From the NCBI GenBank assembly GCA_019635535.1, contig JAHBZH010000001.1, forward strand, positions 1,950,995 to 2,014,994: 64,000 nucleotides of DNA, read 5' to 3'. The position numbers and the translations under genes were made by a program. Shown piece by piece: positions 1 through 64,000 of this stretch. The notes beneath the pieces were generated by a model. It was not told the origin of the DNA and did no database searches. It was given only the letters and a program-made list of their open reading frames with translations. The number at the start of each line of letters is the position of its first letter. Positions within the stretch are counted from its first letter, which is position 1. This stretch comes from Sphingomonas sp. Its GTDB lineage: Bacteria > Pseudomonadota > Alphaproteobacteria > Sphingomonadales > Sphingomonadaceae.

Positions 1-72
1 GATCGTGTAATTGCTGATCGCGGTCTCGCCCTCTTCCGGGGCGGCGTCCGTCAGGGTGTGAAGATCGGTCAT
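1..72 (-). CDS. nuoD: NADH-quinone oxidoreductase subunit D, N-terminal fragment
   Basis: Only the first 24 codons are in the window; the gene runs off its left edge. The frame opens with MTDLHTLTDAAPEEG and reaches SNYTI, the lead-in expected for the 49-kDa subunit of complex I. Its ATG overlaps the end of nuoC by four bases, so it is translationally coupled. The identity rests mainly on its position after nuoA-nuoB-nuoC on the same strand, because the conserved core lies outside the window. Confidence 0.8.
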   Translation of the reverse strand, partial: MTDLHTLTDAAPEEGETAISNYTI

Positions 73-914
73 GCGTCACCCTTCGGCTTGCGGGGGGCGC
101 GCGGCTTCTTCGCGGCGGCGGCCTTGCGTTTGCGGCTCGGCTTCGCCGCTTCGCTGTTGGCCGGCTCCCCTGCCCCGGTCTGGCTCGCCTTCCCGGTCGT
201 CTTGGGCGTGGGCGGTGGCGCCTTGGCCGGGCTTTTCTCCGCGTCCGCCTTCTTGATCTCGTCGGCCTTGAGCGGCGTCGGCGCGCCCTTGGCTTCAGGC
301 AGCTTCCCCTTCTCGTCGCCCGGGAGAATATACTCGGCGCCTTCCCACGGGCTCAGGAAATCGAAGCTGCGGAAATCCTGGGCGAGCGTGACCGGCTCGT
401 AGACGACCCGCTTCGCCTCTTCCGAGTAACGCAGCTCGACATAGCCGGTGAGCGGGAAATCCTTGCGCTGCGGATGGCCGCGAAAGCCGTAATCGGTGAG
501 GATGCGCCGGAGGTCCGGATGGCCAGCGAAGAACACGCCGTACATGTCGAAAATCTCGCGCTCCAGCCAGCCGGCGGCGGGGTAGACGCCGGTCACGGTC
601 GGCACCGGCTGTTCCTCGTCGGTCGAGACGCGGACGCGCAGGCGGTGGTTCTTTGTCACCGACAGCAAATGATAGACGATTTCGAACCGCTCGGCGCGCT
701 CGGGATAGTCGACCCCGGCGATCTCCATGAGCTGCTGATAGTCGAACCGGTCGCGCAGGATGGTCAGCGCATCGGCGGCGCTCTCGCGCGCCACATCGAT
801 CGAGATTTCGCCCACCTCGTCCCTGGCGGACAGGAAGGCCGGGCCGAGCGCGGCCTTCACCGCGTCGATTAGCCCATCACGGGCCGGAACGAGGGGAGCG
901 GGGCTGGCCATCAT
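69..914 (-). CDS. nuoC: NADH-quinone oxidoreductase subunit C (30 kDa) with a basic C-terminal tail
   Basis: Peripheral-arm subunit of the proton-pumping NADH:quinone oxidoreductase. The family signature EREIFDMYGVFFAGHPDLRR is intact in the middle of the 281-residue product, and the conserved body ends near GAEYILPGDEK at about residue 200. The last ~80 residues are low-complexity, rich in Lys, Ala and Pro, and end in a strongly basic run with KRKAAAAKK. The tail is not needed for the NuoC fold and resembles histone-H1-like disordered segments. The start is one of two adjacent ATGs (914 or 911). The first shares a base with the nuoB stop, which suggests coupling. Confidence 0.95.
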   Translation of the reverse strand: MMASPAPLVPARDGLIDAVKAALGPAFLSARDEVGEISIDVARESAADALTILRDRFDYQQLMEIAGVDYPERAERFEIVYHLLSVTKNHRLRVRVSTDEEQPVPTVTGVYPAAGWLEREIFDMYGVFFAGHPDLRRILTDYGFRGHPQRKDFPLTGYVELRYSEEAKRVVYEPVTLAQDFRSFDFLSPWEGAEYILPGDEKGKLPEAKGAPTPLKADEIKKADAEKSPAKAPPPTPKTTGKASQTGAGEPANSEAAKPSRKRKAAAAKKPRAPRKPKGDA

Positions 915-1468
915 CAGCGCTCGATCGTGCCTTCGCGGCGGATCTTCCGCTGGAGCTGCATGATGCCGTAGAGCAGGGCCTCGGCGGTCGGCGGGCAACC
1001 GGGGACGTAGATGTCCACCGGCACGATCCGGTCGCAGCCACGCACGACGCTGTAGCTGTAATGATAATAGCCGCCGCCATTGGCGCACGACCCCATCGAG
1101 ATGACGTAGCGCGGTTCGCTCATCTGGTCGTAGACGCGGCGTAGCGCCGGGGCCATCTTGTTGCAGAGCGTGCCGGCGACGATCATCACGTCCGACTGGC
1201 GCGGAGATGCGCGGGGCGCGGCGCCAAATCTTTCAAGATCATAGCGTGGCATGTTCACATGGATCATCTCGACCGCGCAGCAGGCCAGGCCGAACGTCAT
1301 CCACCAGAGCGAGCCGGTGCGCGCCCACTGGAACAGATCCTCGGTCGTGGTGACGAGGAAGCCCTTGTCGGCGACCTCCGACTGAATCTGGTTGAAGATA
1401 TAGGGATCGGGCGGCGTGCCGTCGGCGGGAGCCGGCTGCATCGGTTGCCCGCGCGCGTCGAGGATCAT
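914..1468 (-). CDS. nuoB: NADH-quinone oxidoreductase subunit B (NuoB/PSST)
   Basis: This subunit carries the terminal iron-sulfur cluster N2 next to the quinone site of complex I. The cluster ligands are visible: the tandem cysteines in GLACCAVEM, the cysteine in [11 protein letters not shown] and the one in [12 protein letters not shown]. The product is about 184 residues, normal for the family. I chose the ATG at 1468 because it forms an ATGA overlap with the nuoA stop; an in-frame ATG two codons upstream (1474) is the alternative. Longer in-frame extensions run through nuoA and are not credible. Confidence 0.97.
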
Positions 1469-1854
1469 TCCCATTCCAGCGCCCCCTTCTTCCAGGCATA
1501 GGCGAAGCCCAAAGCCAGCTCGGCGAGGAAGATCATCATCGCGATCCAGGCGCCCCAGCCGATGTCGAACACCGTCACCGCCCAGGGGAAGAGAAACGCC
1601 GCCTCCAGATCGAAGATGATGAACAGGATCGCGAGCAGGTAGAAGCGCACGTCGAACTGGGCGCGGCTGTCCTCGAACGCCGGGAAGCCGCATTCATATT
1701 CGGCGAGCTTGTCCGGATAGGGCTTGGCTGCCCCGGTCAGCTTCGCGACAATCATCGGCAGCACGACGAAGGCGAGCGACAGCAGCAGCGCGATCCCCAG
1801 GAACAGGAGGATTGGCAGATACTGGATCAGGTCGACGGAAATCGTCTCGGGCAA
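1465..1854 (-). CDS. nuoA: NADH-quinone oxidoreductase subunit A
   Basis: Small membrane subunit of complex I, 129 residues with three hydrophobic segments: roughly residues 10-32, one around the [13 protein letters not shown] region, and one near the C-terminus. The conserved loop with [12 protein letters not shown] and the FDLE motif identify the family. It is the first gene of the nuo cluster and follows a 117-base gap after the inositol-phosphatase gene, so the operon promoter should lie in that gap. Its stop overlaps the nuoB start. Confidence 0.96.
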
Positions 1855-1928
1855 GGGGTGTCTCGCAGCCGCAAAATTGCTGGGGACCCCTTAAAAGGGG
1901 GCGGCGGGAGTCGCAAGGGCGGGACGGG

Positions 1929-1943
1929 TGAGAATGACTCGCA
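1929..1943. promoter_or_regulatory. possible Fur-type iron box upstream of nuoA
   Basis: In the 117-base gap before nuoA lies TGAGAATGACTCGCA. It matches the 7-1-7 inverted repeat TGAGAAT-N-ATTCTCA, known for Fur sites, at 12 of 14 arm positions. Iron control of the iron-rich complex I would make sense. One imperfect match in one promoter is weak evidence. The same gap holds a short CCCCTT/AAGGGG hairpin at about 1888-1901, which may be chance or an end signal for the upstream gene. Confidence 0.3.
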
Positions 1944-1971
1944 AGAAGCCTGTTTTCACGCGCATTTCAGG

Positions 1972-2790
1972 TCAGCGCAGCGCGCCGGCGACGAGCTTGT
2001 GGAGGCGCGAGTGGATCTGGTCGTTGCCGGCCAGGATCTGGCCCCTGGCGACGCCCGCCTCGCCGCCCCGGAAATCGGTGACGAAGCCGCCCGCCTCGCG
2101 GACCAGCAGCAGGCCCGCGGCGATGTCCCAGAATTGCAGGTCTTCCTCCCAGAAGCCGTCGTAACGGCCGGCGGCGACCCAGGCGAGATCGAGCGCGGCC
2201 GAGCCGAAACGGCGGATGCCGGCGACCTCGGGCGCGACGGCGTCGAGGATTTTCTGGAAGCGGCCTACGTCGCCATGGCCCATGAACGGCACGCCGGTGG
2301 CGATCAGCGCCTCGCTGAGGTCGCGGCGCGAGGAGACGCGCAGCCGCCGGTCCTGCAGCCAGGCACCCCGCCCCTTCTCCGCCCAATAGCTTTCGTCGGT
2401 GATCGGCTGATAGATCAGGCCATGGCTGATCTCGCCCCAGCCCTGCCCGCCGGGCTTCGGCTCCTGCACCGCGATCGACATGGCGAAATGCGGAATGCCG
2501 TGGAGGAAATTGGTGGTGCCGTCGATCGGATCGACGACCCAGCGCGGCTTGGCCGGATTGCCCTCGATCGCGCCGCCTTCCTCCAGCAGCAGGCCCCAAT
2601 CGGGCCGGGCTCGGCGGAGTTCCTCGACCAGCACCTGCTCGGTCCGCTCGTCGGCGAGGCTGACGAAATCGGCCGGGCCCTTCCGGCTCACCTGAAGCTG
2701 CTCGACCTCGCCGAAATCGCGGCGCAGGCGCCCGCCCGCCTTGCGCACGGCGCGTTCCATGACGGTGATGAGGCCGGAATGGGATACCAA
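1972..2790 (-). CDS. inositol monophosphatase family protein (SuhB/histidinol-phosphatase-like)
   Basis: A 272-residue member of the Mg/Li-dependent sugar-phosphatase superfamily. The metal-binding motif DPIDGTTNFLHG is near residues 90-100, with an upstream acidic EEGG that supplies another ligand, and the second motif WDIAAGLLL is near residue 220. Such proteins hydrolyse inositol-1-phosphate, and some act as histidinol-phosphatases or as the SuhB rRNA antitermination factor; the sequence alone does not decide. The gene follows efp on the same strand after a repeat-bearing 162-base gap. Confidence 0.9.
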   Translation of the reverse strand: MVSHSGLITVMERAVRKAGGRLRRDFGEVEQLQVSRKGPADFVSLADERTEQVLVEELRRARPDWGLLLEEGGAIEGNPAKPRWVVDPIDGTTNFLHGIPHFAMSIAVQEPKPGGQGWGEISHGLIYQPITDESYWAEKGRGAWLQDRRLRVSSRRDLSEALIATGVPFMGHGDVGRFQKILDAVAPEVAGIRRFGSAALDLAWVAAGRYDGFWEEDLQFWDIAAGLLLVREAGGFVTDFRGGEAGVARGQILAGNDQIHSRLHKLVAGALR

Positions 2791-2802
2791 GGCACTAGCT
2801 CC

Positions 2803-2944
2803 AGCCCCTCCCTTTCAAGGGAGGGGATAGGGGTGGGTCGCGGGATGACCGGCTCGATGCCGGGCAGGCCGCTCGAAACTCGGAGGCCGTGGGCTCGCTA
2901 CGCTCGCCACCCACCCCCTTCCCCTCCCTTGAAAGGGAGGGGCT
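2803..2944. repeat. composite palindromic element with 36-base inverted arms
   Basis: The arms at 2803-2838 and 2909-2944 are inverted copies matching at 34 of 36 bases. Each arm contains its own smaller palindrome of the form CCCTCCCTTTCAAGGGAGGG, so both a long stem and two small hairpins can form. The element fills the efp-suhB gap and ends 8 bases from the efp stop codon. It is non-coding and could act as an RNA end-stabiliser or attenuator between the two genes. The same architecture with different sequence occurs at 55218-55340. Confidence 0.75.
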
Positions 2945-2952
2945 AGACGCTG

Positions 2953-3516
2953 TCAGTCGGCTCTACGAACGTAGGTCTGCTCGTACACATCGACGACGAT
3001 GCGGGTGCCGCTCGCGATATGCGGGGGCACCATCACGCGCACGCCGTTGTCGAGCACAGCGGGCTTGTAGCTGGAGGAGGCCGTCTGGCCCTTCACCACC
3101 GCGTCGGCCTCGACGATCGTCGCTTCGATCGTGTCGGGCAGCTGCACGCTGATCGGCTCCTCGTCATAGAGCTCCATGATCACGTCCATGCCGTCCTGCA
3201 GGAAGGCGGCGGCATCGCCGAGCAGGTCGCGCGGCAGCGTCGTCTGCTCATAATTGTCCTTGTCCATGAAGGTCAGCGTCTCGCCGTCCGCGAACAGGAA
3301 CTGGAAGTCCTTGGTGTCGAGACGGACGCGCTCCACCGTCTCGGCCGAGCGGAAGCGGACATTGTTCTTGCGGCCGTCGCGCAGATTCTTCAGCTCCACC
3401 TGCATATAGGCGCCGCCCTTGCCGGGCTGGGTGTGCTGGATCTTCACGGCGCGCCAGATGCCGCCTTCATATTCGATGATGTTGCCGGGACGGATGTCCA
3501 CGCCGCTGATCTTCAT
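2953..3516 (-). CDS. efp: translation elongation factor P
   Basis: 187-residue EF-P that relieves ribosome stalling at polyproline stretches. The N-terminal KOW-like domain carries the tip loop QPGKGGAY; the lysine at position 33 is the residue modified by EpmA/EpmB where those enzymes exist. The C-terminal OB domain ends with the conserved [18 protein letters not shown]. Length and both ends match the family. It lies 36 bases downstream of thiE on the same strand and is followed by a palindromic element. Confidence 0.97.
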
Positions 3517-3552
3517 GCTCTGCTCGCTGGATGAGAAGGATTGGCGGGCGCT

Positions 3553-4263
3553 TTAGCGGGCGGAGCGCTGTCCGGCAAGAATGTCGCGAAACGCCGCGAC
3601 ACCGGCCGCCGGCCCTTGCGGGTGCGACCAGACCGCACCCGAGACGGCGAGAAAGTCCGCGCCCGCCTCCACCAGAGCGTGGCCATTTTCGGCCGTGATC
3701 CCGCCGATCGCCACGCAGGGAATCTCGAACAGGGTCGTCCACCAGGACAGGATCGATGGATCGGGCCGGTGACGCGTTTCCTTGGTCGTGCTGGGGAAGA
3801 AGGCGCCGAAGGCGACATAATCGGCCCCCGCCTCTCCCGCCTCCATCGCGAGGTGACGGCTGTCATGAGCGGTGACGCCGATCTGGGCGTTGTGGCCGAG
3901 CAAAGCGCGGGCGTCGCGGGGGTCGCCGTCCCCCTGCCCGAGATGCACGCCGTCCGCGCCGATCCGTTTGGCCAGCGCCATGTCGTCATTGACGATGAAG
4001 GCGACCTCGCGCGCGGCGCACAGGCGCCGGAGCGGTTCGGCGAGGCGGGCGGCCTCGTGCTGATCGACGCCCTTCACCCGGAACTGGAAAGCCGCGACCG
4101 GGCCGCCGTCCAGCGCCGCCGCGAGCCGATCCGGGAAATCGCCGCCCATATCGAGCGGCGAGACCAGATAGAGCTGGCAGGCCGGGCGGCGCGGATCGCG
4201 CTCGAATCGCGCGGCGAAGCCGGGATCGAGGCTGAGATCGTCGTCTTCCGCCGGTTCCGTCAT
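3553..4263 (-). CDS. thiE: thiamine phosphate synthase
   Basis: TIM-barrel enzyme that joins the HMP-pyrophosphate and thiazole-phosphate halves of thiamine. The recognisable segments are FIVNDDMALAKRIGADGVHLG, GVTAHDSRHLAMEAGEAGADYV and PCVAIGGITAENGHALVEAG, the conserved core of ThiE/TenI proteins. At 236 residues it is slightly long because of an acidic N-terminal extension. The phosphate-loop part is somewhat divergent (FGAFFPSTTKETRH), so TenI-like or regulatory function cannot be excluded. It starts three bases after the fba stop, so it is probably co-transcribed with the glycolytic genes; no thiamine riboswitch is visible. Confidence 0.87.
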   Translation of the reverse strand: MTEPAEDDDLSLDPGFAARFERDPRRPACQLYLVSPLDMGGDFPDRLAAALDGGPVAAFQFRVKGVDQHEAARLAEPLRRLCAAREVAFIVNDDMALAKRIGADGVHLGQGDGDPRDARALLGHNAQIGVTAHDSRHLAMEAGEAGADYVAFGAFFPSTTKETRHRPDPSILSWWTTLFEIPCVAIGGITAENGHALVEAGADFLAVSGAVWSHPQGPAAGVAAFRDILAGQRSAR

Positions 4264-4266
4264 CGC

Positions 4267-5160
4267 TCAGGCCTTGTTGACCGAAGCCTCGTAGATCTCG
4301 TCGATCGCCTCCCCAAGCGCGGCGTCGAATTCGTCGTCGCTCATCTGGTGGCGAAGATCCTCGAGCAAGGCGCGGCTGAAGCTGGCGATCACGCCGCGAT
4401 TCTTCGCCAGCTCGACGCAGGCCTCGGGGCGCGCATAGCCGCCCGACAAGGCGACGACGCGCAGCACACGGGGATGATCGACGAGGCTGTCGAACAGGCC
4501 CGGTTTCACCGGCAGGCTGAGCTTCAGCATCACCTTCTCGTCGCCGGGCAGTGCATCCAGCGCCTTGGTCAGCTCGTCGAGCAGGATCGCGTCCGCCTCG
4601 GCGCGATCCGGGCTCTTGATGTTGACCTCCGGTTCGATGATCGGAACCAGTCCGGCGGCAAGCACCTGTTTGCCCACCTCGAACTGCTGGGCGACCAATG
4701 CGGCGATGCCCGCGCGATTGGCGAGGTTGATGACCGAGCGTTCCTTCGTGCCGAACACGCCGAGCCCCTTGGCGCGGGTGAGGAGCGCGTTCAATTCCGG
4801 CATCGGCTTCATGAGCTGGACGCCGTTCGCTTCGTCCTCCAGCCCCTTGTCGATCTTGATGAAGGGGATGACGCCCTTGGCGATCAGCGCCTGCGGCGTC
4901 GGCTTGCCGCCGACCTCGCCGTCCATCGTCCGCTCGAACAGGATCGCGCCCAGCACCTTGTCGCCGGTGAAGGCGGGCGAGGTGATGATCCGGCTGCGCA
5001 TCTTGTGGATGAGGCCGAACATCTCCTCGTCATTCGCATAGGCGTCGGCTTCGATCCCGTAGCCCTTCAGCGCCTTGGGCGTGGAGCCGCCGCTCTGGTC
5101 GAGCGCGGCGATGAAGCCTTCGCCGGTTTCGATCTGGGCGAACATCTTCGGGTCGGTCAT
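4267..5160 (-). CDS. class I fructose-bisphosphate aldolase
   Basis: 297-residue Schiff-base aldolase that cleaves or forms fructose-1,6-bisphosphate. The N-terminal part reads FIAALDQSGGSTPKALKGYG, and KVMLKLSLP holds the active-site lysine region. IIEPEVNI and VALSGGYAR are further class I signatures. The ATG at 5160 is preferred: an upstream extension of 91 codons runs into pgk and lacks family similarity. It sits 23 bases after pgk and 3 before thiE. Together with tkt, gap and pgk it forms a shared glycolysis, gluconeogenesis and pentose-phosphate block. Confidence 0.95.
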   Translation of the reverse strand: MTDPKMFAQIETGEGFIAALDQSGGSTPKALKGYGIEADAYANDEEMFGLIHKMRSRIITSPAFTGDKVLGAILFERTMDGEVGGKPTPQALIAKGVIPFIKIDKGLEDEANGVQLMKPMPELNALLTRAKGLGVFGTKERSVINLANRAGIAALVAQQFEVGKQVLAAGLVPIIEPEVNIKSPDRAEADAILLDELTKALDALPGDEKVMLKLSLPVKPGLFDSLVDHPRVLRVVALSGGYARPEACVELAKNRGVIASFSRALLEDLRHQMSDDEFDAALGEAIDEIYEASVNKA

Positions 5161-5183
5161 TGCATCATCCTCAACGGTCGGGG

Positions 5184-6383
5184 TCAGCGCATCAGCGCGG
5201 CGACGCCGGGCAGCTCCTTGCCTTCCATCCATTCCAGGAAGGCCCCGCCGGCAGTGGAAACGAAGGTGAAATCGTCCGCGACGCCGGCCTGATTCAGCGC
5301 CGCCACGGTGTCGCCGCCACCGGCGACGGAGACGAGACCGCCTTCCTGCGTCAGCGCCGCCGCGGTGCGGGCGAGCGCGACGGTCGCGGCGTCGAAGGGC
5401 GGCGTTTCGAACGCGCCCAGCGGCCCGTTCCAAACGAGCGTGCGGCAGGTCTTGAGCGCGTCGGCCAGCGCCTCGACGGCGGCGGGGCCGATGTCGAGGA
5501 TCATCTCGTCTTCGGCGACCTCGTGGACGTTGCAGGTGCGCAAGGAGGGCGGATTGGCGGCAAATTCCTTCGCCACCACCACGTCATAGGGCAGATGGAC
5601 GATGCAGTTCGCCTTGTCGGCGGCATCGAGGATCGCCTCGGCCGTGCCGGTCAGGTCGCGCTCGGCGAGGCTCCTGCCGATCGCGACGCCGCGCGCGGCG
5701 AGGAAGGTATTGGCCATGCCGCCGCCGATGATCAGGTGATCGACCTTGCCGACCAGGTTCCTGAGCACGTCGAGCTTGGTCGAGACCTTCGCGCCGCCGA
5801 CCACGGCCGCGACGGGGCGCTCGGGCTGGCCGAGCGCGACCTCCAGCGCCTTCAGCTCCTTCTCCATCGCGCGGCCGGCATAAGACGGGAGGAGATGGGC
5901 GATACCCTCTGTGGAGGCATGAGCACGGTGTGCGGCGGAGAAAGCGTCGTTGACGTAGAAGTCGCCATTGGCGGCGATCGCGGCGGCGAGTTCGGGATCG
6001 TTCGCCTCCTCGCCCGCATGGAAGCGGGTGTTCTCGAGGATCGCGACGTCGCCTGGGCGCAGCACCTTCAGCGCGTGGGCGACCCCTTCCCCCTGACATT
6101 CCGGCACGAACTGGACCGAGCGGCCCAGCACATGGCTGTAGCCACGCGTCACCAGCGACAGCGACATGTCAGGGCGTTTCTGCCCCTTAGGCCGGCCGAA
6201 ATGGGCGAGCAGCAGCACGATCGCGCCGCGATCGGCGAGCTCGGTGACGGTCGGCAGCGTCGCGCGCAGCCGGGTGTCGTCGCTGACCGAGCCCTCGTGC
6301 ATCGGCACATTGAGATCGACGCGCACCAGAGCGCGCTTGCCGCTCACGTCGCCGAGATCGTCCAGAGTGCGAAACGACGCCAT
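5184..6383 (-). CDS. pgk: phosphoglycerate kinase
   Basis: 399 residues, full length for the two-domain kinase that makes ATP from 1,3-bisphosphoglycerate. The N-terminal motif [16 protein letters not shown], the substrate loop [11 protein letters not shown], the hinge [14 protein letters not shown], and the nucleotide-site segments [10 protein letters not shown] and [13 protein letters not shown] are all present. It starts 4 bases after the gap stop, so the two genes are tightly coupled. Nothing in the active-site motifs looks damaged. Confidence 0.98.
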
Positions 6384-6387
6384 GACG

Positions 6388-7395
6388 TCAGATCAGCGCC
6401 GCGATCGCCTTGGCCGTATCGACCATGCGGTTCGAGAAACCCCATTCATTGTCGTACCAGGAGACGACGCGGACCAGCCGGCCCTCCAGCACCGCCGTTT
6501 CCAGGCTGTCGACGGTCGAGCTGGCCGGATTGTGGTTGAAGTCGATCGAGACGAGCGGCTCCTCGGTATAAGCGAGGATGCCCTTCAGCGCGCCTTCGGC
6601 CGCCGCCTTCAAGATCGCGTTCACCTCCTCGGCATTGGTGTCGCGGCTCGGCGTGAAGGTGAGATCGACCAGGCTGACATTCGGCGTCGGCACGCGCACC
6701 GAGGAGCCGTCCAGCTTGCCCTTCAGCTCCGGCAGAACCTCGCCCACAGCGCGCGCGGCGCCGGTGGTGGTCGGGATCATCGACATGGCGGCGGCGCGGG
6801 CGCGGCGCTTGTCGCTATGGATCTGGTCCAGGATCTTCTGATCGTTGGTGTAGGCGTGGATCGTGGTCATGAAGCCGCGCTCGATGCCGAGCGCGTCGTG
6901 CAGCACTTTCGCGACGGGCGCGAGGCAGTTGGTGGTGCAGGACGCATTGGAGACGATCGTGTGGCCCGCCTCCAGCTTGTCGTGATTGACGCCGTAAACG
7001 ACCGTCAGATCGACATTCTTGCCCGGCGCGGAGATGAGGACGCGCTTCGCGCCGGCATCGAGATGCTTCTGCGCGCTCGCCCGGTCGGTGAAAAAGCCGG
7101 TGCATTCCAGCGCGATATCGACGCCGTTGGCGGCGTGCGGCAGGTTGGCGGGGTCCTTCTCGGCCGTCACCTTGATGCGCTTGCCGTCGATGACGAGATC
7201 GTTGCCGTCGGCCTTCACCTCGCCCGGATAGGGACCGTGGACCGAGTCGCGCTTGAAGAGGAGCGCGTTGGATTCGGCATCGGCGAGATCGTTGATCGCC
7301 ACCAGCTCCAGGCCGCTATCCTTGTTCTCGAGGATGGCGCGGGCGACGAGGCGGCCGATGCGCCCGAACCCGTTGATCGCAACTTTGGTTGCCAT
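6388..7395 (-). CDS. gap: glyceraldehyde-3-phosphate dehydrogenase, type I
   Basis: 335-residue NAD(P)-dependent dehydrogenase. The Rossmann start is [17 protein letters not shown], the catalytic cysteine lies in [12 protein letters not shown], and the C-terminal [15 protein letters not shown] is canonical. An aspartate follows the second strand (AINDL), the usual NAD-preferring arrangement. It is 13 bases downstream of tkt and 4 upstream of pgk on the same strand, the classic tkt-gap-pgk-fba order of alphaproteobacteria. Confidence 0.98.
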
Positions 7396-7408
7396 ATAAT
7401 CGATCTCC

Positions 7409-9376
<1,968 letters not shown>

Positions 9377-9501
9377 GCGGTCCCTTCGAAGGCGGAATCG
9401 TGGAGCGCGCGGCACGGCGCGCTGGCCTCCCTTTATCGGCGGGGGCAGTTCCGTCAACCATGGCGGCTTGCCGCGCGCCACGGCTGTGTTATCGTCATGA
9501 C

Positions 9502-9714
9502 ATGGCCGACCAGCGCGCCCTTGACGCCGTCAGCCGCATCGAGCGGGCCCTCGCGCGCATCGAGGCGGTGGCTTCGCGTCCGTCTCCGTCTTCCGATCCG
9601 CAGGACAGCGAGGATTATCGCCGGCTCAGCGCGGCGCATGACGCGTTGCGCGCCCGAGTCGCGGGCGCGATCGGTGAGATCGACCGGTTGGTCGCCGCCG
9701 GGGAGAGAGGCTGA
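9502..9714 (+). CDS. small predicted coiled-coil protein upstream of zapA
   Basis: A 70-residue protein beginning [23 protein letters not shown], mostly helical with heptad-like spacing and a short Ser/Pro linker in the middle. No enzyme motif is visible. Its stop overlaps the zapA ATG (TGATG), so the two are translationally coupled. A coiled-coil partner fused by operon to ZapA suggests a role at the division ring, but that is inference from position. The longer frame starting at 9400 is unlikely because it crosses the divergent promoter. Confidence 0.8.
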
Positions 9715-10043
9715 TGGCCAGCATCGACGTCGAGGTGGCGGGCCGCCGTTACAATGTCGCCTGTCGCGATGGCGAGGAAGCGCATCTGCGCGGCCTCGCC
9801 GCCACCGTGGACCGGCGCGCCCGCGATGCCGAGACCGCGCTGGGCGGACTGACCGAATCGCGCCAGCTCCTGTTCGCCGCCCTGCTGATCGCCGACGATC
9901 TCAAGGAGGTCCGCGCCGGCAACGGCATCGCCGATCCGGAGCCCTTGCCGCCCGATCCCGCCGTCGCCGAAGCGCTGGAGCGGCTCGCGGGGCGGATGGA
10001 AAGACTCGCCGATGCTCTTGAGAGCGGCGGTCCGAACGCCTAG
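9714..10043 (+). CDS. zapA: cell division protein ZapA
   Basis: 109-residue FtsZ-ring-associated protein. The N-terminal ZapA domain shows VEVAGRRYNVACRDGEEAHLRGLAATVD, followed by a helical segment with LLFAALLIADDLKE and a C-terminal helix (ALERLAGRMERLADALE). ZapA bundles FtsZ filaments early in division. It is coupled to the upstream small coiled-coil gene and is followed directly by 6S RNA and the folate cyclo-ligase, an arrangement conserved from gamma- to alphaproteobacteria. Confidence 0.93.
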   Translation: MASIDVEVAGRRYNVACRDGEEAHLRGLAATVDRRARDAETALGGLTESRQLLFAALLIADDLKEVRAGNGIADPEPLPPDPAVAEALERLAGRMERLADALESGGPNA

Positions 10044-10045
10044 AT

Positions 10046-10190
10046 TGGCGATGACGGGTACTGCCCGGTGCGCGCTTTCGAGAACATCCCTGAGGCGATA
10101 AGACATCCTCGGGAGCTGTCCCTGCCCAGGCCCTGGCCTGACGCACATGGTTCCCACCTGACGTTCTAGGCGTCAGAGGATATTCCAGCA
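10046..10190 (+). ncRNA. ssrS: 6S RNA
   Basis: The non-coding stretch between zapA and the cyclo-ligase carries the hallmark 6S segments. ATCCCTGAGGCGATAAG lies on the 5' side. TCCTCGGGAGCTGTCCCTG follows, then CCAGGCCCTGG and GACGCACATGG. The paired parts GGTGCG and CGCAC fit the long imperfect stem with a central bubble that mimics an open promoter and binds RNA polymerase holoenzyme. A CTGACG/CGTCAG hairpin sits near the 3' end (10158-10176). The ends are approximate; the zapA - 6S - ygfA order strongly supports the call. Confidence 0.88.
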
Positions 10191-10197
10191 AACGGCC

Positions 10198-10782
10198 ATG
10201 GCGGTCCCGTCACCCTTCCCGCCCGACAAGAGTGCACAGCGCGCCGAGGCATTGCGCCGGCGCCGCGATTTCGCGCGTGGGCTGACGCGGGAGGTGAGAT
10301 CACAGCTTGAGAACGATCTGGCGCGGCAGGTGCTGCCCCGGATCGGCAGCGCGCGGGTGATCGCCGCCTATCGGCCGCTGGCGAGCGAGATCGGCCCCGA
10401 CGCGATCCTCGCCGGACTCGATCCGGGCGTGCGGATCGCCTTTCCCTGGTTCGCCGATCGGGTGTCACCCATGCAATGGCGCGAGGGGCCGGCGGAGACG
10501 CCCGGCCCCTGGGGCATGTTGCAGCCTCATACAGATGCGGAGGCGCTGGCGCCCGATGTCCTGCTCGTCCCGCTCGTCCTCGCCGACCGGCGCGGCACAC
10601 GGATCGGCCATGGGCAGGGCCATTACGATCGCACGCTGGCCGCCTTGCGCGCCGCCGGGCCGGTCATGACGATCGGGCTTGCCTGGCCGGGCCAGATCGT
10701 CGATTCGGCCCTTCCCGCCGATCTTTGGGACATTCCCCTGGATGCGATCGCGACGCCGGAGGAGTGGATTGCATGCGCGTAG
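10198..10782 (+). CDS. 5-formyltetrahydrofolate cyclo-ligase
   Basis: 194-residue ATP-dependent enzyme (YgfA/MTHFS family) converting 5-formyl-THF to 5,10-methenyl-THF. The basic N-terminus with LRRRRDFARGL, the AAYRPLASEIGP segment and the C-terminal loop RIGHGQGHYDRTLAAL, which binds ATP phosphates and substrate, are typical. It follows 6S RNA directly, and in many bacteria it is transcribed with that RNA. The downstream DUF2842 gene overlaps its last codons in another frame. Confidence 0.94.
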   Translation: MAVPSPFPPDKSAQRAEALRRRRDFARGLTREVRSQLENDLARQVLPRIGSARVIAAYRPLASEIGPDAILAGLDPGVRIAFPWFADRVSPMQWREGPAETPGPWGMLQPHTDAEALAPDVLLVPLVLADRRGTRIGHGQGHYDRTLAALRAAGPVMTIGLAWPGQIVDSALPADLWDIPLDAIATPEEWIACA

Positions 10783-10991
10783 AGCCGACCTGGCGCCAGC
10801 CCTTCGGCATATTGCTGATCCTGCTGTTGATCGCCGGCTGGGCGGTGATCGTGGCCAGCGTCGCGCCGTATCTCGACTGGGCGCCGGGCTGGATCCATGC
10901 CCTCTATTACCTGGTCGCCGGGATCGTCTGGATCCTGCCGCTGAAGCCTCTGCTGCGCTGGATGGAAACGGGAAAGTGGCGAGGCCCGTGA
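10773..10991 (+). CDS. DUF2842 family small membrane protein
   Basis: 72 residues with two hydrophobic segments (about residues 10-32 and 40-58) and a short basic tail ending METGKWRGP. The pattern, with PYLDWAPGWIHALYYLVAGIVWILPLKPLLRWM, fits DUF2842, a family of unknown function. The ATG at 10773 lies inside the end of the folate cyclo-ligase gene in another frame, a 10-base overlap that suggests coupled translation. Confidence 0.88.
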   Translation: MRVEPTWRQPFGILLILLLIAGWAVIVASVAPYLDWAPGWIHALYYLVAGIVWILPLKPLLRWMETGKWRGP

Positions 10992-11055
10992 TAGCCCAGA
11001 CGCCACGGTTCCCTGGCAAAGGCAGGGTGCCGACACGGATCGGGGTCTGGGCCTC

Positions 11056-11754
11056 TCAGATCGAGCGCGACCGCGCCAAGATACCGACACCGAAATTGAG
11101 CCAAGGCGGTCCTAGCCGGAATGGGTGTCCCTCGCTCGCAATTATGTCGAAACGCTGGCCAAGCAAAGCTCGCAGCCAGCGATAGTCGAACCCTTTGTGC
11201 TCCCCTCGACGAACGCGCGAAGTCCGTCCGATCGTGGCGTTCATGACTTCGCCGAGCGTATATGAGCGCACTTCTCCATCTTTTTCGGAAAATGAACCCA
11301 CGAGCTGTTTCGCAAGATATTTCCCAAGGAAAACGGGGCCGAATTCAACCGGCACCGTTATGAGCACATGGCCGCGTGTAATATCCGCAAGGAAATCGAT
11401 ATAGTCGGGCACGATGGCTGGCGGGATATGTTCGAACGTCTCCATCGCAATAGACAGAGAAAACGGACCGCTCACCTTATCCAGGATATCATCGGGATGA
11501 CGGCAATTGTGAAACTCGAATTGCGGCCAGAGCTTGCGCGCATCATCGAGGCCGCCTTCCCAATTCGCGTCGGCACCGACATAACGCTCCGGCTTTCTCG
11601 GTAGATAATTGATCGCCTTGCCATCGAAGCAACCCAGTTCGAATACCGTCGAACAATCAAGGGATCGGGATGCCTTTTCGAGCCAATGAAATCGCGCCTC
11701 GTGTAAACGCTTTCGTACGCCCCCGCCGAACAGACGTTCATTGTAGCCAGGCAT
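11056..11754 (-). CDS. class I SAM-dependent methyltransferase, lower-GC
   Basis: 232 residues with a Rossmann methyltransferase core: VFELGCFDGKAINYL (motif I, SAM binding), RYVGADANWEGGL (motif II) and a SIAMETFEHIPP segment (motif IV/V). The substrate is unknown; similar proteins occur in glycan and lipid modification clusters. A TAGGAG ribosome site lies 7 bases before the ATG. Codon use is clearly less GC-rich than the neighbours, and the gene sits between DUF2842 and tRNA-Asp, a plausible site for an acquired single gene. No integrase or repeat boundary is visible. Confidence 0.82.
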   Translation of the reverse strand: MPGYNERLFGGGVRKRLHEARFHWLEKASRSLDCSTVFELGCFDGKAINYLPRKPERYVGADANWEGGLDDARKLWPQFEFHNCRHPDDILDKVSGPFSLSIAMETFEHIPPAIVPDYIDFLADITRGHVLITVPVEFGPVFLGKYLAKQLVGSFSEKDGEVRSYTLGEVMNATIGRTSRVRRGEHKGFDYRWLRALLGQRFDIIASEGHPFRLGPPWLNFGVGILARSRSI

Positions 11755-11877
11755 TCGGTGCTCCTATGGCGGACGGCGAAAATTATTGCTGCCAAATGCA
11801 AGAAACAATGGCTTTACCCATTGTCGGGCGCGCTATGACGCCTTGGCAAACGCCATGGGTCATGGCGGAGGGGGAAG

Positions 11878-11954
<77 letters not shown>

Positions 11955-12028
11955 GTAAGGCAGGCGGGCGAACTAGAAGAGGGCATCGGGGCTGTCAAGC
12001 GACCCGGGCGGGAGAATTTGACGCAAGA

Positions 12029-13246
12029 TCAACCCGGCGGCGGCTGGGCGCGATGGTCCTCATGATGTTCTTGGATGAGCGTTCCCTCCTCGAACAGGAA
12101 ACCGGCGATGTCGGGCTTGCCGGCCGCGTCGAGGACGGTGCGGAAGATGATCAGCAGCGGTACGGCGAGCAGCGCCCCGGTCGTCCCCCAGACCCAGGCC
12201 CAGAAGCTCAGCGACAGGAGGATCATCAGGGGATTGATGGTGAGCCGCCGGCCGACCACCATCGGCGTCACGAGGTTCGCCTCGATCATGTGGATGGCGA
12301 CGAAGGACAGCGCTGGCAGCATCGCGTACCAGGGATCCTCGAACGCCATCAGCCCGCCCAGCGCGAGCAGCAATGTCGAGGCGATCGGGCCGAGATAGGG
12401 GATGTAGTTCAGCACCGCGACGATGCCGCCCCACATCAACGGCGTCGGCATTTCGAGGAAGTAGAGGATCAAGGCGACGATCAGGCCCATGCCGATATTC
12501 ACGACGGTGATCGTGCCGAGATAGGTGGAGGTCGCGTCCACCACCTGCTGGATCACCCGGGCGGTCGTCATCGCCCCGTCGAAGCTGGCGCGGGTGGTGA
12601 TCGTGCGCTTGCGCATCCGGGTCCAGCCCGAGAGAAAGAAGAAGATGACGAGCACCGCGAAGAACATCTGGATCGCCGCGAACGGCGCCGAGGTGGCGAC
12701 GATTTGCAGGAGCGAATTGGGCGTTTCCACGCGCACGGCCTGCGGCGTCGCGGCCGGCACCGGCGAGCGGCCGAATTCGCGCACGACATTGTCGATGAAC
12801 CGCTCGAGGTTCGCATAAACATCGACCAGCGGCGCCAGCGTGTTGCGGAGCTGCCCGATCCGGTCGGGCAGCATCTGGAACCATTCGGCCGCCGGCAGCA
12901 CGATCGCCGCGACGGCGACATTGGCCATGGTCAGGAACAGGACGACGCACAGGAAGGCGGCGAGCGCCGAAGGCACGCGCCGGCGCTCCATCCATTCGAG
13001 CAGCGGCACCAGCGCGATCGCGATCACCAGAGCGGCGGTGACGGGCAGGAAGAATTCCGCGCCCGCGCGCAGCGCGAACGGCATCGCCATGATCAGTGCG
13101 ATGCCGAGCATGAGCGCCAGCGAGGCGAGCAGCCGGTCGCGGCGGAAGGCCGCGGCCTCGATATCGGCTTCGAAATGCGATTCGGGAGGCGTGGCCGGGC
13201 GCCGCGGCGCGGGCGGTTTGGGCGGTTCAGCGGGATGCTCTTCCAT
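12029..13246 (-). CDS. AI-2E family transporter (permease)
   Basis: 405-residue polytopic inner-membrane protein of the PerM/TqsA family. The N-terminus is Pro-rich and cytoplasmic (PAEPPKPPAPRRPATPP), followed by about eight hydrophobic segments. The family hallmark PYLGPIASTLLLALGGLMA and the motif VGRRLTINPLMILLSLSFW are present near the C-terminus. Members export or pass small molecules, including AI-2, or act in Na/H exchange; the substrate here is unknown. I chose MEEHPAEPPK (13246), since the longer frame would run toward the upstream tRNA-Leu. Confidence 0.9.
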   Translation of the reverse strand: MEEHPAEPPKPPAPRRPATPPESHFEADIEAAAFRRDRLLASLALMLGIALIMAMPFALRAGAEFFLPVTAALVIAIALVPLLEWMERRRVPSALAAFLCVVLFLTMANVAVAAIVLPAAEWFQMLPDRIGQLRNTLAPLVDVYANLERFIDNVVREFGRSPVPAATPQAVRVETPNSLLQIVATSAPFAAIQMFFAVLVIFFFLSGWTRMRKRTITTRASFDGAMTTARVIQQVVDATSTYLGTITVVNIGMGLIVALILYFLEMPTPLMWGGIVAVLNYIPYLGPIASTLLLALGGLMAFEDPWYAMLPALSFVAIHMIEANLVTPMVVGRRLTINPLMILLSLSFWAWVWGTTGALLAVPLLIIFRTVLDAAGKPDIAGFLFEEGTLIQEHHEDHRAQPPPG

Positions 13247-13291
13247 ATGACCGACAATGCCCCAGGGCGCGGCGGGTGAGAAGAGTGCGAA

Positions 13292-13376
13292 TGGTGCCCC
13301 TGGCCCGAGTCGAACGGGCACTCCTTGCGGAACTCGATTTTGAGTCGAGCGCGTCTACCAATTCCGCCACAGGGGC
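13292..13376 (-). tRNA. tRNA-Leu (anticodon CAA)
   Basis: An 85-base class II tRNA on the minus strand. The acceptor GCCCCTG pairs with CAGGGGC, and the anticodon stem CTCGA/TCGAG encloses the loop CTCAAAA, giving CAA, which reads UUG. A long variable arm follows, then the T arm GTTCGACTC, and CCA is encoded at 13292-13294. It sits between the AI-2E permease and the DUF805 gene. Confidence 0.96.
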
Positions 13377-13430
13377 ACGCGGATCCGCCCTAGTGCAGGT
13401 GCGGGCCCGTCGCAACCACGGCGCGATGGC

Positions 13431-13982
13431 TCAGCCGAAGACGTTGGCCGCGTCGGCACGTCCCTTGGGGTCCGGGCCATAGCGGTTCGCGCCCGGCGTG
13501 CCGTCCAGAAAGAAGAAGACAAGCAGCACCAGCGCGTACACGAACAGGCCCATCACCAGCAGGGTCATCACGCCCCCGGCCGCGATCGCCGATTCGAGCG
13601 AAGTGACCGCTATCGCGAGCAGCGAGAAGCTGAGAGTGTTCAACCCCAGGCTCGCCAGGAAATAGCCGCCAACCCACCATCCCGACCGATTGATATCGTG
13701 CAGGCGGCGGACCGAGACGGCCAGGCTGGGCACGAGCAGGACCAGCCAGATCAGCCCGAAAAGCATGATGAACAACATGAAGCCCAGACCCGCGCCGATC
13801 GCGCCGGCGATATCGTTGGTCTGGCTCGCGCTCCAGATCGCCGCCCCGGTCACCGCGAACATGACCACGGACAGCGCCGTGTACAGGATGAACTGGAACA
13901 GCACCCACATCCAGAATTCCATCCGCCGTGAACGGCCGGAAAAATCGGCGTAGCGGCGCAGTGGCATCATCATCCAGTCCAT
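13431..13982 (-). CDS. DUF805 family membrane protein
   Basis: 183 residues. The N-terminal motif MPLRRYADFSGRSRRMEFW is the DUF805 signature, followed by four hydrophobic segments and the loop SVRRLHDINRSGWWV that also marks the family. The C-terminus reads FFLDGTPGANRYGPDPKG, again typical. The function of the family is unknown; proteins are inner-membrane and often near stress genes. The start at MDWMMMPLRR (13982) is preferred over a 39-residue longer frame without similarity. Confidence 0.9.
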   Translation of the reverse strand: MDWMMMPLRRYADFSGRSRRMEFWMWVLFQFILYTALSVVMFAVTGAAIWSASQTNDIAGAIGAGLGFMLFIMLFGLIWLVLLVPSLAVSVRRLHDINRSGWWVGGYFLASLGLNTLSFSLLAIAVTSLESAIAAGGVMTLLVMGLFVYALVLLVFFFLDGTPGANRYGPDPKGRADAANVFG

Positions 13983-14363
13983 CTCGCCCCCCCTCGGTCG
14001 CGGCCGTTCCTCCATGCTGCCGGCGCCGCGACCGCGCGACGCGGGCAGGAATTCAGGCCGATCCGAAAATCGATCCCCGCAGCGCGATACGAATATCAAT
14101 CGCCGCCACTCCCCCGAACGACAGGCAGGCAGCGTCCGTCATTTCCGTGTCGCGATCAAGCCCGCATGGCATTCACAGAAATGCGGGCCCTGCTTCGTCG
14201 AATGGCAGTTGCAAGCGATGTCGCAGCGCGCACGTTCGGCCGCTCTCCCTTTTCCTTCCGGTTATGGTAAGGATCGGGGCGAAAATCCGGGCAGCCCGCC
14301 GTGTTCCGCGGTCGTGGCTCTCACAGAACGACCAGATCGAGGACCGACCGGGGGGTAGGGACG
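13983..14363. other. divergent intergenic region, promoters of DUF805 and GGDEF genes
   Basis: About 380 bases without a credible gene, between two divergent starts. The middle is lower in GC than the flanks. A 7-base stem, CCCGCAT (14161-14167) with ATGCGGG (14181-14187), could form a hairpin with a 13-base loop, but no T run follows it, so a terminator is unlikely. A TAGGGACG ribosome site precedes the plus-strand start at 14364. I see no strong promoter boxes. Confidence 0.5.
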
Positions 14364-15482
14364 ATGGGAATTGGCGACCGTTTTGCCAGGTGGGCGCAGC
14401 GTTTCGCGTCCGTTGCGCCCTCCGCCGAGGTGCGAATCGACCTTGTCGGCGAATCGCCGCGGCGGGCCGTCAACCGGCACCGGGCGCTCTACGCCCAGGC
14501 CGGCGAGTTCCTCTTCGAGCATGATCTGGATATCACGCCGCTCAATTTCGGGCTGGCGCTGGATTATCTGGCCGGCGATCCGGTCGTCGAGCGCGCCGTC
14601 GGCGAATCGCTGCGCATCCATGGCTGCCTGACCAACGGCATCGTCGAGGAGATCGCCGCGGAGCGCGAGGCCGACAAGATGACGCCCGAAGCTCTCGCCG
14701 AGATGCTCGATAAGGTCGAAACGCATCTCGATCAGGTGATCCAGCTCACCGATCATTCGCGGGAATCCGCGCACGACTACGGGACCGAACTCAAGCGGCA
14801 GGCCGACGACCTCGATTCAGGCACGCCGTCCGCGCCGGCGATCGAGAAGCTGGTCCAGCTGACGCGCACGATGGTGGAGACCATGCGCAAGGCGGAAACG
14901 CAAATGCGCGCGCACCAGAAGGATGCCCGCGCGCTGCAGCAGAATCTGGAAGCGGCGCGCAAGGCGGCCGAGCAGGACTACCTGACCGGACTGCCCAACC
15001 GCCGCGCGTTCGAATCCGTGCTGCGCAGCCGCGCGCAGGCGGCGCGGGACAACGGCACGCCACTCGCCATCGCCTTTTGCGACCTCGATCATTTCAAGGC
15101 GATCAACGACACGTACGGCCACGACACGGGCGATCGCGTGCTGCAGTTCGTCGCCCGCCTGCTGGCGGAGATTTCCCGCAATGCCTGTCATGTCGCGCGT
15201 CATGGCGGCGAGGAATTCGCGATGCTGTTCGAGGCAAGCACGGCCGAAGCAGCGGAGATCGTCGACGCCGCGCGCGAGGATCTCGCCGAACGCAACCTGG
15301 TCAATCGCGAGGACGGCGCGCGGCTCGCCCCGGTCAGCTTTTCGGCGGGCATCGCCGACGTGCTGGCCTATGCGGACGGACGCGCCGCGCTGAAGGCGGC
15401 GGACGAAGCGCTCTATCTCGCCAAGCAACAGGGCCGGAACCGGGTCTATATCGCCGCACGGCCGCTCGCTGACGGGGCATGA
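14364..15482 (+). CDS. diguanylate cyclase (GGDEF)
   Basis: 372-residue protein predicted to make cyclic di-GMP. The N-terminal ~150 residues have no recognisable sensor domain. They are followed by a coiled-coil-like stretch (LVQLTRTMVETMRKAETQMRAHQKDARALQQNLEAARKAAEQ) and the GGDEF domain, which begins DYLTGLPNRRAF. The active-site loop reads RHGGEEFAMLF, an active form. At the usual inhibitory-site position the sequence is RNAC instead of RxxD, so product feedback is probably lost. No membrane segment is visible. The TGA overlaps the next start (ATGA), so the downstream HEIGH protein is co-translated. Confidence 0.93.
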   Translation: MGIGDRFARWAQRFASVAPSAEVRIDLVGESPRRAVNRHRALYAQAGEFLFEHDLDITPLNFGLALDYLAGDPVVERAVGESLRIHGCLTNGIVEEIAAEREADKMTPEALAEMLDKVETHLDQVIQLTDHSRESAHDYGTELKRQADDLDSGTPSAPAIEKLVQLTRTMVETMRKAETQMRAHQKDARALQQNLEAARKAAEQDYLTGLPNRRAFESVLRSRAQAARDNGTPLAIAFCDLDHFKAINDTYGHDTGDRVLQFVARLLAEISRNACHVARHGGEEFAMLFEASTAEAAEIVDAAREDLAERNLVNREDGARLAPVSFSAGIADVLAYADGRAALKAADEALYLAKQQGRNRVYIAARPLADGA

Positions 15483-16054
15483 AACAGCGCGTCGGTCTCG
15501 CGCTCGGCATCTGGCTGCTCGCCTGCGGGGCGGCGCCACCGCTCAGTTTCGTCGCCATGGCGCCGCGGTTCGAAGCGGCAACGGCGGAATATCGCCGCAT
15601 CTGGCAGGATGACGGTCGGCTGATCGTCGCCGCCATGGAAGCCGCGACCGGAGGGTCCTTTCCCCTGTCGGAGATCGAGGTGCTGGTGCGCGACGGCGCG
15701 CCGATGATCAGCTTCGACGGGCGAACTATCCGGCTGCGCGCCAGCACCCATCGCGCCTATATGAAAGCGACCCTCGTGCACGAGATCGGGCACCGGCTGG
15801 CGATGACCCTGCCCCGTTCGCCGGAGCTGGACGATCACCGGCTGCTCTATCTCTTCCTCTACGATGTCTGGACGGACCTGTACGGTCGGGACTTCGCCGA
15901 CCGGATGGTCGCGATCGAACGCCGCATCCGCGCGCCCTACGATTATGATGCGGCATGGAGCTGGGCGCTCTCGATGACCCGCGAGGAACGCCGGGCGCGG
16001 CTGCGCGCGCTCAGCCCGCGCCTGCGCTACGCGATCGAGGAGATCGCGCCCTAA
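15479..16054 (+). CDS. secreted protein with a HEIGH zinc-protease motif
   Basis: 191 residues beginning with a hydrophobic signal-like segment ([19 protein letters not shown]). Near residue 100 lies [15 protein letters not shown], the HExxH signature of zincin metallopeptidases, so zinc binding and peptidase activity are plausible. The rest is helical and not familiar. Translational coupling with the diguanylate cyclase suggests a shared process at the cell surface, but that is inference. Its last four bases overlap the end of the convergent acyl-CoA dehydrogenase gene. Confidence 0.75.
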
Positions 16055-17847
16055 AAGGCCTCCACCGGCAGCGCCATCAGGCTGTCGGCGCCGGCCTCGA
16101 TCTTGCGGCGCAGCGCGTTGCTTTCCGGCATGATCTTCTCGGCGTAGAAGCGCGCGGTCGCCAGCTTGGCCTCGTGGAAGGCGGGGTCCTCCGTGCCGTT
16201 CGCCAATGCCGCGGCGCTCGCCCTGGCCATGCGCAGCCACATGAGGCCGAGGCAGACCACGCCCATCAGCGACATATAGGGATAGGCCGCCGCGCCCGCC
16301 TGATTGGGATTGGTCATCGCATTCTGCATCAGCCAGAGCGAGGCGGTCTGCAAATCGCCATTGGCGCGCTCGACGGCGCCGGCGATGATGGCGAGTTTCT
16401 CGTCGCCTTTCGCAGCGTTCGCCTCCTCCCCGACCAGCTTGAAGAAGGCCTGGATCGCCCGGCCGCCATTGGCCGGCAGCTTGCGGCCGATCAGGTCGAG
16501 CGCCTGAATGCCGTTCGTACCCTCGTAGATCTGGGCGATGCGCGCGTCGCGGACGAACTGCTCCATGCCCCATTCGCGGATATAGCCGTGGCCGCCGTGG
16601 ATCTGCTGCATGGCGACCGCTGCCTCGAAGCCCTTGTCGGTCAGATAACCCTTGATGACCGGGGTGAGCAGGCTGAGCAGATCGTCGGCCGCCTCGCGCT
16701 CCTCCCCGGTCTGCGCCTTGCGGGCGATGTCGACCTGCAGTGCCCCCCACAGGATGAAGGCGCGCGCCGCCTCGTTGAATGTTTTGGTCTCCATCAGCAT
16801 CCGGCGCACGTCCGGATGGACGATGATCGGGTCCGCCTTCGCCTCGGGATCGCGCGCATCGGGGTCGAGCGCCCGACCCTGCCGCCGGTCCTTCGCGTAG
16901 GCGAGGCCGTTCTGGTACGCGATCTCGCCCTGCGCGAGACCCTGGAGCCCGACGCCGAGACGGGCGGCGTTCATCATGATGAACATCGCGGCCAGCCCCT
17001 TTTCCGGCTCGCCGATCAGATAGCCGGTCGCGCCGTCATAATTGAGCAGGCAGGTCGAATTGCCGTGAATGCCCATTTTCTCCTCGATCGAGCCGCAGGA
17101 AACGCCGTTGCGTTCGCCGAGACTGCCATCGTCATTCACCAGGAACTTCGGGACGATGAACAGGGAGATGCCCTTCACATTGTCCGGCGCGCCGGCGATC
17201 TTCGCGAGGACGAGGTGGATGATGTTTTCCGACAGGTCGTGTTCGCCGGCCGAGATGAAGATCTTGGTGCCGGTGATCCGGTAGCTGCCGTCCGCCTGCG
17301 GATCGGCCTTGGTCTTGAGCAGGCCGAGATCGGTGCCGCAATGCGGCTCGGTGAGGTTCATCGTGCCGGTCCAGCGGCCGGACACCATGTTGGGCAGATA
17401 GGTGTCCTTCTGCTCGTCCGAGCCCTTGACGATGATCGAGGCGATCGCGCCCTGGGTCAGGCCGTTATACATCTCGAACGCCTGGTTGGCGGAGAGCAGA
17501 TATTCGGTGACGGCGGTGGCGAGGACGGAAGGCAGCCCCTGCCCGCCATATTGCTCCGGTGCCGAGAGCGTGGTCCAGCCGCCCTCGACGAACTGCGCAT
17601 AGGCTTCCTTGAAGCCCTTGGGCGTCGTCACGCTGCCGTCGGCGTGGCGGGTGCAGCCTTCCTCGTCGCCGCTGCGGTTGAGCGGGTGAAGCACTTCCGA
17701 GGCAAAGCGGCCGCCTTCGGAGAGGATCGCCTCGATCATGTCGGGCGTCGCATTCTCGAACCCCGGCAGGTTGGAATAACGCTCGATGCCGAGCACCTGC
17801 TCGAGCACGTAGCGCGTGTCGCGGACGGGCGCGGTATAGCTGGGCAT
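16051..17847 (-). CDS. acyl-CoA dehydrogenase (DmdC/long FadE-like family)
   Basis: 598-residue flavoprotein, longer than the ~380-residue classic family because of a C-terminal helical extension as in DmdC (3-methylmercaptopropionyl-CoA dehydrogenase) and related enzymes. Motifs: [19 protein letters not shown] (FAD/substrate region), [31 protein letters not shown] and [14 protein letters not shown] with the catalytic glutamate. Substrate cannot be named from sequence. The gene lies 19 bases after a MerR regulator on the same strand and should share its operator-controlled promoter. Confidence 0.92.
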
Positions 17848-17866
17848 TGTCCTCTCCCTGGGAAGC

Positions 17867-18292
17867 TTATTCGGTGGGCACGGTCTCCGCCGCTGCCACC
17901 ATGGCGATGAATCGTTCGAGCTCGTCGATCGTGGCGTCGATGTCGATCTTCTGCTTCTTCAGCACATCGACCCGGTGCCGGCATTTCTCCAGCGTCACCC
18001 GGCGCTGCTCATGACGGCCGTCGCCGACATCGTAGAGATCGATCATCTCGCGAATGTCGGCGAGGCTGAAGCCGACTCTCTTGCCGCGCAGGATCCAGGC
18101 GAGCCGGGCGCGATCGCGCCACGAATAGATGCGCGCCAGGCCGCTGCGCTCGGGCGAGATCAGGCCCTCGTCCTCGTAGAAGCGCAGCGCGCGGGCGGTG
18201 ACGCCGAACTCCTCGCAGAGCTGGGTGATGGTGTAGCTGCGCTCGTCGCGGCCGGATGCGTGATAATCGGAATGGAGCGCGGTTTCGGGCAT
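17867..18292 (-). CDS. MerR-family regulator, LiuR-like
   Basis: 141 residues. The winged helix reads [32 protein letters not shown], followed by [35 protein letters not shown] and a long dimerisation helix. This layout is that of LiuR-type regulators controlling branched-chain amino acid or acyl-CoA catabolism, rather than metal-sensing MerR proteins: no conserved metal cysteines are seen in the C-terminal part. It directly precedes an acyl-CoA dehydrogenase and has a palindromic site about 10-35 bases before its ATG, consistent with autoregulation. Confidence 0.87.
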
Positions 18293-18302
18293 GGGGCAAA
18301 GC

Positions 18303-18327
18303 TATTTTACGTTAACGTTAGCGTCAA
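18303..18327 (-). promoter_or_regulatory. palindromic operator/promoter of the MerR - acyl-CoA dehydrogenase operon
   Basis: Immediately upstream of the regulator lies TTTACGTTAACGTTAGCG with the exact palindrome ACGTTAACGT at 18309-18318. It resembles the TTTACGT-ACGTAAA-type sites reported for LiuR-like MerR regulators. Read in gene direction it begins TTGACG, a good -35 box, so the operator overlaps the promoter, as is usual for MerR proteins. The very short distance to the ATG implies a short or absent leader. This run is AT-rich against its surroundings. Confidence 0.65.
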
Positions 18328-18338
18328 GCGCCCCCGCG

Positions 18339-18638
18339 TCACACATCGTCGTCGCCCACCGGGCCGCCCTCGCCTTCCAGCCGGGCGATCGCGCGCACAT
18401 CCTTGCGGGCAAATTTGAGATGGACGCCGCGTCCGCCGCCGTTTTCCGGAATGAAAACCGCGCCGCCGCCTTCAAGAACCGCGCGCAGCCGGGCGATAGC
18501 CGCATCGTCCAGCGGCGCCGTTCCGGCTTCGAACCCGGCCAGCGCCTCCTCCTCGAGCCGCGCCTTGCGCGCCACGAAGTCCCGTGGCCATTGCACCAGC
18601 GCCCGCGCGGCGCGGGCGAGCGGTCCGTCGATCGTCAC
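18339..18638 (-). CDS. small protein with a regulator-type C-terminal motif
   Basis: 99 residues from a GTG at 18638, chosen because AAGGAGG lies five bases before it; the longer frame to 18734 has no such site. The sequence VFIPENGGGRGVHLKF near residue 75 resembles the IEENGGGPGVRLR-type segment at the end of many small XRE-family regulators, but no helix-turn-helix is evident in the N-terminal part. Its role is unknown. It precedes the MerR gene on the same strand and is divergent from purF. Confidence 0.6.
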   Translation of the reverse strand: MTIDGPLARAARALVQWPRDFVARKARLEEEALAGFEAGTAPLDDAAIARLRAVLEGGGAVFIPENGGGRGVHLKFARKDVRAIARLEGEGGPVGDDDV

Positions 18639-18790
18639 AAACGCCTCCTTGCTCCGGCTGGGACCATAGCGCCCCGCCGGCCGATGGCGAAGCCCCGGCG
18701 ATATTTCAGATTCTTTGCACGGCGGGGGCGACAAGCCGGCCCGCCGCCCCTATATGCCCGCCCAACCCAAGCGTGACTCCCGGGAAGGCC

Positions 18791-20245
18791 ATGCTGACCA
18801 CCCATCCATATGACGACGACAAGCTGCGCGAGGAGTGCGGCATATTCGGCATCTGGGGCGCGGAGACCGCCGCCGCGGTGACCGCGCTCGGCCTCCATGC
18901 GCTCCAGCATCGCGGCCAGGAAGCGGCCGGCATCACCTCGTGGGACGGCGCCGCCTTTCACAGCCACCGGGCGATGGGCCATGTGGCCGGCAATTTCGAC
19001 AAGGATTCGGTGATCCGCGCGCTGGCCGGCCAGGCCTCCATCGGCCATGTCCGCTATTCGACGACCGGCGAGACGGCGATGCGCAACGTCCAGCCGCTCT
19101 TCGCCGAGCTCTCCACCGGCGGCTTCGCCGTCGCGCATAACGGCAATATCTCCAATGCGATGCGGCTGCGGCGCGAATTGAACGCGCGCGGCTCGATCTT
19201 CCAGTCGACCAGCGACACGGAAGTGATCATCCACCTGGTCGCGACCTCAACCTACCGCACCCTGCTCGACCGCTTCATCGATGCGCTGAAGCAGGTCGAG
19301 GGCGCCTACAGCCTCGTCTGCCTGACCGACGAGGGTCTGATCGCCTGCCGCGATCCGCGCGGCATCCGCCCGCTCGTCATGGGCCGGCTGGGCGAGGCCT
19401 ATATCTTCGCGTCCGAAACCGTGGCGCTCGACGTGGTCGGCGCAACCTACCTGCGCACCGTCGAGCCGGGCGAGCTGGTGATCGTCTCCGAACAGGGCGT
19501 GCGGTCCTTGCGCCCCTTCGCGGCGGAGCGGCCGCGCCCGTGCATCTTCGAGCATGTCTATTTCTCGCGCCCCGACAGCATCGTCGACGGCTCCTCGGTC
19601 TATTCGGTCCGCAAGGCGATCGGCGCGGAGCTGGCACGGGAGAATCCGGTCGAGGCCGATTATGTCGTGCCGGTGCCCGATTCGGGCGTTCCCGCCGCGA
19701 TCGGCTATGCCCAGGAAAGCGGCATTCCGTTCGAACTGGGCATCATCCGCTCCCACTATGTCGGGCGCACGTTCATCCAGCCGGGCGATCAGGTCCGCCA
19801 TCTCGGCGTGAAGCTGAAGCACAATGCCAACAGCGCGCTGATCGCCGGCAGGAAGCTCGTCCTCATCGACGATTCCATCGTGCGCGGCACGACCAGCCTC
19901 AAGATCGTCCAGATGCTGCGCGAGGCCGGCGCGCGCGAGGTGCATATGCGGATCGCCAGCCCGCCGACGCGCCATAGCTGCTTCTACGGCGTCGATACGC
20001 CGGAGCGGAAGAAGCTCCTCGCCGCGCAGATGAACGTCGCGGAGATGAACAACTACATCAAGGCGGACAGCCTCGCCTTCCTCTCGATCGACGGCCTTTA
20101 TCGCGCGCTGGGCGAAGTGGTGCGCGACGAGGAGGAACCGCAATATTGCGACGCCTGCTTTACCGGTGCCTATCCGACCCGCCTCACCGATCATGAGGAC
20201 CAGGAGCAGCGCGATCAGCTCCTGCCGGCGCAAAGCTACGCCTGA
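18791..20245 (+). CDS. purF: amidophosphoribosyltransferase
   Basis: 484-residue first enzyme of purine synthesis, forming phosphoribosylamine from PRPP and glutamine. The N-terminal glutamine amidotransferase nucleophile is the cysteine in REECGIFGIWG, preceded by a short propeptide. SIGHVRYSTTGE and VAHNGNI are the amidotransferase signatures, and VLIDDSIVRGTTSLKIV is the PRPP-binding loop. The ATG at 18791 is chosen; the frame upstream overlaps the divergent gene. The stop is fused to the SDR start (TGATG). Confidence 0.97.
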   Translation: MLTTHPYDDDKLREECGIFGIWGAETAAAVTALGLHALQHRGQEAAGITSWDGAAFHSHRAMGHVAGNFDKDSVIRALAGQASIGHVRYSTTGETAMRNVQPLFAELSTGGFAVAHNGNISNAMRLRRELNARGSIFQSTSDTEVIIHLVATSTYRTLLDRFIDALKQVEGAYSLVCLTDEGLIACRDPRGIRPLVMGRLGEAYIFASETVALDVVGATYLRTVEPGELVIVSEQGVRSLRPFAAERPRPCIFEHVYFSRPDSIVDGSSVYSVRKAIGAELARENPVEADYVVPVPDSGVPAAIGYAQESGIPFELGIIRSHYVGRTFIQPGDQVRHLGVKLKHNANSALIAGRKLVLIDDSIVRGTTSLKIVQMLREAGAREVHMRIASPPTRHSCFYGVDTPERKKLLAAQMNVAEMNNYIKADSLAFLSIDGLYRALGEVVRDEEEPQYCDACFTGAYPTRLTDHEDQEQRDQLLPAQSYA

Positions 20246-20955
20246 TGGCGGGGTTTCTTGAAGGAAAGCTGGCGCTGGTGACCGGCGCCAGCCGGGGGAT
20301 CGGCGCGGCAACGGCGGAAGCGCTGGCCAGAGCGGGCGCGCATGTCGTGCTGACCGCGCGCACCGCCGAGGATCTGGAGGCGGTCGAGGAGCGCATCCAC
20401 GCGGCCGGCGGCTCGGCGACGATCGCCCCGCTCGACCTCGCCGAGCCGGGCAGCATCGGTAAACTGGCCCAGGCGATCGGCGGACGCTGGGACGCGCTCG
20501 ACGTGCTGGTGCTCAACGCCGCGATGCTCGGCACATTGGGACCGGTCGCGCAGATCGACGGCAAGGAGCTGAACAAGGTCTTCACGCTCAACGTGCTGGC
20601 CCAGCAGGCGATGATCGCCGCCTTCGATGCCATGTTGCGGCGGAGCGAGGCGGGGCGCCTCGTCGCCATCTCGTCCAGCGTCGGCGCGGCGCACCGGGCC
20701 TATTGGGGCGCTTACGGTTCGTCCAAGGCGGCGCTGGAGGCGCTGGCGACGAGCTATGCGCAGGAAATGGAGAATGTGACGGGCGTGAAGGTCGCGATCG
20801 TCGATCCCGGCGCGACCCGCACCGAGATGCGCGCCCGCGCCTTTCCCGGCGAGGATCCCGAAACGCTGAAGCCGCCCTCGGCCGTCGCCGATGCGATTCT
20901 GGAGCTGCTCGCCGGCGATTTCGAAACCGGCCACCGGCTCGTGCTCAATCGATAG
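20245..20955 (+). CDS. short-chain dehydrogenase/reductase
   Basis: 236-residue Rossmann oxidoreductase. The cofactor loop is VTGASRGIGAATAEAL, the NxAx structural motif is VLNAAMLG, and the catalytic residues sit in SSSVGAAHRAYWGAYGSSKAAL, where the YxxxK dyad is offset (AYGSSK). The substrate is not evident. The start shares its A with the purF stop codon, so expression is coupled to purine synthesis. Its 3' end overlaps the convergent TetR-like gene by 11 bases. Confidence 0.9.
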   Translation: MAGFLEGKLALVTGASRGIGAATAEALARAGAHVVLTARTAEDLEAVEERIHAAGGSATIAPLDLAEPGSIGKLAQAIGGRWDALDVLVLNAAMLGTLGPVAQIDGKELNKVFTLNVLAQQAMIAAFDAMLRRSEAGRLVAISSSVGAAHRAYWGAYGSSKAALEALATSYAQEMENVTGVKVAIVDPGATRTEMRARAFPGEDPETLKPPSAVADAILELLAGDFETGHRLVLNR

Positions 20956-21511
20956 GGAAGTTCGATCCCAGCATCGCGGTCAGCGCCTTGGCCGGCGCTT
21001 CGGCATAAGCGGCGCCCTCCCCCTCCGGCCGCGTCATCGCGGCGAGGTGCAGCGCGTTGAACAGACGGCCGAAGGCGCGCGCTTCGTCGCCCTTGATGCC
21101 ATAAACCTCGGCCAGCATCGCGCTCACCATCATCTCGCGCCGGTCGTCGGCGATCCGCACGATCTCGGCGATCTCGGCATAATCGGCGGCGAGCGCGCGC
21201 ACGCCCCGGTCCAGCGCCGGATCGGAGACGCCGCTCAGCGACAGCACCGCCATCAGCCGCTGCATGGGCGGCCCCTCGCTCTGCGCCGCCTGCGAGACGA
21301 TCCGCGCCTCGGCATTGGCCCAATGCTCGGCCAGCTCGAGAGCGAGCGAGCCGATCCCCTTGAAATGCATGTTGAATGCGGCCGCGTCACGCTTCACCCG
21401 GTCGCACAGGCGCTCCACCGTCAGCGCTGCCGGGCCTTCACGGCGCAGGAGCTGGACGGCCAACACGATCCATTCGGCTTTGCGCATCTCGGCTTGCGGC
21501 GCGTCGGTCAT
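20945..21511 (-). CDS. TetR/AcrR-like transcriptional regulator
   Basis: 188 residues with an N-terminal helix-turn-helix region: ILAVQLLRREGPAALTVERLCDRV-like spacing, then AFNMHFKGIGSLALEL, the TetR recognition helix and following YxHF/FxxK position. The C-terminal half is helical and has no recognised ligand motif. It lies upstream of the cyclopropane synthase gene on the same strand only at its 3' side (the cfa gene starts at 22871), so it does not obviously regulate it. Function unknown. Confidence 0.75.
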   Translation of the reverse strand: MTDAPQAEMRKAEWIVLAVQLLRREGPAALTVERLCDRVKRDAAAFNMHFKGIGSLALELAEHWANAEARIVSQAAQSEGPPMQRLMAVLSLSGVSDPALDRGVRALAADYAEIAEIVRIADDRREMMVSAMLAEVYGIKGDEARAFGRLFNALHLAAMTRPEGEGAAYAEAPAKALTAMLGSNFPID

Positions 21512-21551
21512 GCGTGGGGCGTAACCGAAGGCCGAAGGAGCGGCAAGACGA

Positions 21552-22871
21552 TCACGCCTTCGCCAGGGTGACCTGCGCGACGTCGATCCCGCCGCCGCGA
21601 AAGCCCCCTTCGCAATACATCAGATAATAGCGCCACAGAGCGTGGAAGGCGGCGTCGAAGCCATGGTCCAGGGCGCCGCGCGCGACCGCACTGTCATAGC
21701 TTTCGCGCCAGCGCCGCAGCGTCTCGGCATAATGGAGGCCATAACCGGCGCGGCCTTGCCATGACAGGCCCGCCTGCTCGGCGATGCTACGGAACCGCCC
21801 CTCCTCGATCAGCAGACCGCCGGGGAAGATATAGGCCTGGATGAAATCGGCATTGGCGGCATAGGCATCGAACAGGTCGCCCCGCATCGAGATGAGCTGC
21901 AACGCCGCCTTCCCGCCCGGTTTCAGCGCTTGGGCGATCGTCTGGAGATAGGCCGGCCAATATTCCTGCCCCACCGCCTCCACCATCTCGACGCTGGCGA
22001 CGGCATCGAATTGTCCTTCGACATCGCGATAATCGAGGAGCCGGATGTCGACGCGGTCCGTCAAGCCCGCCGCGGCGAGTCGGGCATCGGTATAAGCTTT
22101 CTGTTCCTCGGAAAGGGTCAGGCCGACGACCTGCGCGCCATGTTCGTGCGCGGCGATCTCGGCGAGGCCGCCCCAGCCGCAGCCGATCTCGAGCAGGCGC
22201 TGGCCCGGCTTCAGGTCGAGCCGGTCGAGCAGCAGCCGAACCTTGCGCGCCTGCGCCGCCTCCAGCGGCTCGCTCGCCGCGATCGGCTCGGCGAAGACGG
22301 CGCTCGAATAGGTCATGCCGGGGTCCAGCCAGGTCGTGTAGAAATCGTTGCCGAGATCGTAATGGTGGGCGATGTTCCGCCGCGCGCGGCCGGGCGAATT
22401 GGCCCTGAGGGCATGGGCGATGTGGTTGACCAGCTTCCACGGTCCCTTCGCCCGCCCGGTCTCGCCCAAGGTCGCCGCGTTACGCATGAACAGTTCGAAC
22501 AGGGCGACCGGTTCCGGGCTGGCCCATTCGCCCTTCGCCCAGGCCTTGTACCAGCCGACCGATCCGGACGTGGCGAGCCGGACCAGCGCGTGCCAGCTCC
22601 TGAGATGGACGCTCGCGACCGGCCCTGGCGCGCGATTGCCGAATATGCGGGTCGAGCCGTCCGGCAGCAGCGCCTCCAGCCGCCCCCCGGATATGCCCCG
22701 GTCGATGGCGTCGAGCACATGCGCGAACCCGCCCGCGAACAGGCGCGCGAACAGCCCTCCCCCGGTGGCGAAACCCCGGTCGGCGGCGACCAGATGAAGT
22801 CCCCTGCGCGTGGCCACGACGGCTAAATGGGCAGGATCGACCGCTGGCGCAAGCGAAGGATTGTAGGCCAC
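21552..22871 (-). CDS. cyclopropane-fatty-acyl-phospholipid synthase family protein
   Basis: 439-residue SAM-dependent enzyme that adds methylene or methyl groups to unsaturated phospholipid chains. The helical N-terminal domain is followed by NIAHHYDLGNDFYTTWLDPGMTYSSAVF, the substrate region, and by the SAM motif LLEIGCGWGGLAEIAA. The conserved YIFPGG, and YAETLRRW near the C-terminus, are typical. A GTG at 22871 opens the frame with no strong ribosome site, so a start a few codons downstream is possible. Downstream genes of the usual amine-oxidase/desaturase cfa cluster are absent. Confidence 0.93.
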   Translation of the reverse strand: MAYNPSLAPAVDPAHLAVVATRRGLHLVAADRGFATGGGLFARLFAGGFAHVLDAIDRGISGGRLEALLPDGSTRIFGNRAPGPVASVHLRSWHALVRLATSGSVGWYKAWAKGEWASPEPVALFELFMRNAATLGETGRAKGPWKLVNHIAHALRANSPGRARRNIAHHYDLGNDFYTTWLDPGMTYSSAVFAEPIAASEPLEAAQARKVRLLLDRLDLKPGQRLLEIGCGWGGLAEIAAHEHGAQVVGLTLSEEQKAYTDARLAAAGLTDRVDIRLLDYRDVEGQFDAVASVEMVEAVGQEYWPAYLQTIAQALKPGGKAALQLISMRGDLFDAYAANADFIQAYIFPGGLLIEEGRFRSIAEQAGLSWQGRAGYGLHYAETLRRWRESYDSAVARGALDHGFDAAFHALWRYYLMYCEGGFRGGGIDVAQVTLAKA

Positions 22872-22877
22872 GCGGCG

Positions 22878-22952
22878 TTATCCGGCCGGAAGCCGGGCCC
22901 GGGCGGACTCCACGCTGGCAGGATCGCCGCCCGGACCGGCTTCCGCCGGCGG
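22878..22952. repeat. imperfect inverted repeat between kor and cfa
   Basis: The 93-base gap between korB and the cyclopropane synthase gene contains CCGGCCGGAAGCCGG and, about 45 bases on, CCGGCTTCCGCCGG. The two arms are complementary apart from one bulged base, and the stem is nearly pure GC. It may form a transcript-end or processing hairpin after korB, but no T run follows it. Confidence 0.4.
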
Positions 22953-22964
22953 GTCGGAGCGGGA

Positions 22965-23987
22965 TCAAATCTCGCGCGGTTCCTTGGTCACTTCCCAGGT
23001 CTGCCCCTTGGCGACGAGGGCCTGGAGGTCGGCGGCCTTGCCGGCGGTGGCGGCCTCGGTCTGCTCCCTGACGGCGCTCTCGAAGGTGGGCCTGGGATCG
23101 TCGTAGATGACGCCCAGCGCCATCGGGAAGCTGCCGATCGGCATGTCGATCAGCATGTGGGCGACGGCGCGGTTGGCGGGATCGTGGACGATCACGCCCG
23201 CGCCTTCCCAGTCCCCGTCCGCCACATCGACCACCTTGAGGTTCAGCGCCTCGCGGTCCAGGGTCAGGCCCTTGGCGCCGCCGTCGAACAGCATCGGTTC
23301 GCCCGGCCTCAACCACAATTGCTTGCCGCTATGCTCCTTGGCGGTGAAAGGCGCGAACACGTCGTCATTGTAGACGATGCAGTTCTGGAAAATCTCGACG
23401 AAGGCCGTGCCCTTGTGGGCGTGCGCCGCCTTCAGCACGTCGGGCAGGTTCTTGTGCACGTCGATCGCGCGGGCGACGAAGCGGCCGCCGGAGCCCAATG
23501 CGAAGGCGCAGGGACGCACCGGCCGGTCCACCGATCCGAACGGCGTCGACGGGCTGCGCGTGCCGACCCGGCTGGTCGGGGAATATTGCCCCTTGGTCAG
23601 GCCGTAAATCTCGTTGTTGAACAGCAGGATCTGGCAATCGAGATTGCGCCTCAAGAGGTGCATCGTGTGATTGCCGCCGATCGACAGCGCATCGCCGTCG
23701 CCGGTGATGATCCACACGTCGAGCTCGGGATTGGCGAGCTTCACCCCCGTCGCCAGCGCCGGCGCGCGGCCGTGGATCGTGTGGAAGCCGTAGGTCTCCA
23801 TATAATAGGGAAAGCGGCTCGAGCAGCCGATGCCGGAGACGAACACCGTATTCGCCGGATCGACGCCGAGATCGGGCATGGTGCGCTGCACCGCCTTCAG
23901 CACGGCATAATCGCCGCAGCCGGGGCACCAGCGCACCTCCTGATCGGTGGCGAAGTCCTTGGGGGTCAGCTTGACCATCTCGGTCAT
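22965..23987 (-). CDS. korB: 2-oxoacid:ferredoxin oxidoreductase, beta subunit (2-oxoglutarate type)
   Basis: 340-residue thiamine-diphosphate subunit. The N-terminal CPGCGDYAVLKAVQRTM, the SGIGCSSRFPYYMETYGFHTIHGRAPALATGVK segment and the ThDP motif GDGDALSIGGNH...FNNEIYGLTKGQYSPTS are all typical of KorB. With KorA it oxidises 2-oxoglutarate (or another 2-oxoacid) to acyl-CoA with ferredoxin as acceptor. The ATG at 23987 is preferred over an upstream extension of 12 residues. A tiny ORF separates it from korA, and no delta/ferredoxin subunit gene is visible next to it. Confidence 0.95.
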   Translation of the reverse strand: MTEMVKLTPKDFATDQEVRWCPGCGDYAVLKAVQRTMPDLGVDPANTVFVSGIGCSSRFPYYMETYGFHTIHGRAPALATGVKLANPELDVWIITGDGDALSIGGNHTMHLLRRNLDCQILLFNNEIYGLTKGQYSPTSRVGTRSPSTPFGSVDRPVRPCAFALGSGGRFVARAIDVHKNLPDVLKAAHAHKGTAFVEIFQNCIVYNDDVFAPFTAKEHSGKQLWLRPGEPMLFDGGAKGLTLDREALNLKVVDVADGDWEGAGVIVHDPANRAVAHMLIDMPIGSFPMALGVIYDDPRPTFESAVREQTEAATAGKAADLQALVAKGQTWEVTKEPREI

Positions 23988-23991
23988 CGGA

Positions 23992-24075
23992 TCAGCCTCG
24001 CATCGAATAATAAATGAGCGCACACACCACGACGAGCATCAGCAGCAGCGGGAGCAGACGGGGTGGGCCGTTCAT
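23992..24075 (-). CDS. 27-residue predicted membrane peptide between korA and korB
   Basis: The ATG at 24075 makes an ATGA overlap with the korA stop, and the frame ends 4 bases before korB. The translation is MNGPPRLLPLLLMLVVVCAL followed by IYYSMRG: a Pro/Arg head, one hydrophobic helix of about 17 residues and a short basic end, the shape of a small single-span membrane protein. It is too short for ordinary gene calling. Tight placement inside an operon supports translation, but I know no named family. It may be a chance ORF. Confidence 0.5.
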   Translation of the reverse strand: MNGPPRLLPLLLMLVVVCALIYYSMRG

Positions 24076-25952
24076 CCCAGCGTCGCCTCGATCGCCGCTT
24101 CGATCTCGGCGATCTTGAAGGGCTGGCCGGAGGTCTTGTTGACCGGGCGGGCATCGACCAGATACTGGTCGCGCAGCAGGGTCTTGAGCTGGCCGGTGTT
24201 CATTTCCGGCACGATGACCCGCTCGTAAGACCTTAGAAGCTCACCCAGATTCTCCGGCAGCGGCCAGATGTGGCGGATGTGGATGTGGCTCACGTCCCGG
24301 CCCGCCTTGCGGGCGCGGCGGACGGCCTGGTGGATCGGGCCGAAGGTGGAGCCCCAGCCGACCACGGCGAGCTTGCCGCCCGGCTCGCCCAGGCACACAT
24401 CCTGATCCGGGCAGCTCCCGGCGACGCCCAGCACCTTGCTCGCGCGGATATCGGTCATCGCCTGATGGTTGTCCGGCGCATAATCGATATGGCCGGTGCC
24501 GACATTCTTCTCGATGCCACCGATCCGGTGCATCAGCGCCGGCGTCCCCGGCCTGATCCAGACGCGCTTCAGCTTGTCGTCGCGCGCATAGGGATTGACC
24601 GCCTCGCCCTCGCCCGGCGCGTCCGTGTGGAACGCCACCTCGAACGGCGCATAACCGTCCATGTCCGGCACCTTCCAGGGCTCGGCGGCATTGGCGATAT
24701 AGCCGTCGGTGAGCAGCATCACCGGCGTCATGTACTGGACGGCGATCCGGCAGGCCTCGATCGCGCAATCGAACGCATCGGCGGGAGAGCGCGCGGCGAT
24801 GACCGGCATCGGCGCGTCGCCGTTGCGGCCATAGACGGCCTGGTAGAGGTCCGATTGCTCGGTCTTGGTCGGCAGGCCGGTCGAGGGCCCGCCGCGCTGC
24901 GAATTGACGATGACGAGCGGCAGCTCGGTCATGATCGCCAGCCCCATCGCCTCGGTCTTGAGCGCGATGCCGGGGCCGGACGAGGAGGTGACGCCCAGCG
25001 ATCCAGCGAAGCTCGCGCCGATCGACGCGGCGATCGCGGCGATCTCGTCCTCCGCCTGGAAGGTGGTGACGCCATATTCCTTGAGGCGCGACAGGTGATG
25101 CAGGATCGCGCTGGCCGGCGTGATCGGATAGCCGCCGAAGAACATCGGCAGCCCGGCCAGCTTCGCGCCCGCCACCAGCCCCAGCGAGATCGCCTCGGCG
25201 CCGGTCACGGTGCGGTACAGGCCCGGCTCGACCGGCGCGGCGCCGACATGGTGCTGCGTCACCTGCCCGCCCAGCTCGGCCGTCTCGCCATAGGCGTGGC
25301 CGGCGTTCAATGCGGCGATGTTCGCCTCGGCGAGCTGCGGCGCCTTGGCGAACTTAGCGTTCAGCCAGGCGACGATGGGCTCGCGATCGCGATCGAACAT
25401 CCACAGCGCCAGCCCCAGCGTCCACATATTCTTGCAGCGCAGCGCCTCCTTGTTGCCGAGGCCGAAGGGCTTCACGGCGTCGAGGGTGAGCTGCGAAATG
25501 TTGAGCTTCATCACCTGCCATTTGGCGAGCTGATCGTCCTCCAGCGGATTGGCCTCGTAGCCCGCCTTGGCGAGGTTGCGCGCGCCGAACTCGCCTTCGT
25601 CGGCGATGATCAGGCCGCCGGCCTTCAAATCCGCGACATTGGTCTTCAACGCCGCCGGATTCATCGCGATCAGCACGTCGGGCGCGTCGCCCGCCGTCTC
25701 GATCGCCGCCGAGCCGAAATTGATCTGGAAGGCCGAGACGCCGAAGGTCGTTCCCTGCGGCGCGCGAATCTCCGCCGGGAAATCCGGGAAGGTCGCGAGA
25801 TCGTTGCCCGCGAGCGCGGTGGAGAGGGTGAACTGACCGCCGGTCAGCTGCATGCCGTCGCCGGAATCGCCGGCGAAACGAACGACCACCGCCTCGAGCG
25901 GCGCGTCGGATCGGGCGTCTTGCGATGTCTGGTAATGGGTGGCCGTGGCCAA
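24072..25952 (-). CDS. korA: 2-oxoacid:ferredoxin oxidoreductase, alpha subunit (fused gamma domain)
   Basis: 626 residues. The N-terminal ~200 residues are the gamma domain (VVVRFAGDSGDGMQLTGGQFTLSTALAG), then the alpha part with GAEAISLGLVAGAKLAGLPMFFGGYPITPASAILHHLSR, AEDEIAAIAASIGASFAG and SSSGPGIALKTEAMGLA. The fused gamma-alpha layout is that of the two-subunit Kor of aerobic bacteria. The start is TTG at 25952 with AAGGA eight bases before it. It is the first gene of the kor operon and is divergent from rppH. Confidence 0.95.
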   Translation of the reverse strand: MATATHYQTSQDARSDAPLEAVVVRFAGDSGDGMQLTGGQFTLSTALAGNDLATFPDFPAEIRAPQGTTFGVSAFQINFGSAAIETAGDAPDVLIAMNPAALKTNVADLKAGGLIIADEGEFGARNLAKAGYEANPLEDDQLAKWQVMKLNISQLTLDAVKPFGLGNKEALRCKNMWTLGLALWMFDRDREPIVAWLNAKFAKAPQLAEANIAALNAGHAYGETAELGGQVTQHHVGAAPVEPGLYRTVTGAEAISLGLVAGAKLAGLPMFFGGYPITPASAILHHLSRLKEYGVTTFQAEDEIAAIAASIGASFAGSLGVTSSSGPGIALKTEAMGLAIMTELPLVIVNSQRGGPSTGLPTKTEQSDLYQAVYGRNGDAPMPVIAARSPADAFDCAIEACRIAVQYMTPVMLLTDGYIANAAEPWKVPDMDGYAPFEVAFHTDAPGEGEAVNPYARDDKLKRVWIRPGTPALMHRIGGIEKNVGTGHIDYAPDNHQAMTDIRASKVLGVAGSCPDQDVCLGEPGGKLAVVGWGSTFGPIHQAVRRARKAGRDVSHIHIRHIWPLPENLGELLRSYERVIVPEMNTGQLKTLLRDQYLVDARPVNKTSGQPFKIAEIEAAIEATLG

Positions 25953-26092
25953 GATGAAATCCTTATCCTCTCACGCGCGCGGACCCTAGACCCGCGCGAG
26001 CGGCGCGACAACCGTCCGTGGACGCCTTGGGTGGCACAGGCAGGCCGCAGACCATAGATAGGAAATCCGAATCGCAATCCCAGGGAGACAGG

Positions 26093-26563
26093 ATGGCGGA
26101 TCCCCTCGCCTATCGCCCCGCGGCGGGCGTGATGCTGATCAATCCGGCCCGACAGGTCTGGGTCGGCCAGCGGCTCGATTCGACGCTTGAGGCCTGGCAA
26201 ATGCCGCAGGGCGGGCTCGACGAGGGCGAGGCCCCGCTGGCGGGCGCGCTGCGCGAGCTGGAGGAGGAGACCGGCATCCGGCGCGATCTGGTCGAACTCA
26301 TCGCCCAGGCGAAAGGCGAGCTGACCTACGATCTGCCGGACGAGCTGGTCGGCAAGCTGTGGAAGGGCAAATGGCGCGGCCAGCGGCAAAGCTGGTTCCT
26401 GATGCGCTTCAACGGCACCGACGCGGATGTGAACCTCGCCACCGAACATCCCGAATTCCGCGCTTGGCGCTGGGTGGCGCCGGTGGAGCTTCCGGCCTTG
26501 ATCGTGCCGTTCAAGAAGAAGCTTTATGAAGATGTTCTGGATGCCTTCTCCGACTGGTTGTGA
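26093..26563 (+). CDS. rppH: RNA pyrophosphohydrolase (Nudix)
   Basis: 156-residue Nudix hydrolase that removes pyrophosphate from 5'-triphosphorylated mRNA and starts its decay. The Nudix box is GGLDEGEAPLAGALRELEEETGI, preceded by WVGQRLDSTLEAWQMPQGG, and the C-terminal WRWVAPVELPALIVPFKKKLYEDVL matches RppH. The start at 26093 has GGGAGACAGG just before it; the longer frame to 26018 lacks one. It lies 19 bases before a DUF481 gene. Confidence 0.95.
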   Translation: MADPLAYRPAAGVMLINPARQVWVGQRLDSTLEAWQMPQGGLDEGEAPLAGALRELEEETGIRRDLVELIAQAKGELTYDLPDELVGKLWKGKWRGQRQSWFLMRFNGTDADVNLATEHPEFRAWRWVAPVELPALIVPFKKKLYEDVLDAFSDWL

Positions 26564-26582
26564 AATTCCGAGGTTTTTTGAG

Positions 26583-27569
26583 ATGATCGTTCGCACCCTC
26601 CTGGCCACCCTGCTGATCGTCTACGCCGCCCCTGCCCTCGCGCGCGGCGACGTCGATCCGCCAGTCGCGGTGCAGATCGAGCCGGCGGCAGCAGCAGCCG
26701 AAGAGGCGCCGGCGGCGGAAGAGGAGCAGGAGCCGCAATTGCCGCCGACCGTGCAGCAGATGGTCGACGACGCCTTCGCCACCGGCAATGACGCGGAGAT
26801 CGCGGCGGTGGTGAAGTTCGCCCGACGCGCGCATCCCGAATTCGCCGGGGAGCTCAACGCCCGGCTCGCGGCGCGCAACGAGGAGCGGCAGGCGGCGCGG
26901 CAGACCCGGCTCGCCCGGCGCGGCGTGCTCGAAAACTGGTCTGGCCGCGGCGAAATCGGCGCCTCGCGCACCTCGGGCAATGTCGACAATCTCGGCATCT
27001 TCGCCTCGCTCAATGCGACGCGCGAGGGGCTGCGCTGGCGCCATCAGGTCCGCGCCAGCGCCCAGATCCAGGAGATCAACGGCTTCCGCACCCAGGAGCG
27101 GCTGCTGCTGACATACGAGCCGCACTACAAGGTGAACGAGCGGCTTTCGACCTATGCGCTGCTCCAGGCGGAGCGCGATCCGCCGCTCGGCTTCGACGGC
27201 CGTTATTCGGCCTCGGTCGGTCTCGGCTATGCGCTGGTGAAGACGCCGCGCTTCAACGTCGACCTCCAGGGCGGCCCCGCCTTCCGTCACACCGAATTCA
27301 CCGACGGTTTCAACGAGGACACGATCTCCGGCCGTGCCGCCCTCGATGCGCGGCTGCGCCTGCGTCCCGGCGTGACGCTGACGCAGACCGCATCGGCCTT
27401 CATCGATTCCGGCAGCAACACCTTCACCTCCGCGACCGGTCTCGAAACGCAGATCATCGGCGCGTTGTCGGCCCGGCTTTCCTACAATCTCCAATATGAG
27501 AGCGAGCCGGTGCCCGGCCGCGTCTCGACCGACACGCAGAGCCGCGTCACGCTCGTTTACGGTTTCTAG
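26583..27569 (+). CDS. DUF481 family outer-membrane-type protein
   Basis: 328 residues with a signal peptide (IVRTLLATLLIVYAAPALARG), an acidic Ala/Glu/Pro region at about residues 25-60, and a C-terminal domain built of alternating strands: GEIGASRTSGNVDNLGIFASLNATREGLRWRHQVRASAQI, YALLQAERDPPLGFDGRYSASVGLGYAL, ending with RVTLVYGF. This is the DUF481 beta-rich fold, predicted as an outer-membrane barrel of unknown cargo. The start at 26583 follows GAGG about ten bases upstream and lies just after the rppH stop. Confidence 0.88.
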   Translation: MIVRTLLATLLIVYAAPALARGDVDPPVAVQIEPAAAAAEEAPAAEEEQEPQLPPTVQQMVDDAFATGNDAEIAAVVKFARRAHPEFAGELNARLAARNEERQAARQTRLARRGVLENWSGRGEIGASRTSGNVDNLGIFASLNATREGLRWRHQVRASAQIQEINGFRTQERLLLTYEPHYKVNERLSTYALLQAERDPPLGFDGRYSASVGLGYALVKTPRFNVDLQGGPAFRHTEFTDGFNEDTISGRAALDARLRLRPGVTLTQTASAFIDSGSNTFTSATGLETQIIGALSARLSYNLQYESEPVPGRVSTDTQSRVTLVYGF

Positions 27570-27612
27570 GCCGGGGGTTCCGGCGGACGCCGCGTCCGGC
27601 TAGACAGCTTCG

Positions 27613-28821
27613 ATGCAATCGCTGGACGCACAGGAACGGGCCGCAATCACGCGCGCCGCCGATGCGCCGATGCTGGATCAGGTCATGGCCTGGTCCGCGA
27701 TCAACAGCGGCTCGCGCAATCTGGACGGCCTGGCGACCATGGCCGGCCTGCTCGCCGACTCCTTTTCCGTGCTGCCGGGCGAGCTGGCGCTGTTCGATCC
27801 GGCGCCGGTCGAGGCGATGCTGCCTGACGGGGCGCTGCGGTCGGTGCCGCATGGCCGCAACCTGCATCTGAGGGTGCGGCCCGAGGCCCCCGTCCAGCTC
27901 CTCTTCACCGGCCATATGGACACGGTGTTCGGCGTCGATCATCCCTTCCAGACCGTCTTCTGGCGCGAGGAAGGCGTGCTCGGCGGACCGGGCGTCGCGG
28001 ACATGAAGGGCGGCATCGCGGTGATGCTCGCGGCCCTGCAGGCGATCGAGGCAGTCGGCGCACCCGGGCTCGGCTATGAAGTCGTCCTCAACAGCGACGA
28101 GGAGGTCGGCTCGCCCGGCTCGGGGGCGTTGATCGCGGCGGCGGCGCGCGGCAAGGCGGCGGCCTTGACCTACGAGCCCTCCGCCCTCCCCGACGGCACC
28201 CTTGCCGGCGCGCGGCCGGGCAGCGGCAATTTCTCGATCCGGATCACCGGCCGTGCCGCCCATGCCGGGCGCAATCCGGAGGAAGGCCGCAACGCGCTGC
28301 TGGCCGCCGCCGATCTCGCGCTCCGGCTGGCCGCCGGCAAGCGCGACGGGCTCAGCGTCAATCCGGCGAAGATCGACGGCGGCGGGCAGAACAATGTCGT
28401 GCCGGACCATGCCGTACTGCGCGTCAACCTGCGCCCCCGCTCGCCGGAATTACAGGCCGCGGCGCAGGCTTTGCTCGACGACAGCATCGCGGCGGTCGCG
28501 GCTGCGCATGACGTTTCCGTCCACGTCCATGGCGGCTTCGCCCGCGCGCCCAAGCCGCTCGACGACAGGGCGCTTGCCCTGTTCGGGCTCGTAAAGCGCT
28601 GCGGCGCCGATCTCGGCCAGGACATAGACTGGCGTGACACGGGCGGAGTGTGCGACGGCAACAACATCGCCGCCTGCGGCGTGCCGGTGGTGGATACGAT
28701 GGGGGTGCGCGGCGGCGCGATCCATTCGGACCAGGAATTTCTGATCGCGGCCAGCCTGGCCGAGCGCGCGCAATTGTCCGCGCTCACCATCTTGCGGCTG
28801 GCCAAAGGGGAGGGTTTGTGA
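27613..28821 (+). CDS. M20-family zinc peptidase/deacylase coupled to astA
   Basis: 402 residues of the M20/M25/M40 aminoacylase-type family. The metal ligands are seen in FTGHMDTVFG (His, Asp), LGGPGVADMKGG (Asp), NSDEEVGSPGSG (catalytic Glu pair) and IHSDQEFL (His). The dimerisation domain has GRAAHAGRNPEEGRNAL. The stop overlaps the astA GTG, so the three-gene unit M20-astA-astB is one operon. A role in removing the succinyl group or trimming arginine-derived N-acyl compounds is inferred from context. Confidence 0.9.
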   Translation: MQSLDAQERAAITRAADAPMLDQVMAWSAINSGSRNLDGLATMAGLLADSFSVLPGELALFDPAPVEAMLPDGALRSVPHGRNLHLRVRPEAPVQLLFTGHMDTVFGVDHPFQTVFWREEGVLGGPGVADMKGGIAVMLAALQAIEAVGAPGLGYEVVLNSDEEVGSPGSGALIAAAARGKAAALTYEPSALPDGTLAGARPGSGNFSIRITGRAAHAGRNPEEGRNALLAAADLALRLAAGKRDGLSVNPAKIDGGGQNNVVPDHAVLRVNLRPRSPELQAAAQALLDDSIAAVAAAHDVSVHVHGGFARAPKPLDDRALALFGLVKRCGADLGQDIDWRDTGGVCDGNNIAACGVPVVDTMGVRGGAIHSDQEFLIAASLAERAQLSALTILRLAKGEGL

Positions 28822-29837
28822 GCTTCAGGGTGCGTCCGGCGAAAGCCGGGGATTTCCAGGCGATCTACGAAATGGCGAAGCTGACCGGCGGCGGCTTCAC
28901 CAATCTGCCCGCCGACAAGGGCACTCTGGTCGCCAAGCTCGCCCGTTCCGACAACGCGCTGGCGCGGACCGAGGACAGCGCGGAAGGCGACCTGTTCGTC
29001 TTCGTGCTCGAAAATGCCGAAACCGGCCAGATTCGCGGCACCTGCCAGGTGTTCAGCCGGGTCGGCATCCGCGAGCCCTTCTACAGCTACCGGGTCAGCA
29101 CGCTCACCCAGACCTCGCCGGAACTGGGCCGGACCTTCCGCGCCGAGATGCTGACGCTCTGCACCGATTTCGAGGGGAGCTCCGAAGTGGGCGGCCTGTT
29201 CCTCCATCCGAACGAGCGGGCCGGCGGGCTCGGCGTGCTGCTGGCGCGCAGCCGCTACCTGTTCATCAGGCTCCACCGTGCCCGCTTCGCCGACAAGGTG
29301 CTGGCCGAATTGCGGGGCGTGATCGACGAGGCCGGCGGCTCGCCCTTCTGGGACGCGATCGCCGGGCGCTTCTTCGGCATGACCTTCCAGGAGGCCGACA
29401 GCTTCAACGGCGCGCACGGCACCCGCTTCATCGCCGATCTCATGCCCAAGACGCCGATCTACACCGCGATGCTGCCGGAAAGCGCGCGCGCGATCATGGG
29501 CGTCCCCCACCCCTCCGGCCGCGCCGCGATGCGGATGCTGGAGCAGGAAGGCTTCACCGGCGACGGCTATGTCGACATTTTCGACGGCGGCCCGACCATG
29601 GCCGCCGCGACCGACAATATCCGCACGATCCGCGAGGCGCGCCAACTGACCTTGAGCGAGATCGGCGAAGCGCCGGACGCGATCCGGATGATGCTCGCCG
29701 CCGGCGACCGGCGCGATTTCGCCGCCGGCTATGGCAAGGTCGCGATCCGGGACGATGGTTCGGCGACGCTGGACGCGGCCAGTGCCGCTCTGCTTGGGCT
29801 GGAAGTGGACGACGCCTTCCTCGCCGTTGGGCGCTAG
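28818..29837 (+). CDS. astA: arginine N-succinyltransferase
   Basis: 339-residue acyltransferase, the first step of the arginine succinyltransferase route: it moves succinyl from succinyl-CoA to arginine. The N-terminus FRVRPAKAGDFQAIYEMAKLTGGGFTNLP and the middle ...EVGGLFLHPNERAGGLGVLLARSRYLF... are characteristic, with the GNAT acetyl-CoA site within. The GTG start (28818) overlaps the M20 gene stop, with GGGGAGGG before it. It is 3 bases ahead of astB. Confidence 0.94.
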   Translation: MSFRVRPAKAGDFQAIYEMAKLTGGGFTNLPADKGTLVAKLARSDNALARTEDSAEGDLFVFVLENAETGQIRGTCQVFSRVGIREPFYSYRVSTLTQTSPELGRTFRAEMLTLCTDFEGSSEVGGLFLHPNERAGGLGVLLARSRYLFIRLHRARFADKVLAELRGVIDEAGGSPFWDAIAGRFFGMTFQEADSFNGAHGTRFIADLMPKTPIYTAMLPESARAIMGVPHPSGRAAMRMLEQEGFTGDGYVDIFDGGPTMAAATDNIRTIREARQLTLSEIGEAPDAIRMMLAAGDRRDFAAGYGKVAIRDDGSATLDAASAALLGLEVDDAFLAVGR

Positions 29838-29840
29838 GCC

Positions 29841-31094
29841 ATGGCGCTGGTCGAGATCAATTTCGATGGGATCGTCGGGCCGACCCACAATTATGCGGGG
29901 CTGAGCTTCGGAAATCTCGCCGCCACCGCCAACAAGGGCGAAACCGCCTATCCCCGCGCCGCCGCGCTGCAGGGGATCGCGAAAATGCGGCACAATCTGC
30001 GGCTCGGGCTCGTCCAGGGTCTGCTGCTGCCGCACCGCCGGCCGGATCATGATTGGCTGGCCTCGCTGGGTACCAGCGCGGAGCAGGCGTCGGACACGCT
30101 GCTCGCCGCCGCCCTCTCCGCCTCGTCCATGTGGGCGGCCAATGCGGCGACCGTCTCCCCGGCCCCCGATACGGCGGACGGGCGTTGTCACCTGACGGTC
30201 GCGAACCTCAATACGATGGCGCATCGCAGCCACGAATGGCCGGAGACGCTGGCGCAGCTCCGCCTCGCCTTTGCCGACGCGGCGCATTTCGCCGTCCATC
30301 CGCCCGTCCCCGCCACCTTCGGCGACGAGGGCGCGGCCAATCATATGCGCCTCGCCGCGCATCACGGCGCGCCGGGCGTGGAGGTCTTCGTCTATGGCGT
30401 GCGCGGCGGCGCCTTTCCGGCGCGCCAGCATGTCGAGGCGAGCCGGGCGCTGGCGCGGCTGAACCGGGTCGATCCGCGGCGCAGCCTGTTCGTCGCCCAG
30501 TCCGAGGAGGCGATCGCCGCCGGCGCCTTCCACAACGATGTCGTGGCCGTCGCCAACGAACATGTCCTGTTCGCCCATGAGCAGGCCTTCGCGAACAAGG
30601 ACAGCTTCTACGCCGACTTGCGGCGCCTGCTGCCTGAGGTCGAGATCGTCGAGGCGCCGGCCAGCCTGGTCAGCCTCGAAGACGCTGTGAAATCCTATCT
30701 CTTCAACGCCCAGCTCGTCAGCCTGCCCGAAGGCGGCATGGCTTTGGTGCTGCCCGAGGAGGCACGTGAAACGCCGCGCGTCTGGGCCTGGCTGGAACAG
30801 ATGGCCGCCGGCAACGGGCCGATCCGCCGGCTCGCACTGGTCGATGTGCGCCAGTCCATGGCCAATGGCGGGGGCCCGGCCTGCCTGCGCCTGCGCGTCG
30901 TCGCCGATCCCGCCACGGTCGATTCCCGCTTCCTGGTCGATGAGACGAAGCTGGACGCGATCGCGGCGGTGATCGCCGAGACATGGCCCGAGGCGGTCGC
31001 GCCCGACGGTCTCGTCGATCCCGCCTTGTGGGCACGCGCGGCCGAGGTACGCGGCGCGCTGCTCGATCTGCTGGGTCTTTCCGAGCTGGCCTGA
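29841..31094 (+). CDS. astB: N-succinylarginine dihydrolase
   Basis: 417 residues. The opening MALVEINFDGIVGPTHNYAGLSFGNLAATANKGE is the AstB signature, with the catalytic-region GDEGAANHMRLAAHHGAPGVEVF and the HNDVVAVANEHVLFAHEQAF segment (His and Asn/Asp of the guanidine-modifying fold). It hydrolyses N2-succinylarginine to succinylornithine, CO2 and ammonia. astC, astD and a typical AstE are not in the window, so the rest of the pathway would be encoded elsewhere or by the M20 gene upstream. Confidence 0.96.
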   Translation: MALVEINFDGIVGPTHNYAGLSFGNLAATANKGETAYPRAAALQGIAKMRHNLRLGLVQGLLLPHRRPDHDWLASLGTSAEQASDTLLAAALSASSMWAANAATVSPAPDTADGRCHLTVANLNTMAHRSHEWPETLAQLRLAFADAAHFAVHPPVPATFGDEGAANHMRLAAHHGAPGVEVFVYGVRGGAFPARQHVEASRALARLNRVDPRRSLFVAQSEEAIAAGAFHNDVVAVANEHVLFAHEQAFANKDSFYADLRRLLPEVEIVEAPASLVSLEDAVKSYLFNAQLVSLPEGGMALVLPEEARETPRVWAWLEQMAAGNGPIRRLALVDVRQSMANGGGPACLRLRVVADPATVDSRFLVDETKLDAIAAVIAETWPEAVAPDGLVDPALWARAAEVRGALLDLLGLSELA

Positions 31095-31121
31095 GCGGAA
31101 CGGCCGTCGCGCGCCGCTCGT

Positions 31122-31141
31122 TTTCTCCTTCGAAGGAGAAA
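31122..31141 (+). promoter_or_regulatory. 20-base perfect palindrome containing the DUF3008 ribosome binding site
   Basis: The 20 bases before AGCCC-ATG read TTTCTCCTTC followed directly by its exact reverse complement GAAGGAGAAA. The right half contains GAAGGAG, the only good ribosome site for the gene at 31146. Stem formation would bury the site, though with no loop bases a full hairpin must open at its tip; two copies could also pair between transcripts. Alternatively it is a dimeric repressor operator. The exactness is striking. Confidence 0.6.
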
Positions 31142-31145
31142 GCCC

Positions 31146-31331
31146 ATGCCCGCCAAGTCCGCCGCCCAGCAAAAGGCCGCCGGCGCCGCTCTGTCCGCCA
31201 AGCGCGGCGACACGCCCAGGAGCAAGCTCAAGGGCGCTTCCAAGTCGATGGTCGAATCGATGAGCGAGAAGGAGCTTGAGGAGCTCGCCTCCACGAAGCG
31301 CAAGGGCAAGCCCGAGCGCGTCGGGAACTAG
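31146..31331 (+). CDS. DUF3008 family small basic protein
   Basis: 61 residues, MPAKSAAQQKAAGAALSAKR at the start and MSEKELEELASTKRKGKPERV at the end, rich in Lys, Ala and Ser. This matches DUF3008, a family of small hydrophilic proteins of unknown function common in alphaproteobacteria, perhaps stress-related. It has no partner gene next to it: astB ends 51 bases upstream. The ribosome site lies in a palindrome. The last four bases overlap the convergent caspase-like gene. Confidence 0.9.
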   Translation: MPAKSAAQQKAAGAALSAKRGDTPRSKLKGASKSMVESMSEKELEELASTKRKGKPERVGN

Positions 31332-32881
31332 TTCGCCGGGCGGTTCAGCCGGACGATCACGTCGTCGATATGGACGCCGCCGCGCTCGATCAGCAGGTTC
31401 TGGTAATTGCGCTCGTCCTCCCGCGTGGTCGCCGGAATGTCGCCCTCCACGCGGAAACGGCGGCGGACATAGGTGGACAGCTCGCCCGCCGTGACGATCC
31501 CGTCGCCGTCGTCGTCCGCCTCGCCGGTTATGCCGGCGCGCAGGAAATAGGACAGGAACCCGCCCGCCTGGAAACGGCTGGCGACGAGGCTGGTGAGATC
31601 CTCCTCCGAGCTGAACATGCCGACCACGTTCGGCCGGTCGACCAGGCTGCGGAAGCCGCCCGCATAGCAGGCGTCGATCACCAGCAGCGACATGCGCGCC
31701 TGCACGCTGGCGAAGAGCGGCGCCAGCTCGCTGTCGCGCATCGCCCTGTCATAAAGTTCGATCGTTTCCGCGCGCCCGTCCAGTTCAGCCGCACTGACGT
31801 CCACGTCGATCTGATCGCCATGGCCGGAAAAGAGGAACAGGAACAGGTCCTCCGGTCCGGCCGCAGCGGCGATGCGGCGGAAGGCGTCCGACACGCTTTT
31901 GCGTGTCGCCTGCGCGTTGGTGAGCGCGACGCTGGCCGGATGGAGCAGGCCGGCTTCGCGCAGGTCCGCATAGAGCTCGGATGCATCGTCGTCCGTGTTC
32001 GGCAGGTTGGAGGTGCGGCCGCCATAATCGGCCACGCCGACCGCCAGGGCGATCACCCGCGGCCCGCCCGGCACGTTCGCCTGGCGCGCCAAGCCGGGAC
32101 TCCGCTCCAGGGTCAGACGATATTCGCCCGCCGCACGCGGCAAGAAGCTCGTCGCCACGATCACATATTCGCCGTCCTCCGGCAGCACGACGTCGATCCG
32201 GCTGTCGGTCGATCGCGCGCCTTCGATTCGGCCGTCGTCGTTGAAATCCTCCGTGCCGTCGGGGTGGCGGAGCGCCAGATAGGTGTCGAGCTTGGCCGAT
32301 CGCATCTCGATCCGTACCCGCTCGCCGCGCCGTGCGGTGAAGCGGTACTGATCGGCATAATGATCGGCTTCGCGCCGTCCGTCGCGCGCCTCGAGGCGGC
32401 CGTTCACGCTGGCGCCGAGCTGGATCGCGGCGGCCGGCGGCGGCCGATCGATCGCCGCGTCCGCCGGCGGCGTGGCGGCCGACAGGCGATAGACGCCCGT
32501 CTCGCCCGGCCGGAAGGAGGTGACGGAGATGCGGTAGGTGCCGTCGGACGGCAGCTCGACGACGAGCCGGCTGTCCAGTCCTTCGCCGCCGTCCGCGTCA
32601 TCGTTGATGAGGTTGAAGCCGTCCGGGCCGGTGACCAGCAGGAAGGCATCGAAATCGGAGGAAGAAAGTCGCAGATCGACGCGCTGCCCACGCCGTCCCT
32701 GCAGGACATAGACATCCTCGAACTTGCCGGAGCGGCGGCGGACATCGCCCTGGGCGAGCGTGCCGTCCACGCTTTGCCCGGAGGCGATCGCCACCGGCGC
32801 AGGCCCCGCGCTGTCCTGCGCATACGCCGGCGACAGGCCAAGCGACAAAGCCGCCGCGACGATGAAACCCCAACGCGTCAT
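31328..32881 (-). CDS. secreted caspase-like (C14) protein with PPC repeats and EF-hand
   Basis: 517 residues. Residues 1-21 form a signal peptide (FIVAAALSLGLSPAYA). Two beta-rich pre-peptidase-C-like repeats follow at about 30-135 and 150-258 (each with GxYRxSVTSF/GEYVIVATSF-type strands). A caspase/metacaspase domain spans about 274-450. It has the catalytic histidine His354 in FSGHGDQ and the cysteine Cys405 in IDACYAGGF. Near the end, residues 456-467 give a textbook EF-hand calcium loop (DDDGDGIVTAGE). It is predicted to be periplasmic or exported. The substrate is unknown. The start at MTRWGF is chosen for the signal peptide. Confidence 0.85.
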   Translation of the reverse strand: MTRWGFIVAAALSLGLSPAYAQDSAGPAPVAIASGQSVDGTLAQGDVRRRSGKFEDVYVLQGRRGQRVDLRLSSSDFDAFLLVTGPDGFNLINDDADGGEGLDSRLVVELPSDGTYRISVTSFRPGETGVYRLSAATPPADAAIDRPPPAAAIQLGASVNGRLEARDGRREADHYADQYRFTARRGERVRIEMRSAKLDTYLALRHPDGTEDFNDDGRIEGARSTDSRIDVVLPEDGEYVIVATSFLPRAAGEYRLTLERSPGLARQANVPGGPRVIALAVGVADYGGRTSNLPNTDDDASELYADLREAGLLHPASVALTNAQATRKSVSDAFRRIAAAAGPEDLFLFLFSGHGDQIDVDVSAAELDGRAETIELYDRAMRDSELAPLFASVQARMSLLVIDACYAGGFRSLVDRPNVVGMFSSEEDLTSLVASRFQAGGFLSYFLRAGITGEADDDGDGIVTAGELSTYVRRRFRVEGDIPATTREDERNYQNLLIERGGVHIDDVIVRLNRPAN

Positions 32882-32957
32882 ACGCACACCCCCCAACCCG
32901 CATCGCGATAGATGCCGGGCCGCCATGAAGGAAGGCTGAATTCAGTGGAAAAAGAAA

Positions 32958-33034
32958 TGGCGCGCCCGGAAGGATTCGAACCTCCGGCCCCCAGATTCGT
33001 AGTCTGGTGCTCTATCCAGCTGAGCTACGGGCGC
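32958..33034 (-). tRNA. tRNA-Arg (anticodon ACG)
   Basis: A 77-base cloverleaf on the minus strand. The acceptor GCGCCCG pairs with CGGGCGC, the D arm is AGCTCAGCTGGATAGAGC, and the anticodon stem CCAGA/TCTGG encloses CTACGAA, giving ACG, presumably deaminated to ICG. The T arm contains GGTTCGAATCC, and CCA is encoded at 32958-32960. It lies upstream of the caspase-like gene and divergent from a lipoprotein gene. Confidence 0.97.
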
Positions 33035-33119
33035 GCGGGAAGGGGCGACATAGGGGCAAGATCGCAGGGGCGCAAGCCCTTGGTTGCCCGCTTCGCCGCC
33101 CCCGAATAGAGAAGGCCCG

Positions 33120-33629
33120 ATGAGGTTCAGATCCACTCCGGCCTTGGCGGCCATGGCGTTCGCTTTGCTGCTCGGCGGCTGCGTGTCGCAAGGCCCTTTT
33201 CCCTCGCTCGCGCCGCGCCCCGGCGAGGGCGATTTCACGCTGGCCGAGCCGGATCGCCCGGCACCCGTGACCGCCGACGATCCGGCGCTGCGCCGCCAGG
33301 TCGAAACGCTCCGTGCAGGCGCGCAGGATGGGCGCCGCGCTTTCGATGACGTCTATGACGAAGGACATGCGGCGATCGGGCGGAGCGGCGTGGAAGGCTC
33401 CGACGCATGGGTCGAGGCGCAACAGGCTCTCTCCCGTCTCGAAGCCGCACGCGCCACGACCGCCGACGCTTTGACCCAGCTTCATGGGCTGGCGACCGAG
33501 CGCGCCGATCTTCCCACCAGCCGAGCGGATTTCGCGCTGATCCAGAGCGCTATCGCCGAGGTCGAAGACATAGATCAGGCACAGCAGGCGCGGATCGCGC
33601 CGCTGCGGGAGCGCCTTACGCCCCGCTGA
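33120..33629 (+). CDS. putative lipoprotein, helical
   Basis: 169 residues. The N-terminus ends in a lipobox (ALLLGGC, cysteine at residue 20), so the mature protein should be lipid-anchored. The rest is hydrophilic and mostly helical with Ala/Glu/Arg-rich segments, likely a coiled-coil surface protein. No family is recognised. The start at MRFRSTPALAAM (33120) gives the proper signal; the longer frame does not. It overlaps the convergent carbonic-anhydrase-like gene by 14 bases. Confidence 0.75.
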   Translation: MRFRSTPALAAMAFALLLGGCVSQGPFPSLAPRPGEGDFTLAEPDRPAPVTADDPALRRQVETLRAGAQDGRRAFDDVYDEGHAAIGRSGVEGSDAWVEAQQALSRLEAARATTADALTQLHGLATERADLPTSRADFALIQSAIAEVEDIDQAQQARIAPLRERLTPR

Positions 33630-34158
33630 GCGCGGCCGCGTGTCGCTTGGCCATCTCGACATAATGGGCGACCCCGGCGCGCATTCCGGCGATTTCGGCC
33701 TCGCCGAGGTCGCGGACATATTTCGCCGGGCGCCCGGCCCAGAGCTGGCCCGACGGGATGCGCTTGCCCGGCGTCAGCATCGCGCCGGCGGCCAGCATCG
33801 CGTCGCCCGCGATGACGCAGCCGTCCATGACGATGGACCCCAGACCGACGAAGGCGCGGTCCTCCAGCGTGCAGCCATGGATCATCGCCATGTGGCCGAT
33901 CAACACATCCTCGCCGATGATCGTCGGGAAGCCCTCGTCATGGCCCGGCTCGGGCGAATCGACATGAATGACGGTGCCGTCCTGTACATTGCTGCGCGCG
34001 CCGATCCGGATGCGGTTCACGTCGCCGCGCAGCACGCAATTGTACCAGATGCTCGCCTCCGGCCCGATCTCGATGTCGCCGATCAGCCGCGCGCCGGGCG
34101 CGACGAACGCGGCGGGGTCGATTAGCGGCGTCTTGCCGGCGAAGCTGAGCAGGGTCAT
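33616..34158 (-). CDS. gamma-carbonic anhydrase family protein
   Basis: 180 residues of left-handed beta-helix hexapeptide repeats (GARLIGDIEIGPEASIWYNCVLRGDVNRIRIG, VQDGTVIHV, IGHMAMIHGCTLED, GLGSIVMDGCVI). The three histidines typical of the zinc site are in TVIHVDSP and GHMAMIHG; the sequence is like the CaiE/PaaY/YrdA subgroup, whose activity is uncertain. The start at 34158 overlaps the GNAT stop (ATGA), so the pair is coupled. Confidence 0.9.
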   Translation of the reverse strand: MTLLSFAGKTPLIDPAAFVAPGARLIGDIEIGPEASIWYNCVLRGDVNRIRIGARSNVQDGTVIHVDSPEPGHDEGFPTIIGEDVLIGHMAMIHGCTLEDRAFVGLGSIVMDGCVIAGDAMLAAGAMLTPGKRIPSGQLWAGRPAKYVRDLGEAEIAGMRAGVAHYVEMAKRHAAALSGA

Positions 34159-34703
34159 GGCCGCCACTCGCTCCGCTCGATGCGGTAGACGATGGTCGGG
34201 CTGAGCTCGCCAGTGAAACGGGGGTCGACATAATCCAGGTCCGCCCGGCGAGTCATGCCGAGCTTTTCCATCAAGCCCCAGCTCGCCTCGTTCCCGATGC
34301 AGGTGAGCGCCACCACATGGGGCGCGGCGAGCGGGCCGAAGGCGAAATCGAGCGAAGCGATCGCCGCTTCTTTCGCATAGCCCTGCCCCCAGGCGTCTGC
34401 GCGCAGCCGCCAGCCGATCTCATGATCGCCGGCGACCGGCGAAGTGTCTCCTTCGGCGATCTTGAGCCCGCAAAAGCCGAGCAATTCCGCGTCTGTCTTG
34501 CGCTCCATCGCCCAGAAGGTGAAGCCAAGCTCCTCCTGCCAACGCATGATCCGCTCGCGCACCGGCGCTTCCGCTTCCTCCGGCGCCAGCACGCCGCCCA
34601 GCCAGCGCATCACCTCGGGCGTGTTGGTATGGCGCACGAACGGCGCGATATCCGCCTCCGTCCAGTCGCGCAGGCACAAGCGCTGCGTTTCGATCGCGGT
34701 CAT
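34155..34703 (-). CDS. GNAT-family N-acetyltransferase (RimJ/RimL type)
   Basis: 182 residues. It starts TAIETQRLCLRDWTEADIAPFVRHTNTPEVMRWLGG and holds the acetyl-CoA loop ADAWGQGYAKEAAIASLDFAFG, then HVVALTCIGNEASWGLMEKLGM. This is the RimJ/RimL-like branch, which acetylates protein N-termini or small amines; the substrate is unknown. The start is chosen at MTAIET because the longer frame lies inside the upstream membrane gene. It is only one base from that gene's stop. Confidence 0.9.
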   Translation of the reverse strand: MTAIETQRLCLRDWTEADIAPFVRHTNTPEVMRWLGGVLAPEEAEAPVRERIMRWQEELGFTFWAMERKTDAELLGFCGLKIAEGDTSPVAGDHEIGWRLRADAWGQGYAKEAAIASLDFAFGPLAAPHVVALTCIGNEASWGLMEKLGMTRRADLDYVDPRFTGELSPTIVYRIERSEWRP

Positions 34704-34704
34704 A

Positions 34705-36933
34705 TCAGCTTCCGGGCCACAGGCTGGGATAGTTGATGATCGGCAGGATCGAGGCGTGATCGTCGCTCCAGCCCGAGAAGCCCGGCCTGGGCTCCAGCGT
34801 TTCCCACAGCGCGCTGTCTTCGCCGGACAGGGCCACCAGCCGCTCGATCGTGCCGGGATCGCGCGACAGGGCGATCCAGACCGAGATCGTCGCGTTGAGC
34901 TCGCTCTCTTCGTCGCGCTCCGGCACATATTGCATCATCGCCGCCGTCCAGCCGCCGCGCTGCGCGATGTCGGCGATGACGGGCCGCAGATCGAGATAGC
35001 GGTTGGAGACGTGGAACAGGACGATGCCGCTATGCTGCACGGCGCGCCCATATACCGCCAGCGCTTCGCGGGTGAGCAGGTGCATTGGCACCGCGTCGGA
35101 GGAGAAGGCGTCCACCGCCAGCAGGTCGATCGAATCGGCCGGTTCGTGATCGACGCTGATCCGCGCGTCGCCCAGCACCATCCGGGCGTCGGGCGCACAT
35201 TCTCTCAGGAAGGTGAAGCGGTCGCGCGCCACATCGACCATCGCCGGATCGATCTCGAAGAAGGTCCAGGGCTGGCCAGCCTGGCGGTAGCAGGCAAGCG
35301 TTCCCGTCCCCAGCCCGATCACGCCGATCCGCGCGCCAGGACCGTACAGCGCGTCGGCATTGGCGAGCGCGAGGCCGATGCCGGAGCGGCGAGCATAATA
35401 GCTGGTCGGCACCGTCTCCAGTCCCGGCGTCAGATTCTGGATACCGTGGAGCGTCGTGCCGTGAGTCAGCACCCGCGCCGATCCGTCGGCCCGGTCATAG
35501 ACCTCGTAGATCCCGAAATAGGACCGGGTGCGTTCGTCGCCGGTCGAACGTGCGAGCGTCGACCAGCCGCCATAGCTCAGCATCAGCGCGGCGAGCGCCA
35601 CCGTGAACGGCCAGCGCCGGCCGAGGCAGGCGAGCGCGAACAACGAGACGGTGATGCTGCTCGTCATCGCCGTCATCGGCGTCCTGCCGAGATAGCCCTG
35701 CTCGCCCAGGAAGGAGAGCGCGAGCGCGCCGGCGGGCAGCGCGACGGCCAGGACGCGGATGAGCCGCTCCGGCCAGGGCACCAGCGCATATTGGGGGACG
35801 AGCAAAGCGGCGGCGAGGATCAGCAGCGGATGCTCGTAGGCCCAGTCGAACAACAGGGGCGCGACGATGGCGCAGAACAGCCCGCCCAGCATCCCGCCGA
35901 AGGACAGGAGCAGGTAGAATCGGGTCAGATGGTCCACCGCCGGACGCAGCCGGAACATCTCGCTGTGCAGCGCCACGGCGACCACGAACAGCAGGACGAG
36001 CCCCAGGCTGGCCGAAACGAACGGATTGCGCGTCCCGTCGCTGAAGGCGAGACCGCCGGCGATCAGGATGACGAGCGGCGCGGCGACGGTGATGAGCTCC
36101 GCCGGGCGCCGCCGCGCCGCGAAGGCGATCACCCAGCTCAGCAGATAGAGGCCGAGCGGCAGCACCCACAGCAGCGGCATCGCCACGATATCGGTGGTGA
36201 GGTGCGTCGTCGTCGACAGCATCAGCCCGGACGGCACGGCCGCGAGCAGCGCCCAGTGCGCCATGCGCCGCGTGCTGGGGGGCGGCGTGGTTTCTTCCGG
36301 CACCGCCTCCACCGCGTCGGCCGGCACCGTGAAGGCACAGCCGGCCACGAGCACGACCAGCACCGCATAGATGCCCGTCCACAGCCAGCTCTGCTGCTGC
36401 AGCGTCATCAGCGGCTCGACGATCAGCGGATAGGAAATGAGGCCAGCGAAGCTGCCGAGATTGGAAGCGGCGTAGAGCGGATAGGGATCGCCCCGGCTGG
36501 TTTCGAGCGCATACCAGCGCTGCATCAATGGTGCCTGCGCGGAAACGATGAAGAAGACCGGTCCGATCGACGACAGCAGGAACCAGGGCACCCAGAAGGC
36601 CGGCTCGCCGGTCGCGGGAGGGAGCGCGGAGGTGAGGCCGATCGGGAGCCACAAGGCGGCGACGCCGAACAGCAGCAGGTGGATGCCGGCCTGGCGCCGG
36701 GGCCGCAGATGCGCGATCCGGTGGGCATAGGCATAGCCGGCGAGCAGCAGGAACTGATAGACCAGCATCGCACTGTTCCAGACCGACGGCGCGCCGCCGA
36801 GCCGGGGCAGCGCCATGCGCGCGATCATCGGCTGGGTCAGGAACAGCAGGAACGAGCCCAGCACGATGGTGGTGAGGAAGAGAGGGCGCGCGTAGCGCTC
36901 GTCGAGCCGGGCACCGGTCAGTTCGCTGGCCAA
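34705..36933 (-). CDS. polytopic membrane protein with a spermidine-synthase-like domain
   Basis: About 742 residues. Residues ~20-450 make a dozen or so membrane segments without a known transporter motif. The C-terminal ~270 residues show a class I methyltransferase/aminopropyltransferase fold: RIGVIGLGTGTLACYRQAGQPWTFFEIDPAMVDVARDRFTFL, VLGDARISVDHEPADSIDLLAVDAFSSDAVPMHLLT. This fused type is common in proteobacteria and unassigned; spermidine synthesis itself is doubtful. I took the TTG at 36933, with AAGGGACGGGAA before it, because the longer frame enters hemB. Confidence 0.83.
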   Translation of the reverse strand: MASELTGARLDERYARPLFLTTIVLGSFLLFLTQPMIARMALPRLGGAPSVWNSAMLVYQFLLLAGYAYAHRIAHLRPRRQAGIHLLLFGVAALWLPIGLTSALPPATGEPAFWVPWFLLSSIGPVFFIVSAQAPLMQRWYALETSRGDPYPLYAASNLGSFAGLISYPLIVEPLMTLQQQSWLWTGIYAVLVVLVAGCAFTVPADAVEAVPEETTPPPSTRRMAHWALLAAVPSGLMLSTTTHLTTDIVAMPLLWVLPLGLYLLSWVIAFAARRRPAELITVAAPLVILIAGGLAFSDGTRNPFVSASLGLVLLFVVAVALHSEMFRLRPAVDHLTRFYLLLSFGGMLGGLFCAIVAPLLFDWAYEHPLLILAAALLVPQYALVPWPERLIRVLAVALPAGALALSFLGEQGYLGRTPMTAMTSSITVSLFALACLGRRWPFTVALAALMLSYGGWSTLARSTGDERTRSYFGIYEVYDRADGSARVLTHGTTLHGIQNLTPGLETVPTSYYARRSGIGLALANADALYGPGARIGVIGLGTGTLACYRQAGQPWTFFEIDPAMVDVARDRFTFLRECAPDARMVLGDARISVDHEPADSIDLLAVDAFSSDAVPMHLLTREALAVYGRAVQHSGIVLFHVSNRYLDLRPVIADIAQRGGWTAAMMQYVPERDEESELNATISVWIALSRDPGTIERLVALSGEDSALWETLEPRPGFSGWSDDHASILPIINYPSLWPGS

Positions 36934-36949
36934 GATTCCCGTCCCTTCG

Positions 36950-37960
<1,011 letters not shown>

Positions 37961-38019
37961 TTAGCGTGGCGGCGCGCATCCGCAAAGGGTCATGGATACG
38001 GAAAGGTTCTGGCGTGTTA

Positions 38020-38916
38020 ATGGCGGCCATGTCCGCGTCCATCCCCAAGGAAGCCGTCCTCATCGTCAACGCACATTCGCGCAAGGGGCGCGCCTTGTTC
38101 CGCAAGGCCGCATTCGCGCTGCGCGAGGCCGGCATCCGCCTCACCGCTGCACATGGGCTGCGCGATCCCGGGGAGCTGATCCCCACCGTCAAGGCGGCGG
38201 TGGCGGGCGGCGCGCCGATGGTGATCGTCGGCGGCGGCGACGGCTCGCTCTCCTGCGCGGTGGACGAGCTGGTCGGGCGCGACTGCGTCTTCGCTTTGCT
38301 CCCGCTCGGCACCGCCAACAGCTTCGCGCGCACGCTCGGCATCCCGCTCGATCTGGAAGGCGCGGTCGAGACGATCGCCACCGGGCGCCGCCGCCGGGTC
38401 GATCTCGGCGTGATCGACGGCGATTATTTCGCCAACAGCGCGGCGATCGGCCTGTCGCCGCTGATCGGCGCGACGGTGCCGCATGGTCTGAAGCGGTGGC
38501 TCGGACGGATCGGCTATCTCTCCTGGGCACTGCTGTGCATGCTGCGCTTCCGCCCTTTCCGCCTCACCGTCGAACAGGGCGGCCGGACCGAGACGCTCTC
38601 CGCGCTCGAGGTTCGCATCGCCAACGGCGGCTTCCACGGCGGCGTCGAGGTGGTCGAGGGCGCCGAGGTCGACAGCGGCGAAATCGTCGTTCAGGCCGTC
38701 ACCGGCCACGAAAAGAGCCGGCTGGTCCGCAACTGGCTGGCGATCCTCGCCAGGCCCTCCGCGCGCAAGGAAACGGTCCGCGACTTTCGCGGCAAAAGCC
38801 TGCGCATCGTCACCGATCCGCCGCTGCCCATCTCGATCGACGGCGAAGTCACCGGCCGCACGCCCGCCAAGGTGGAGATCGCCGGGCGCGCGATCGAGGT
38901 GGTGGTGCCGGCCTGA
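38020..38916 (+). CDS. diacylglycerol kinase-family lipid kinase (YegS-like)
   Basis: 298 residues. The catalytic domain carries VGGGDGSLSCAVDELVG and LPLGTANSFARTLGIP, the nucleotide and substrate loops of the DAGK/sphingosine-kinase/NAD-kinase fold. ISIDGEVTGRTP near the C-terminus closes the site. In a sphingolipid-making genus the substrate could be a ceramide or sphinganine rather than diacylglycerol; the sequence does not decide. Alternative starts are GTG 38014 and ATG 38029. It is divergent from hemB and convergent with valS. Confidence 0.87.
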   Translation: MAAMSASIPKEAVLIVNAHSRKGRALFRKAAFALREAGIRLTAAHGLRDPGELIPTVKAAVAGGAPMVIVGGGDGSLSCAVDELVGRDCVFALLPLGTANSFARTLGIPLDLEGAVETIATGRRRRVDLGVIDGDYFANSAAIGLSPLIGATVPHGLKRWLGRIGYLSWALLCMLRFRPFRLTVEQGGRTETLSALEVRIANGGFHGGVEVVEGAEVDSGEIVVQAVTGHEKSRLVRNWLAILARPSARKETVRDFRGKSLRIVTDPPLPISIDGEVTGRTPAKVEIAGRAIEVVVPA

Positions 38917-38947
38917 AGCTGTCGCCTTTGAAGCGCCCTCAATATGC

Positions 38948-38963
38948 TCCCGCGAAAGCGGGA
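38948..38963. repeat. short hairpin repeat unit with GAAA loop between the lipid kinase and valS
   Basis: A compact hairpin TCCCGCGAAAGCGGGA sits in the 58-base convergent gap. It closes on a GAAA tetraloop, and the core CCCGCGAAAGCGGG is related to, but shorter than, the CCCGGCGAAAGCCGGG units at 60000-60114. No T run is visible on either side, so it may act as a stabilising or bidirectional end structure. Confidence 0.55.
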
Positions 38964-38974
38964 ACACAGAAAAG

Positions 38975-41599
38975 TCAGCCCAGCCGCGCCAGCGCGGCGC
39001 GATATTTCTCGGCCTCCGCCGCCTTCTCGGCATGATCGGAGCGGGCCTTCTCCACCGCCTCCGGCTTGGCGCGCTCGACAAAGCTGGGATTGGCGAGCCG
39101 TGCGGCCAGCGAATCGCGTTCCTTCTCGGCGGCTTCGGCGGCCTTGAGAAGTCGCGCCTTCTCGGCGGCGATATCGATCACCCCTTCGAGCGGCAGGATA
39201 TAGGTCGCCTCGTCCACCACGATCTGCGCCGCGCCGCCATCAGGCGCATCGCCCGCCGCCAGCTCGGTCCGTGCAAGCCGGGCCAGCGCCGCCTGATGAC
39301 GGCCCAGCCGCGCCGCGGTGCCGGCATCGGCCCCGCGCACATGGAGCGGCAGCTTCGCTCCAGGCGGCACGTTGAGCTCGGAGCGCGCGGCGCGGATGCC
39401 GCTGACCAGCCGGATCAGCCAGTCGATCTCCGGCCCAGCCTCCGGATCGAGCGCGCGCGCGTCGGCCATCGGCCATTTCGCGGTGATCAGCGGATAATCC
39501 GCCCGCACACCCATCGCGCCCCACAGCTCCTCGGTGACGAAGGGCATGAACGGGTGGAGCATGACCAGGATCTGGTCCAGCACCCAGCCGGCGATCTCCT
39601 TGGTTTCCGTGTCGATCTGCCCCTTGATCAGCTCCAGATACCAGTCGCAGAAGGTCGCCCAGGTGAACTGGTAGATGGTGTTGGCGCTCTCGTCGAAGCG
39701 CAGCTCGGCCAGCGCGAGGTCGAGCGTCTGGACGGTCTTCACCGTCTCGCCGACAATCCACTTGTTGACCGGCAGCGTCGCGGCCGGCGGCTCGATCGCC
39801 TTGGATGCGCCGATTCCGTTGGCCTGGCAGAAGCGCGCCGCGTTCCACAGTTTGGTCGCGAAGTTGCGATAGCCCTCGACGCGCTTCTCATCGAGCTTGA
39901 TGTCGCGCCCCTGGCTCTCCATCGCCGCCAGCGTGAAGCGCAGGGCGTCCGCGCCGTATCTGTCGATCAGCCCCAGCGGATCGACCGTATTGCCCTTGGA
40001 CTTGGACATCTTCTGGCCCTTGGCGTCGCGGACCAGCCCGTGGAGATACAATGTCTTCCACGGCCTTTCTCCCATGAACTCATAGCCCTGCATCGCCATG
40101 CGGGCGTCCCAGAAGAAGATGATGTCGAAGCCGGAGACGAGCACGTCGTTCGGATAATGCCGGCGCAACTCCTCGGTCTGCTCCGGCCAGCCCAAGGTCG
40201 CGAACGGCCACAAAGCGGAGGAGAACCAGGTGTCGAGCACGTCGGGATCGCGGGTCAGCTTGCGGTTGCCCGCCTTGCGCTGCGCCTCCTCCTCGGTCTC
40301 CGCGGCGTAGCACTTGCCGTCCTCGTCATACCAGGCCGGGATTTGATGCCCCCACCAGAGCTGGCGCGAGACGCACCAGGGCTGGATATTCTCCAGCCAG
40401 TTGAACCAGGTCTTCTCCCACGTCTTGGGAACGATCCTGATCTCGCCGGAGCGCACCGCCTCGATCGGTTTCTTCGCCAGCGTCGCCGCATCGACATACC
40501 ATTGGTCGGTCAGCCAGGGCTCGATCACCACGCCGGAACGGTCGCCATAAGGCGTCTGGATAACGCGATCCTCGACCCGCTCGAGCCGCCCCGCTTCCTC
40601 CAGCAATTCGACCACCCGTTTGCGCGCCTCGAACCGGTCGAGGCCGAGCAGTTCGTCGGGGATCAGCCCGTCGGCGGTCTGGATCACCTTGGCGTCGGCA
40701 TCGAGCATGTTGAGCATCTCGGCCGGCTTGAACCCCGCGCGAACGCCCACCTCGAAGTCGTTGAAATCATGGCCCGGCGTGATCTTCACCGCGCCCGAGC
40801 CCAGCTCCGGATCGGCATGTTCGTCGGTGATGACCGGGATCAGCCGCCCGGTGATCGGATGGCGGATATTCCGGCCGACGAGCGCCGTATAGCGTTCGTC
40901 CTCCGGATTCACCGCCACCGCCATGTCGGCCAGCATCGTCTCGGGCCGGGTGGTGGCGACCGAGATATGGCCCGAGCCGTCCTCCAAAGGATAAGAGAGG
41001 TGCCAGAACTTGCCCTGCACCTCCTTCGTCTCGACCTCCAGGTCGGAGATGGCGGTCTTGAGGCCCGGGTCCCAGTTCACCAGGCGCTTGTCGCGGTAGA
41101 GCAATTTGCGCTCGTACAGCTCGACGAAGACCTTGAGCACGGCCTTCGAGAAGCCCTCGTCCATCGTGAACCGCTCGTTCGACCAGTCGCACGATGCGCC
41201 GAGCCGGCGGAGCTGGCGGGTGATCTGCCCGCCGCTCTCCGCCTTCCACTCCCAGACCTTGTCGATAAAGCCGTCGCGGGTGAAATCGGTGCGCTTCTCG
41301 CCGCGCGCGTTCATCTGCCGCTCGACCACCATCTGGGTCGCGATGCCGGCATGGTCCATGCCGACCACCCACAGCGCGTCCTTGCCCTGCATCCGCGCGT
41401 GTCGGATCAATATGTCCTGCAGCGTATTGTCCAGCGCATGGCCGATATGAAGCGATCCCGTCACGTTGGGCGGCGGGATCACGATCGTGAAGGGCTCGGC
41501 CGTATCGCGCGCGGGCCGGAACAGCCCCTTGCCTTCCCAATGCGCGTACCAGCGCGCCTCGATCGGACCGGGCTCGAATGTCTTGGGCAGTTCGCTCAT
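38975..41599 (-). CDS. valS: valyl-tRNA synthetase
   Basis: 874-residue class I synthetase, somewhat shorter than the 951 of E. coli. The HIGH motif appears in [21 protein letters not shown], the editing domain with [15 protein letters not shown] follows, and the KMSKS loop in [17 protein letters not shown] is near the middle. A C-terminal coiled-coil ([30 protein letters not shown]) is typical of ValS. It lies after an S9 peptidase and popZ on the same strand; in many alphaproteobacteria popZ adjoins valS directly. Confidence 0.97.
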
Positions 41600-41609
41600 G
41601 ACAGGCGCT

Positions 41610-43673
41610 TTAGCGCGCCGGCGCGTCTCCGCCAGCCCCCCTTAGCCATCTCTCCAGCCAGCCATGCACCTCGCGATACCATTGGATCGAGTTTTGCGGC
41701 CGCAGGATCCAGTGATTCTCGTCGGGATAGACGACGAGGCGCGAGGGGATGTTCCGCCGCTGGAGCGCGGTGAAGATGCCGAGCGACTGGCTGTAGGGAA
41801 TGCGGAAATCGAGCTCGCCGTGGATGACGAGCGTCGGCGTCTGCCAGCGATCGACCAGGCTCACCGGATTGTGCCGCTCATAGGCTTCGGCGCTCTGGAA
41901 ATAGGGCCCGCCGAACTCCCATTCGGTGAACCACAATTCCTCCGTCTCATAGGCCATGGCGCGCAGGTCGAAGATGCCGGCATGGGTGACGAGGCATTTG
42001 AAGCCGTCCGGCCAGGCGCCCGCGATCCAGGTCGTCATATAGCCGCCATAGGAGCCGCCCAGCGCGCAGGCATTGGCGATGTCGAGCTGGGCGTCCTGCC
42101 GCCCCGCGGCGGCAAGGCCGAGGCGCAAATCCTCCAGCGGCGCGCCGCCCCAGTCGCGGTTGATCGCGTCGGTGAAGGCCTGGCCGTAGCCGGTCGACCC
42201 GTGGAAATCGACCGACACGGCGGCATAGCCCGGCGCCGCGAACAGGCGCGGATTCCAGCGATAGGACCATGAATTGCCGAACGAGCCCTGCGGCCCGCCG
42301 TGGATCAGGAAGGCGACGGGCAGACGTCCGGGCACATTGGCGGGCCGCAATATCTGCCCCCACACCGTGTCGCCATTGGCGCCGGCGAAGCTGAACCGCT
42401 CATAGCGCACCGGATCGAGCTCGCCGAGCAAGGCGGCGTTGATCGCGGTCACGGGAACAACCTCCCCGGCGCGGTTCATCCGGTACAAATCGTCCGGCTG
42501 CTCGATCGTGTTGCGGGTGAAGACCGCGCCCTCGTGGGTCGGCACGACATTGCCGATCGTGCCGGCTTCGGTGAGCCGGGTGACGCGCCCGCTGCGCACA
42601 TCGACACGGAACAGCGGCGTGTCGAGCGTGTCCTGCGCGGTCACCAGCAGGCTGCGCGAATCGGGCGCCCAGGCGATCGAGCCGACCGAGCGGTCCCAGT
42701 CCGCCGTCAGCGCCCGCGTCTCGCCGCTGCGCAGGTCGCGCAGCTGGACGACCAGGCGGTCGGCCTCGTAGCCGGGCCGCGCCATCGCCGCATAAGCGAG
42801 CCAGCGCCCGTCCGGCGAGACGGCCGGTGTCGTATCGGTCGCGCGGTTGGCCGCGGTCAGATTGACCGGTGGGGCGCTGCCGTCGGCGGGCACGGCATGG
42901 ATGTCGAGATTGGTGGACAGGGGCTCGTCCCGGCCGGCTTCGCGCAGCGTGAAATAGAGCGTGCGCCCATCCGGGCTCCAGGCGGTCTCCTCGCCGCCCC
43001 CGAACGGCTTGGTCGGCGCATTGCCGCTGGTTCCGGACACCGCAACGCCGCCGCCCTGCGGTCGTCCGTTCACCATCGGGAAGGTGAAGATGCGCGAATG
43101 GATGCCCGGCTCGATCCAGCTGTCCCAATGGCGCACGAAGGTTTCGTCATAGACGCGGGCGCTGCCGTGCGGCTCCAGCTCGGGCACATTGGCGCAGTTG
43201 AAATCCTCGCAGGCGCGGTCGAGATCGGCCCACAAAGCGATCCGATCGCCGCTCGGGGCGAGCGCATAGCCCGAAATGCCGTTGGCGAGATCGGTGACCC
43301 GCTCCGGCGCGCCCGACGGCAAAGCGACGCGCCAGAGCTGGTCGCTACCCGATGCGTTGCTGAGATAATAGAGCCAGCGCCCGTCGGCGGAGAAGGCAGG
43401 CGATTGCTCGTTATGCTCTGGCGTCGAGGCGATCCGCACCGCTTCGCCGTCCGTCCTGTTCAGGTCCAGCAGCCACAGGTCGGTACGGCCGCGATTTGCC
43501 TCCAGGTCCGTCTCGCGCAGCTGATAGACGACCCATCGTCCGTCCGGCGACACGGCCGGCGCGCCGATCCGCTTCATCGTGGCGAGGTCGGTGGCGGTCA
43601 TCGGGCGGGCGGAAGCGGCGGAGGCCGAGGCGATGGCGAGCGCGGCGAGGCTCGCGGCGAGCAGCTTTTTCAT
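41610..43673 (-). CDS. secreted S9-family prolyl oligopeptidase-like peptidase
   Basis: 687 residues. A signal peptide ([21 protein letters not shown]) is followed by a beta-propeller with repeated SPDGRW blades (residues ~30-400) and a C-terminal alpha/beta hydrolase domain. The catalytic serine is in GGSYGGYM, the acid in [13 protein letters not shown], and the histidine in [10 protein letters not shown]. This is the acylaminoacyl/dipeptidyl-peptidase branch. It sits between valS and popZ, 57 bases downstream of popZ, and its own promoter may lie in that gap. Confidence 0.95.
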
Positions 43674-43730
43674 GGTGCGATGGCTAGCACCGGCACAAAG
43701 GTGCGGAAAGCCTTTCCTTTGCCGGAACGG

Positions 43731-44144
43731 CTAGAGGCTGCGGCCGGTGATCCGGGCGATCTCGCGGGTGACGAGCTGCTCGACGATGCCGGGCAGATGC
43801 TCGTCCAGCCAGTCCTTCAGCATCGGACGCAGCATGTCGCGCACCGCCGCTTCCAGAGCGCCGGGCTCGACCGGCGTCTCGGCCTGCTGGCGCAGGGTCG
43901 AAAGCGCGGCAAGCCGTTCGCGGCTGACGGCGGCGACGTCGTTGGACATCAGGCCCCGGTCTTCGGCGACCGGATCGTCAAGCTCCAGAACATCCTCTTC
44001 CGGTTCTTCGACGACAGGCGGCTCGGCCGGCGCGGCGCGGCGCACGCGCGGGCTTGCCGGCGCGATGCGGCCATCCTCCGCGATCACTTTCTTGATCGAG
44101 GCGAGTATCTCTTCCATCGACGGATCCGGTTGCGCATCACCCAT
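43731..44144 (-). CDS. popZ: PopZ-like polar organising protein (DUF2497)
   Basis: 137 residues. The N-terminus DAQPDPSMEEILASIKKVIAED and the C-terminus LRPMLKDWLDEHLPGIVEQLVTREIARI are the two conserved regions of the PopZ family, joined by an acidic, proline-rich linker. In Caulobacter PopZ self-assembles into a polar scaffold anchoring the ParB-centromere complex through the acidic linker and the C-terminal helices. This protein is shorter (~177 in Caulobacter) because of a shorter linker. Downstream tolC lies upstream on the same strand, 17 bases away. Confidence 0.87.
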   Translation of the reverse strand: MGDAQPDPSMEEILASIKKVIAEDGRIAPASPRVRRAAPAEPPVVEEPEEDVLELDDPVAEDRGLMSNDVAAVSRERLAALSTLRQQAETPVEPGALEAAVRDMLRPMLKDWLDEHLPGIVEQLVTREIARITGRSL

Positions 44145-44161
44145 GACGCGCGGCTTATCGC

Positions 44162-45655
44162 TTATTGCCGCGGCGCTGTCACGGGGCTGTTTGCGTCGGC
44201 CGGAACGGTGCGTGTGCCAACCGGGCGGATGGTGGGTCCGTCGTCCCAGTCCGACCAGCTTCCCGCATAGCGGCGGTAATTGACCATGGGGTCGTAAAGC
44301 GGCCCGCCGTCGAGATTGAGATCCTCGGCCTCGGCCTGGCCCATCACGTTGAGCAGCTGGAAGCCGGCGACATAAGCGTCGCGGCGGGCGGTGACGAGCA
44401 GGACCTGGCTGTTCAGCAGCTCCTGCTCGGCATTGAGCACGTCGAGCACGTTGCGGGTGCCGACGGTCTGCTCGGCGCGAGTACCCTCCAGCGCCAGCTC
44501 GTTGGCGGCGACCGCGATCGTGTTCGATTCGATCGCGTCATTGGCGGCCGCGTAAGCGGCGAAGGCCGCGCGGCTGTTCGCGACGACGGCGCGCTCGACC
44601 GAAATCGATTGCTCGAGCAGCTGTCCGTGCCGGGCATTGGCCTGACGCACGCGCGCGCCCGCCGCGCCGCCCTGGTAGAGCGGCACGGTCAGCGACACGC
44701 CGACCCCGGCGCTCGTGGTGTTTTCCGGGCTCAGCGCGGGTCCGGTCACGCCGCGGTCGTTGGTGCCCAGCGTGTCGATATAGCGGACCCGGCTGGTGCC
44801 GGAGATGGTCGGCAGGCGATTGCCCTGCGCGGCGCGGACATCGAAGCCGGCGGCGCGCGCCTGGGCGGCGATCGATTCGAGATCGGCGTTGTTGGCGAGC
44901 GCGACCTCGGCCGCGTCGTCCTGTGCGGCCGGCAGCGGCGGCAGGGACGGCGGCGGCTGCAGGTCGCCCGGCGCCACCCCGATCACCCGCTCGTAATTCT
45001 GCTCGCTGGCCTCCAGCCGCCCCTGGGCGATGGCGAGATTGCTGCGCGCCAGCGCCAGCCGCGCCTCGGATTGGGCGACATCGGTGCGGGTCAGGTCGCC
45101 GACCTCGAAACGATCGCGCGTCGCCTGTAAATTGGTGTCGAGCACGCGGACTTGGTTGAGGTTGAGCTGGACGATCGACCGGTCGCGGATCACGTCCATA
45201 TAGGCGGCCACCGCCTCGGTGAAGATATCGCCCTCGGTCGCGCGCAGGTCGGCCCGCCCCGCATCGACGCGGCTGTTGGCGGCGCGCACGGAATTGCGGA
45301 TCGAGCCGCCGGCGTAAAGCGGCACGCGCAGATTTGCCCCAACGCTGATGTCCCGCTGATTGACACCGATATTGCGGGTCACGAGATCCTGATCGAAGAC
45401 GGCGTCGCCGTTGAGCTGCGGCCGGCCCTGCGCCCGGGCGATCGCCACGCTCTCGTCGGTCGCGCGCAATGACTGGCGCTGGGCCATCAGCGTCGGATTG
45501 GTCTCGTAGGTGCGCACCAGCGCGTCGCGGAGCGTCATCCCCGGGCCGGCCGCAACCGCCTGAGCCTGCGCCGTTTCCGCCGGCGCCTGCGCGAGAGCGG
45601 CGCCGTTCCACGTCATCGCGGCCAACCCCACCGCAGCAAGCAACCGTCCCCGCAT
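44162..45655 (-). CDS. tolC: TolC-family outer membrane channel
   Basis: 497 residues. A signal peptide (RGRLLAAVGLAAMTWNGAALAQA) precedes two internal repeats of the TolC fold, each with an outer-membrane strand pair and long helices: PLYAGGSIRNSVRAANSRVDAG in the first and VPLYQGGAAGARVRQANARHGQLLE in the second. It serves type I secretion or drug-efflux pumps, which are not encoded next to it. The start ATG at 45655 is chosen; the TTG at 45679 would give an atypical leader. It lies 20 bases after pcm. Confidence 0.94.
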   Translation of the reverse strand: MRGRLLAAVGLAAMTWNGAALAQAPAETAQAQAVAAGPGMTLRDALVRTYETNPTLMAQRQSLRATDESVAIARAQGRPQLNGDAVFDQDLVTRNIGVNQRDISVGANLRVPLYAGGSIRNSVRAANSRVDAGRADLRATEGDIFTEAVAAYMDVIRDRSIVQLNLNQVRVLDTNLQATRDRFEVGDLTRTDVAQSEARLALARSNLAIAQGRLEASEQNYERVIGVAPGDLQPPPSLPPLPAAQDDAAEVALANNADLESIAAQARAAGFDVRAAQGNRLPTISGTSRVRYIDTLGTNDRGVTGPALSPENTTSAGVGVSLTVPLYQGGAAGARVRQANARHGQLLEQSISVERAVVANSRAAFAAYAAANDAIESNTIAVAANELALEGTRAEQTVGTRNVLDVLNAEQELLNSQVLLVTARRDAYVAGFQLLNVMGQAEAEDLNLDGGPLYDPMVNYRRYAGSWSDWDDGPTIRPVGTRTVPADANSPVTAPRQ

Positions 45656-45675
45656 CACTGGTCTCGCTCCATCCT

Positions 45676-46326
45676 TCAAAAGCTGAAAATCTTGGGCTTC
45701 TCGAAGCCCGGCAGCGGCGCCACGGCGGCATCCGCATAAGTGACCGCGCCGAACGCGCCGCCGACCACCCGGCCGACGGCAAGCCGCGCGACGCCCCGGT
45801 CGAGCAGCGCCAGCGCGATCCGGCCACCGTCGGCGACCTGATCGACGATCTCCTGGGGCACCTCCTCGACGGCGCCGTCGATCAGCACGACATCGTAGGG
45901 CGCGCCGGCCGCCCAGCCCCGGCCCAGCGGACCTTCGACCAGCTCGACGGCGGTGCCGGCCAGCGCCGCGCGCGCCTCGGCCGCCAGCTTCGCGTCCTGC
46001 TCCAGCGCCACCACCGAAGCCGTCAGCCGCGCCATCACCGCCGCCGCATAGCCGGTCGCCGCGCCGATCACGAGCGCGCGCTCGCTTCCGTCCAGCCGCG
46101 CCTCGGTGAGCAGCCGCCCCAGCGCCATCGGCGGGTTCATCGCCCGGCCGTCGCCCAGCGGCAGCATCGTATCTGCATAAGCGAGCAGGGCACGCTCGGC
46201 GGGGAGGAACGTTTCGCGCGGGACCTCGCCCATCGCGGCGATCACGCGCGGGTCGTTCACTCCGGTGGTCCGGAGCTGGCTCGCCACCATGGCGCGGCGC
46301 ATCGTTGCGAAATCCAGGTCTGTCAT
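45676..46326 (-). CDS. pcm: protein-L-isoaspartate O-methyltransferase homologue
   Basis: 216 residues of the PIMT family, which repairs isoaspartate in aged proteins. Typical are MVASQLRTTGVNDPRVIAAMGEVPRETFLPAERALLAYADTMLPLG and a SAM loop VIGAATGYAAAVMARLTASVVALE. The classic PIMT SAM motif EIGTGSGYQ is replaced by VIGAATGYA, as in many alphaproteobacterial homologues, so activity may be altered. It starts the pcm-tolC-popZ run and is divergent from the methyltransferase at 46570. Confidence 0.9.
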   Translation of the reverse strand: MTDLDFATMRRAMVASQLRTTGVNDPRVIAAMGEVPRETFLPAERALLAYADTMLPLGDGRAMNPPMALGRLLTEARLDGSERALVIGAATGYAAAVMARLTASVVALEQDAKLAAEARAALAGTAVELVEGPLGRGWAAGAPYDVVLIDGAVEEVPQEIVDQVADGGRIALALLDRGVARLAVGRVVGGAFGAVTYADAAVAPLPGFEKPKIFSF

Positions 46327-46569
46327 CGTCGCGGCTCTACTCGCATAACTGTTATAGTGATGCAATACACTTGTTGGTCCTTGCGGCTTTTATCGGCAAG
46401 CATCCGCCCCGCCAAGCGGAAGCGTCCCCGTCTTGCCACCAGCAAGGGACGTGCCACCCCGCCCTTCTCGGAGCGCCGGGCCGGGGGCCGCCGAATCTGT
46501 CCGCCGCCGGACGGAAATGTCCGGATACGGACATCTCGCGCCGCCTTTCGGTTCTGCTATGGCGCGGGT

Positions 46570-47436
46570 GTGAGCGAGCAACGGCATCCGGACGGCCCCT
46601 TCGACCGCGCGCTGCGGCGCTTGCGGCGCGACCGCGCGGCGCGGGCCGGCGCGGACCCGCGCTATCTTCACCGCCGCGCCGCCGACGAGCTGCTGGAGCG
46701 ACTCGACCTGGTGGCGCGCGATTTCCGTACCGCTCTTGATCTCGGCGGCGGCGATGGCTGGCTGGCCGGCCGGCTCGAAGCGCGCGGGCTCGATGTGATC
46801 CGTGCCGATTCGGGCCGGTTCTTCGCCGCCGGCGGGGTCCGGTGCGACGAGGATCGCCTTCCCTTCGCCGACGGGGCCTTCGACCTGGTCGTCTCGGTCG
46901 GCGTGCTCGACACGGTGAACGATCTGCCCGGTGCGCTGACCCTGATTCGCCGCGCGCTGCGGCCGGACGGGCTGTTCCTCGCCGCTTTCGCCGGGGCGGG
47001 CAGCCTGGCGATGCTGCGCGCCGCCCTGCGCGCGGCCGAGGAAGCGGAAGGCCGCGATCCCGCGCCGCGCCTCCATCCGCAGATCGATGCGCGCGCCGCC
47101 GGCGATCTGCTTGCGCGGGCCGGTTTCGCGCTGCCGGTAGTGGATCGGGACAATGTCATGGTGCGATTCGGCACGTTCGCGGCCCTGCTGCGCGATCTGC
47201 GCGGCATGGCGGGCGGCAATCTGCTCCTCTCCCGCGCCCGCCGCCCGTTCGGCCGGTCCGGCTATGCCGCCGCCGCCGCGGCCTTCGCGGCCCGCGCCGA
47301 TGCCGACGGCAAGACCGCAGAGACGTTCGACATCCTCTATCTGAGCGGCTGGGCGCCATCGCCCGATCAGCCGCGCCCGGCCCGGCGCGGCAGCGCCACC
47401 GCCTCGCTCGCCGACGCGCTGAAGCCGAAAGGCTAG
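46570..47436 (+). CDS. class I methyltransferase, BioC/NDUFAF5-like
   Basis: 288 residues from a GTG at 46570. The SAM motif is ALDLGGGDGWLAGRLEARGLDVIRADSG, followed by DEDRLPFADGAFDLVVSVGVLDTVNDLPGALTLIRRALRPDGLFLAAF. This layout matches the family of human NDUFAF5, which hydroxylates/methylates complex I assembly targets, and bacterial BioC; I cannot separate them. A 243-base divergent gap with pcm precedes it, containing no gene. Its end overlaps the convergent Nudix gene by 4 bases. Confidence 0.85.
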   Translation: MSEQRHPDGPFDRALRRLRRDRAARAGADPRYLHRRAADELLERLDLVARDFRTALDLGGGDGWLAGRLEARGLDVIRADSGRFFAAGGVRCDEDRLPFADGAFDLVVSVGVLDTVNDLPGALTLIRRALRPDGLFLAAFAGAGSLAMLRAALRAAEEAEGRDPAPRLHPQIDARAAGDLLARAGFALPVVDRDNVMVRFGTFAALLRDLRGMAGGNLLLSRARRPFGRSGYAAAAAAFAARADADGKTAETFDILYLSGWAPSPDQPRPARRGSATASLADALKPKG

Positions 47437-47822
47437 ATCAGCCGCTCCAGCAGCTCGATCAGCGGCGCGTCCGCCGGCGGCATCGCCAGCCCACGCATGT
47501 CGGCCGGATATTCCCAGCGCAGCGCGCTCGCGTCGAGCGGTTCGGGCGTTCCCGCCCATTCCCGGCACAGGTAGAGCAGCAGGATCATGTGCCGCTCGCC
47601 CAGGGTGGCGCTGGCGAAACAGGCGGGGACCAGCGCCGCTTCGTCAATCCGGATGCCCAGCTCCTCGGCCAGCTCCCGCGCGAGCCCCGCCTCTGGACGC
47701 TCGTCGGGTTCGACTTTCCCGCCCGGAAACTCCCAGAGCCCCGCCATCGCCCGCCCCGGCGCGCGTCGTTGCAGCAGCACGCGCCCCGATTCGTCGATCA
47801 GCGCCGCCGCCACCACCATCAT
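47433..47822 (-). CDS. MutT-type Nudix pyrophosphohydrolase
   Basis: About 129 residues. The Nudix box is GGKVEPDERPEAGLARELAEELGI, preceded by LLQRRAPGRAMAGLWEFPGG, the arrangement of 8-oxo-dGTP-cleaving MutT. The conserved W in LRWEYPADMRGL follows. The frame opens at a TTG (47840), but two ATGs at 47822 and 47819 are likelier starts. It is convergent with the methyltransferase gene and divergent from the pilin genes. Confidence 0.92.
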   Translation of the reverse strand: MMVVAAALIDESGRVLLQRRAPGRAMAGLWEFPGGKVEPDERPEAGLARELAEELGIRIDEAALVPACFASATLGERHMILLLYLCREWAGTPEPLDASALRWEYPADMRGLAMPPADAPLIELLERLI

Positions 47823-47929
47823 CGTCGGATTTTTTTGCAACAGGGCGCTTCCCGATAGGATTTCATTAACGACGCAGGGCTTAATTCGGCCGTCAGGGCT
47901 GTCACGCCCGGCAAGGGAGGCCGGAAGCG

Positions 47930-48097
47930 ATGCGGGTTTTCATCGGTATATTCAAGGACGAGAGCGGCGCGACCGCGGTGGAATACGGCCTGATCCTGGC
48001 GTTGATCTTCCTCGCCATGGTCGGCGCGGTGTCCCAGTTCGCCGATGGCACCATCACGATGTGGGACAGCATCTCCAACCAGGTGCGCAACGCCTGA
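47930..48097 (+). CDS. Flp-type IVb pilin, first copy
   Basis: 55 residues with the Flp pattern. A short basic leader (MRVFIGIFKDESGATAVEYG) has the cleavage and glutamate motif GATAVEYG, then a hydrophobic stretch (LILALIFLAMVGAVSQF), and ends SISNQVRNA. GGAGG lies nine bases before the ATG. Flp pilins are assembled by Tad machines, none of which is in the window. It lies 122 bases before a second Flp copy. Confidence 0.92.
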   Translation: MRVFIGIFKDESGATAVEYGLILALIFLAMVGAVSQFADGTITMWDSISNQVRNA

Positions 48098-48219
48098 CCC
48101 ATTAAATGTTTGGAAACTAGTCTGCCGTAGGACGAACGAAGCTGACCCCAGAATAGCCAAGCGCGGGCGGCATGGAAGTGGACACTTCCGAAGTGGAATT
48201 GGAACCAAGGAGACCGGAA

Positions 48220-48393
48220 ATGCAGTTCATTCGCAAGATGATCAAAGACACCAAGGGTGCGACCGCCATCGAGTACGGCCTGATCGCCGCCCTGATCGCG
48301 GTTGCCGCGATCACCGCCATGCAGGGCCTCGGCTCGCAGCTCGGCACGACCTTCAACACGGTCACCGACGAAATGGCCAAGGGCAACCCGTAA
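48220..48393 (+). CDS. Flp-type IVb pilin, second copy
   Basis: 57 residues starting MQFIRKMIKDTKGATAIEYG, with the processing motif KGATAIEYG and a hydrophobic helix LIAALIAVAAITAMQGL. It is the major-pilin-like copy; AAGGAGACCGGAA precedes its ATG. The upstream frame adding 16 residues is not used. It ends ahead of a strong hairpin terminator. The two copies differ enough that they are paralogues rather than a recent duplication. Confidence 0.93.
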   Translation: MQFIRKMIKDTKGATAIEYGLIAALIAVAAITAMQGLGSQLGTTFNTVTDEMAKGNP

Positions 48394-48418
48394 GCCATTC
48401 GATCCTGTCGAACGGACG

Positions 48419-48450
48419 GGGCGGCGGAACTCAGGTTCCGCCGCCCTTTT
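48419..48450 (+). terminator. rho-independent terminator after the Flp pilin
   Basis: A 12-base perfect stem, GGGCGGCGGAAC and GTTCCGCCGCCC, closes a four-base TCAG loop and is followed by TTTT. It lies 25 bases after the second pilin stop and just before the convergent accA end. It is among the cleanest intrinsic terminators in this GC-rich window. Confidence 0.9.
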
Positions 48451-48462
48451 CGTATCCGAAGG

Positions 48463-49404
48463 TCAGCCGATCGCGAGAAACTTCTCGCGTCGCTGCGTCC
48501 TGAGCGCGGCGCGCCCGAGCGGCGCGAATGCGTCCAGCTCCTCCTGGATCGCGGCGCCGAGTGCCGCCATCGCCTCGCCGGGATGGCGATGCGCCCCGCC
48601 GACCGGCTCCGGGACGATCCGGTCGATGACGCCGAGTTCGGCAAGATGCGCGGCCGTCACCTTCATCGCCTCGGCCGCGTCGGCGGCCTTTTCCGCGGTG
48701 CGCCACAGGATCGAGGCGCAGCCTTCCGGCGAGATCACCGAATAGATGCTGTGCTCCAGCATCAGCACGCGGTTCGCCGCCGCGATGGCGATCGCGCCGC
48801 CCGATCCGCCCTCGCCGACGATCGCCGCCACCATCGGCACGCCGAGCGCCAGGCATTGCTCGGTCGATCGGGCGATGGCCTCGGCCTGCCCCCGCTCCTC
48901 GGCTTGCACGCCGGGGAAGGCGCCGGCGGTGTCGACCAGGGTGACGACGGGCAGCCCGGCCCGGTCGGCGATCTCCATCAGCCGGATCGCCTTGCGATAG
49001 CCCTCCGGCCTGGCCATGCCGAAATTGTGCTTCAGCCGGCTCGCCGTGTCGTCGCCCTTCTCATGGCCGATCAGCATCACCTTGCGGTCGCCCAGCCGCG
49101 CGAAGCCGCCGACGATCGCTTCGTCCTCGCCGAACGCGCGGTCGCCGGCAAGCGGCAGGAAGTCGGTGACGAGCGCCGCTACATAATCCTTGAAATGCGG
49201 GCGCTCCGGATGGCGGGCGACCTGCGTCTTCTGCCAGGGCGTCAGCTTCGCATAGGTGTCGCGCAACAGGCGTTCGGCGCGCTCCTCGAGACGGCCGATC
49301 TCCGCCTCGATATTGGCCTCGCCGGCGGATGCCGTGTCCCGGAGCTCGGCGATCCGCGCCTCCAGCTCCGCCACGGGCTTTTCGAAATCGAGATAGGTAA
49401 CCAT
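48463..49404 (-). CDS. accA: acetyl-CoA carboxylase carboxyltransferase subunit alpha
   Basis: 313 residues, one half of the carboxyltransferase that forms malonyl-CoA for fatty-acid synthesis. Helical N-terminus [18 protein letters not shown], then [68 protein letters not shown] and [39 protein letters not shown] are all conserved. It follows xerD by 12 bases on the same strand, and the accD partner is not in the window. Confidence 0.97.
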
Positions 49405-49416
49405 TGGCGCGGGGGG

Positions 49417-50346
49417 TTAGGCTCCGCCGCCGTCCGCGTCAACGCGCGGCCGCTTCGCCCGCGGTGCGTCGGCGAGAGGATGACGGCTGTTCACCAGATC
49501 GATCAGCCGGCGCGAATCGACATGGGTGTAGATCTGCGTCGTCGCGATGTCGGCATGGCCGAGCAGCATCTGCACGGCGCGCAGGTCCGCCCCGCCCTCC
49601 AGCAAATGGGTGGCGAAGGCGTGGCGCAGCACATGCGGGCTGATCCGTTCCGGCGGGATGCCGGCGGCGGCGGCCAGCTCGCGCACCAGCTGGTAGAGCC
49701 GCACCCGGCTGAGATGCTTCTTGCCCGAGGGAAAGAGCCAGAGCGAATCGCGCGGCACATGCGCCGCCCAGTCGGCTACCGCCAGCCGCGCCCGGTCGGA
49801 GATCGGCACCAGCCGTTCGCGCCCGCCCTTCCCCTTCAGGATCAGGAAGGGCCGGTCGGGTGCGAGCGCATGGCGGGGCAATGAGACCAGCTCGGTGGCC
49901 CGCAGGCCCGAGCCGTAGAGCAGTTCGATCAGGGCGGCGAGGCGCAGCGGCATGATGCCGCCCTCCTCCTTGCGCCGGTCGATCTCGACGAAGAGGGCAT
50001 CGACGGCGCGATGATCCAGCACCTTTGGCAAGGGCCGCTCCGTGCCGGGCCGCGGCAAGGCGGCGGAAGGATCGTCAGGCCGGTGCCCTTCGTCCTGCAG
50101 GAAGCCGAAGAAGCGCCTGAGCGCCGCCGCCTTGCGTGCCACCGTCGCGCGGCTGAGCGGCAGCCAGGCCTTCGCGAGGCCGTGCAATCGCTCGGTCGAG
50201 GCCGCCGCGAGCCCGCCCTCCAGCAGCTCGGACGCGCCTTCGAGGTCGCGCCCGTAAGCGAGCAACGTATTGCGCGCCGCACCCGCCTCGGCCGCCATCA
50301 TCTCGAGGAAGGCGGCGATCAGCCGCCGGTCCTCCAGCGCCGTCAC
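49417..50346 (-). CDS. xerD: tyrosine recombinase XerD
   Basis: 309 residues. The N-terminal SAM-like core-binding domain (LIAAFLEMMAAEAGAARNTLLAYGRDLEGA) precedes the catalytic domain with Arg in LLYGSGLRATELVSL, Lys in LKGKGGRERLVPI, HVLRHAFATHLL with the His-Arg pair, LLGHADIATTQIYTHV with the second His and the nucleophilic Tyr. It resolves chromosome dimers at dif. The GTG start at 50346 overlaps the stop of the secreted gene upstream (GTGA), so this housekeeping enzyme is translationally coupled to a protein of unknown function. Confidence 0.93.
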   Translation of the reverse strand: MTALEDRRLIAAFLEMMAAEAGAARNTLLAYGRDLEGASELLEGGLAAASTERLHGLAKAWLPLSRATVARKAAALRRFFGFLQDEGHRPDDPSAALPRPGTERPLPKVLDHRAVDALFVEIDRRKEEGGIMPLRLAALIELLYGSGLRATELVSLPRHALAPDRPFLILKGKGGRERLVPISDRARLAVADWAAHVPRDSLWLFPSGKKHLSRVRLYQLVRELAAAAGIPPERISPHVLRHAFATHLLEGGADLRAVQMLLGHADIATTQIYTHVDSRRLIDLVNSRHPLADAPRAKRPRVDADGGGA

Positions 50347-52124
50347 AGCCGCGCGATCGCCTCGGCGGCGATCATCCGCGCTTCGAAGTCGAGCCCGACG
50401 GCGCGCAGCGCGCGGACGATGCGGAACAGGTGGCGGGGCGGCACGCTGCCCCAATGATCGGTCTGCATGCCGAGTCCGGCGAGCAGCACGACCGTGCCCG
50501 GCTGGCGCTGGCGCGCCGCCTGGTCGATCGCGTTGGCCCAGCGGTCCGCCGCGCCGATCGACAGGCCGGCGGCGGAGGCGAGCCGCTGCCCGTCCGCGTC
50601 GCCGACCTTGCCGAGCCCAACCAGGGCCGCGACCAGCATCCGCGCCCGGATGCCGTCGGCGCTGTCGTCGTTGCCGATATAGGTTTCGATCCGCCCCGCG
50701 CCGAGATCGACCGCGGCGCCCGGCGCGCCCACCGCGAGCAACGCCCAGGCCCGGTCGTCGCCCTGCGCCGTGTCCGCCCAGCGGGCCGCCTCCGCATCCA
50801 TGCCCGCCGCCAGCATCGCCGCGATCAGATTGGCCGCGTCGGACGCGTGATCGGCCGACACCGGGATCCGCGCCGCCGCACCGGAGGTAAGGATCAGCCG
50901 CGCATAGCGCCCGCGCGGGTCGGCCGGCTCGGTCCACAGCCCGCGCAGGGCGGTCAGCCGCTCGGTCGGGCCGGCCCCGGCCCAGGCGATGCGCAGCCGC
51001 GCCGCCACTGTCCCGCCTTGCTCGGCGACATCGGTGAGGTCGAAGGCCAGGCTGTGCAACTGGACCAGCGCACTGGAGGAGAAGATGCCGAGCGCGGCGG
51101 CGATCGAGGCGGCTTCCAGCCGCTGTTCCAGCGGCACCATCGGCGCACGCGCGAACCAGGCCCGCATCGGCAGGCCGGCATTGCCGATCAGCGGCGCGGG
51201 AATCTCCGTGCCGGTCGCGCTGGCCAGCCCGAAACGCCAGGGCGTCAGCTCGTTCACCCCGTCCCAGCTCACGGCGGCGGCCCGGCGGCTCGATGCGCCC
51301 GCGCCGATCACCTTCTCGGCCAGCGCCAGATCGATGCCGCCCTGCGCACGGGCCTGATCCGCCAGAGCGGCGGCGCGCGCCGGCTCGCTCTCCAGCGCCG
51401 CGCACATCGCTTCCGCCAGGCTCCAGACCGCGCCGCGATTGGCGCCGCGCGTCGTCCCGACCAGCGGGCACAAGGCGGCCGGATCTGCGGTGGCGAGCGC
51501 GGTCCGCGCCGCGACTTCGATCAGGCGGGGCGTGTAATTCTGCTGGTCCACCGCCTGCACGAGCATCCGTGCCGCGTCCGCCTCGCCCATGCGCAGCAGA
51601 AGATCGGCGCGCTCGGCCACCCAGTCGACGGGATTGATGCCGGCCGGTGCCTGCAGCCGCGACATCAGCGCGCGGCGCAGCAGGATCGAGGTCCAGCGCG
51701 ACGGCAGCGGCGCATCGAGCCGGCGCATGATCTCCGCCGACAGCGCGCCCTGATCGGGGCCGAAGGCGTCGGGACCAAGCCCGTATCGCCCCCCCGGCAA
51801 CGGGCCGACCAGATCGGTCGGCCGCGCCTCGCCGTCGGGAATCGCGAAATAGTTGGTCGGCCGCGGCCGCTCCAGCAGCGCCTCTTCGGGCGAAATCCCG
51901 CCGCTTTCCTGCTCGGCCGGTTGCGCGGCGGCGTCGGGGCGCGGCGCGTCGGGCCGGGGCGCCTGCGGCTGGGCGGGCGTCCGCTCGGCCGGGGGAGGCA
52001 GCGCCTGGGGGTCGCCGAAGCCCGGCGGCAGCAGCGATTCGGGCGATTCCTGGCTGAGTGCGGGAATGGCGATCAGCAGCGCCGCCCCGGCGAGCAGCCC
52101 GGCCTTAGCCCGCCTGGATATCAT
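50343..52124 (-). CDS. secreted helical-repeat protein of unknown function
   Basis: 593 residues. A signal peptide (AGLLAGAALLIAIPALSQ) is followed by a Pro/Ala-rich linker (residues ~40-90) and a long all-helical body with TPR-like Ala-rich repeats (e.g. RAAALADQARAQGGIDLALAEKVIGAG). No enzyme motif is seen. I do not recognise a family. It is translationally linked to xerD downstream and overlaps the small membrane gene upstream, so it belongs to a fixed three-gene unit. Confidence 0.75.
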   Translation of the reverse strand: MISRRAKAGLLAGAALLIAIPALSQESPESLLPPGFGDPQALPPPAERTPAQPQAPRPDAPRPDAAAQPAEQESGGISPEEALLERPRPTNYFAIPDGEARPTDLVGPLPGGRYGLGPDAFGPDQGALSAEIMRRLDAPLPSRWTSILLRRALMSRLQAPAGINPVDWVAERADLLLRMGEADAARMLVQAVDQQNYTPRLIEVAARTALATADPAALCPLVGTTRGANRGAVWSLAEAMCAALESEPARAAALADQARAQGGIDLALAEKVIGAGASSRRAAAVSWDGVNELTPWRFGLASATGTEIPAPLIGNAGLPMRAWFARAPMVPLEQRLEAASIAAALGIFSSSALVQLHSLAFDLTDVAEQGGTVAARLRIAWAGAGPTERLTALRGLWTEPADPRGRYARLILTSGAAARIPVSADHASDAANLIAAMLAAGMDAEAARWADTAQGDDRAWALLAVGAPGAAVDLGAGRIETYIGNDDSADGIRARMLVAALVGLGKVGDADGQRLASAAGLSIGAADRWANAIDQAARQRQPGTVVLLAGLGMQTDHWGSVPPRHLFRIVRALRAVGLDFEARMIAAEAIARL

Positions 52125-52284
52125 TGGTCACATCCTGCTCGATCCGCTCGGTGGGGACTTCCTGATCGCTCAGGCCGAAATAGATCAGCAATCCCAGGAT
52201 CAGCGCCAGGACGGCCAGAAGGATCGGGCCCAGCGGCGAGCGGCGGCGGCGGGTCGGGGCGAAATCGTAACGCGGTCTCGGCAT
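52105..52284 (-). CDS. small single-span membrane protein
   Basis: 59 residues: a basic Arg-rich N-terminus (PRPRYDFAPTRRRRSP), one membrane helix (ILLAVLALILGLLIYFGL), then an acidic tail with VPTERIEQDVTNDIQAG. The topology is cytoplasmic N-in. The start at 52284 is chosen over a longer frame inside the divergent region. Its 3' end overlaps the start of the secreted repeat protein by 20 bases. It heads the run toward xerD and is divergent from aroK. Confidence 0.75.
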   Translation of the reverse strand: MPRPRYDFAPTRRRRSPLGPILLAVLALILGLLIYFGLSDQEVPTERIEQDVTNDIQAG

Positions 52285-52330
52285 GGCGGCCTTTTGCCCC
52301 AGCCGTCGCCGCTCTGTATAGCCCCCGCGC

Positions 52331-52891
52331 ATGAACGTTGCGTCCGACAGGCCCGCAGCGGCGCCGAGCGTCGTCCCCGACCGCACGATCGTGCTGGTCG
52401 GCCTGATGGGTGCCGGCAAGACGACGGTGGGGCGGCGCCTCGCAGCCCGGCTCGACCGCCCGTTCGTCGATGCGGATGTGGAGATCGAGGCGGCGGCGGG
52501 GCTCGATATCGCCGAGATTTTCGAACGCCATGGTGAGCCCTATTTCCGCGACGGCGAGCGCCGCGTGATCGCGCGGTTGATCGACGGTCCCGTCCAGGTG
52601 ATCGCGACCGGCGGCGGCGCCTTCGTCAACGGCGAGACTCGCGCGCTGATCCTCGATCGCGCCGTCGCGGTCTGGCTGGACGGCGATATCGCGATGCTGG
52701 CCCGGCGGATCGGCCGGCGCGATCATCGCCCGCTGGTTCAGGGCAAGGACCCCGCCATCGTGCTCGCCGCCCTCGCCGCGCAGCGCAATCCGTTCTACGC
52801 CGAGGCCCATGTCCGCGTGCTGGTCGCCGACGGGCCGCCGGATCGCACCGTCGATGCCATTATCGAAGCCATGGCCCTCCATCGCCGCTGA
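52331..52891 (+). CDS. aroK: shikimate kinase
   Basis: 186 residues. The P-loop is VLVGLMGAGKTTVGRRLA, with the shikimate site DADVEIEAAAGLDIAEIFERHGEPYFRDGERRV and the lid region RRDHRPLVQGKDP. It phosphorylates shikimate in aromatic amino acid synthesis. In many relatives aroB follows immediately; here a Kef-type antiporter gene follows instead, so aroB must lie elsewhere. The N-terminal 20 residues are a low-complexity lead-in. Confidence 0.95.
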   Translation: MNVASDRPAAAPSVVPDRTIVLVGLMGAGKTTVGRRLAARLDRPFVDADVEIEAAAGLDIAEIFERHGEPYFRDGERRVIARLIDGPVQVIATGGGAFVNGETRALILDRAVAVWLDGDIAMLARRIGRRDHRPLVQGKDPAIVLAALAAQRNPFYAEAHVRVLVADGPPDRTVDAIIEAMALHRR

Positions 52892-52963
52892 CGCGCGGGT
52901 TGCACCGCACCTCGTTAAGCTGGCACGACGCGAATCGCAGCTGACAGGGGAGCGAATCGCCGC

Positions 52964-54850
52964 ATGGCCGACGTCGAAGGTCTGAGCCTCGAATATTCGG
53001 TCGCCCTGTTGGGCGCCGCGGTGGTCGCCGTCCCCATCTTCACTCGCCTCGGCCTCGGCGCGGTGCTCGGCTATCTCGCCGCGGGCCTGCTCGTCGGCCC
53101 CTTCGCGCTGGCGCTCGTCGCCGATCCGGTCACCTTGCTTCACGTCGCCGAGATCGGCGTCGTGATGTTCCTGTTCGTGATCGGACTCGAAATGCGCCCG
53201 AGCCGATTGTGGACGCTGCGGCGCGCCATCTTCGGGCTCGGCGCCGCGCAGGTGCTCACCTGCGGCGCCTTGCTCACTCTGCTCGGGCTGGCCGCGGGCT
53301 TCCCGCTCATCCCCTCCTTCATCGGCGCGATGGGCTTCGTCCTCTCCTCCACCGCTGTCATCATGCGGATGCTGGAGGAGCGGGGCCAGCTCGCCTCCGG
53401 CACCGGCCAGCGCTCGATCGCGATCCTGCTGTTCGAGGATCTGGCGATCGTGCCCCTCCTCGCCATCGTCGCCGTCCTCGGCTCCTTCCTCGGCACCGGC
53501 GCGGAGGAAGGGCGCCCCGCCTGGCTCGCCGTCCTGATCGCGCTCGGCGCCATCGCCGCGGTGATCGCCGCCGGGCGCTGGCTGCTCGATCCCCTGTTCA
53601 AGATCCTCGCCCGCACCGGCGCGCGCGAGGTGATGACCGCCGCCGCTCTGCTCGTCGTGCTTGGCACCGCCTTGTTCATGGACTGGGCCGGCCTTTCCAT
53701 GGCGATGGGCGCCTTCCTCGCCGGCGTGATGCTCTCCGAATCGACCTTCCGGCACCAGCTCGAGGCCGACATCGATCCCTTCCGCGGCATCCTGCTCGGC
53801 CTCTTCTTCATGAGCGTCGGTATGGCGCTCGATCTCGCGCTGGTCGCCCAGCAATGGCAGTTCCTGGTCGCCGGCGTGCTGGCGGCGATGCTCGTCAAGG
53901 CGTTCGGCATCTACGCCATCGCCCGCCTGTTCAGGACGGGCAGGAGCGAGACGATCCAGCGCACCGCCCTCTTCGCCCAGGGCGGCGAGTTCGCCTTCGT
54001 GCTCTATTCGGCCGCGCTCGGCGTCGGCCTGTTCGACCAGGCGACCGGCGCGCTGATGACCGCGATCGTCATCCTCTCCATGGCGCTCACCCCGCTTGTC
54101 GTCATCGCGGTGCGCTATCTCGAGCCGGAGGAGGAGATCAACACCGACACTGTCGAGGCGCCGGACGGGCTGCGCGGCCGCGTCCTCTTCGTCGGCTTCG
54201 GCCGCTTCGCCCAGGTGGTGAGCCAGCCCCTCCTCGCCCGCTGCGTCGAGCTCTCGCTGATCGAGACCGACATCGAGATGATCGAGGCCGCCGGCCAGTT
54301 CGGCTTCAAGGTCTATTATGGCGACGGCACACGGCTCGACGTGCTCCACGCCTCCGGCGCCGGCAAGGCGGAGGCGATCCTGGTCTGCGTCGACAAGCCG
54401 GACGTGGCCGACCGCATCGTCGAGCTCTGCAAATCCGAATTCCCCTATGCCAAGCTCTTCGTGCGCGCCTTCGATCGCGGCCATGCGATGCGCCTCGTCC
54501 ATGCCGGGGTGGACTATCAGATTCGCGAGCTGTTCGAATCCTCCCTGGTGTTCGGGCGCGAGGTGCTGCTCGGCCTCGGCTTCGACGAGGACGAGGCGGA
54601 CGAGGCGATCGAGGATGTCCGCCGCCGCGACGAGGAAAGGTTCGAAATCCAGCTCGTCGAGGGCCTCACGGCGGGCCGCTGGCTGCTGCGCGGCAACATG
54701 CAGACGCCCCAGCCCGAACCCTTCACCCGCCCGGCGCGCGAGGGCGAGGTGGTCAATCCGGAAGCGGCGCTCCAACAAGCCGAGCCGCGCGCGCCGAAGC
54801 CTCGGCGGCGGCCGCGAACGCCAGCAAAATCGAAGGATGCCGCGCGGTAA
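52964..54850 (+). CDS. Kef-type cation:proton antiporter with RCK domain
   Basis: 628 residues of the CPA2 family. The membrane part has about a dozen helices (residues 1-400), including GLEMRPSRLW and STAVIMRMLEE near the glutathione-regulated gate of KefB/KefC and FLAGVMLSESTFRHQLEADIDPF. The RCK/TrkA-N domain follows with LFVGFGRFAQVVSQPLLAR and the NAD-binding beta-alpha-beta (LIETDIEMIEAAGQFGFKVYYGDGTRLDVL). The tail is Pro/Arg-rich. Its last 98 bases overlap the convergent iron-sulfur scaffold gene. Confidence 0.92.
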   Translation: MADVEGLSLEYSVALLGAAVVAVPIFTRLGLGAVLGYLAAGLLVGPFALALVADPVTLLHVAEIGVVMFLFVIGLEMRPSRLWTLRRAIFGLGAAQVLTCGALLTLLGLAAGFPLIPSFIGAMGFVLSSTAVIMRMLEERGQLASGTGQRSIAILLFEDLAIVPLLAIVAVLGSFLGTGAEEGRPAWLAVLIALGAIAAVIAAGRWLLDPLFKILARTGAREVMTAAALLVVLGTALFMDWAGLSMAMGAFLAGVMLSESTFRHQLEADIDPFRGILLGLFFMSVGMALDLALVAQQWQFLVAGVLAAMLVKAFGIYAIARLFRTGRSETIQRTALFAQGGEFAFVLYSAALGVGLFDQATGALMTAIVILSMALTPLVVIAVRYLEPEEEINTDTVEAPDGLRGRVLFVGFGRFAQVVSQPLLARCVELSLIETDIEMIEAAGQFGFKVYYGDGTRLDVLHASGAGKAEAILVCVDKPDVADRIVELCKSEFPYAKLFVRAFDRGHAMRLVHAGVDYQIRELFESSLVFGREVLLGLGFDEDEADEAIEDVRRRDEERFEIQLVEGLTAGRWLLRGNMQTPQPEPFTRPAREGEVVNPEAALQQAEPRAPKPRRRPRTPAKSKDAAR

Positions 54851-55208
54851 CGGCCCGCGCGCTCGAAAACACGTCCAGCCCCGGCCAGCCACCCGGATCG
54901 CCCCTGCGCCCGGCGAGGTAATCCGCCAGCGCCGCGTGCGCCGCCGCGATCTCGCCCGGCGTCCGTCCGATCACATGCGCGCCCATCAACGCCGCCGAAG
55001 CCTGCCCCAAGGCACAGGCCTTCACCTCCTGCCCCAACGCCGCGACCCGCCCCTCCGCATCGGCGACGATATCGACCACCACCCGGCTCCCGCACACCGG
55101 CGAGCTCTTCTCGACGGACGCGCCCGCGCCCTCCAGCCGCGCCAGATGCGGGATCGAAGCGGCAAGACGCAGGATATCGCGGGAGTAAAGAGCGGAGGTC
55201 ACCGGCAC
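54753..55208 (-). CDS. IscU-like iron-sulfur cluster scaffold protein
   Basis: 151 residues with the IscU/SufU fold order: RDILRLAASIPHLARL, then VCGSRVVVDIVAD with a first cysteine and VKACALGQASAALMG with a second. The third cysteine of true IscU near the C-terminus is missing (the position reads SSARAVTARHPSIL), so it is a degenerate scaffold. The frame starts with a GTG at 55208 or 55202. The C-terminal 31 codons overlap the end of the antiporter gene in antisense. The gene lies apart from any isc/suf cluster. Confidence 0.82.
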   Translation of the reverse strand: MPVTSALYSRDILRLAASIPHLARLEGAGASVEKSSPVCGSRVVVDIVADAEGRVAALGQEVKACALGQASAALMGAHVIGRTPGEIAAAHAALADYLAGRRGDPGGWPGLDVFSSARAVTARHPSILLAFAAAAEASARAARLVGAPLPD

Positions 55209-55217
55209 GATATAAGC

Positions 55218-55340
55218 AATCCTCCCCGGAACGGGGAGGGGGACCAGCCGCAGGCTGGTGGAGGGGTCGAGGGACTCCGAGCCGACCCCTCCACCATGTC
55301 GCTTCGCGCCACGGTCCCCCTCCCCGTTCCGGGGAGGATT
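55218..55340. repeat. composite palindromic element with perfect 28-base arms next to cysS
   Basis: Arms 55218-55245 and 55313-55340 are exact reverse complements. Inside them lie a further pair, GGTGGAGGGGTCG with CGACCCCTCCACC. Each arm also holds the smaller palindrome CCTCCCCGGAACGGGGAGG. The element ends directly at the cysS stop codon (55341) and begins 10 bases from the IscU-like start codon. It has the same structure as the 2803-2944 element but a different sequence, and could form very stable RNA or cruciform structures. Confidence 0.8.
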
Positions 55341-56720
55341 TCAGGCCCGCCGCCAGCTCGTCCCCTGCGGCCCGTCCTCCAGCACGATCCCCTCGGCGGC
55401 CAGCGCGTCGCGAATCCGATCCGCCTCCGCGAAATCGCGCGCCTTCTTGGCTTCGGTCCGTGCGGCAATTCTAGCTTCTATTCTTTCAATCAGTTCTTCT
55501 GAAACGCACGGTAGGATCGCAGATCGAGGAACCCCCAGAAGATCGAAACAGGCGACTACTTCACATGCAAATTTCATATACGTCGTAAAATCTACATCTT
55601 TGGCCGCTCGCAGTTTTCTAACATGAGACTGAAGCACATCTATTGCGACACCAGTATTCAAATCGTCACATATCGCTGAAATGAACCTCTTTGGCGGGGG
55701 CGATGCACTGATCATATCAGGGTAAAATCTCAACGCATCTTGTGCTTTTTGAAGAAAATTCTCCATTTTGTTAACGAGAATATCCCCCCACTCCAACGGC
55801 TGGCGATAGTGTCGAGAAAGAAGTGCTAGTCGGATTGCCCCGCCAGACCAGCGAGTTAAAAGCTGATCGACAGTAATAATGTTGCCCAAACTCTTGGACA
55901 TCTTCTCCGCGCCCGCCATCGACAGAAAGCCGTTATGCACCCAGTAATTGGCGAGCGGCGCCCCGTGATGCGCACAGCGGCTCTGGGCGATCTCGTTCTC
56001 GTGGTGCGGGAAGATCAGGTCGAGCCCGCCGCCGTGAATGTCGATCGTCTCGCCGAGATGTTCGCGGATCATCGCCGAGCATTCGATATGCCAGCCCGGC
56101 CGCCCCCGCCCCCAGGGCGAATCCCAGCCGATCACGCCGTCGGCAGAGGGCTTCCACAGCACGAAGTCGGCCGGATCGCGCTTGTAGCTCGCCACCTCGA
56201 CCCGCGCCCCGGCGATCATCGCCTCGCGGTCGCGCCGCCCGAGCGCGCCGTAATCCGGATCGCTCGGCACATGGAACAGCACATGGCCGTCCGCTTCATA
56301 GGCGTTGCCGGTCTCCACCAGCCGCGCGATCATCGCGATCATCGCGGCGATGTTCACCGCATCGGTCGCATGCGGCGCGATGTCGGGCGGCGCCACGCCC
56401 AGCGCGCCCATATCCTGTAGATAGAAATCCTCGTAACGCCTTGTGATCACGGCAGGATCGACGCCCTCCGCCTCCGCCGCCGCGATGATCTTGTCGTCTA
56501 CGTCGGTGACGTTGCGGGCATAGACCAGGCTGCCCGCGCCATGGACATGCCGGAGCAGCCGGGCGAGCACGTCGAACACAACGGCGGGGCGCGCATTGCC
56601 GATATGGGCGCGGTTGTAGACGGTCGGCCCGCACACATACATCGTCACCCGCGCGGGGTCGGCGGGCGTGAAGGGGCGCTTTTTACGCGCCATCGTGTCG
56701 TACAGATAGATTTCGGTCAT
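55341..56720 (-). CDS. cysS: cysteinyl-tRNA synthetase
   Basis: 459-residue class I synthetase. The zinc/HIGH region is MYVCGPTVYNRAHIGNARPAVVFDVL, the second zinc cysteine and histidine are in WHIECSAMI and GGGLDLIFPHHENEIAQS, and the KMSKS loop is EKMSKSLGNII. The start at 56720 overlaps the cvpA stop by an ATGA. The segment 55465-55905 (residues ~272-418) has much lower GC than the rest while the frame stays intact, suggesting a recombined piece from a lower-GC homologue. The last ~40 codons are GC-rich again. Confidence 0.95.
   Translation of the reverse strand: MTEIYLYDTMARKKRPFTPADPARVTMYVCGPTVYNRAHIGNARPAVVFDVLARLLRHVHGAGSLVYARNVTDVDDKIIAAAEAEGVDPAVITRRYEDFYLQDMGALGVAPPDIAPHATDAVNIAAMIAMIARLVETGNAYEADGHVLFHVPSDPDYGALGRRDREAMIAGARVEVASYKRDPADFVLWKPSADGVIGWDSPWGRGRPGWHIECSAMIREHLGETIDIHGGGLDLIFPHHENEIAQSRCAHHGAPLANYWVHNGFLSMAGAEKMSKSLGNIITVDQLLTRWSGGAIRLALLSRHYRQPLEWGDILVNKMENFLQKAQDALRFYPDMISASPPPKRFISAICDDLNTGVAIDVLQSHVRKLRAAKDVDFTTYMKFACEVVACFDLLGVPRSAILPCVSEELIERIEARIAARTEAKKARDFAEADRIRDALAAEGIVLEDGPQGTSWRRA
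55465..55905 (-). other. low-GC internal segment of cysS (recombination mosaic candidate)
   Basis: Between the KMSKS region and the last ~40 codons the gene switches to AT-rich codons. For example, bases 55561-55620 contain only 23 G or C of 60, while the flanking genes are mostly above 65%. The reading frame and anticodon-binding domain remain plausible, with no frameshift. A gene-conversion or homologous-replacement event by a related lower-GC synthetase is the simplest explanation; the boundaries can only be estimated by eye. Confidence 0.7.
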
Positions 56721-57253
56721 TGCGCGTTGGCCGTGGCGCCATCCTCCGCCGCCGCTCCGCGCTGCGCTTCGACCAGCTCGACGATCGTCTCGCCGGAGGA
56801 TTTGAGCAGCGGCCAGGTGCGCGATTCCGAAATCCATTCCGGCCGTGCCGCCGCCTGCCCCCAGATCACGTCATAGACGAGGCTGAGCGCGAGGAAGAGC
56901 AAAGTCGCGACGATCAGGCCCTTCAGCGCGCCGAAGCCCGCGCCCAGCACCCGGTCGATCGGCCCCACGATCGACTGGCGCACCCGCTCGCCCAGCCGCC
57001 GCGAGGCGAGCTTGCCGCCGAGGAAGACCAGCCCGAAGACCAAAGCGAAGGCGAGCACCGCCGCCCCGGATTCCGTGCCGATCGGCCCGACCAGCCAGCC
57101 GCGCACCGGCTCGTACAGATAGCGCAATGCCACGATCGCCAGGAACCAGGCGAACAGCGACAGCGCCTCCGCGACGAAGCCGCGCAGGAAGCCGAAGACG
57201 AGCCCGGCGCCGACCAGCAGCAGGACGATTATGTCGAGGGCGGTGAGGTCCAT
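56717..57253 (-). CDS. cvpA: CvpA family membrane protein
   Basis: 178 residues: four hydrophobic segments in MDLTALDIIVLLLVGAGLVFGFLRGFVAEALSLFAWFLAIVALRYLYEPV and the following helices, then a C-terminal hydrophilic region. The conserved FGFLRGFVAEALSLFAWF pattern marks CvpA, named for colicin V production and linked to purF and envelope stress tolerance. The start is chosen at 57253; its stop is fused with the cysS start. radA is two genes upstream on the same strand, with an orphan gene between them. Confidence 0.92.
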   Translation of the reverse strand: MDLTALDIIVLLLVGAGLVFGFLRGFVAEALSLFAWFLAIVALRYLYEPVRGWLVGPIGTESGAAVLAFALVFGLVFLGGKLASRRLGERVRQSIVGPIDRVLGAGFGALKGLIVATLLFLALSLVYDVIWGQAAARPEWISESRTWPLLKSSGETIVELVEAQRGAAAEDGATANAQ

Positions 57254-57305
57254 GAGAGGGGTGGTTAGTGGAGGATGCGACCAGTTCAAACCACAATTTT
57301 CCCCC

Positions 57306-57340
57306 GCTCATCCTGAGTAGGGACCGAGCTTGTCGAGGGG
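57306..57340. repeat. intergenic repeat with GAGCTTGTCGAGGGG core
   Basis: The gap between cvpA and the orphan gene contains CTCATCCTGAGTAGGGACCG followed by the motif GAGCTTGTCGAGGGG. This core is a familiar dispersed repeat in proteobacterial intergenic DNA, typically found as CTGAGCTTGTCGAAGGGC. Here only one copy in the window is seen, so its function is unknown. Confidence 0.4.
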
Positions 57341-57411
57341 CACATCGAAAGGTCTTCGGAAGGGCTTTGCGTACAATGCACCGACAAGCCTACCAAAGGG
57401 CCGTCTTAGCC

Positions 57412-58110
57412 TTATTGGATCAGTCGCACCTCGGTGGAGCGGACGTTATAATTGGCACCGCCTTGGCCATCGGCGGTGAAGGTTATCGGGACATCCGCGC
57501 TTTTCCCACACACAGTGAAAGTCCAGACTTCACTCCATGAGCCAGCATAATAGGCTCCATGGAAATTCGTTCCAAGGTCGGGGCTCCTCTCGGTAACGCG
57601 CGTACCGCCCATCCTCAGACCTTCGCCATTGCATGTCGGGTCGGCCGCGCGCACAGCATGCAACGCGCTCATCGCTGCCATTGCGCTGGTATCCCGCATC
57701 AGACTTGGATTGGCGAGGCTCTCGCCCTCATTCACCACCCTCGCCCTGATACTGTCATCCGGCATTTTGAGAACGATGAAACGCAAGCGCGGAGCATCTG
57801 GACACCCTTCCGCGCGACCATAAGCGGTCCATCCGTTCTTCACCTGCCCCGACGTAACGCCCTGACTGATCATCCTTATCGCCGTCGCGGTCTCAAGTGG
57901 GTCCAAACGCACGCCGGTCGGAACGCATGAATTCTGTTCGTTTGCGATCGCCTGAAGCGTAAGAAGCGCGTCCGCCTGGACCGCATCCATGGCAGGTGGT
58001 GGCTCTGCGGCATTGGTGCGCTCAACAAACGCTCTAAAGGATTCGTCCTGCGCCAGTGCCATATCGTTGATGCTGAAGACCGCGAGCGCAAGTAAAGCGA
58101 GTTTCTTCAA
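57412..58110 (-). CDS. secreted orphan protein inserted between radA and cvpA
   Basis: 232 residues from a TTG at 58110, with GGGAGGGGATTT just before it. The signal peptide is LALLALAVFSINDMALAQ. The mature part has six cysteines or fewer in spaced positions (NSCVP, EGCPD, DPTCNGEG, FTVCGKS), consistent with disulfide formation in the periplasm, and an end with YNVRSTEVRLIQ. No family is recognised. GC content and codon use are lower than neighbouring genes, and it separates cvpA from radA. Probably acquired. Confidence 0.7.
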   Translation of the reverse strand: MKKLALLALAVFSINDMALAQDESFRAFVERTNAAEPPPAMDAVQADALLTLQAIANEQNSCVPTGVRLDPLETATAIRMISQGVTSGQVKNGWTAYGRAEGCPDAPRLRFIVLKMPDDSIRARVVNEGESLANPSLMRDTSAMAAMSALHAVRAADPTCNGEGLRMGGTRVTERSPDLGTNFHGAYYAGSWSEVWTFTVCGKSADVPITFTADGQGGANYNVRSTEVRLIQ

Positions 58111-58155
58111 AATCCCCTCCCGTTTTTACCAAAATTATCTCGGTAATACGTAGGA

Positions 58156-59529
58156 TCAAGTACGCCCCAGCAAATGATCCACCAACTGCCCCAGCGTCCG
58201 ATGGGCCGAAAGCGCCATCGCCCCCTTCCCGTTCCCCAGCGCCGCCGGCACCAGCGCCCGCGCGAAGCCCAGCTTGGCCGATTCCTTCAGCCGCAATTCG
58301 CCATGCGCCACCGGCCGCAATTCGCCGGACAGGGCCACTTCCCCGAACGCCACCGTCTCGGCCGGCACGGGCCGCTCGGACAAGGCCGAGACAAGCGCCG
58401 CCGCCACCGCCAGGTCCGCCGCCGGATCGGTGACGCGATAGCCGCCCGCCACGTTCAGATAGACCTCCGCCGAGGAGAAGCTGAGCCCGCAGCGCGCCTC
58501 CAGCACGGCGAGGATCATCGCGAGGCGCCCCGAATCCCAGCCCACCGCCGCCCGCCGCGGCGTCGCGCCGCTGGCCAGCCGCACGGTCAGCGCCTGGATT
58601 TCCACCAGCACCGGCCGCGTGCCCTCCAGCGCGGGGAAGACCACCGCGCCCGGCACCGCCTCGCCCCGCTCGGTCAGGAACAGGGCCGAAGGGTTGGCGA
58701 CCTCCGCCAGCCCCCCCTCGCCCATCGCGAACACGCCGATCTCGTCGGTGCCGCCGAAGCGGTTCTTCACGGCGCGCAGGATGCGGTATTGATGGCTGCG
58801 CTCCCCTTCGAAGCTCAGCACCGTGTCGACCATATGCTCCAGCACGCGCGGCCCGGCGATCGCGCCGTCCTTGGTGACATGGCCGACCAGCACCACGGCC
58901 GTCCCGCTCTCCTTGGCGAAGCGGATCAGCTCGTGCGCGGCGGCGCGCACCTGGCTCACCGTCCCCGGCGCGCCTTCGATCAGGTCCGAATACATGGTCT
59001 GGATCGAATCGATCACGACCAGAGCCGGCGGCGCCCCCTCCCCCAAAGTCGTCAGAATATCGCGCACCGAGGTCGCCGCCGCCAGTCGCAGCGGCGCCGC
59101 GCCCAGCCCCAGCCGCCGCGCGCGCAGCCGCACCTGATCCGCCGCCTCCTCGCCGGAAATGTAGGCAACGCCAGCACCTTGCGCGGCGATCCTCGCGGCG
59201 GCCTGCAACAGCAAAGTCGATTTGCCGATGCCCGGATCGCCGCCGATGAGCGTCGCCGATCCCGCCACCAGCCCGCCGCCCAGCGCCCGGTCCAGCTCGG
59301 CGATCCCGGTCGCGAGCCGCGCCGGCAGCACCGCCTCCGCATCCAGCCCGGTCAGCTCGACCCGCCGCCCGCCGCTGCGCAGATCGTGCTTGGCCGAAAA
59401 GGGCGTCACCACCCCGGCCGCATCCTCGACCAGGCTGTTCCACTCGCCGCAATCCGCGCACTGCCCCGCCCAGCGCGGGCTGACGGCGCCGCACAACTGG
59501 CAGACATAGCGTTTCTTCGGCCTGGCCAT
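58156..59529 (-). CDS. radA: DNA repair protein RadA (Sms)
   Basis: 457 residues. The N-terminal zinc finger CQLCGAVSPRWAGQCADCGEW has four cysteines, the ATPase Walker A is GGDPGIGKSTLL, the KNRFGGTDEIGVF motif marks the RadA-specific DNA interaction, and the C-terminal Lon-like domain (GELRPVAHGELRLKESAKLGFARALVPAAL) is complete. RadA is a branch-migration helicase in recombination. It starts the run before the orphan gene and cvpA. Confidence 0.97.
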   Translation of the reverse strand: MARPKKRYVCQLCGAVSPRWAGQCADCGEWNSLVEDAAGVVTPFSAKHDLRSGGRRVELTGLDAEAVLPARLATGIAELDRALGGGLVAGSATLIGGDPGIGKSTLLLQAAARIAAQGAGVAYISGEEAADQVRLRARRLGLGAAPLRLAAATSVRDILTTLGEGAPPALVVIDSIQTMYSDLIEGAPGTVSQVRAAAHELIRFAKESGTAVVLVGHVTKDGAIAGPRVLEHMVDTVLSFEGERSHQYRILRAVKNRFGGTDEIGVFAMGEGGLAEVANPSALFLTERGEAVPGAVVFPALEGTRPVLVEIQALTVRLASGATPRRAAVGWDSGRLAMILAVLEARCGLSFSSAEVYLNVAGGYRVTDPAADLAVAAALVSALSERPVPAETVAFGEVALSGELRPVAHGELRLKESAKLGFARALVPAALGNGKGAMALSAHRTLGQLVDHLLGRT

Positions 59530-59641
59530 GCCCCGGCTTAGCGGAACACAAACGGAACATCCAGCCGGAAAAACACCTATGGAACGCTTCGCCGCGCCCC
59601 GGCATTATCCCGTCATATCCAAAGCGAGGAGGCGCAATAAC

Positions 59642-59956
59642 GTGTTCGTTCAGGTCAAGACCGATAACCGGATCGTCACCGATGCCGAGGCCAATGCCCG
59701 GCTGGAGGAACGGGTCCGCGCCAAGCTGAAGCGCTTCGAATCGCGCCTCACCCATGTCGAGCTCCACGTCACCGACGTGAACGCGATGAAGGGCGGCGAC
59801 GGCGACAAGCGGGTCAGCCTGGAGGCGCGCGCGTCCGGCCACGCGCCGGTCACGGTCCATGCCGAGGCCGAGCGGATCGACACCGCCGTGACCGCCGCCG
59901 CCGACAAGGCCGCCCGCGCCCTCGATCATGCTCTGGGCAAGCAGCGCACGCATTAG
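59642..59956 (+). CDS. ribosome hibernation factor, HPF/RaiA family (short form)
   Basis: 104 residues from a GTG at 59642, with GAGGAGG just upstream. VQVKTDNRIVTDAEANARLEERVRAKLKRFESRLTHVELHVTDVN and KRVSLEARASGHAPVTVHAEAERIDTAVTAAADKAARALDHAL match the beta-alpha-beta-beta-beta-alpha YfiA/HPF fold, without the long C-terminal dimerisation extension. Such proteins bind the 30S subunit in resting cells. The long frame from 59528 crosses the radA start and is not used. It is followed by a hairpin-repeat pair. Confidence 0.9.
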   Translation: MFVQVKTDNRIVTDAEANARLEERVRAKLKRFESRLTHVELHVTDVNAMKGGDGDKRVSLEARASGHAPVTVHAEAERIDTAVTAAADKAARALDHALGKQRTH

Positions 59957-59999
59957 AATTCTGATTCACTCGGATTTTGGAGCCTGTGAAGATGAAAGA

Positions 60000-60114
60000 G
60001 TCATCCCGGCGAAAGCCGGGACCCATGAACACCGGGGTGGAGGAAAGAAGCGCAACCGCCGACACCCATTCAGGAAATTCCGAGTTCATGGGTCCCGGCT
60101 TTCGCCGGGATGAC
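60000..60114. repeat. paired palindromic repeat (GCGAAAGC family) with perfect 31-base arms
   Basis: Arm 60000-60030, GTCATCCCGGCGAAAGCCGG and onward, is the exact reverse complement of 60084-60114. Each arm contains its own stem CCCGGC-GAAA-GCCGGG. Between the arms are 53 bases without a gene. The unit lies 43 bases after the hibernation-factor stop and about 90 bases before the endonuclease start. It is a mobile-like intergenic repeat widely seen in proteobacteria; the 38948 hairpin is a shorter relative. Confidence 0.8.
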
Positions 60115-60203
60115 GCCGAGATCGAAGGCGGATACGTCCATTCAGATCGAACGCATTCATGGCGAGCAGGCCCGGACTTGCCTGACGCCCCGCTCGCCGC
60201 CAC

Positions 60204-61010
60204 ATGCCCGCTCCCATGATCCGCGTCGCCAGCTACAATATGCGCAAGGCCATCGGCACCGACCGGCGCCGCCGCCCCGAGCGCACGCTCGACGTGCTGA
60301 ACGAGCTCGACGCGGACGTGATCGCGCTCCAGGAGGCCGACCGCCGCTTCGGCGCGCGGGTGAGCGCCCTGCCGCTGAGTCTCATCGAGGCGCATAGCGA
60401 TTACCGCCCCGTGCCGTTCGAGGCGCGCGACGGCAGCCTGGGCTGGCACGGCAACGCGCTGCTGGTCCGCAAGAATGTGGAGGTGCGCGAGCGCCACCTC
60501 TTCCACCTCCCCTCGCTGGAGCCGCGCGGCGCGGTGCTGGCGGAGGTGGAGGTCGGCGGACATATGCTGCGCGTCGTCGGTATGCATCTGGATCTGTCCG
60601 GCCTGTGGCGGCGGCGGCAGGCCCATGCCATCCTCTCCCACCTGCACGAGCGCGCGGGCGATCCGCCGACCGTGCTGATGGGCGATCTCAACGAATGGAG
60701 CGCGCGCGGCGGGTGCCTGCGCGATTTCGCCCATCACCACCATTTCGCGCCCTGCGGCCACTCCTTCCACGCCCGCCGCCCGGTCGCCCGGCTCGACCGG
60801 ATCATGGTGACGCCCGATCTCGACATCCTCGACAGCGGCGTCCACTTCAGCCCCACCGCCCGCCGCGCCTCCGATCACCTCCCCATCTGGGCCGACATCG
60901 CGCCGGGCGACGAAACCCGCCGCACCCTCGGCCCGCCCCCGCCCCGCCTCACCTGGCGCGCCAAGGTGAGCGCGACTTTGATCCGGCGGGAGCGGCGGAT
61001 CAGGGGATAA
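60204..61010 (+). CDS. endonuclease/exonuclease/phosphatase family protein
   Basis: 268 residues of the DNase I-like metal-phosphoesterase fold: IRVASYNMRKAIGTDRRRRPERTLDVLNELDADVIALQEADRRF (Asn and Glu metal ligands), LMGDLNEWSARGG (the Asp-Asn pair) and ASDHLPIWADI (catalytic Asp-His). The active-site residues are intact. Whether the substrate is DNA, RNA or a sugar/lipid phosphate is unknown. The ATG at 60204 or 60216 starts the frame; neither has a good ribosome site. Confidence 0.87.
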   Translation: MPAPMIRVASYNMRKAIGTDRRRRPERTLDVLNELDADVIALQEADRRFGARVSALPLSLIEAHSDYRPVPFEARDGSLGWHGNALLVRKNVEVRERHLFHLPSLEPRGAVLAEVEVGGHMLRVVGMHLDLSGLWRRRQAHAILSHLHERAGDPPTVLMGDLNEWSARGGCLRDFAHHHHFAPCGHSFHARRPVARLDRIMVTPDLDILDSGVHFSPTARRASDHLPIWADIAPGDETRRTLGPPPPRLTWRAKVSATLIRRERRIRG

Positions 61011-61043
61011 AAGAATGACGGTACTGGGTAGAAGGCAGACTCC

Positions 61044-61319
61044 CTAGGGTTGGCGATCCGCCGATCGTCTCAGAAGTTCGAGCAGTATCGGTCGAAGCTC
61101 GCGATAGGTTTCGAGATATCCATTGTTTCCCTGGTGTCTTGCCGTTCTGCACATGAAGAAGAGTTCGTTGCGAACTGCTTCAACTGTGTCGCGCTTCCGC
61201 TGTGTCGCAGCTTCCGCGCATGCCCCAAAGGAACCATGATGCTTGTAACCATTGAAGCTCATGGCGAATTTCAAAACCGCTGCGGCATCATTCTCTGATG
61301 GAAGATCGGCAATTTCCAT
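61044..61319 (-). CDS. small AT-richer hypothetical protein
   Basis: 91 residues from an ATG at 61319, with GAAGGTCTTGGA before it. The translation MEIADLPSENDAAAVLKFAM continues with a cysteine-bearing, mostly helical body and no known motif. Codon use is plainly less GC-rich than the surrounding genes, and the gene is isolated between the endonuclease-family gene and a stretch without genes. Acquisition by transfer is plausible; function is unknown. Confidence 0.5.
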   Translation of the reverse strand: MEIADLPSENDAAAVLKFAMSFNGYKHHGSFGACAEAATQRKRDTVEAVRNELFFMCRTARHQGNNGYLETYRELRPILLELLRRSADRQP

Positions 61320-61640
61320 TCCAAGACCTTCGATAAACCCACAGCTTCAGAAGGCGGTGTTCCCACAGACGATCACCTTCCGCAATAGGTCGGTAACAGA
61401 CATCCCGCCGATCTCTGGCAATGTAGGAAATGCTCTGTCACGCTCGCCCCGAATCGGGGTCTCGGCCTCGCTTCGCCGGCTCTTTGAACCGTTCCGTTCA
61501 GCGCGAAGAAATTTCGCGGGCGCACCATCGCGCATATGGGCGAAGATGGTGAAATTCCGCGCCGCGATCCGTTTCGGAAATACCCCCATGGCCAGTGGGA
61601 ACATTGGGGAACATTCGCCATGCCGGCCTAAGCACCGCGC
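61320..61640. other. lower-GC non-coding region upstream of the serine hydrolase gene end
   Basis: About 320 bases with no credible gene. Open frames of 80-90 codons on both strands have odd composition and no family match, and I reject them. The region is lower in GC than the flanks and ends with the tandem GGGAACATTGGGGAACATT at about 61599-61617. It may hold a promoter for the plus or minus small gene, or a gene remnant. No clear terminator for the convergent genes is seen. Confidence 0.5.
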
Positions 61641-62948
61641 TCAGCCGTTCCCGCCCTCATTCTCCGGCCGCTCCGGCGCCGGCGCGCCGTCCTCCGGCGT
61701 GTCCAGTTCCAGCCAGTCGCGGAAGGGCAGGCGGTAGACCATGTCCATCACCTCATATTCGAGGCCGGCGGGCACGTTGGTCGTCGCGTTCCACAGCGCG
61801 ACCACGCCGGAGCGCCGCGCCGGATCGAACAGGATCATGGAGCGGTAGCCCATCACCCCGCCATGATGGCCGACGACGCGGCGGCCGGCATAATCGAAGC
61901 TGCGCCAGCCCAGCCCGTATCCCGACGCGGAGGTGCGCTCGGCATATTTGCGGCGGCGGCGGTCCTCGCCCGGCGTGGCGACGCGCGGCGCGTGGGCGGC
62001 GGCCAGCACGTTGGCGGGGATCACGCCCGGCGCGCCGCCCATCTGGGCGAGCATCCACTGGGTGAGGTCCTCGATCGAGCCGTTGACCCCGCCCGCCGCC
62101 GGCACGCGGTAATAATTCTCGTTCACCTCCGCCATGCGCCGGTTGCGCCCGCCGATATGCGGCCGCGCCCAGCTCGGCGCGCTCTGGAGGCCGGCGCGGC
62201 TGAGGCTGGCGCTCCGCATGCCGATCGGCTCGAACAAGGCGCGGCGCACCGCCGTCTCGTAGCTCTCGCCGGTCAGCCGCTCGACGATCTCGGCCGCCGC
62301 GTCATAGGCGACGTTCTGATAGGCGTGGCAGGTGCCCGGCGGGCAGATCGGCGTCAGCGCCGCCAGCCCGGCGCGCAGCAGGCGCGGGTCCTCGCCGTCC
62401 TCCAGCTTGGCGTCCTGGGCATGGGCGAACAGGCCGGTGCGGTGGGCGAGCAGGTCCGCCACGCTGACGCTGGCCTCGCCGCCGCCCGGCAGGCGCAGGG
62501 TCGCCGCATGGCGCGCCACCGGGTCGCCGAGCCCGATCCGCCCCTCGCCGGCGAGCAGCGCCACCATGTCGCCCGCCACGCCCTTGGAGAGCGAGGCCCA
62601 GCGGAACACGGTCGCGGTCGTCACCGGATCGCCGCTGCCCAGGCTGGTCTCGCCATAGCCCTTGAGGAAGCGGATGCGCCCGTCCTCGACGATGCCGACG
62701 GCGAGGCCGACCATCGCCGGGTCCTCCATCACCCGCCGCAGCCGCGCGTCGATCCGGGCATAATCGATCGTCCCGCCCGCGATCGGCGCGGCGTCCGCGA
62801 TGTCGAACTCGACGGGGCGATAGGATGGCGCCTCCGCGTCTCCCGTGCCGCTCGCGGCCGGCGCGGCCGTCCACACCGTCATCGCCCAGACGATGCCGAA
62901 CGCGCTCATCGTCACGATCAGGAACGAAAGGAGGCGCTTCACCGACAC
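61641..62948 (-). CDS. secreted class C beta-lactamase-family serine hydrolase
   Basis: 435 residues with an N-terminal hydrophobic signal or anchor (LLSFLIVTMSAFGIVWAM). The serine-lysine pair is in FRWASLSKGVAGDMVALL, the tyrosine motif is YQN in CHAYQNVAYDAAAEIVERL, and the HHGG in VVGHHGGVMGYRSMIL replaces the KTG loop. These are the three active-site motifs of the beta-lactamase/EstB/D-aminopeptidase fold. It could be an esterase, a D-peptidase or an antibiotic-degrading enzyme; sequence alone does not decide. Confidence 0.92.
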   Translation of the reverse strand: MSVKRLLSFLIVTMSAFGIVWAMTVWTAAPAASGTGDAEAPSYRPVEFDIADAAPIAGGTIDYARIDARLRRVMEDPAMVGLAVGIVEDGRIRFLKGYGETSLGSGDPVTTATVFRWASLSKGVAGDMVALLAGEGRIGLGDPVARHAATLRLPGGGEASVSVADLLAHRTGLFAHAQDAKLEDGEDPRLLRAGLAALTPICPPGTCHAYQNVAYDAAAEIVERLTGESYETAVRRALFEPIGMRSASLSRAGLQSAPSWARPHIGGRNRRMAEVNENYYRVPAAGGVNGSIEDLTQWMLAQMGGAPGVIPANVLAAAHAPRVATPGEDRRRRKYAERTSASGYGLGWRSFDYAGRRVVGHHGGVMGYRSMILFDPARRSGVVALWNATTNVPAGLEYEVMDMVYRLPFRDWLELDTPEDGAPAPERPENEGGNG

Positions 62949-63094
62949 GATATCAGAACTTGTCTCCGGTTCGGCCGGTCGCTTTGCCCGGCTGCCGGTG
63001 CCTTATCCCTGCAAGGCGGCAAAAGAAAGCAGCGATTCGAGCGCGTTCCGCCATCCGCTCGACAGCGGCGCGGCTTCCTGCCACCCTTCCGGAC

Positions 63095-64000
63095 ATGCGG
63101 GAGAGGGAGCTCCGGATCGCGCTGATCTGCTATGGCGGGATCAGCCTTGCCGTCTACATGCACGGCATCACCAAGGAGATCTGGCGCCTCGCCGGCGCGA
63201 GCCGCGCCTTCCATGCCGGCGATGCGGATGATCCGGCCTGCACCGGCGTCTATCACACATTGCTGCGCCGCATTTCGGAGCAAAGCGGCGTCAGGCTGCG
63301 GGTGATGGTCGATATCCTCGCCGGGGCCAGCGCGGGCGGGATCAACGCGATCTTCCTCTCGCACGCCATCGTCACCGGCCGCCCGCTCGATCCGCTGACC
63401 GATCTGTGGCTCGAATCGGCCGATGTCGACAAGCTGATCGATCCGCAGGTCAGCACCATGTCGCGGATCGCCAAGACCGCCGCCGTGCCCTTCGCCTGGA
63501 TGCTCTCCGCCCGCTCCGGCACGGTCGAGGAGACGGTGGACAAGGAGCAGCGCGCCGAGGTGAAGGCGAAGCTGGCCAGCTTCGTGCGCGCCCGCTGGTT
63601 CGCGCCGCCCTTCGGCGGGCCGGAATTCACCACCCTGCTGCTGGACGCCTTCGACGCGATGGACGCCGCCCCCGCCGGCCCGCCGCTGATCCCGGACCAG
63701 CAGCCGATCGACCTGTTCGTCACAGTGACCGACTTCCGCGGCCATCTCGGCCCGCTGCGCCTCAATTCGCCGCCGGAGGTGATGGAGCGCGAGCATCGCG
63801 TGACGCTCCATTTCCAGGACCAGGGCGGCAGTCCCAAGGTTTTCGCCGATCCGATCGAGCTGGTCTTCGCCGCCCGCGCCACGGCCAGCTTTCCCGGCGC
63901 CTTTCCGCCCTTCGGCGTCAAGGAACTGGATCGGGTGATTGCCGCGAAGGGCAAGAGCTGGCCGGGCCGCAACGCCTTTCTCGCCAGCGCTTTGCCCCGC
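63095..64000 (+). CDS. patatin-like phospholipase (DUF3376 type), partial
   Basis: The frame stays open from the ATG at 63095 to the window edge, 302 codons. It begins MRERELRIALICYGGISLAV with a Gly-rich oxyanion hole (YGGISLAVYMHG), then the nucleophile motif DILAGASAGGINAIFLSHAI (GxSxG). The catalytic aspartate is expected after the visible part. This N-terminal pattern with GITKEIWRL matches the long patatin-like proteins with a DUF3376 C-terminus, which are probably membrane-associated lipid hydrolases. The C-terminus is outside the window. Confidence 0.87.
   Translation, partial: MRERELRIALICYGGISLAVYMHGITKEIWRLAGASRAFHAGDADDPACTGVYHTLLRRISEQSGVRLRVMVDILAGASAGGINAIFLSHAIVTGRPLDPLTDLWLESADVDKLIDPQVSTMSRIAKTAAVPFAWMLSARSGTVEETVDKEQRAEVKAKLASFVRARWFAPPFGGPEFTTLLLDAFDAMDAAPAGPPLIPDQQPIDLFVTVTDFRGHLGPLRLNSPPEVMEREHRVTLHFQDQGGSPKVFADPIELVFAARATASFPGAFPPFGVKELDRVIAAKGKSWPGRNAFLASALPR

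Follow-up and report, generated by a model that had tools for sequence, protein, structure and literature searches.

A putative M20-family desuccinylase in arginine succinyltransferase pathways that lack AstE

The M20-family protein encoded upstream of astA in the window, the whole 64,000-nucleotide stretch of Sphingomonas sp. DNA analysed here, is very probably the N-succinylglutamate desuccinylase (EC 3.5.1.96) of an arginine succinyltransferase (AST) pathway without AstE, that is, a non-orthologous replacement of AstE with succinylglutamate as its presumed substrate. We favour this reading because of the mutual exclusion of the M20 family and AstE, the company of AstD and AstA, the position of the M20 gene as fifth member of otherwise complete AST operons, the set of catalytic residues and the kinship with carboxypeptidase G2. 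In the proposed route, AstA would succinylate arginine, AstB, encoded by the gene next to astA, would yield succinylornithine, and a single ArgD/AstC-type transaminase together with a distantly encoded AstD would yield succinylglutamate. The M20 enzyme, presumably translationally coupled to astA, would then hydrolyse N-succinyl-L-glutamate to succinate and glutamate, and a protein of another family would thereby fill the place of AstE. We infer both the direction of flux and that the ArgD-type protein serves as AstC.

The M20-astA-astB operon and the AST genes of the source genome

The M20 gene, astA and astB lie head-to-tail on the plus strand (Table 1). The original prediction had described a GTGA overlap between the M20 gene and astA, and this was confirmed. 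The purine-rich AAAGGGGAGGG was read by eye immediately upstream of the GTG start of astA, and astB starts three bases past the astA stop. The M20 gene is apparently translationally coupled to astA. Promoter and terminator scans gave no signal above that of shuffled sequences.

Table 1. Features of the M20-astA-astB region (positions in the window)
Feature	Position	Strand	Remarks
DUF481 gene	26526-27569	+	same direction, 43 bases upstream of the M20 gene
M20 zinc hydrolase gene	27613-28821	+	402 aa; NCBIfam NF005602 (PRK07338.1, 'hydrolase'); putative N-succinylglutamate desuccinylase
GTGA overlap	28818-28821	+	shared by the M20 stop codon (TGA) and the astA start codon (GTG)
astA, arginine N-succinyltransferase	28818-29837	+	GTG start, 339 codons; PF04958
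astB, N-succinylarginine dihydrolase	29841-31094	+	PF04996
caspase-domain gene	31328-32926	-	downstream of astB, convergent

The M20 protein was assigned to NF005602 with 553.6 bits against an equivalog cut-off of 357 (residues 4-400); the name of this family gives no substrate, and one is proposed here. The Pfam domains Peptidase_M20 (PF01546, 79.7 bits, cut-off 24.6) and M20_dimer (PF07687, 59 bits, cut-off 21) were both found over their cut-offs. Besides M20-type domains the Pfam scan returned one weak M28 match, and no AstE_AspA or other AstE-type domain was detected by it. The second-best NCBIfam family, glutamate carboxypeptidase NF004788, remained under its cut-off (174.9 against 349), as did the DapE/ArgE models TIGR01246 (49.8 against 361.8), TIGR01892 (60.9 against 297.7) and TIGR01900 (86.2 against 304.2). 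Among 20 loci obtained by searching for relatives of the M20 protein, the closest named one is from Sphingosinicella sp. YJ22 (76% in the M20 protein), which would probably place the source genome in the Sphingomonadales. AstA matched PF04958 with 418 bits, passed the subfamily model TIGR03243 (351 against 284) and failed the AstA equivalog TIGR03244 (301 against 391). Similarly, AstB matched PF04996 with 574 bits, passed NF009789 (540.6 against 452) and failed the equivalog TIGR03241 (437 against 538).

The original prediction had noted that the remaining AST genes are missing locally, which is true of the window, and had proposed a search of the genome for astC, astD and astE. The genome searched is nearly complete (2.75 Mb, 99.8%). 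It encodes one AstA and one AstD over cut-off (623.4 against 579.3 bits; G000:C1:1140817-1142196, minus strand), the latter 0.84 Mb from the window. The ArgD/AstC-type transaminase profile had a single match (463 against 410 bits); this protein is closest to acetylornithine transaminase and scored under the AstC model TIGR03246 (409 against 610), so it is only presumed to act as the succinylornithine transaminase. A normal astE elsewhere in the genome, together with an M20 enzyme inactive on succinylated amino acids, was the result that the original prediction had regarded as fatal to its reading, and no match to AstE was obtained in the source genome with either the TIGR03242 profile or the PF24827 domain. 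The AST proteins recognized were AstA, AstB, AstD and the AstC-type transaminase. We rejected the view that these ast genes are remnants of a lost pathway, since the genome contains both astD and the ArgD-type gene. The source genome also encodes an arginase-family protein, which we counted against the preferred reading.

Distribution of NF005602 and AstE across genomes

NF005602 was found over its cut-off in 36 of the 398 genomes of the window's phylum (37 copies), and all 36 were among the 114 genomes with AstA. The class to which the window belongs includes 36 genomes with AstA; 34 of these carried NF005602 and none of the 36 had a full AstE match. Outside this class, the family was present in 2 of 78 AstA genomes (G204 and G304). 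AstE and AstD were surveyed in 79 of the 114 AstA genomes, namely the 36 with NF005602, the two exceptions within the window's class and a further 41 that each represent one genus. AstE (TIGR03242) was detected at E <= 1e-79 in all 41 genus representatives, none of which has NF005602. The other 38 genomes (the 36 plus the two exceptions) gave no full match, with weak partial ones in G127 (1.4e-7) and G303 (1.2e-4). AstD scored over its cut-off in 78 of the 79 genomes, the sole miss being G063, and in all 36 NF005602 genomes, the source genome included. The last result disfavours the alternative offered in the original prediction, that the operon does not serve the classic AST pathway.

For an independent look, a second survey covered 95 genomes from the order to which G304 belongs. 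AstA was present in 31 of them, and all 10 genomes with NF005602 and all 20 with AstE (E <= 1e-56) were AstA-bearing. No genome had both NF005602 and AstE, and one AstA genome (G448) had neither. Weak partial matches to the AstE profile were seen in seven of the 10 NF005602 genomes, the best at 6.2e-9 with 36.6 bits (cut-off 305.65). Since the two AstA sets, of 79 and 31 genomes, overlap by seven, they amount to 103 genomes when combined. Among these, NF005602 was found in 45, full-length AstE in 55, neither in three (G063, G355 and G448) and both in none, which supports the proposal, already made in the original prediction, that the M20 protein is a replacement desuccinylase. The Fisher p value for this exclusion (5e-26) ignores kinship and, as the genomes are related, overstates their independence. 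The survey of 398 genomes scored the top four first-look candidates of each genome and might therefore have overlooked a second-ranking NF005602 protein in a genome with AstE; in the order of G304 all first-look candidates were scored, except in G439 (16 of 18), and the result agreed with that of the larger survey. NF005602 was always accompanied by AstA (36/36 in the phylum set and 10/10 in the order of G304, with G304 itself in both sets). In the control genomes the family was over its cut-off in 1 of 14. The control genome of Caulobacter vibrioides had AstA and no AstE match. The two own-class exceptions say little, as neither has astB or an M20 match in the 14-16 kb inspected: G355 shows astD-astA alone, and in G063 just an aminotransferase-like gene lies by astA.

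The distribution also bears on the view that the M20 protein scavenges other N-acyl arginine or N-acyl amino acid compounds, while another hydrolase is the true substitute for AstE. Several further M20 hydrolases, any of them possibly promiscuous, are encoded by the majority of the phylum's genomes (381 of 398 with matches at E <= 0.001), with at least four matches in the source genome. However, in the genome sets surveyed it is NF005602 alone that goes with a lack of AstE, and its gene is the fifth of complete AST operons; we consider scavenging highly improbable.

Gene order around NF005602

Genes were typed against six query proteins in the surroundings of all 37 NF005602 copies of the phylum set (37 stretches), as well as in exception and control stretches. 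Across both surveys, 41 of the 46 NF005602 copies (45 genomes) stood immediately 5' of astA in the same orientation, and 37 of those 41 were within 50 bp of it by HMM coordinates. The copies not adjoining astA were those of G147, G304, G477 and G415 and the second copy of G214. With 41 of 46 copies so placed, the arrangement is more than chance. An ordinary peptidase lying in the operon by accident, a reading for which nothing speaks beyond the database name 'hydrolase', is strongly disfavoured and extremely improbable, given this adjacency to astA and the lack of any NF005602 genome without AstA in either survey.

Complete gene sets were found at six loci, where the M20 gene and the genes for all four other AST steps share one strand. 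In four of them (L086 in G204, L111 in G435, L112 in G465 and L117 in G422) the order was astC-M20-astA(-astA)-astD-astB, and in L056 (G214) it was M20-astC-astD-astB-astA. The sixth, L043 from a metagenome-assembled bacterium, read M20-aminotransferase-astA-astD-astB, with an M20 protein only about 42% identical and a weak aminotransferase match (59 bits). In L114 (G412), which contains the same gene set, astC is followed by a gap of 2.1 kb; L081 (G304) had astC-M20-astD-astB with astA elsewhere. NCBIfam models confirmed the M20 protein and the transaminase of L086, L056 and L081, as well as AstA, AstD and AstB of L086. AstE was found in the control loci L089 and L090 and in no other locus of that typed set. 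In 15 of 20 loci obtained from a search for relatives of the M20 protein, AstA was adjoining or near; in L033, L038, L039 and L046 it was not near the M20 gene and was encoded elsewhere in the genome (8/8 genomes checked). L047, a weak match with 32% identity across a portion of the protein, was set aside as unrelated.

The window's own family of bacteria differed in that 16 of its 17 AstA genomes grouped just M20-astA-astB, with astD elsewhere; G268 had M20-astA-astD-astB, the order common in other families of the class. The compact arrangement would suit a short route from arginine to ornithine by AstA, AstB and the M20 protein, without AstC or AstD, in which N2-succinylornithine is split into ornithine and succinate much as ArgE deacylates acetylornithine; acetylornithine deacetylases are indeed among the M20 relatives. 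We regard this route as quite improbable. It lost ground because astD is present in all 36 NF005602 genomes of the phylum set; with AstD kept and full-length AstE missing in every one of them, something must clear succinylglutamate. The M20 gene also stands beside astC and astD in the complete operons, and the nearest structural relative of the protein is not ArgE but an enzyme that releases glutamate. A desuccinylase acting on both succinylglutamate and succinylornithine is unlikely, though conceivable; the own-family M20-astA-astB cluster would then be an energy-linked arginine-to-ornithine shunt, switchable between full breakdown and ornithine supply.

Residues, fold and relation to known enzymes

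Carboxypeptidase G2 cleaves the N-acyl bond of N-acylglutamates and releases glutamate. This enzyme (PDB 1cg2 and 6xj5) is the closest solved relative of the M20 protein both by sequence (1.7e-32) and by fold. For an AlphaFold2 model of the M20 protein with a mean pLDDT of 95.0, the best PDB fold matches were to carboxypeptidase G2 (Z 44.8 and 44.4, rmsd 3.4-3.5 over 380-381 residues; next Z 36.4), which was also first in Foldseek. A fold shared by a predicted model is by itself no proof of function, and the two proteins differ, with 26-27% identity in the structural alignments and a score under the NF004788 cut-off. Residues H101, D103, D130, E163, E164, E188 and H371 are conserved at the 95-97% level in alignments of 57 and 66 rows, which contain the window protein twice. 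In the alignment to carboxypeptidase G2 they fall on its zinc-binding and catalytic positions, and their roles were assigned from the known roles and numbering of that enzyme. H217, N261 and R274 align with its His229, Asn275 and Arg288, described as lid residues in PMC6271292. According to the same source, one metal-ligand position of M20 enzymes is Glu in aminoacylase/carboxypeptidase members and Asp in dipeptidases; E188 occupies this position in the M20 protein.

The 66 family rows formed a group apart from 19 paralogues under the cut-off in the tree (support 0.954 and 1.0). R220, K314, C347 and T362 were found in 66/66 family rows versus 0, 2, 0 and 0 of the 19 paralogues, and one may guess that the extra basic residues of the family would suit a substrate with three carboxylates.

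AstE (TIGR03242) shares with the M20 protein the proposed reaction and place in the pathway, and the two never co-occur in the 103 genomes. In contrast, they belong to different families, the M20 protein having Peptidase_M20/M20_dimer domains and AstE the AstE_AspA domain (PF24827). DapE and ArgE share the M20 fold, and DapE likewise removes a succinyl group; however, the M20 protein falls far under their curated cut-offs, and their Z scores were lower than that of carboxypeptidase G2. No report of an M20 succinylglutamate desuccinylase was found in the open-access literature searched, including passages of PMC7311316, PMC9007349 and PMC6271292.

The finding is a variant of a known pathway and not a new kind of system. 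If true, it would supply the final AST step in a large bacterial group whose annotation shows that step as missing, and it would give a substrate to NF005602, a family named only 'hydrolase' by NCBI. It would also be a clear example of a familiar pathway in which one step has passed to an unrelated enzyme, a replacement visible within the second order too, where 10 genomes carry NF005602 and 20 carry AstE.

Composition of ast gene sets in related genomes

Several ast sets were found in one genome of the window's family (G214), which carried two copies of NF005602, the family of the window's M20 hydrolase, and three AstA matches (loci L055, L056 and L057). The first set was the M20-astA-astB unit usual in this family, the second was a complete further operon in the order M20-astC-astD-astB-astA, and the third comprised astA-astD-astB without an M20 gene. 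Within the window's class, astA was kept with astD only in G355 (L087) and with an aminotransferase-like gene only in G063 (L088); profile searches of both genomes detected neither AstE nor NF005602. In the 1.1 Mb genome G118, AstA, AstD and AstE were encoded near one another on a single contig, an unusual retention of AST genes for a reduced genome.

Neighbouring genes and arginase

The 3' end of the window's caspase-like gene faced the ast operon, and a second such gene, identified by eye, was located approximately 4 kb from astD in L027. The window's genome (G000) also encodes an arginase-family protein and may therefore possess a second arginine route besides the AST pathway.

Caspase-like and arginase-family genes
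Feature	Location	Strand	Basis
PPC x2 + caspase-like (Peptidase_C14) protein, secreted-looking	window 31328-32926	-	domain matches
Second caspase-like gene	L027 3764-4606	-	translation judged by eye only
Arginase-family protein	G000:C1:242364-243170 (L139)		152.8 bits

A distant M20 variant

An operon in the order M20-aminotransferase-astA-astD-astB, adjoined by a large ATPase/kinase-like gene, was present in a metagenome-assembled bacterium (L043). Since its M20 protein was only about 42% identical, the proposed replacement of AstE by M20 hydrolases may be old, or may have been transferred between distant lineages.

Follow-up and report, generated by a model that had tools for sequence, protein, structure and literature searches.

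The window analyzed here, a stretch of 64,000 nucleotides, comes from a Sphingomonas sp. genome of 2.75 Mb (completeness 99.8%) and carries on its minus strand an open reading frame of 517 codons that begins with an ATG at 32881 and ends with a stop at 31328. Its product combines a probable export signal, two N-terminal PPC repeats and a caspase-type catalytic domain, as follows:

31328..32881, minus strand: coding sequence of the predicted exported PPC-PPC-C14 orthocaspase, 517 aa (open reading frame, Pfam, relatives)
32819..32881, minus strand: putative signal peptide, residues 1-21, MTRWGFIVAAALSLGLSPAYA (sequence, hydrophobicity rule, pLDDT below 50 at residues 1-25)
32516..32719, minus strand: PPC domain 1, residues 55-122, with a conserved NDD at 93-95 (Pfam PF04151, motif conservation)
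32141..32359, minus strand: PPC domain 2, residues ~175-247, with NDD at 214-216 (PF04151; strands 174-245 in the AF2 model)
31457..32056, minus strand: Peptidase_C14 catalytic domain, residues 276-475 (PF00656; model m0ba4fde19619; Foldseek to metacaspases)
31820..31822, minus strand: catalytic His354 in SGHG (C14 dyad position, alignment of relatives)
31667..31669, minus strand: catalytic Cys405 in DACY (C14 dyad position, alignment of relatives)

In a Pfam scan, the two PF04151 stretches scored 58.8 bits (E 9.8e-16, cut-off 25.9) and the Peptidase_C14 domain 49 bits (E 8.1e-13, cut-off 21.4). The N-terminus, MTRWGFIVAAALSLGLSPAYA followed by Q, reads by eye as a Sec-type signal peptide, and a crude hydrophobicity rule concurs. 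The first-pass annotation of the gene as encoding an exported caspase-like protein with a signal peptide and two PPC domains is therefore upheld. The number of PPC stretches varies from 1 to 5 per protein in the five relatives checked.

Full-length relatives (71-45% identity) were found in 7 instances among 119 genomes, 6 of them in the same genus, and the gene is accessory, being held by only 7 of the 26 genomes of its genus with the window copy included. A scan of GTDB genomes returned 80 loci, the closest named relatives belonging to Sphingosinicella. These loci come from Sphingomonadales, Brevundimonas and other Caulobacterales, Hyphomonadaceae and a few myxobacterial or deltaproteobacterial MAGs, together with C14 proteins of Bacteroidota, Spirochaetota and Chloroflexota.

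The neighbors in the window are astA, astB, DUF3008 and tRNA-Arg, with astA-astB (28752-31094) convergent with the caspase gene. A convergent astB adjoins the gene in five of the six other genomes of the genus (L034, L035, L036, L037 and L007) and is missing from the stretch examined in the sixth (L006); a tRNA-Arg is found close by in the window as well as in L006, L007 and L037, and DUF3008 is beside the gene in some genomes. Outside the genus the neighbors are different, with none shared across families, and PADLOC defence models found no match in the neighboring genes. The PADLOC "caspase" model itself matched at 5-130 of 453 only, within the caspase core of the window protein. An operon or defence partner was accordingly rejected, none being conserved across genera, and the earlier description of a stand-alone gene with no defence gene beside it stands. 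A functional link to arginine, in which astAB and tRNA-Arg would accompany an Arg-cleaving enzyme, was likewise discarded; since astB was not found beside relatives outside the genus, the astAB/tRNA-Arg arrangement is probably inherited synteny only. Also nearby, at 33084-33629 between tRNA-Arg and a hexapeptide-repeat (gamma-carbonic-anhydrase-like) gene, is a gene for a putative lipoprotein (LLGGC) that has no Pfam match and has relatives in L007 and L037.

The catalytic domain and its known relatives

Foldseek searches matched the models to GSU0716, metacaspases, MALT1, caspases and legumain (TM 0.55-0.68). The closest solved C14 protein by sequence is GSU0716 of Geobacter (PDB 3bij, E 2.5e-27), a single-domain protein whose profile match stops at the Cys, with no EF-type loop matched. 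Type I and II metacaspases (TbMCA2, Yca1, Candida glabrata MCA1 and AtMC4) have the same fold (TM about 0.6-0.68, profile E values from 1e-22 to 1e-14) and share with the window protein the invariant Asp two residues before the Cys and an acidic E-x-DG-x-x-E region after the His. Their profile matches mostly stop near the Cys, with no clear p10, and the C-terminal helices of AtMC4 align weakly with the far end of the domain, where the loop described below is found. The window protein differs from metacaspases in having Thr296 in place of the specificity-pocket Cys, and in carrying an EF-type candidate Ca2+ site rather than the p20/280-loop sites. Orthocaspases such as MaOC1 have in common with it the C14 p20 fold, the His-Cys dyad and a tendency toward added domains, while the window protein is set apart by its predicted export, its N-terminal PPC repeats and an EF-type loop near the C-terminus. 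The genome that contains the window encodes a second C14 domain (L001, C1:1135802-1136512) in a 323-aa open frame that has no EF-type loop.

The dyad, described as intact in the first-pass annotation, does occupy the C14 dyad positions; His354 and Cys405 are conserved in alignments A1 and A2 and invariant in A2, and, like D299 and D403, they show little or no variation among the relatives. The dyad probably cleaves peptide bonds, although a dyad alone is insufficient proof of protease activity. The alternative that the protein is an exported pseudoprotease or binding protein, its dyad intact and its ligands bound mainly through the PPC and caspase folds, draws on the pocket: in an alignment to Yca1, the metacaspase specificity-pocket Cys (TbMC2 Cys92) falls on Thr296, and loss of this Cys lowered the activity of both AtMC9 and TbMC2 (PMC5756287). 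However, a long-standing pseudoenzyme would be expected to lose its dyad, and the near-invariance of the four residues makes this alternative very unlikely in our judgement. The substitution by Thr296 does leave any Arg/Lys specificity uncertain.

For the full-length model, the top Foldseek match is to the PPC-like collagen-binding domains of ColG (PDB 5iku), reached through the PPC part; the PPC repeats have a conserved NDD motif in common, and the window protein is without a collagenase module. It is possible, given the NDD motif and the ColG fold, that the PPC domains are the Ca2+ module of the protein. The literature on PPC Ca2+ dependence is mixed, and the PPC segment from G. hollisae needs none (PMC6168687).

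An EF-hand-like loop near the C-terminus

Near the end of the catalytic domain lies a predicted helix-loop-helix made up of the following parts:

31520..31558, minus strand: helix ahead of the loop, residues 442-454 (DSSP on the AF2 model)
31481..31516, minus strand: EF-hand-type loop DDDGDGIVTAGE, residues 456-467 (pattern, alignment, AF2 model)
31442..31489, minus strand: helix behind the loop, residues 465-480 (DSSP on the AF2 model)

The loop has 12 residues with EF-hand ligands at positions 1, 3, 5, 9 and 12, and in a scan of the window (300 stop-to-stop ORFs, 75,631 aa) with a PROSITE-type EF-hand pattern, DDDGDGIVTAGE is the sole match; shuffled copies of the window protein matched in 82 of 20,000 cases. 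AF2 models were built for the full-length protein (64 sequences, mean pLDDT 87.3, pTM 0.76) and for the catalytic domain (57 sequences, mean pLDDT 91.2, pTM 0.91). Both contain the helix-loop-helix, with block pLDDT values of 92-96 in the loop region. The structure prediction proposed in the first-pass annotation thus models the loop as part of a helix-loop-helix toward the C-terminus of the caspase domain. A three-residue strand (462-464) covers loop positions 7-9, and the second helix begins at position 10. Within the domain, confidence is lowest for residues 432-441, directly before the first helix (block pLDDT 57). The window protein has no EF-hand family match in a Pfam scan taken to E values of up to 1, and the loop is best named EF-hand-like, as a superfamily profile match is absent; it probably arose within C14.

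Ligand positions are strongly conserved among relatives. Scored by alignment rather than by pattern, 69 of 73 aligned relatives, from Sphingomonadales, Caulobacterales, Hyphomonadaceae and other groups, carry D/N at loop positions 1, 3 and 5 together with E at position 12. Absence of the loop from all close homologues, which the first-pass annotation had named as a refuting result, is therefore not what the alignment shows. Of the four exceptions, three carry a single inserted residue and the fourth is truncated at the end. Over 22 relatives of less than 75% identity, positions 1, 5, 9 and 12 (D/N, D/N, T/S, E) are near-fixed, with entropies of 0.57, 0.68, 0.44 and 0, as compared to 3.4, 2.1 and 1.9 at positions 2, 4 and 6. 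Judged from sequence, this alternation is as expected of metal ligands and would fit them better than any acidic turn. The loop had been called perfect in the first-pass annotation; its location at 456-467 and its ligand positions hold up, while Gly6 does not. Position 6 is mostly Arg (34), Gly (18) or Asp (10) in the 69 relatives, and Arg in 6 of 7 orthologues as opposed to Gly in the window copy, so the canonical Gly6 is not a conserved feature.

Several loci depart from this pattern. Eight of myxobacterial or deltaproteobacterial type (L095, L102, L103, L151, L153, L155, L156 and L158) have one extra loop residue, as in DTDPADGVLTVGE; this insertion may disrupt or change the metal site in these relatives. 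In L094 (Brevundimonas) and L097 (a Caulobacteraceae MAG), the reading frame leaves the family within the catalytic domain through a frameshift or assembly error.

The loop and export signals across C14 proteins

C14 proteins at large were drawn through Pfam in four groups, and because each sample consists of the highest-scoring matches, the counts per phylum are not unbiased frequencies. A loop pattern matched in 5 of 30 proteins from Bacteroidota, 4 of 29 from Chloroflexota and 16 of 28 from Spirochaetota; a looser pattern has a chance rate of 3.3% per shuffled tail. Safer figures are 3 of 30 for Bacteroidota, where the pattern matches in L161 and L180 sit elsewhere and look like chance, and 3 of 29 for Chloroflexota, where the match in L190 likewise looks like chance. 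Nearly always, the loop in other phyla sits right behind the helix next to the catalytic core on its C-terminal side. Among C14 proteins of Pseudomonadota (mostly Alphaproteobacteria), the 30 with the best scores all lack it, the single looser-pattern match there (L134) being discarded as chance. A loop general to all C14 proteins is rejected by this last sample. A loop peculiar to the window protein is rejected too, given that it recurs in relatives and that C14 proteins from at least four phyla have it. A search of plasmids returned only remote C14 relatives. Plasmid-borne C14 proteins with the loop are one of a Runella rosea plasmid, with DRDQDKAITAFE, next to FHA/PP2C genes (L248) and one of an Azospirillum plasmid, with DRDGDGVLSKGE, next to two further caspase genes (L249). 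A tree was built from 127 C14 domains with the loop left out, using alignment columns no further than 14 past the Cys, and on it the loop trait needs 9 changes as compared to at least 28 in 200 shuffles; since many deep branches are weakly supported, gain and loss of the loop are indistinguishable on this tree.

The same sample bears on whether the loop holds metal at all. Its acidic residues could instead cap the last helix and shape the turn with no metal bound, and T-x-x-E ahead of the last helix is indeed common in C14 proteins that lack D-x-D-x-D: among 31 loop-less proteins, 19 have T/S at position 9 and 19 have E/D at position 12. Going by sequence, T-x-x-E in these proteins is a capping box where the last helix begins, and T/S9 and E12 are consequently weak evidence for metal. 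The specific evidence is D-x-[DN]-x-[DN] with free residues between, the part that loop-less proteins do not share. Two observations speak against a metal-free turn: the conservation of positions 1, 3 and 5 with 2, 4 and 6 left free, and the loops of other phyla, in which all 30 have D at position 1 and D/N at both 3 and 5, and Ser, though allowed by the pattern, is never used. We therefore consider a metal-free turn unlikely. That the loop of the window protein binds metal is, from its sequence and modeled structure, a likely conclusion, and the odds that stability or activity depends on the site being occupied appear roughly even.

Loop-bearing C14 proteins also tend to begin with a signal-like sequence. 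Under one hydrophobicity rule applied to all, and counting loop-bearing proteins with intact 5' ends, such a start was present in 40 of 41 loop-bearing and 37 of 76 loop-less proteins, the former count being inflated because loop-bearing genes have more candidate starts (median 8 versus 2). The difference persists when only the first ATG is considered (28 of 41 versus 28 of 76, p 0.002) and when the PPC group is excluded (26 of 27 versus 37 of 76). This association is not independent of ancestry, with only 1 independent pair on supported branches. Six short Spirochaetota C14 proteins (L224, L225, L226, L231, L232 and L240) have lipoprotein-type signal sequences together with the EF-type loop.

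Calcium as a possible marker of location

Orthocaspases have been described as lacking p10 and as calcium-independent (PMC5756287, PMC7475262), an independence that one review credits to the missing p10, from one characterised enzyme (PMC5756287). MaOC1 of Microcystis is reported to be Ca2+-independent (PMC7475262). EF-hands were noted in seven archaeal orthocaspases in a 2019 survey, as an additional N- or C-terminal domain (PMC6426788). These likewise join C14 and EF-hand in one prokaryotic protein, and, by that description, their extra terminal domain contrasts with the window loop, which lies inside the caspase fold. The open literature searched mentions only these archaeal motifs, to which other papers could add; a survey of prokaryotic caspase homologues from 2012 has no mention of EF-hands or of calcium (PMC3501461). 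The analogy with plant metacaspases drawn in the first-pass annotation finds no support for the loop, as the literature assigns the Ca2+ sites of metacaspases to p20 and to the "280-loop" of p10 rather than to an EF hand (PMC5756287, PMC7206013).

In the simplest reading, to which we give a chance of about one in two, the window protein is an orthocaspase that is exported and has a structural Ca2+ site toward its p10-like end. The PPC beta-sandwiches would hold or display the orthocaspase in the periplasm or outside the cell. The EF-hand-type loop, lying between the two final helices of the caspase domain in the p10-equivalent region, would form the structural Ca2+ site. Calcium outside the cell exceeds cytosolic calcium by orders of magnitude, and for this reason the site could hold the enzyme immature until export. 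In the cytosol, where Ca2+ is sub-micromolar, it would be expected to stay empty; once the protein is exported it would fill and stabilise or complete the caspase fold. Ca2+ would then serve as a location marker and not as a graded signal.

By analogy with metacaspases, Ca2+ on the loop might instead act as a regulatory switch that triggers autoprocessing or substrate cleavage, as the first-pass annotation suggested. The place of the loop in the p10-like end of the domain would suit such a switch, and residues 432-441, given their low confidence, may be a flexible segment able to respond to it. However, periplasmic Ca2+ tracks the medium and would therefore make a poor fast signal, and a conserved partner gene was not found. 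While metacaspases are indeed Ca2+-activated (PMC5756287), their sites are elsewhere in the domain, and a switch of this kind seems improbable here.

The structural site, if it is one, may extend beyond this protein. Rather tentatively, a large set of exported bacterial caspase relatives in multiple phyla could have an EF-hand-like Ca2+ site within the caspase fold, in place of the metacaspase p10 site, with the step in Ca2+ from cytosol to outside switching the enzyme on as it is exported. Given that an EF-hand-like loop is conserved at a single fixed position in exported C14 proteins from several phyla, a subset of the family is predicted to depend on calcium, and the published view of orthocaspases as calcium-independent becomes directly testable through these proteins. 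Such a loop-bearing C14 protein would be a cheap test case, calling for one soluble domain and three mutants.
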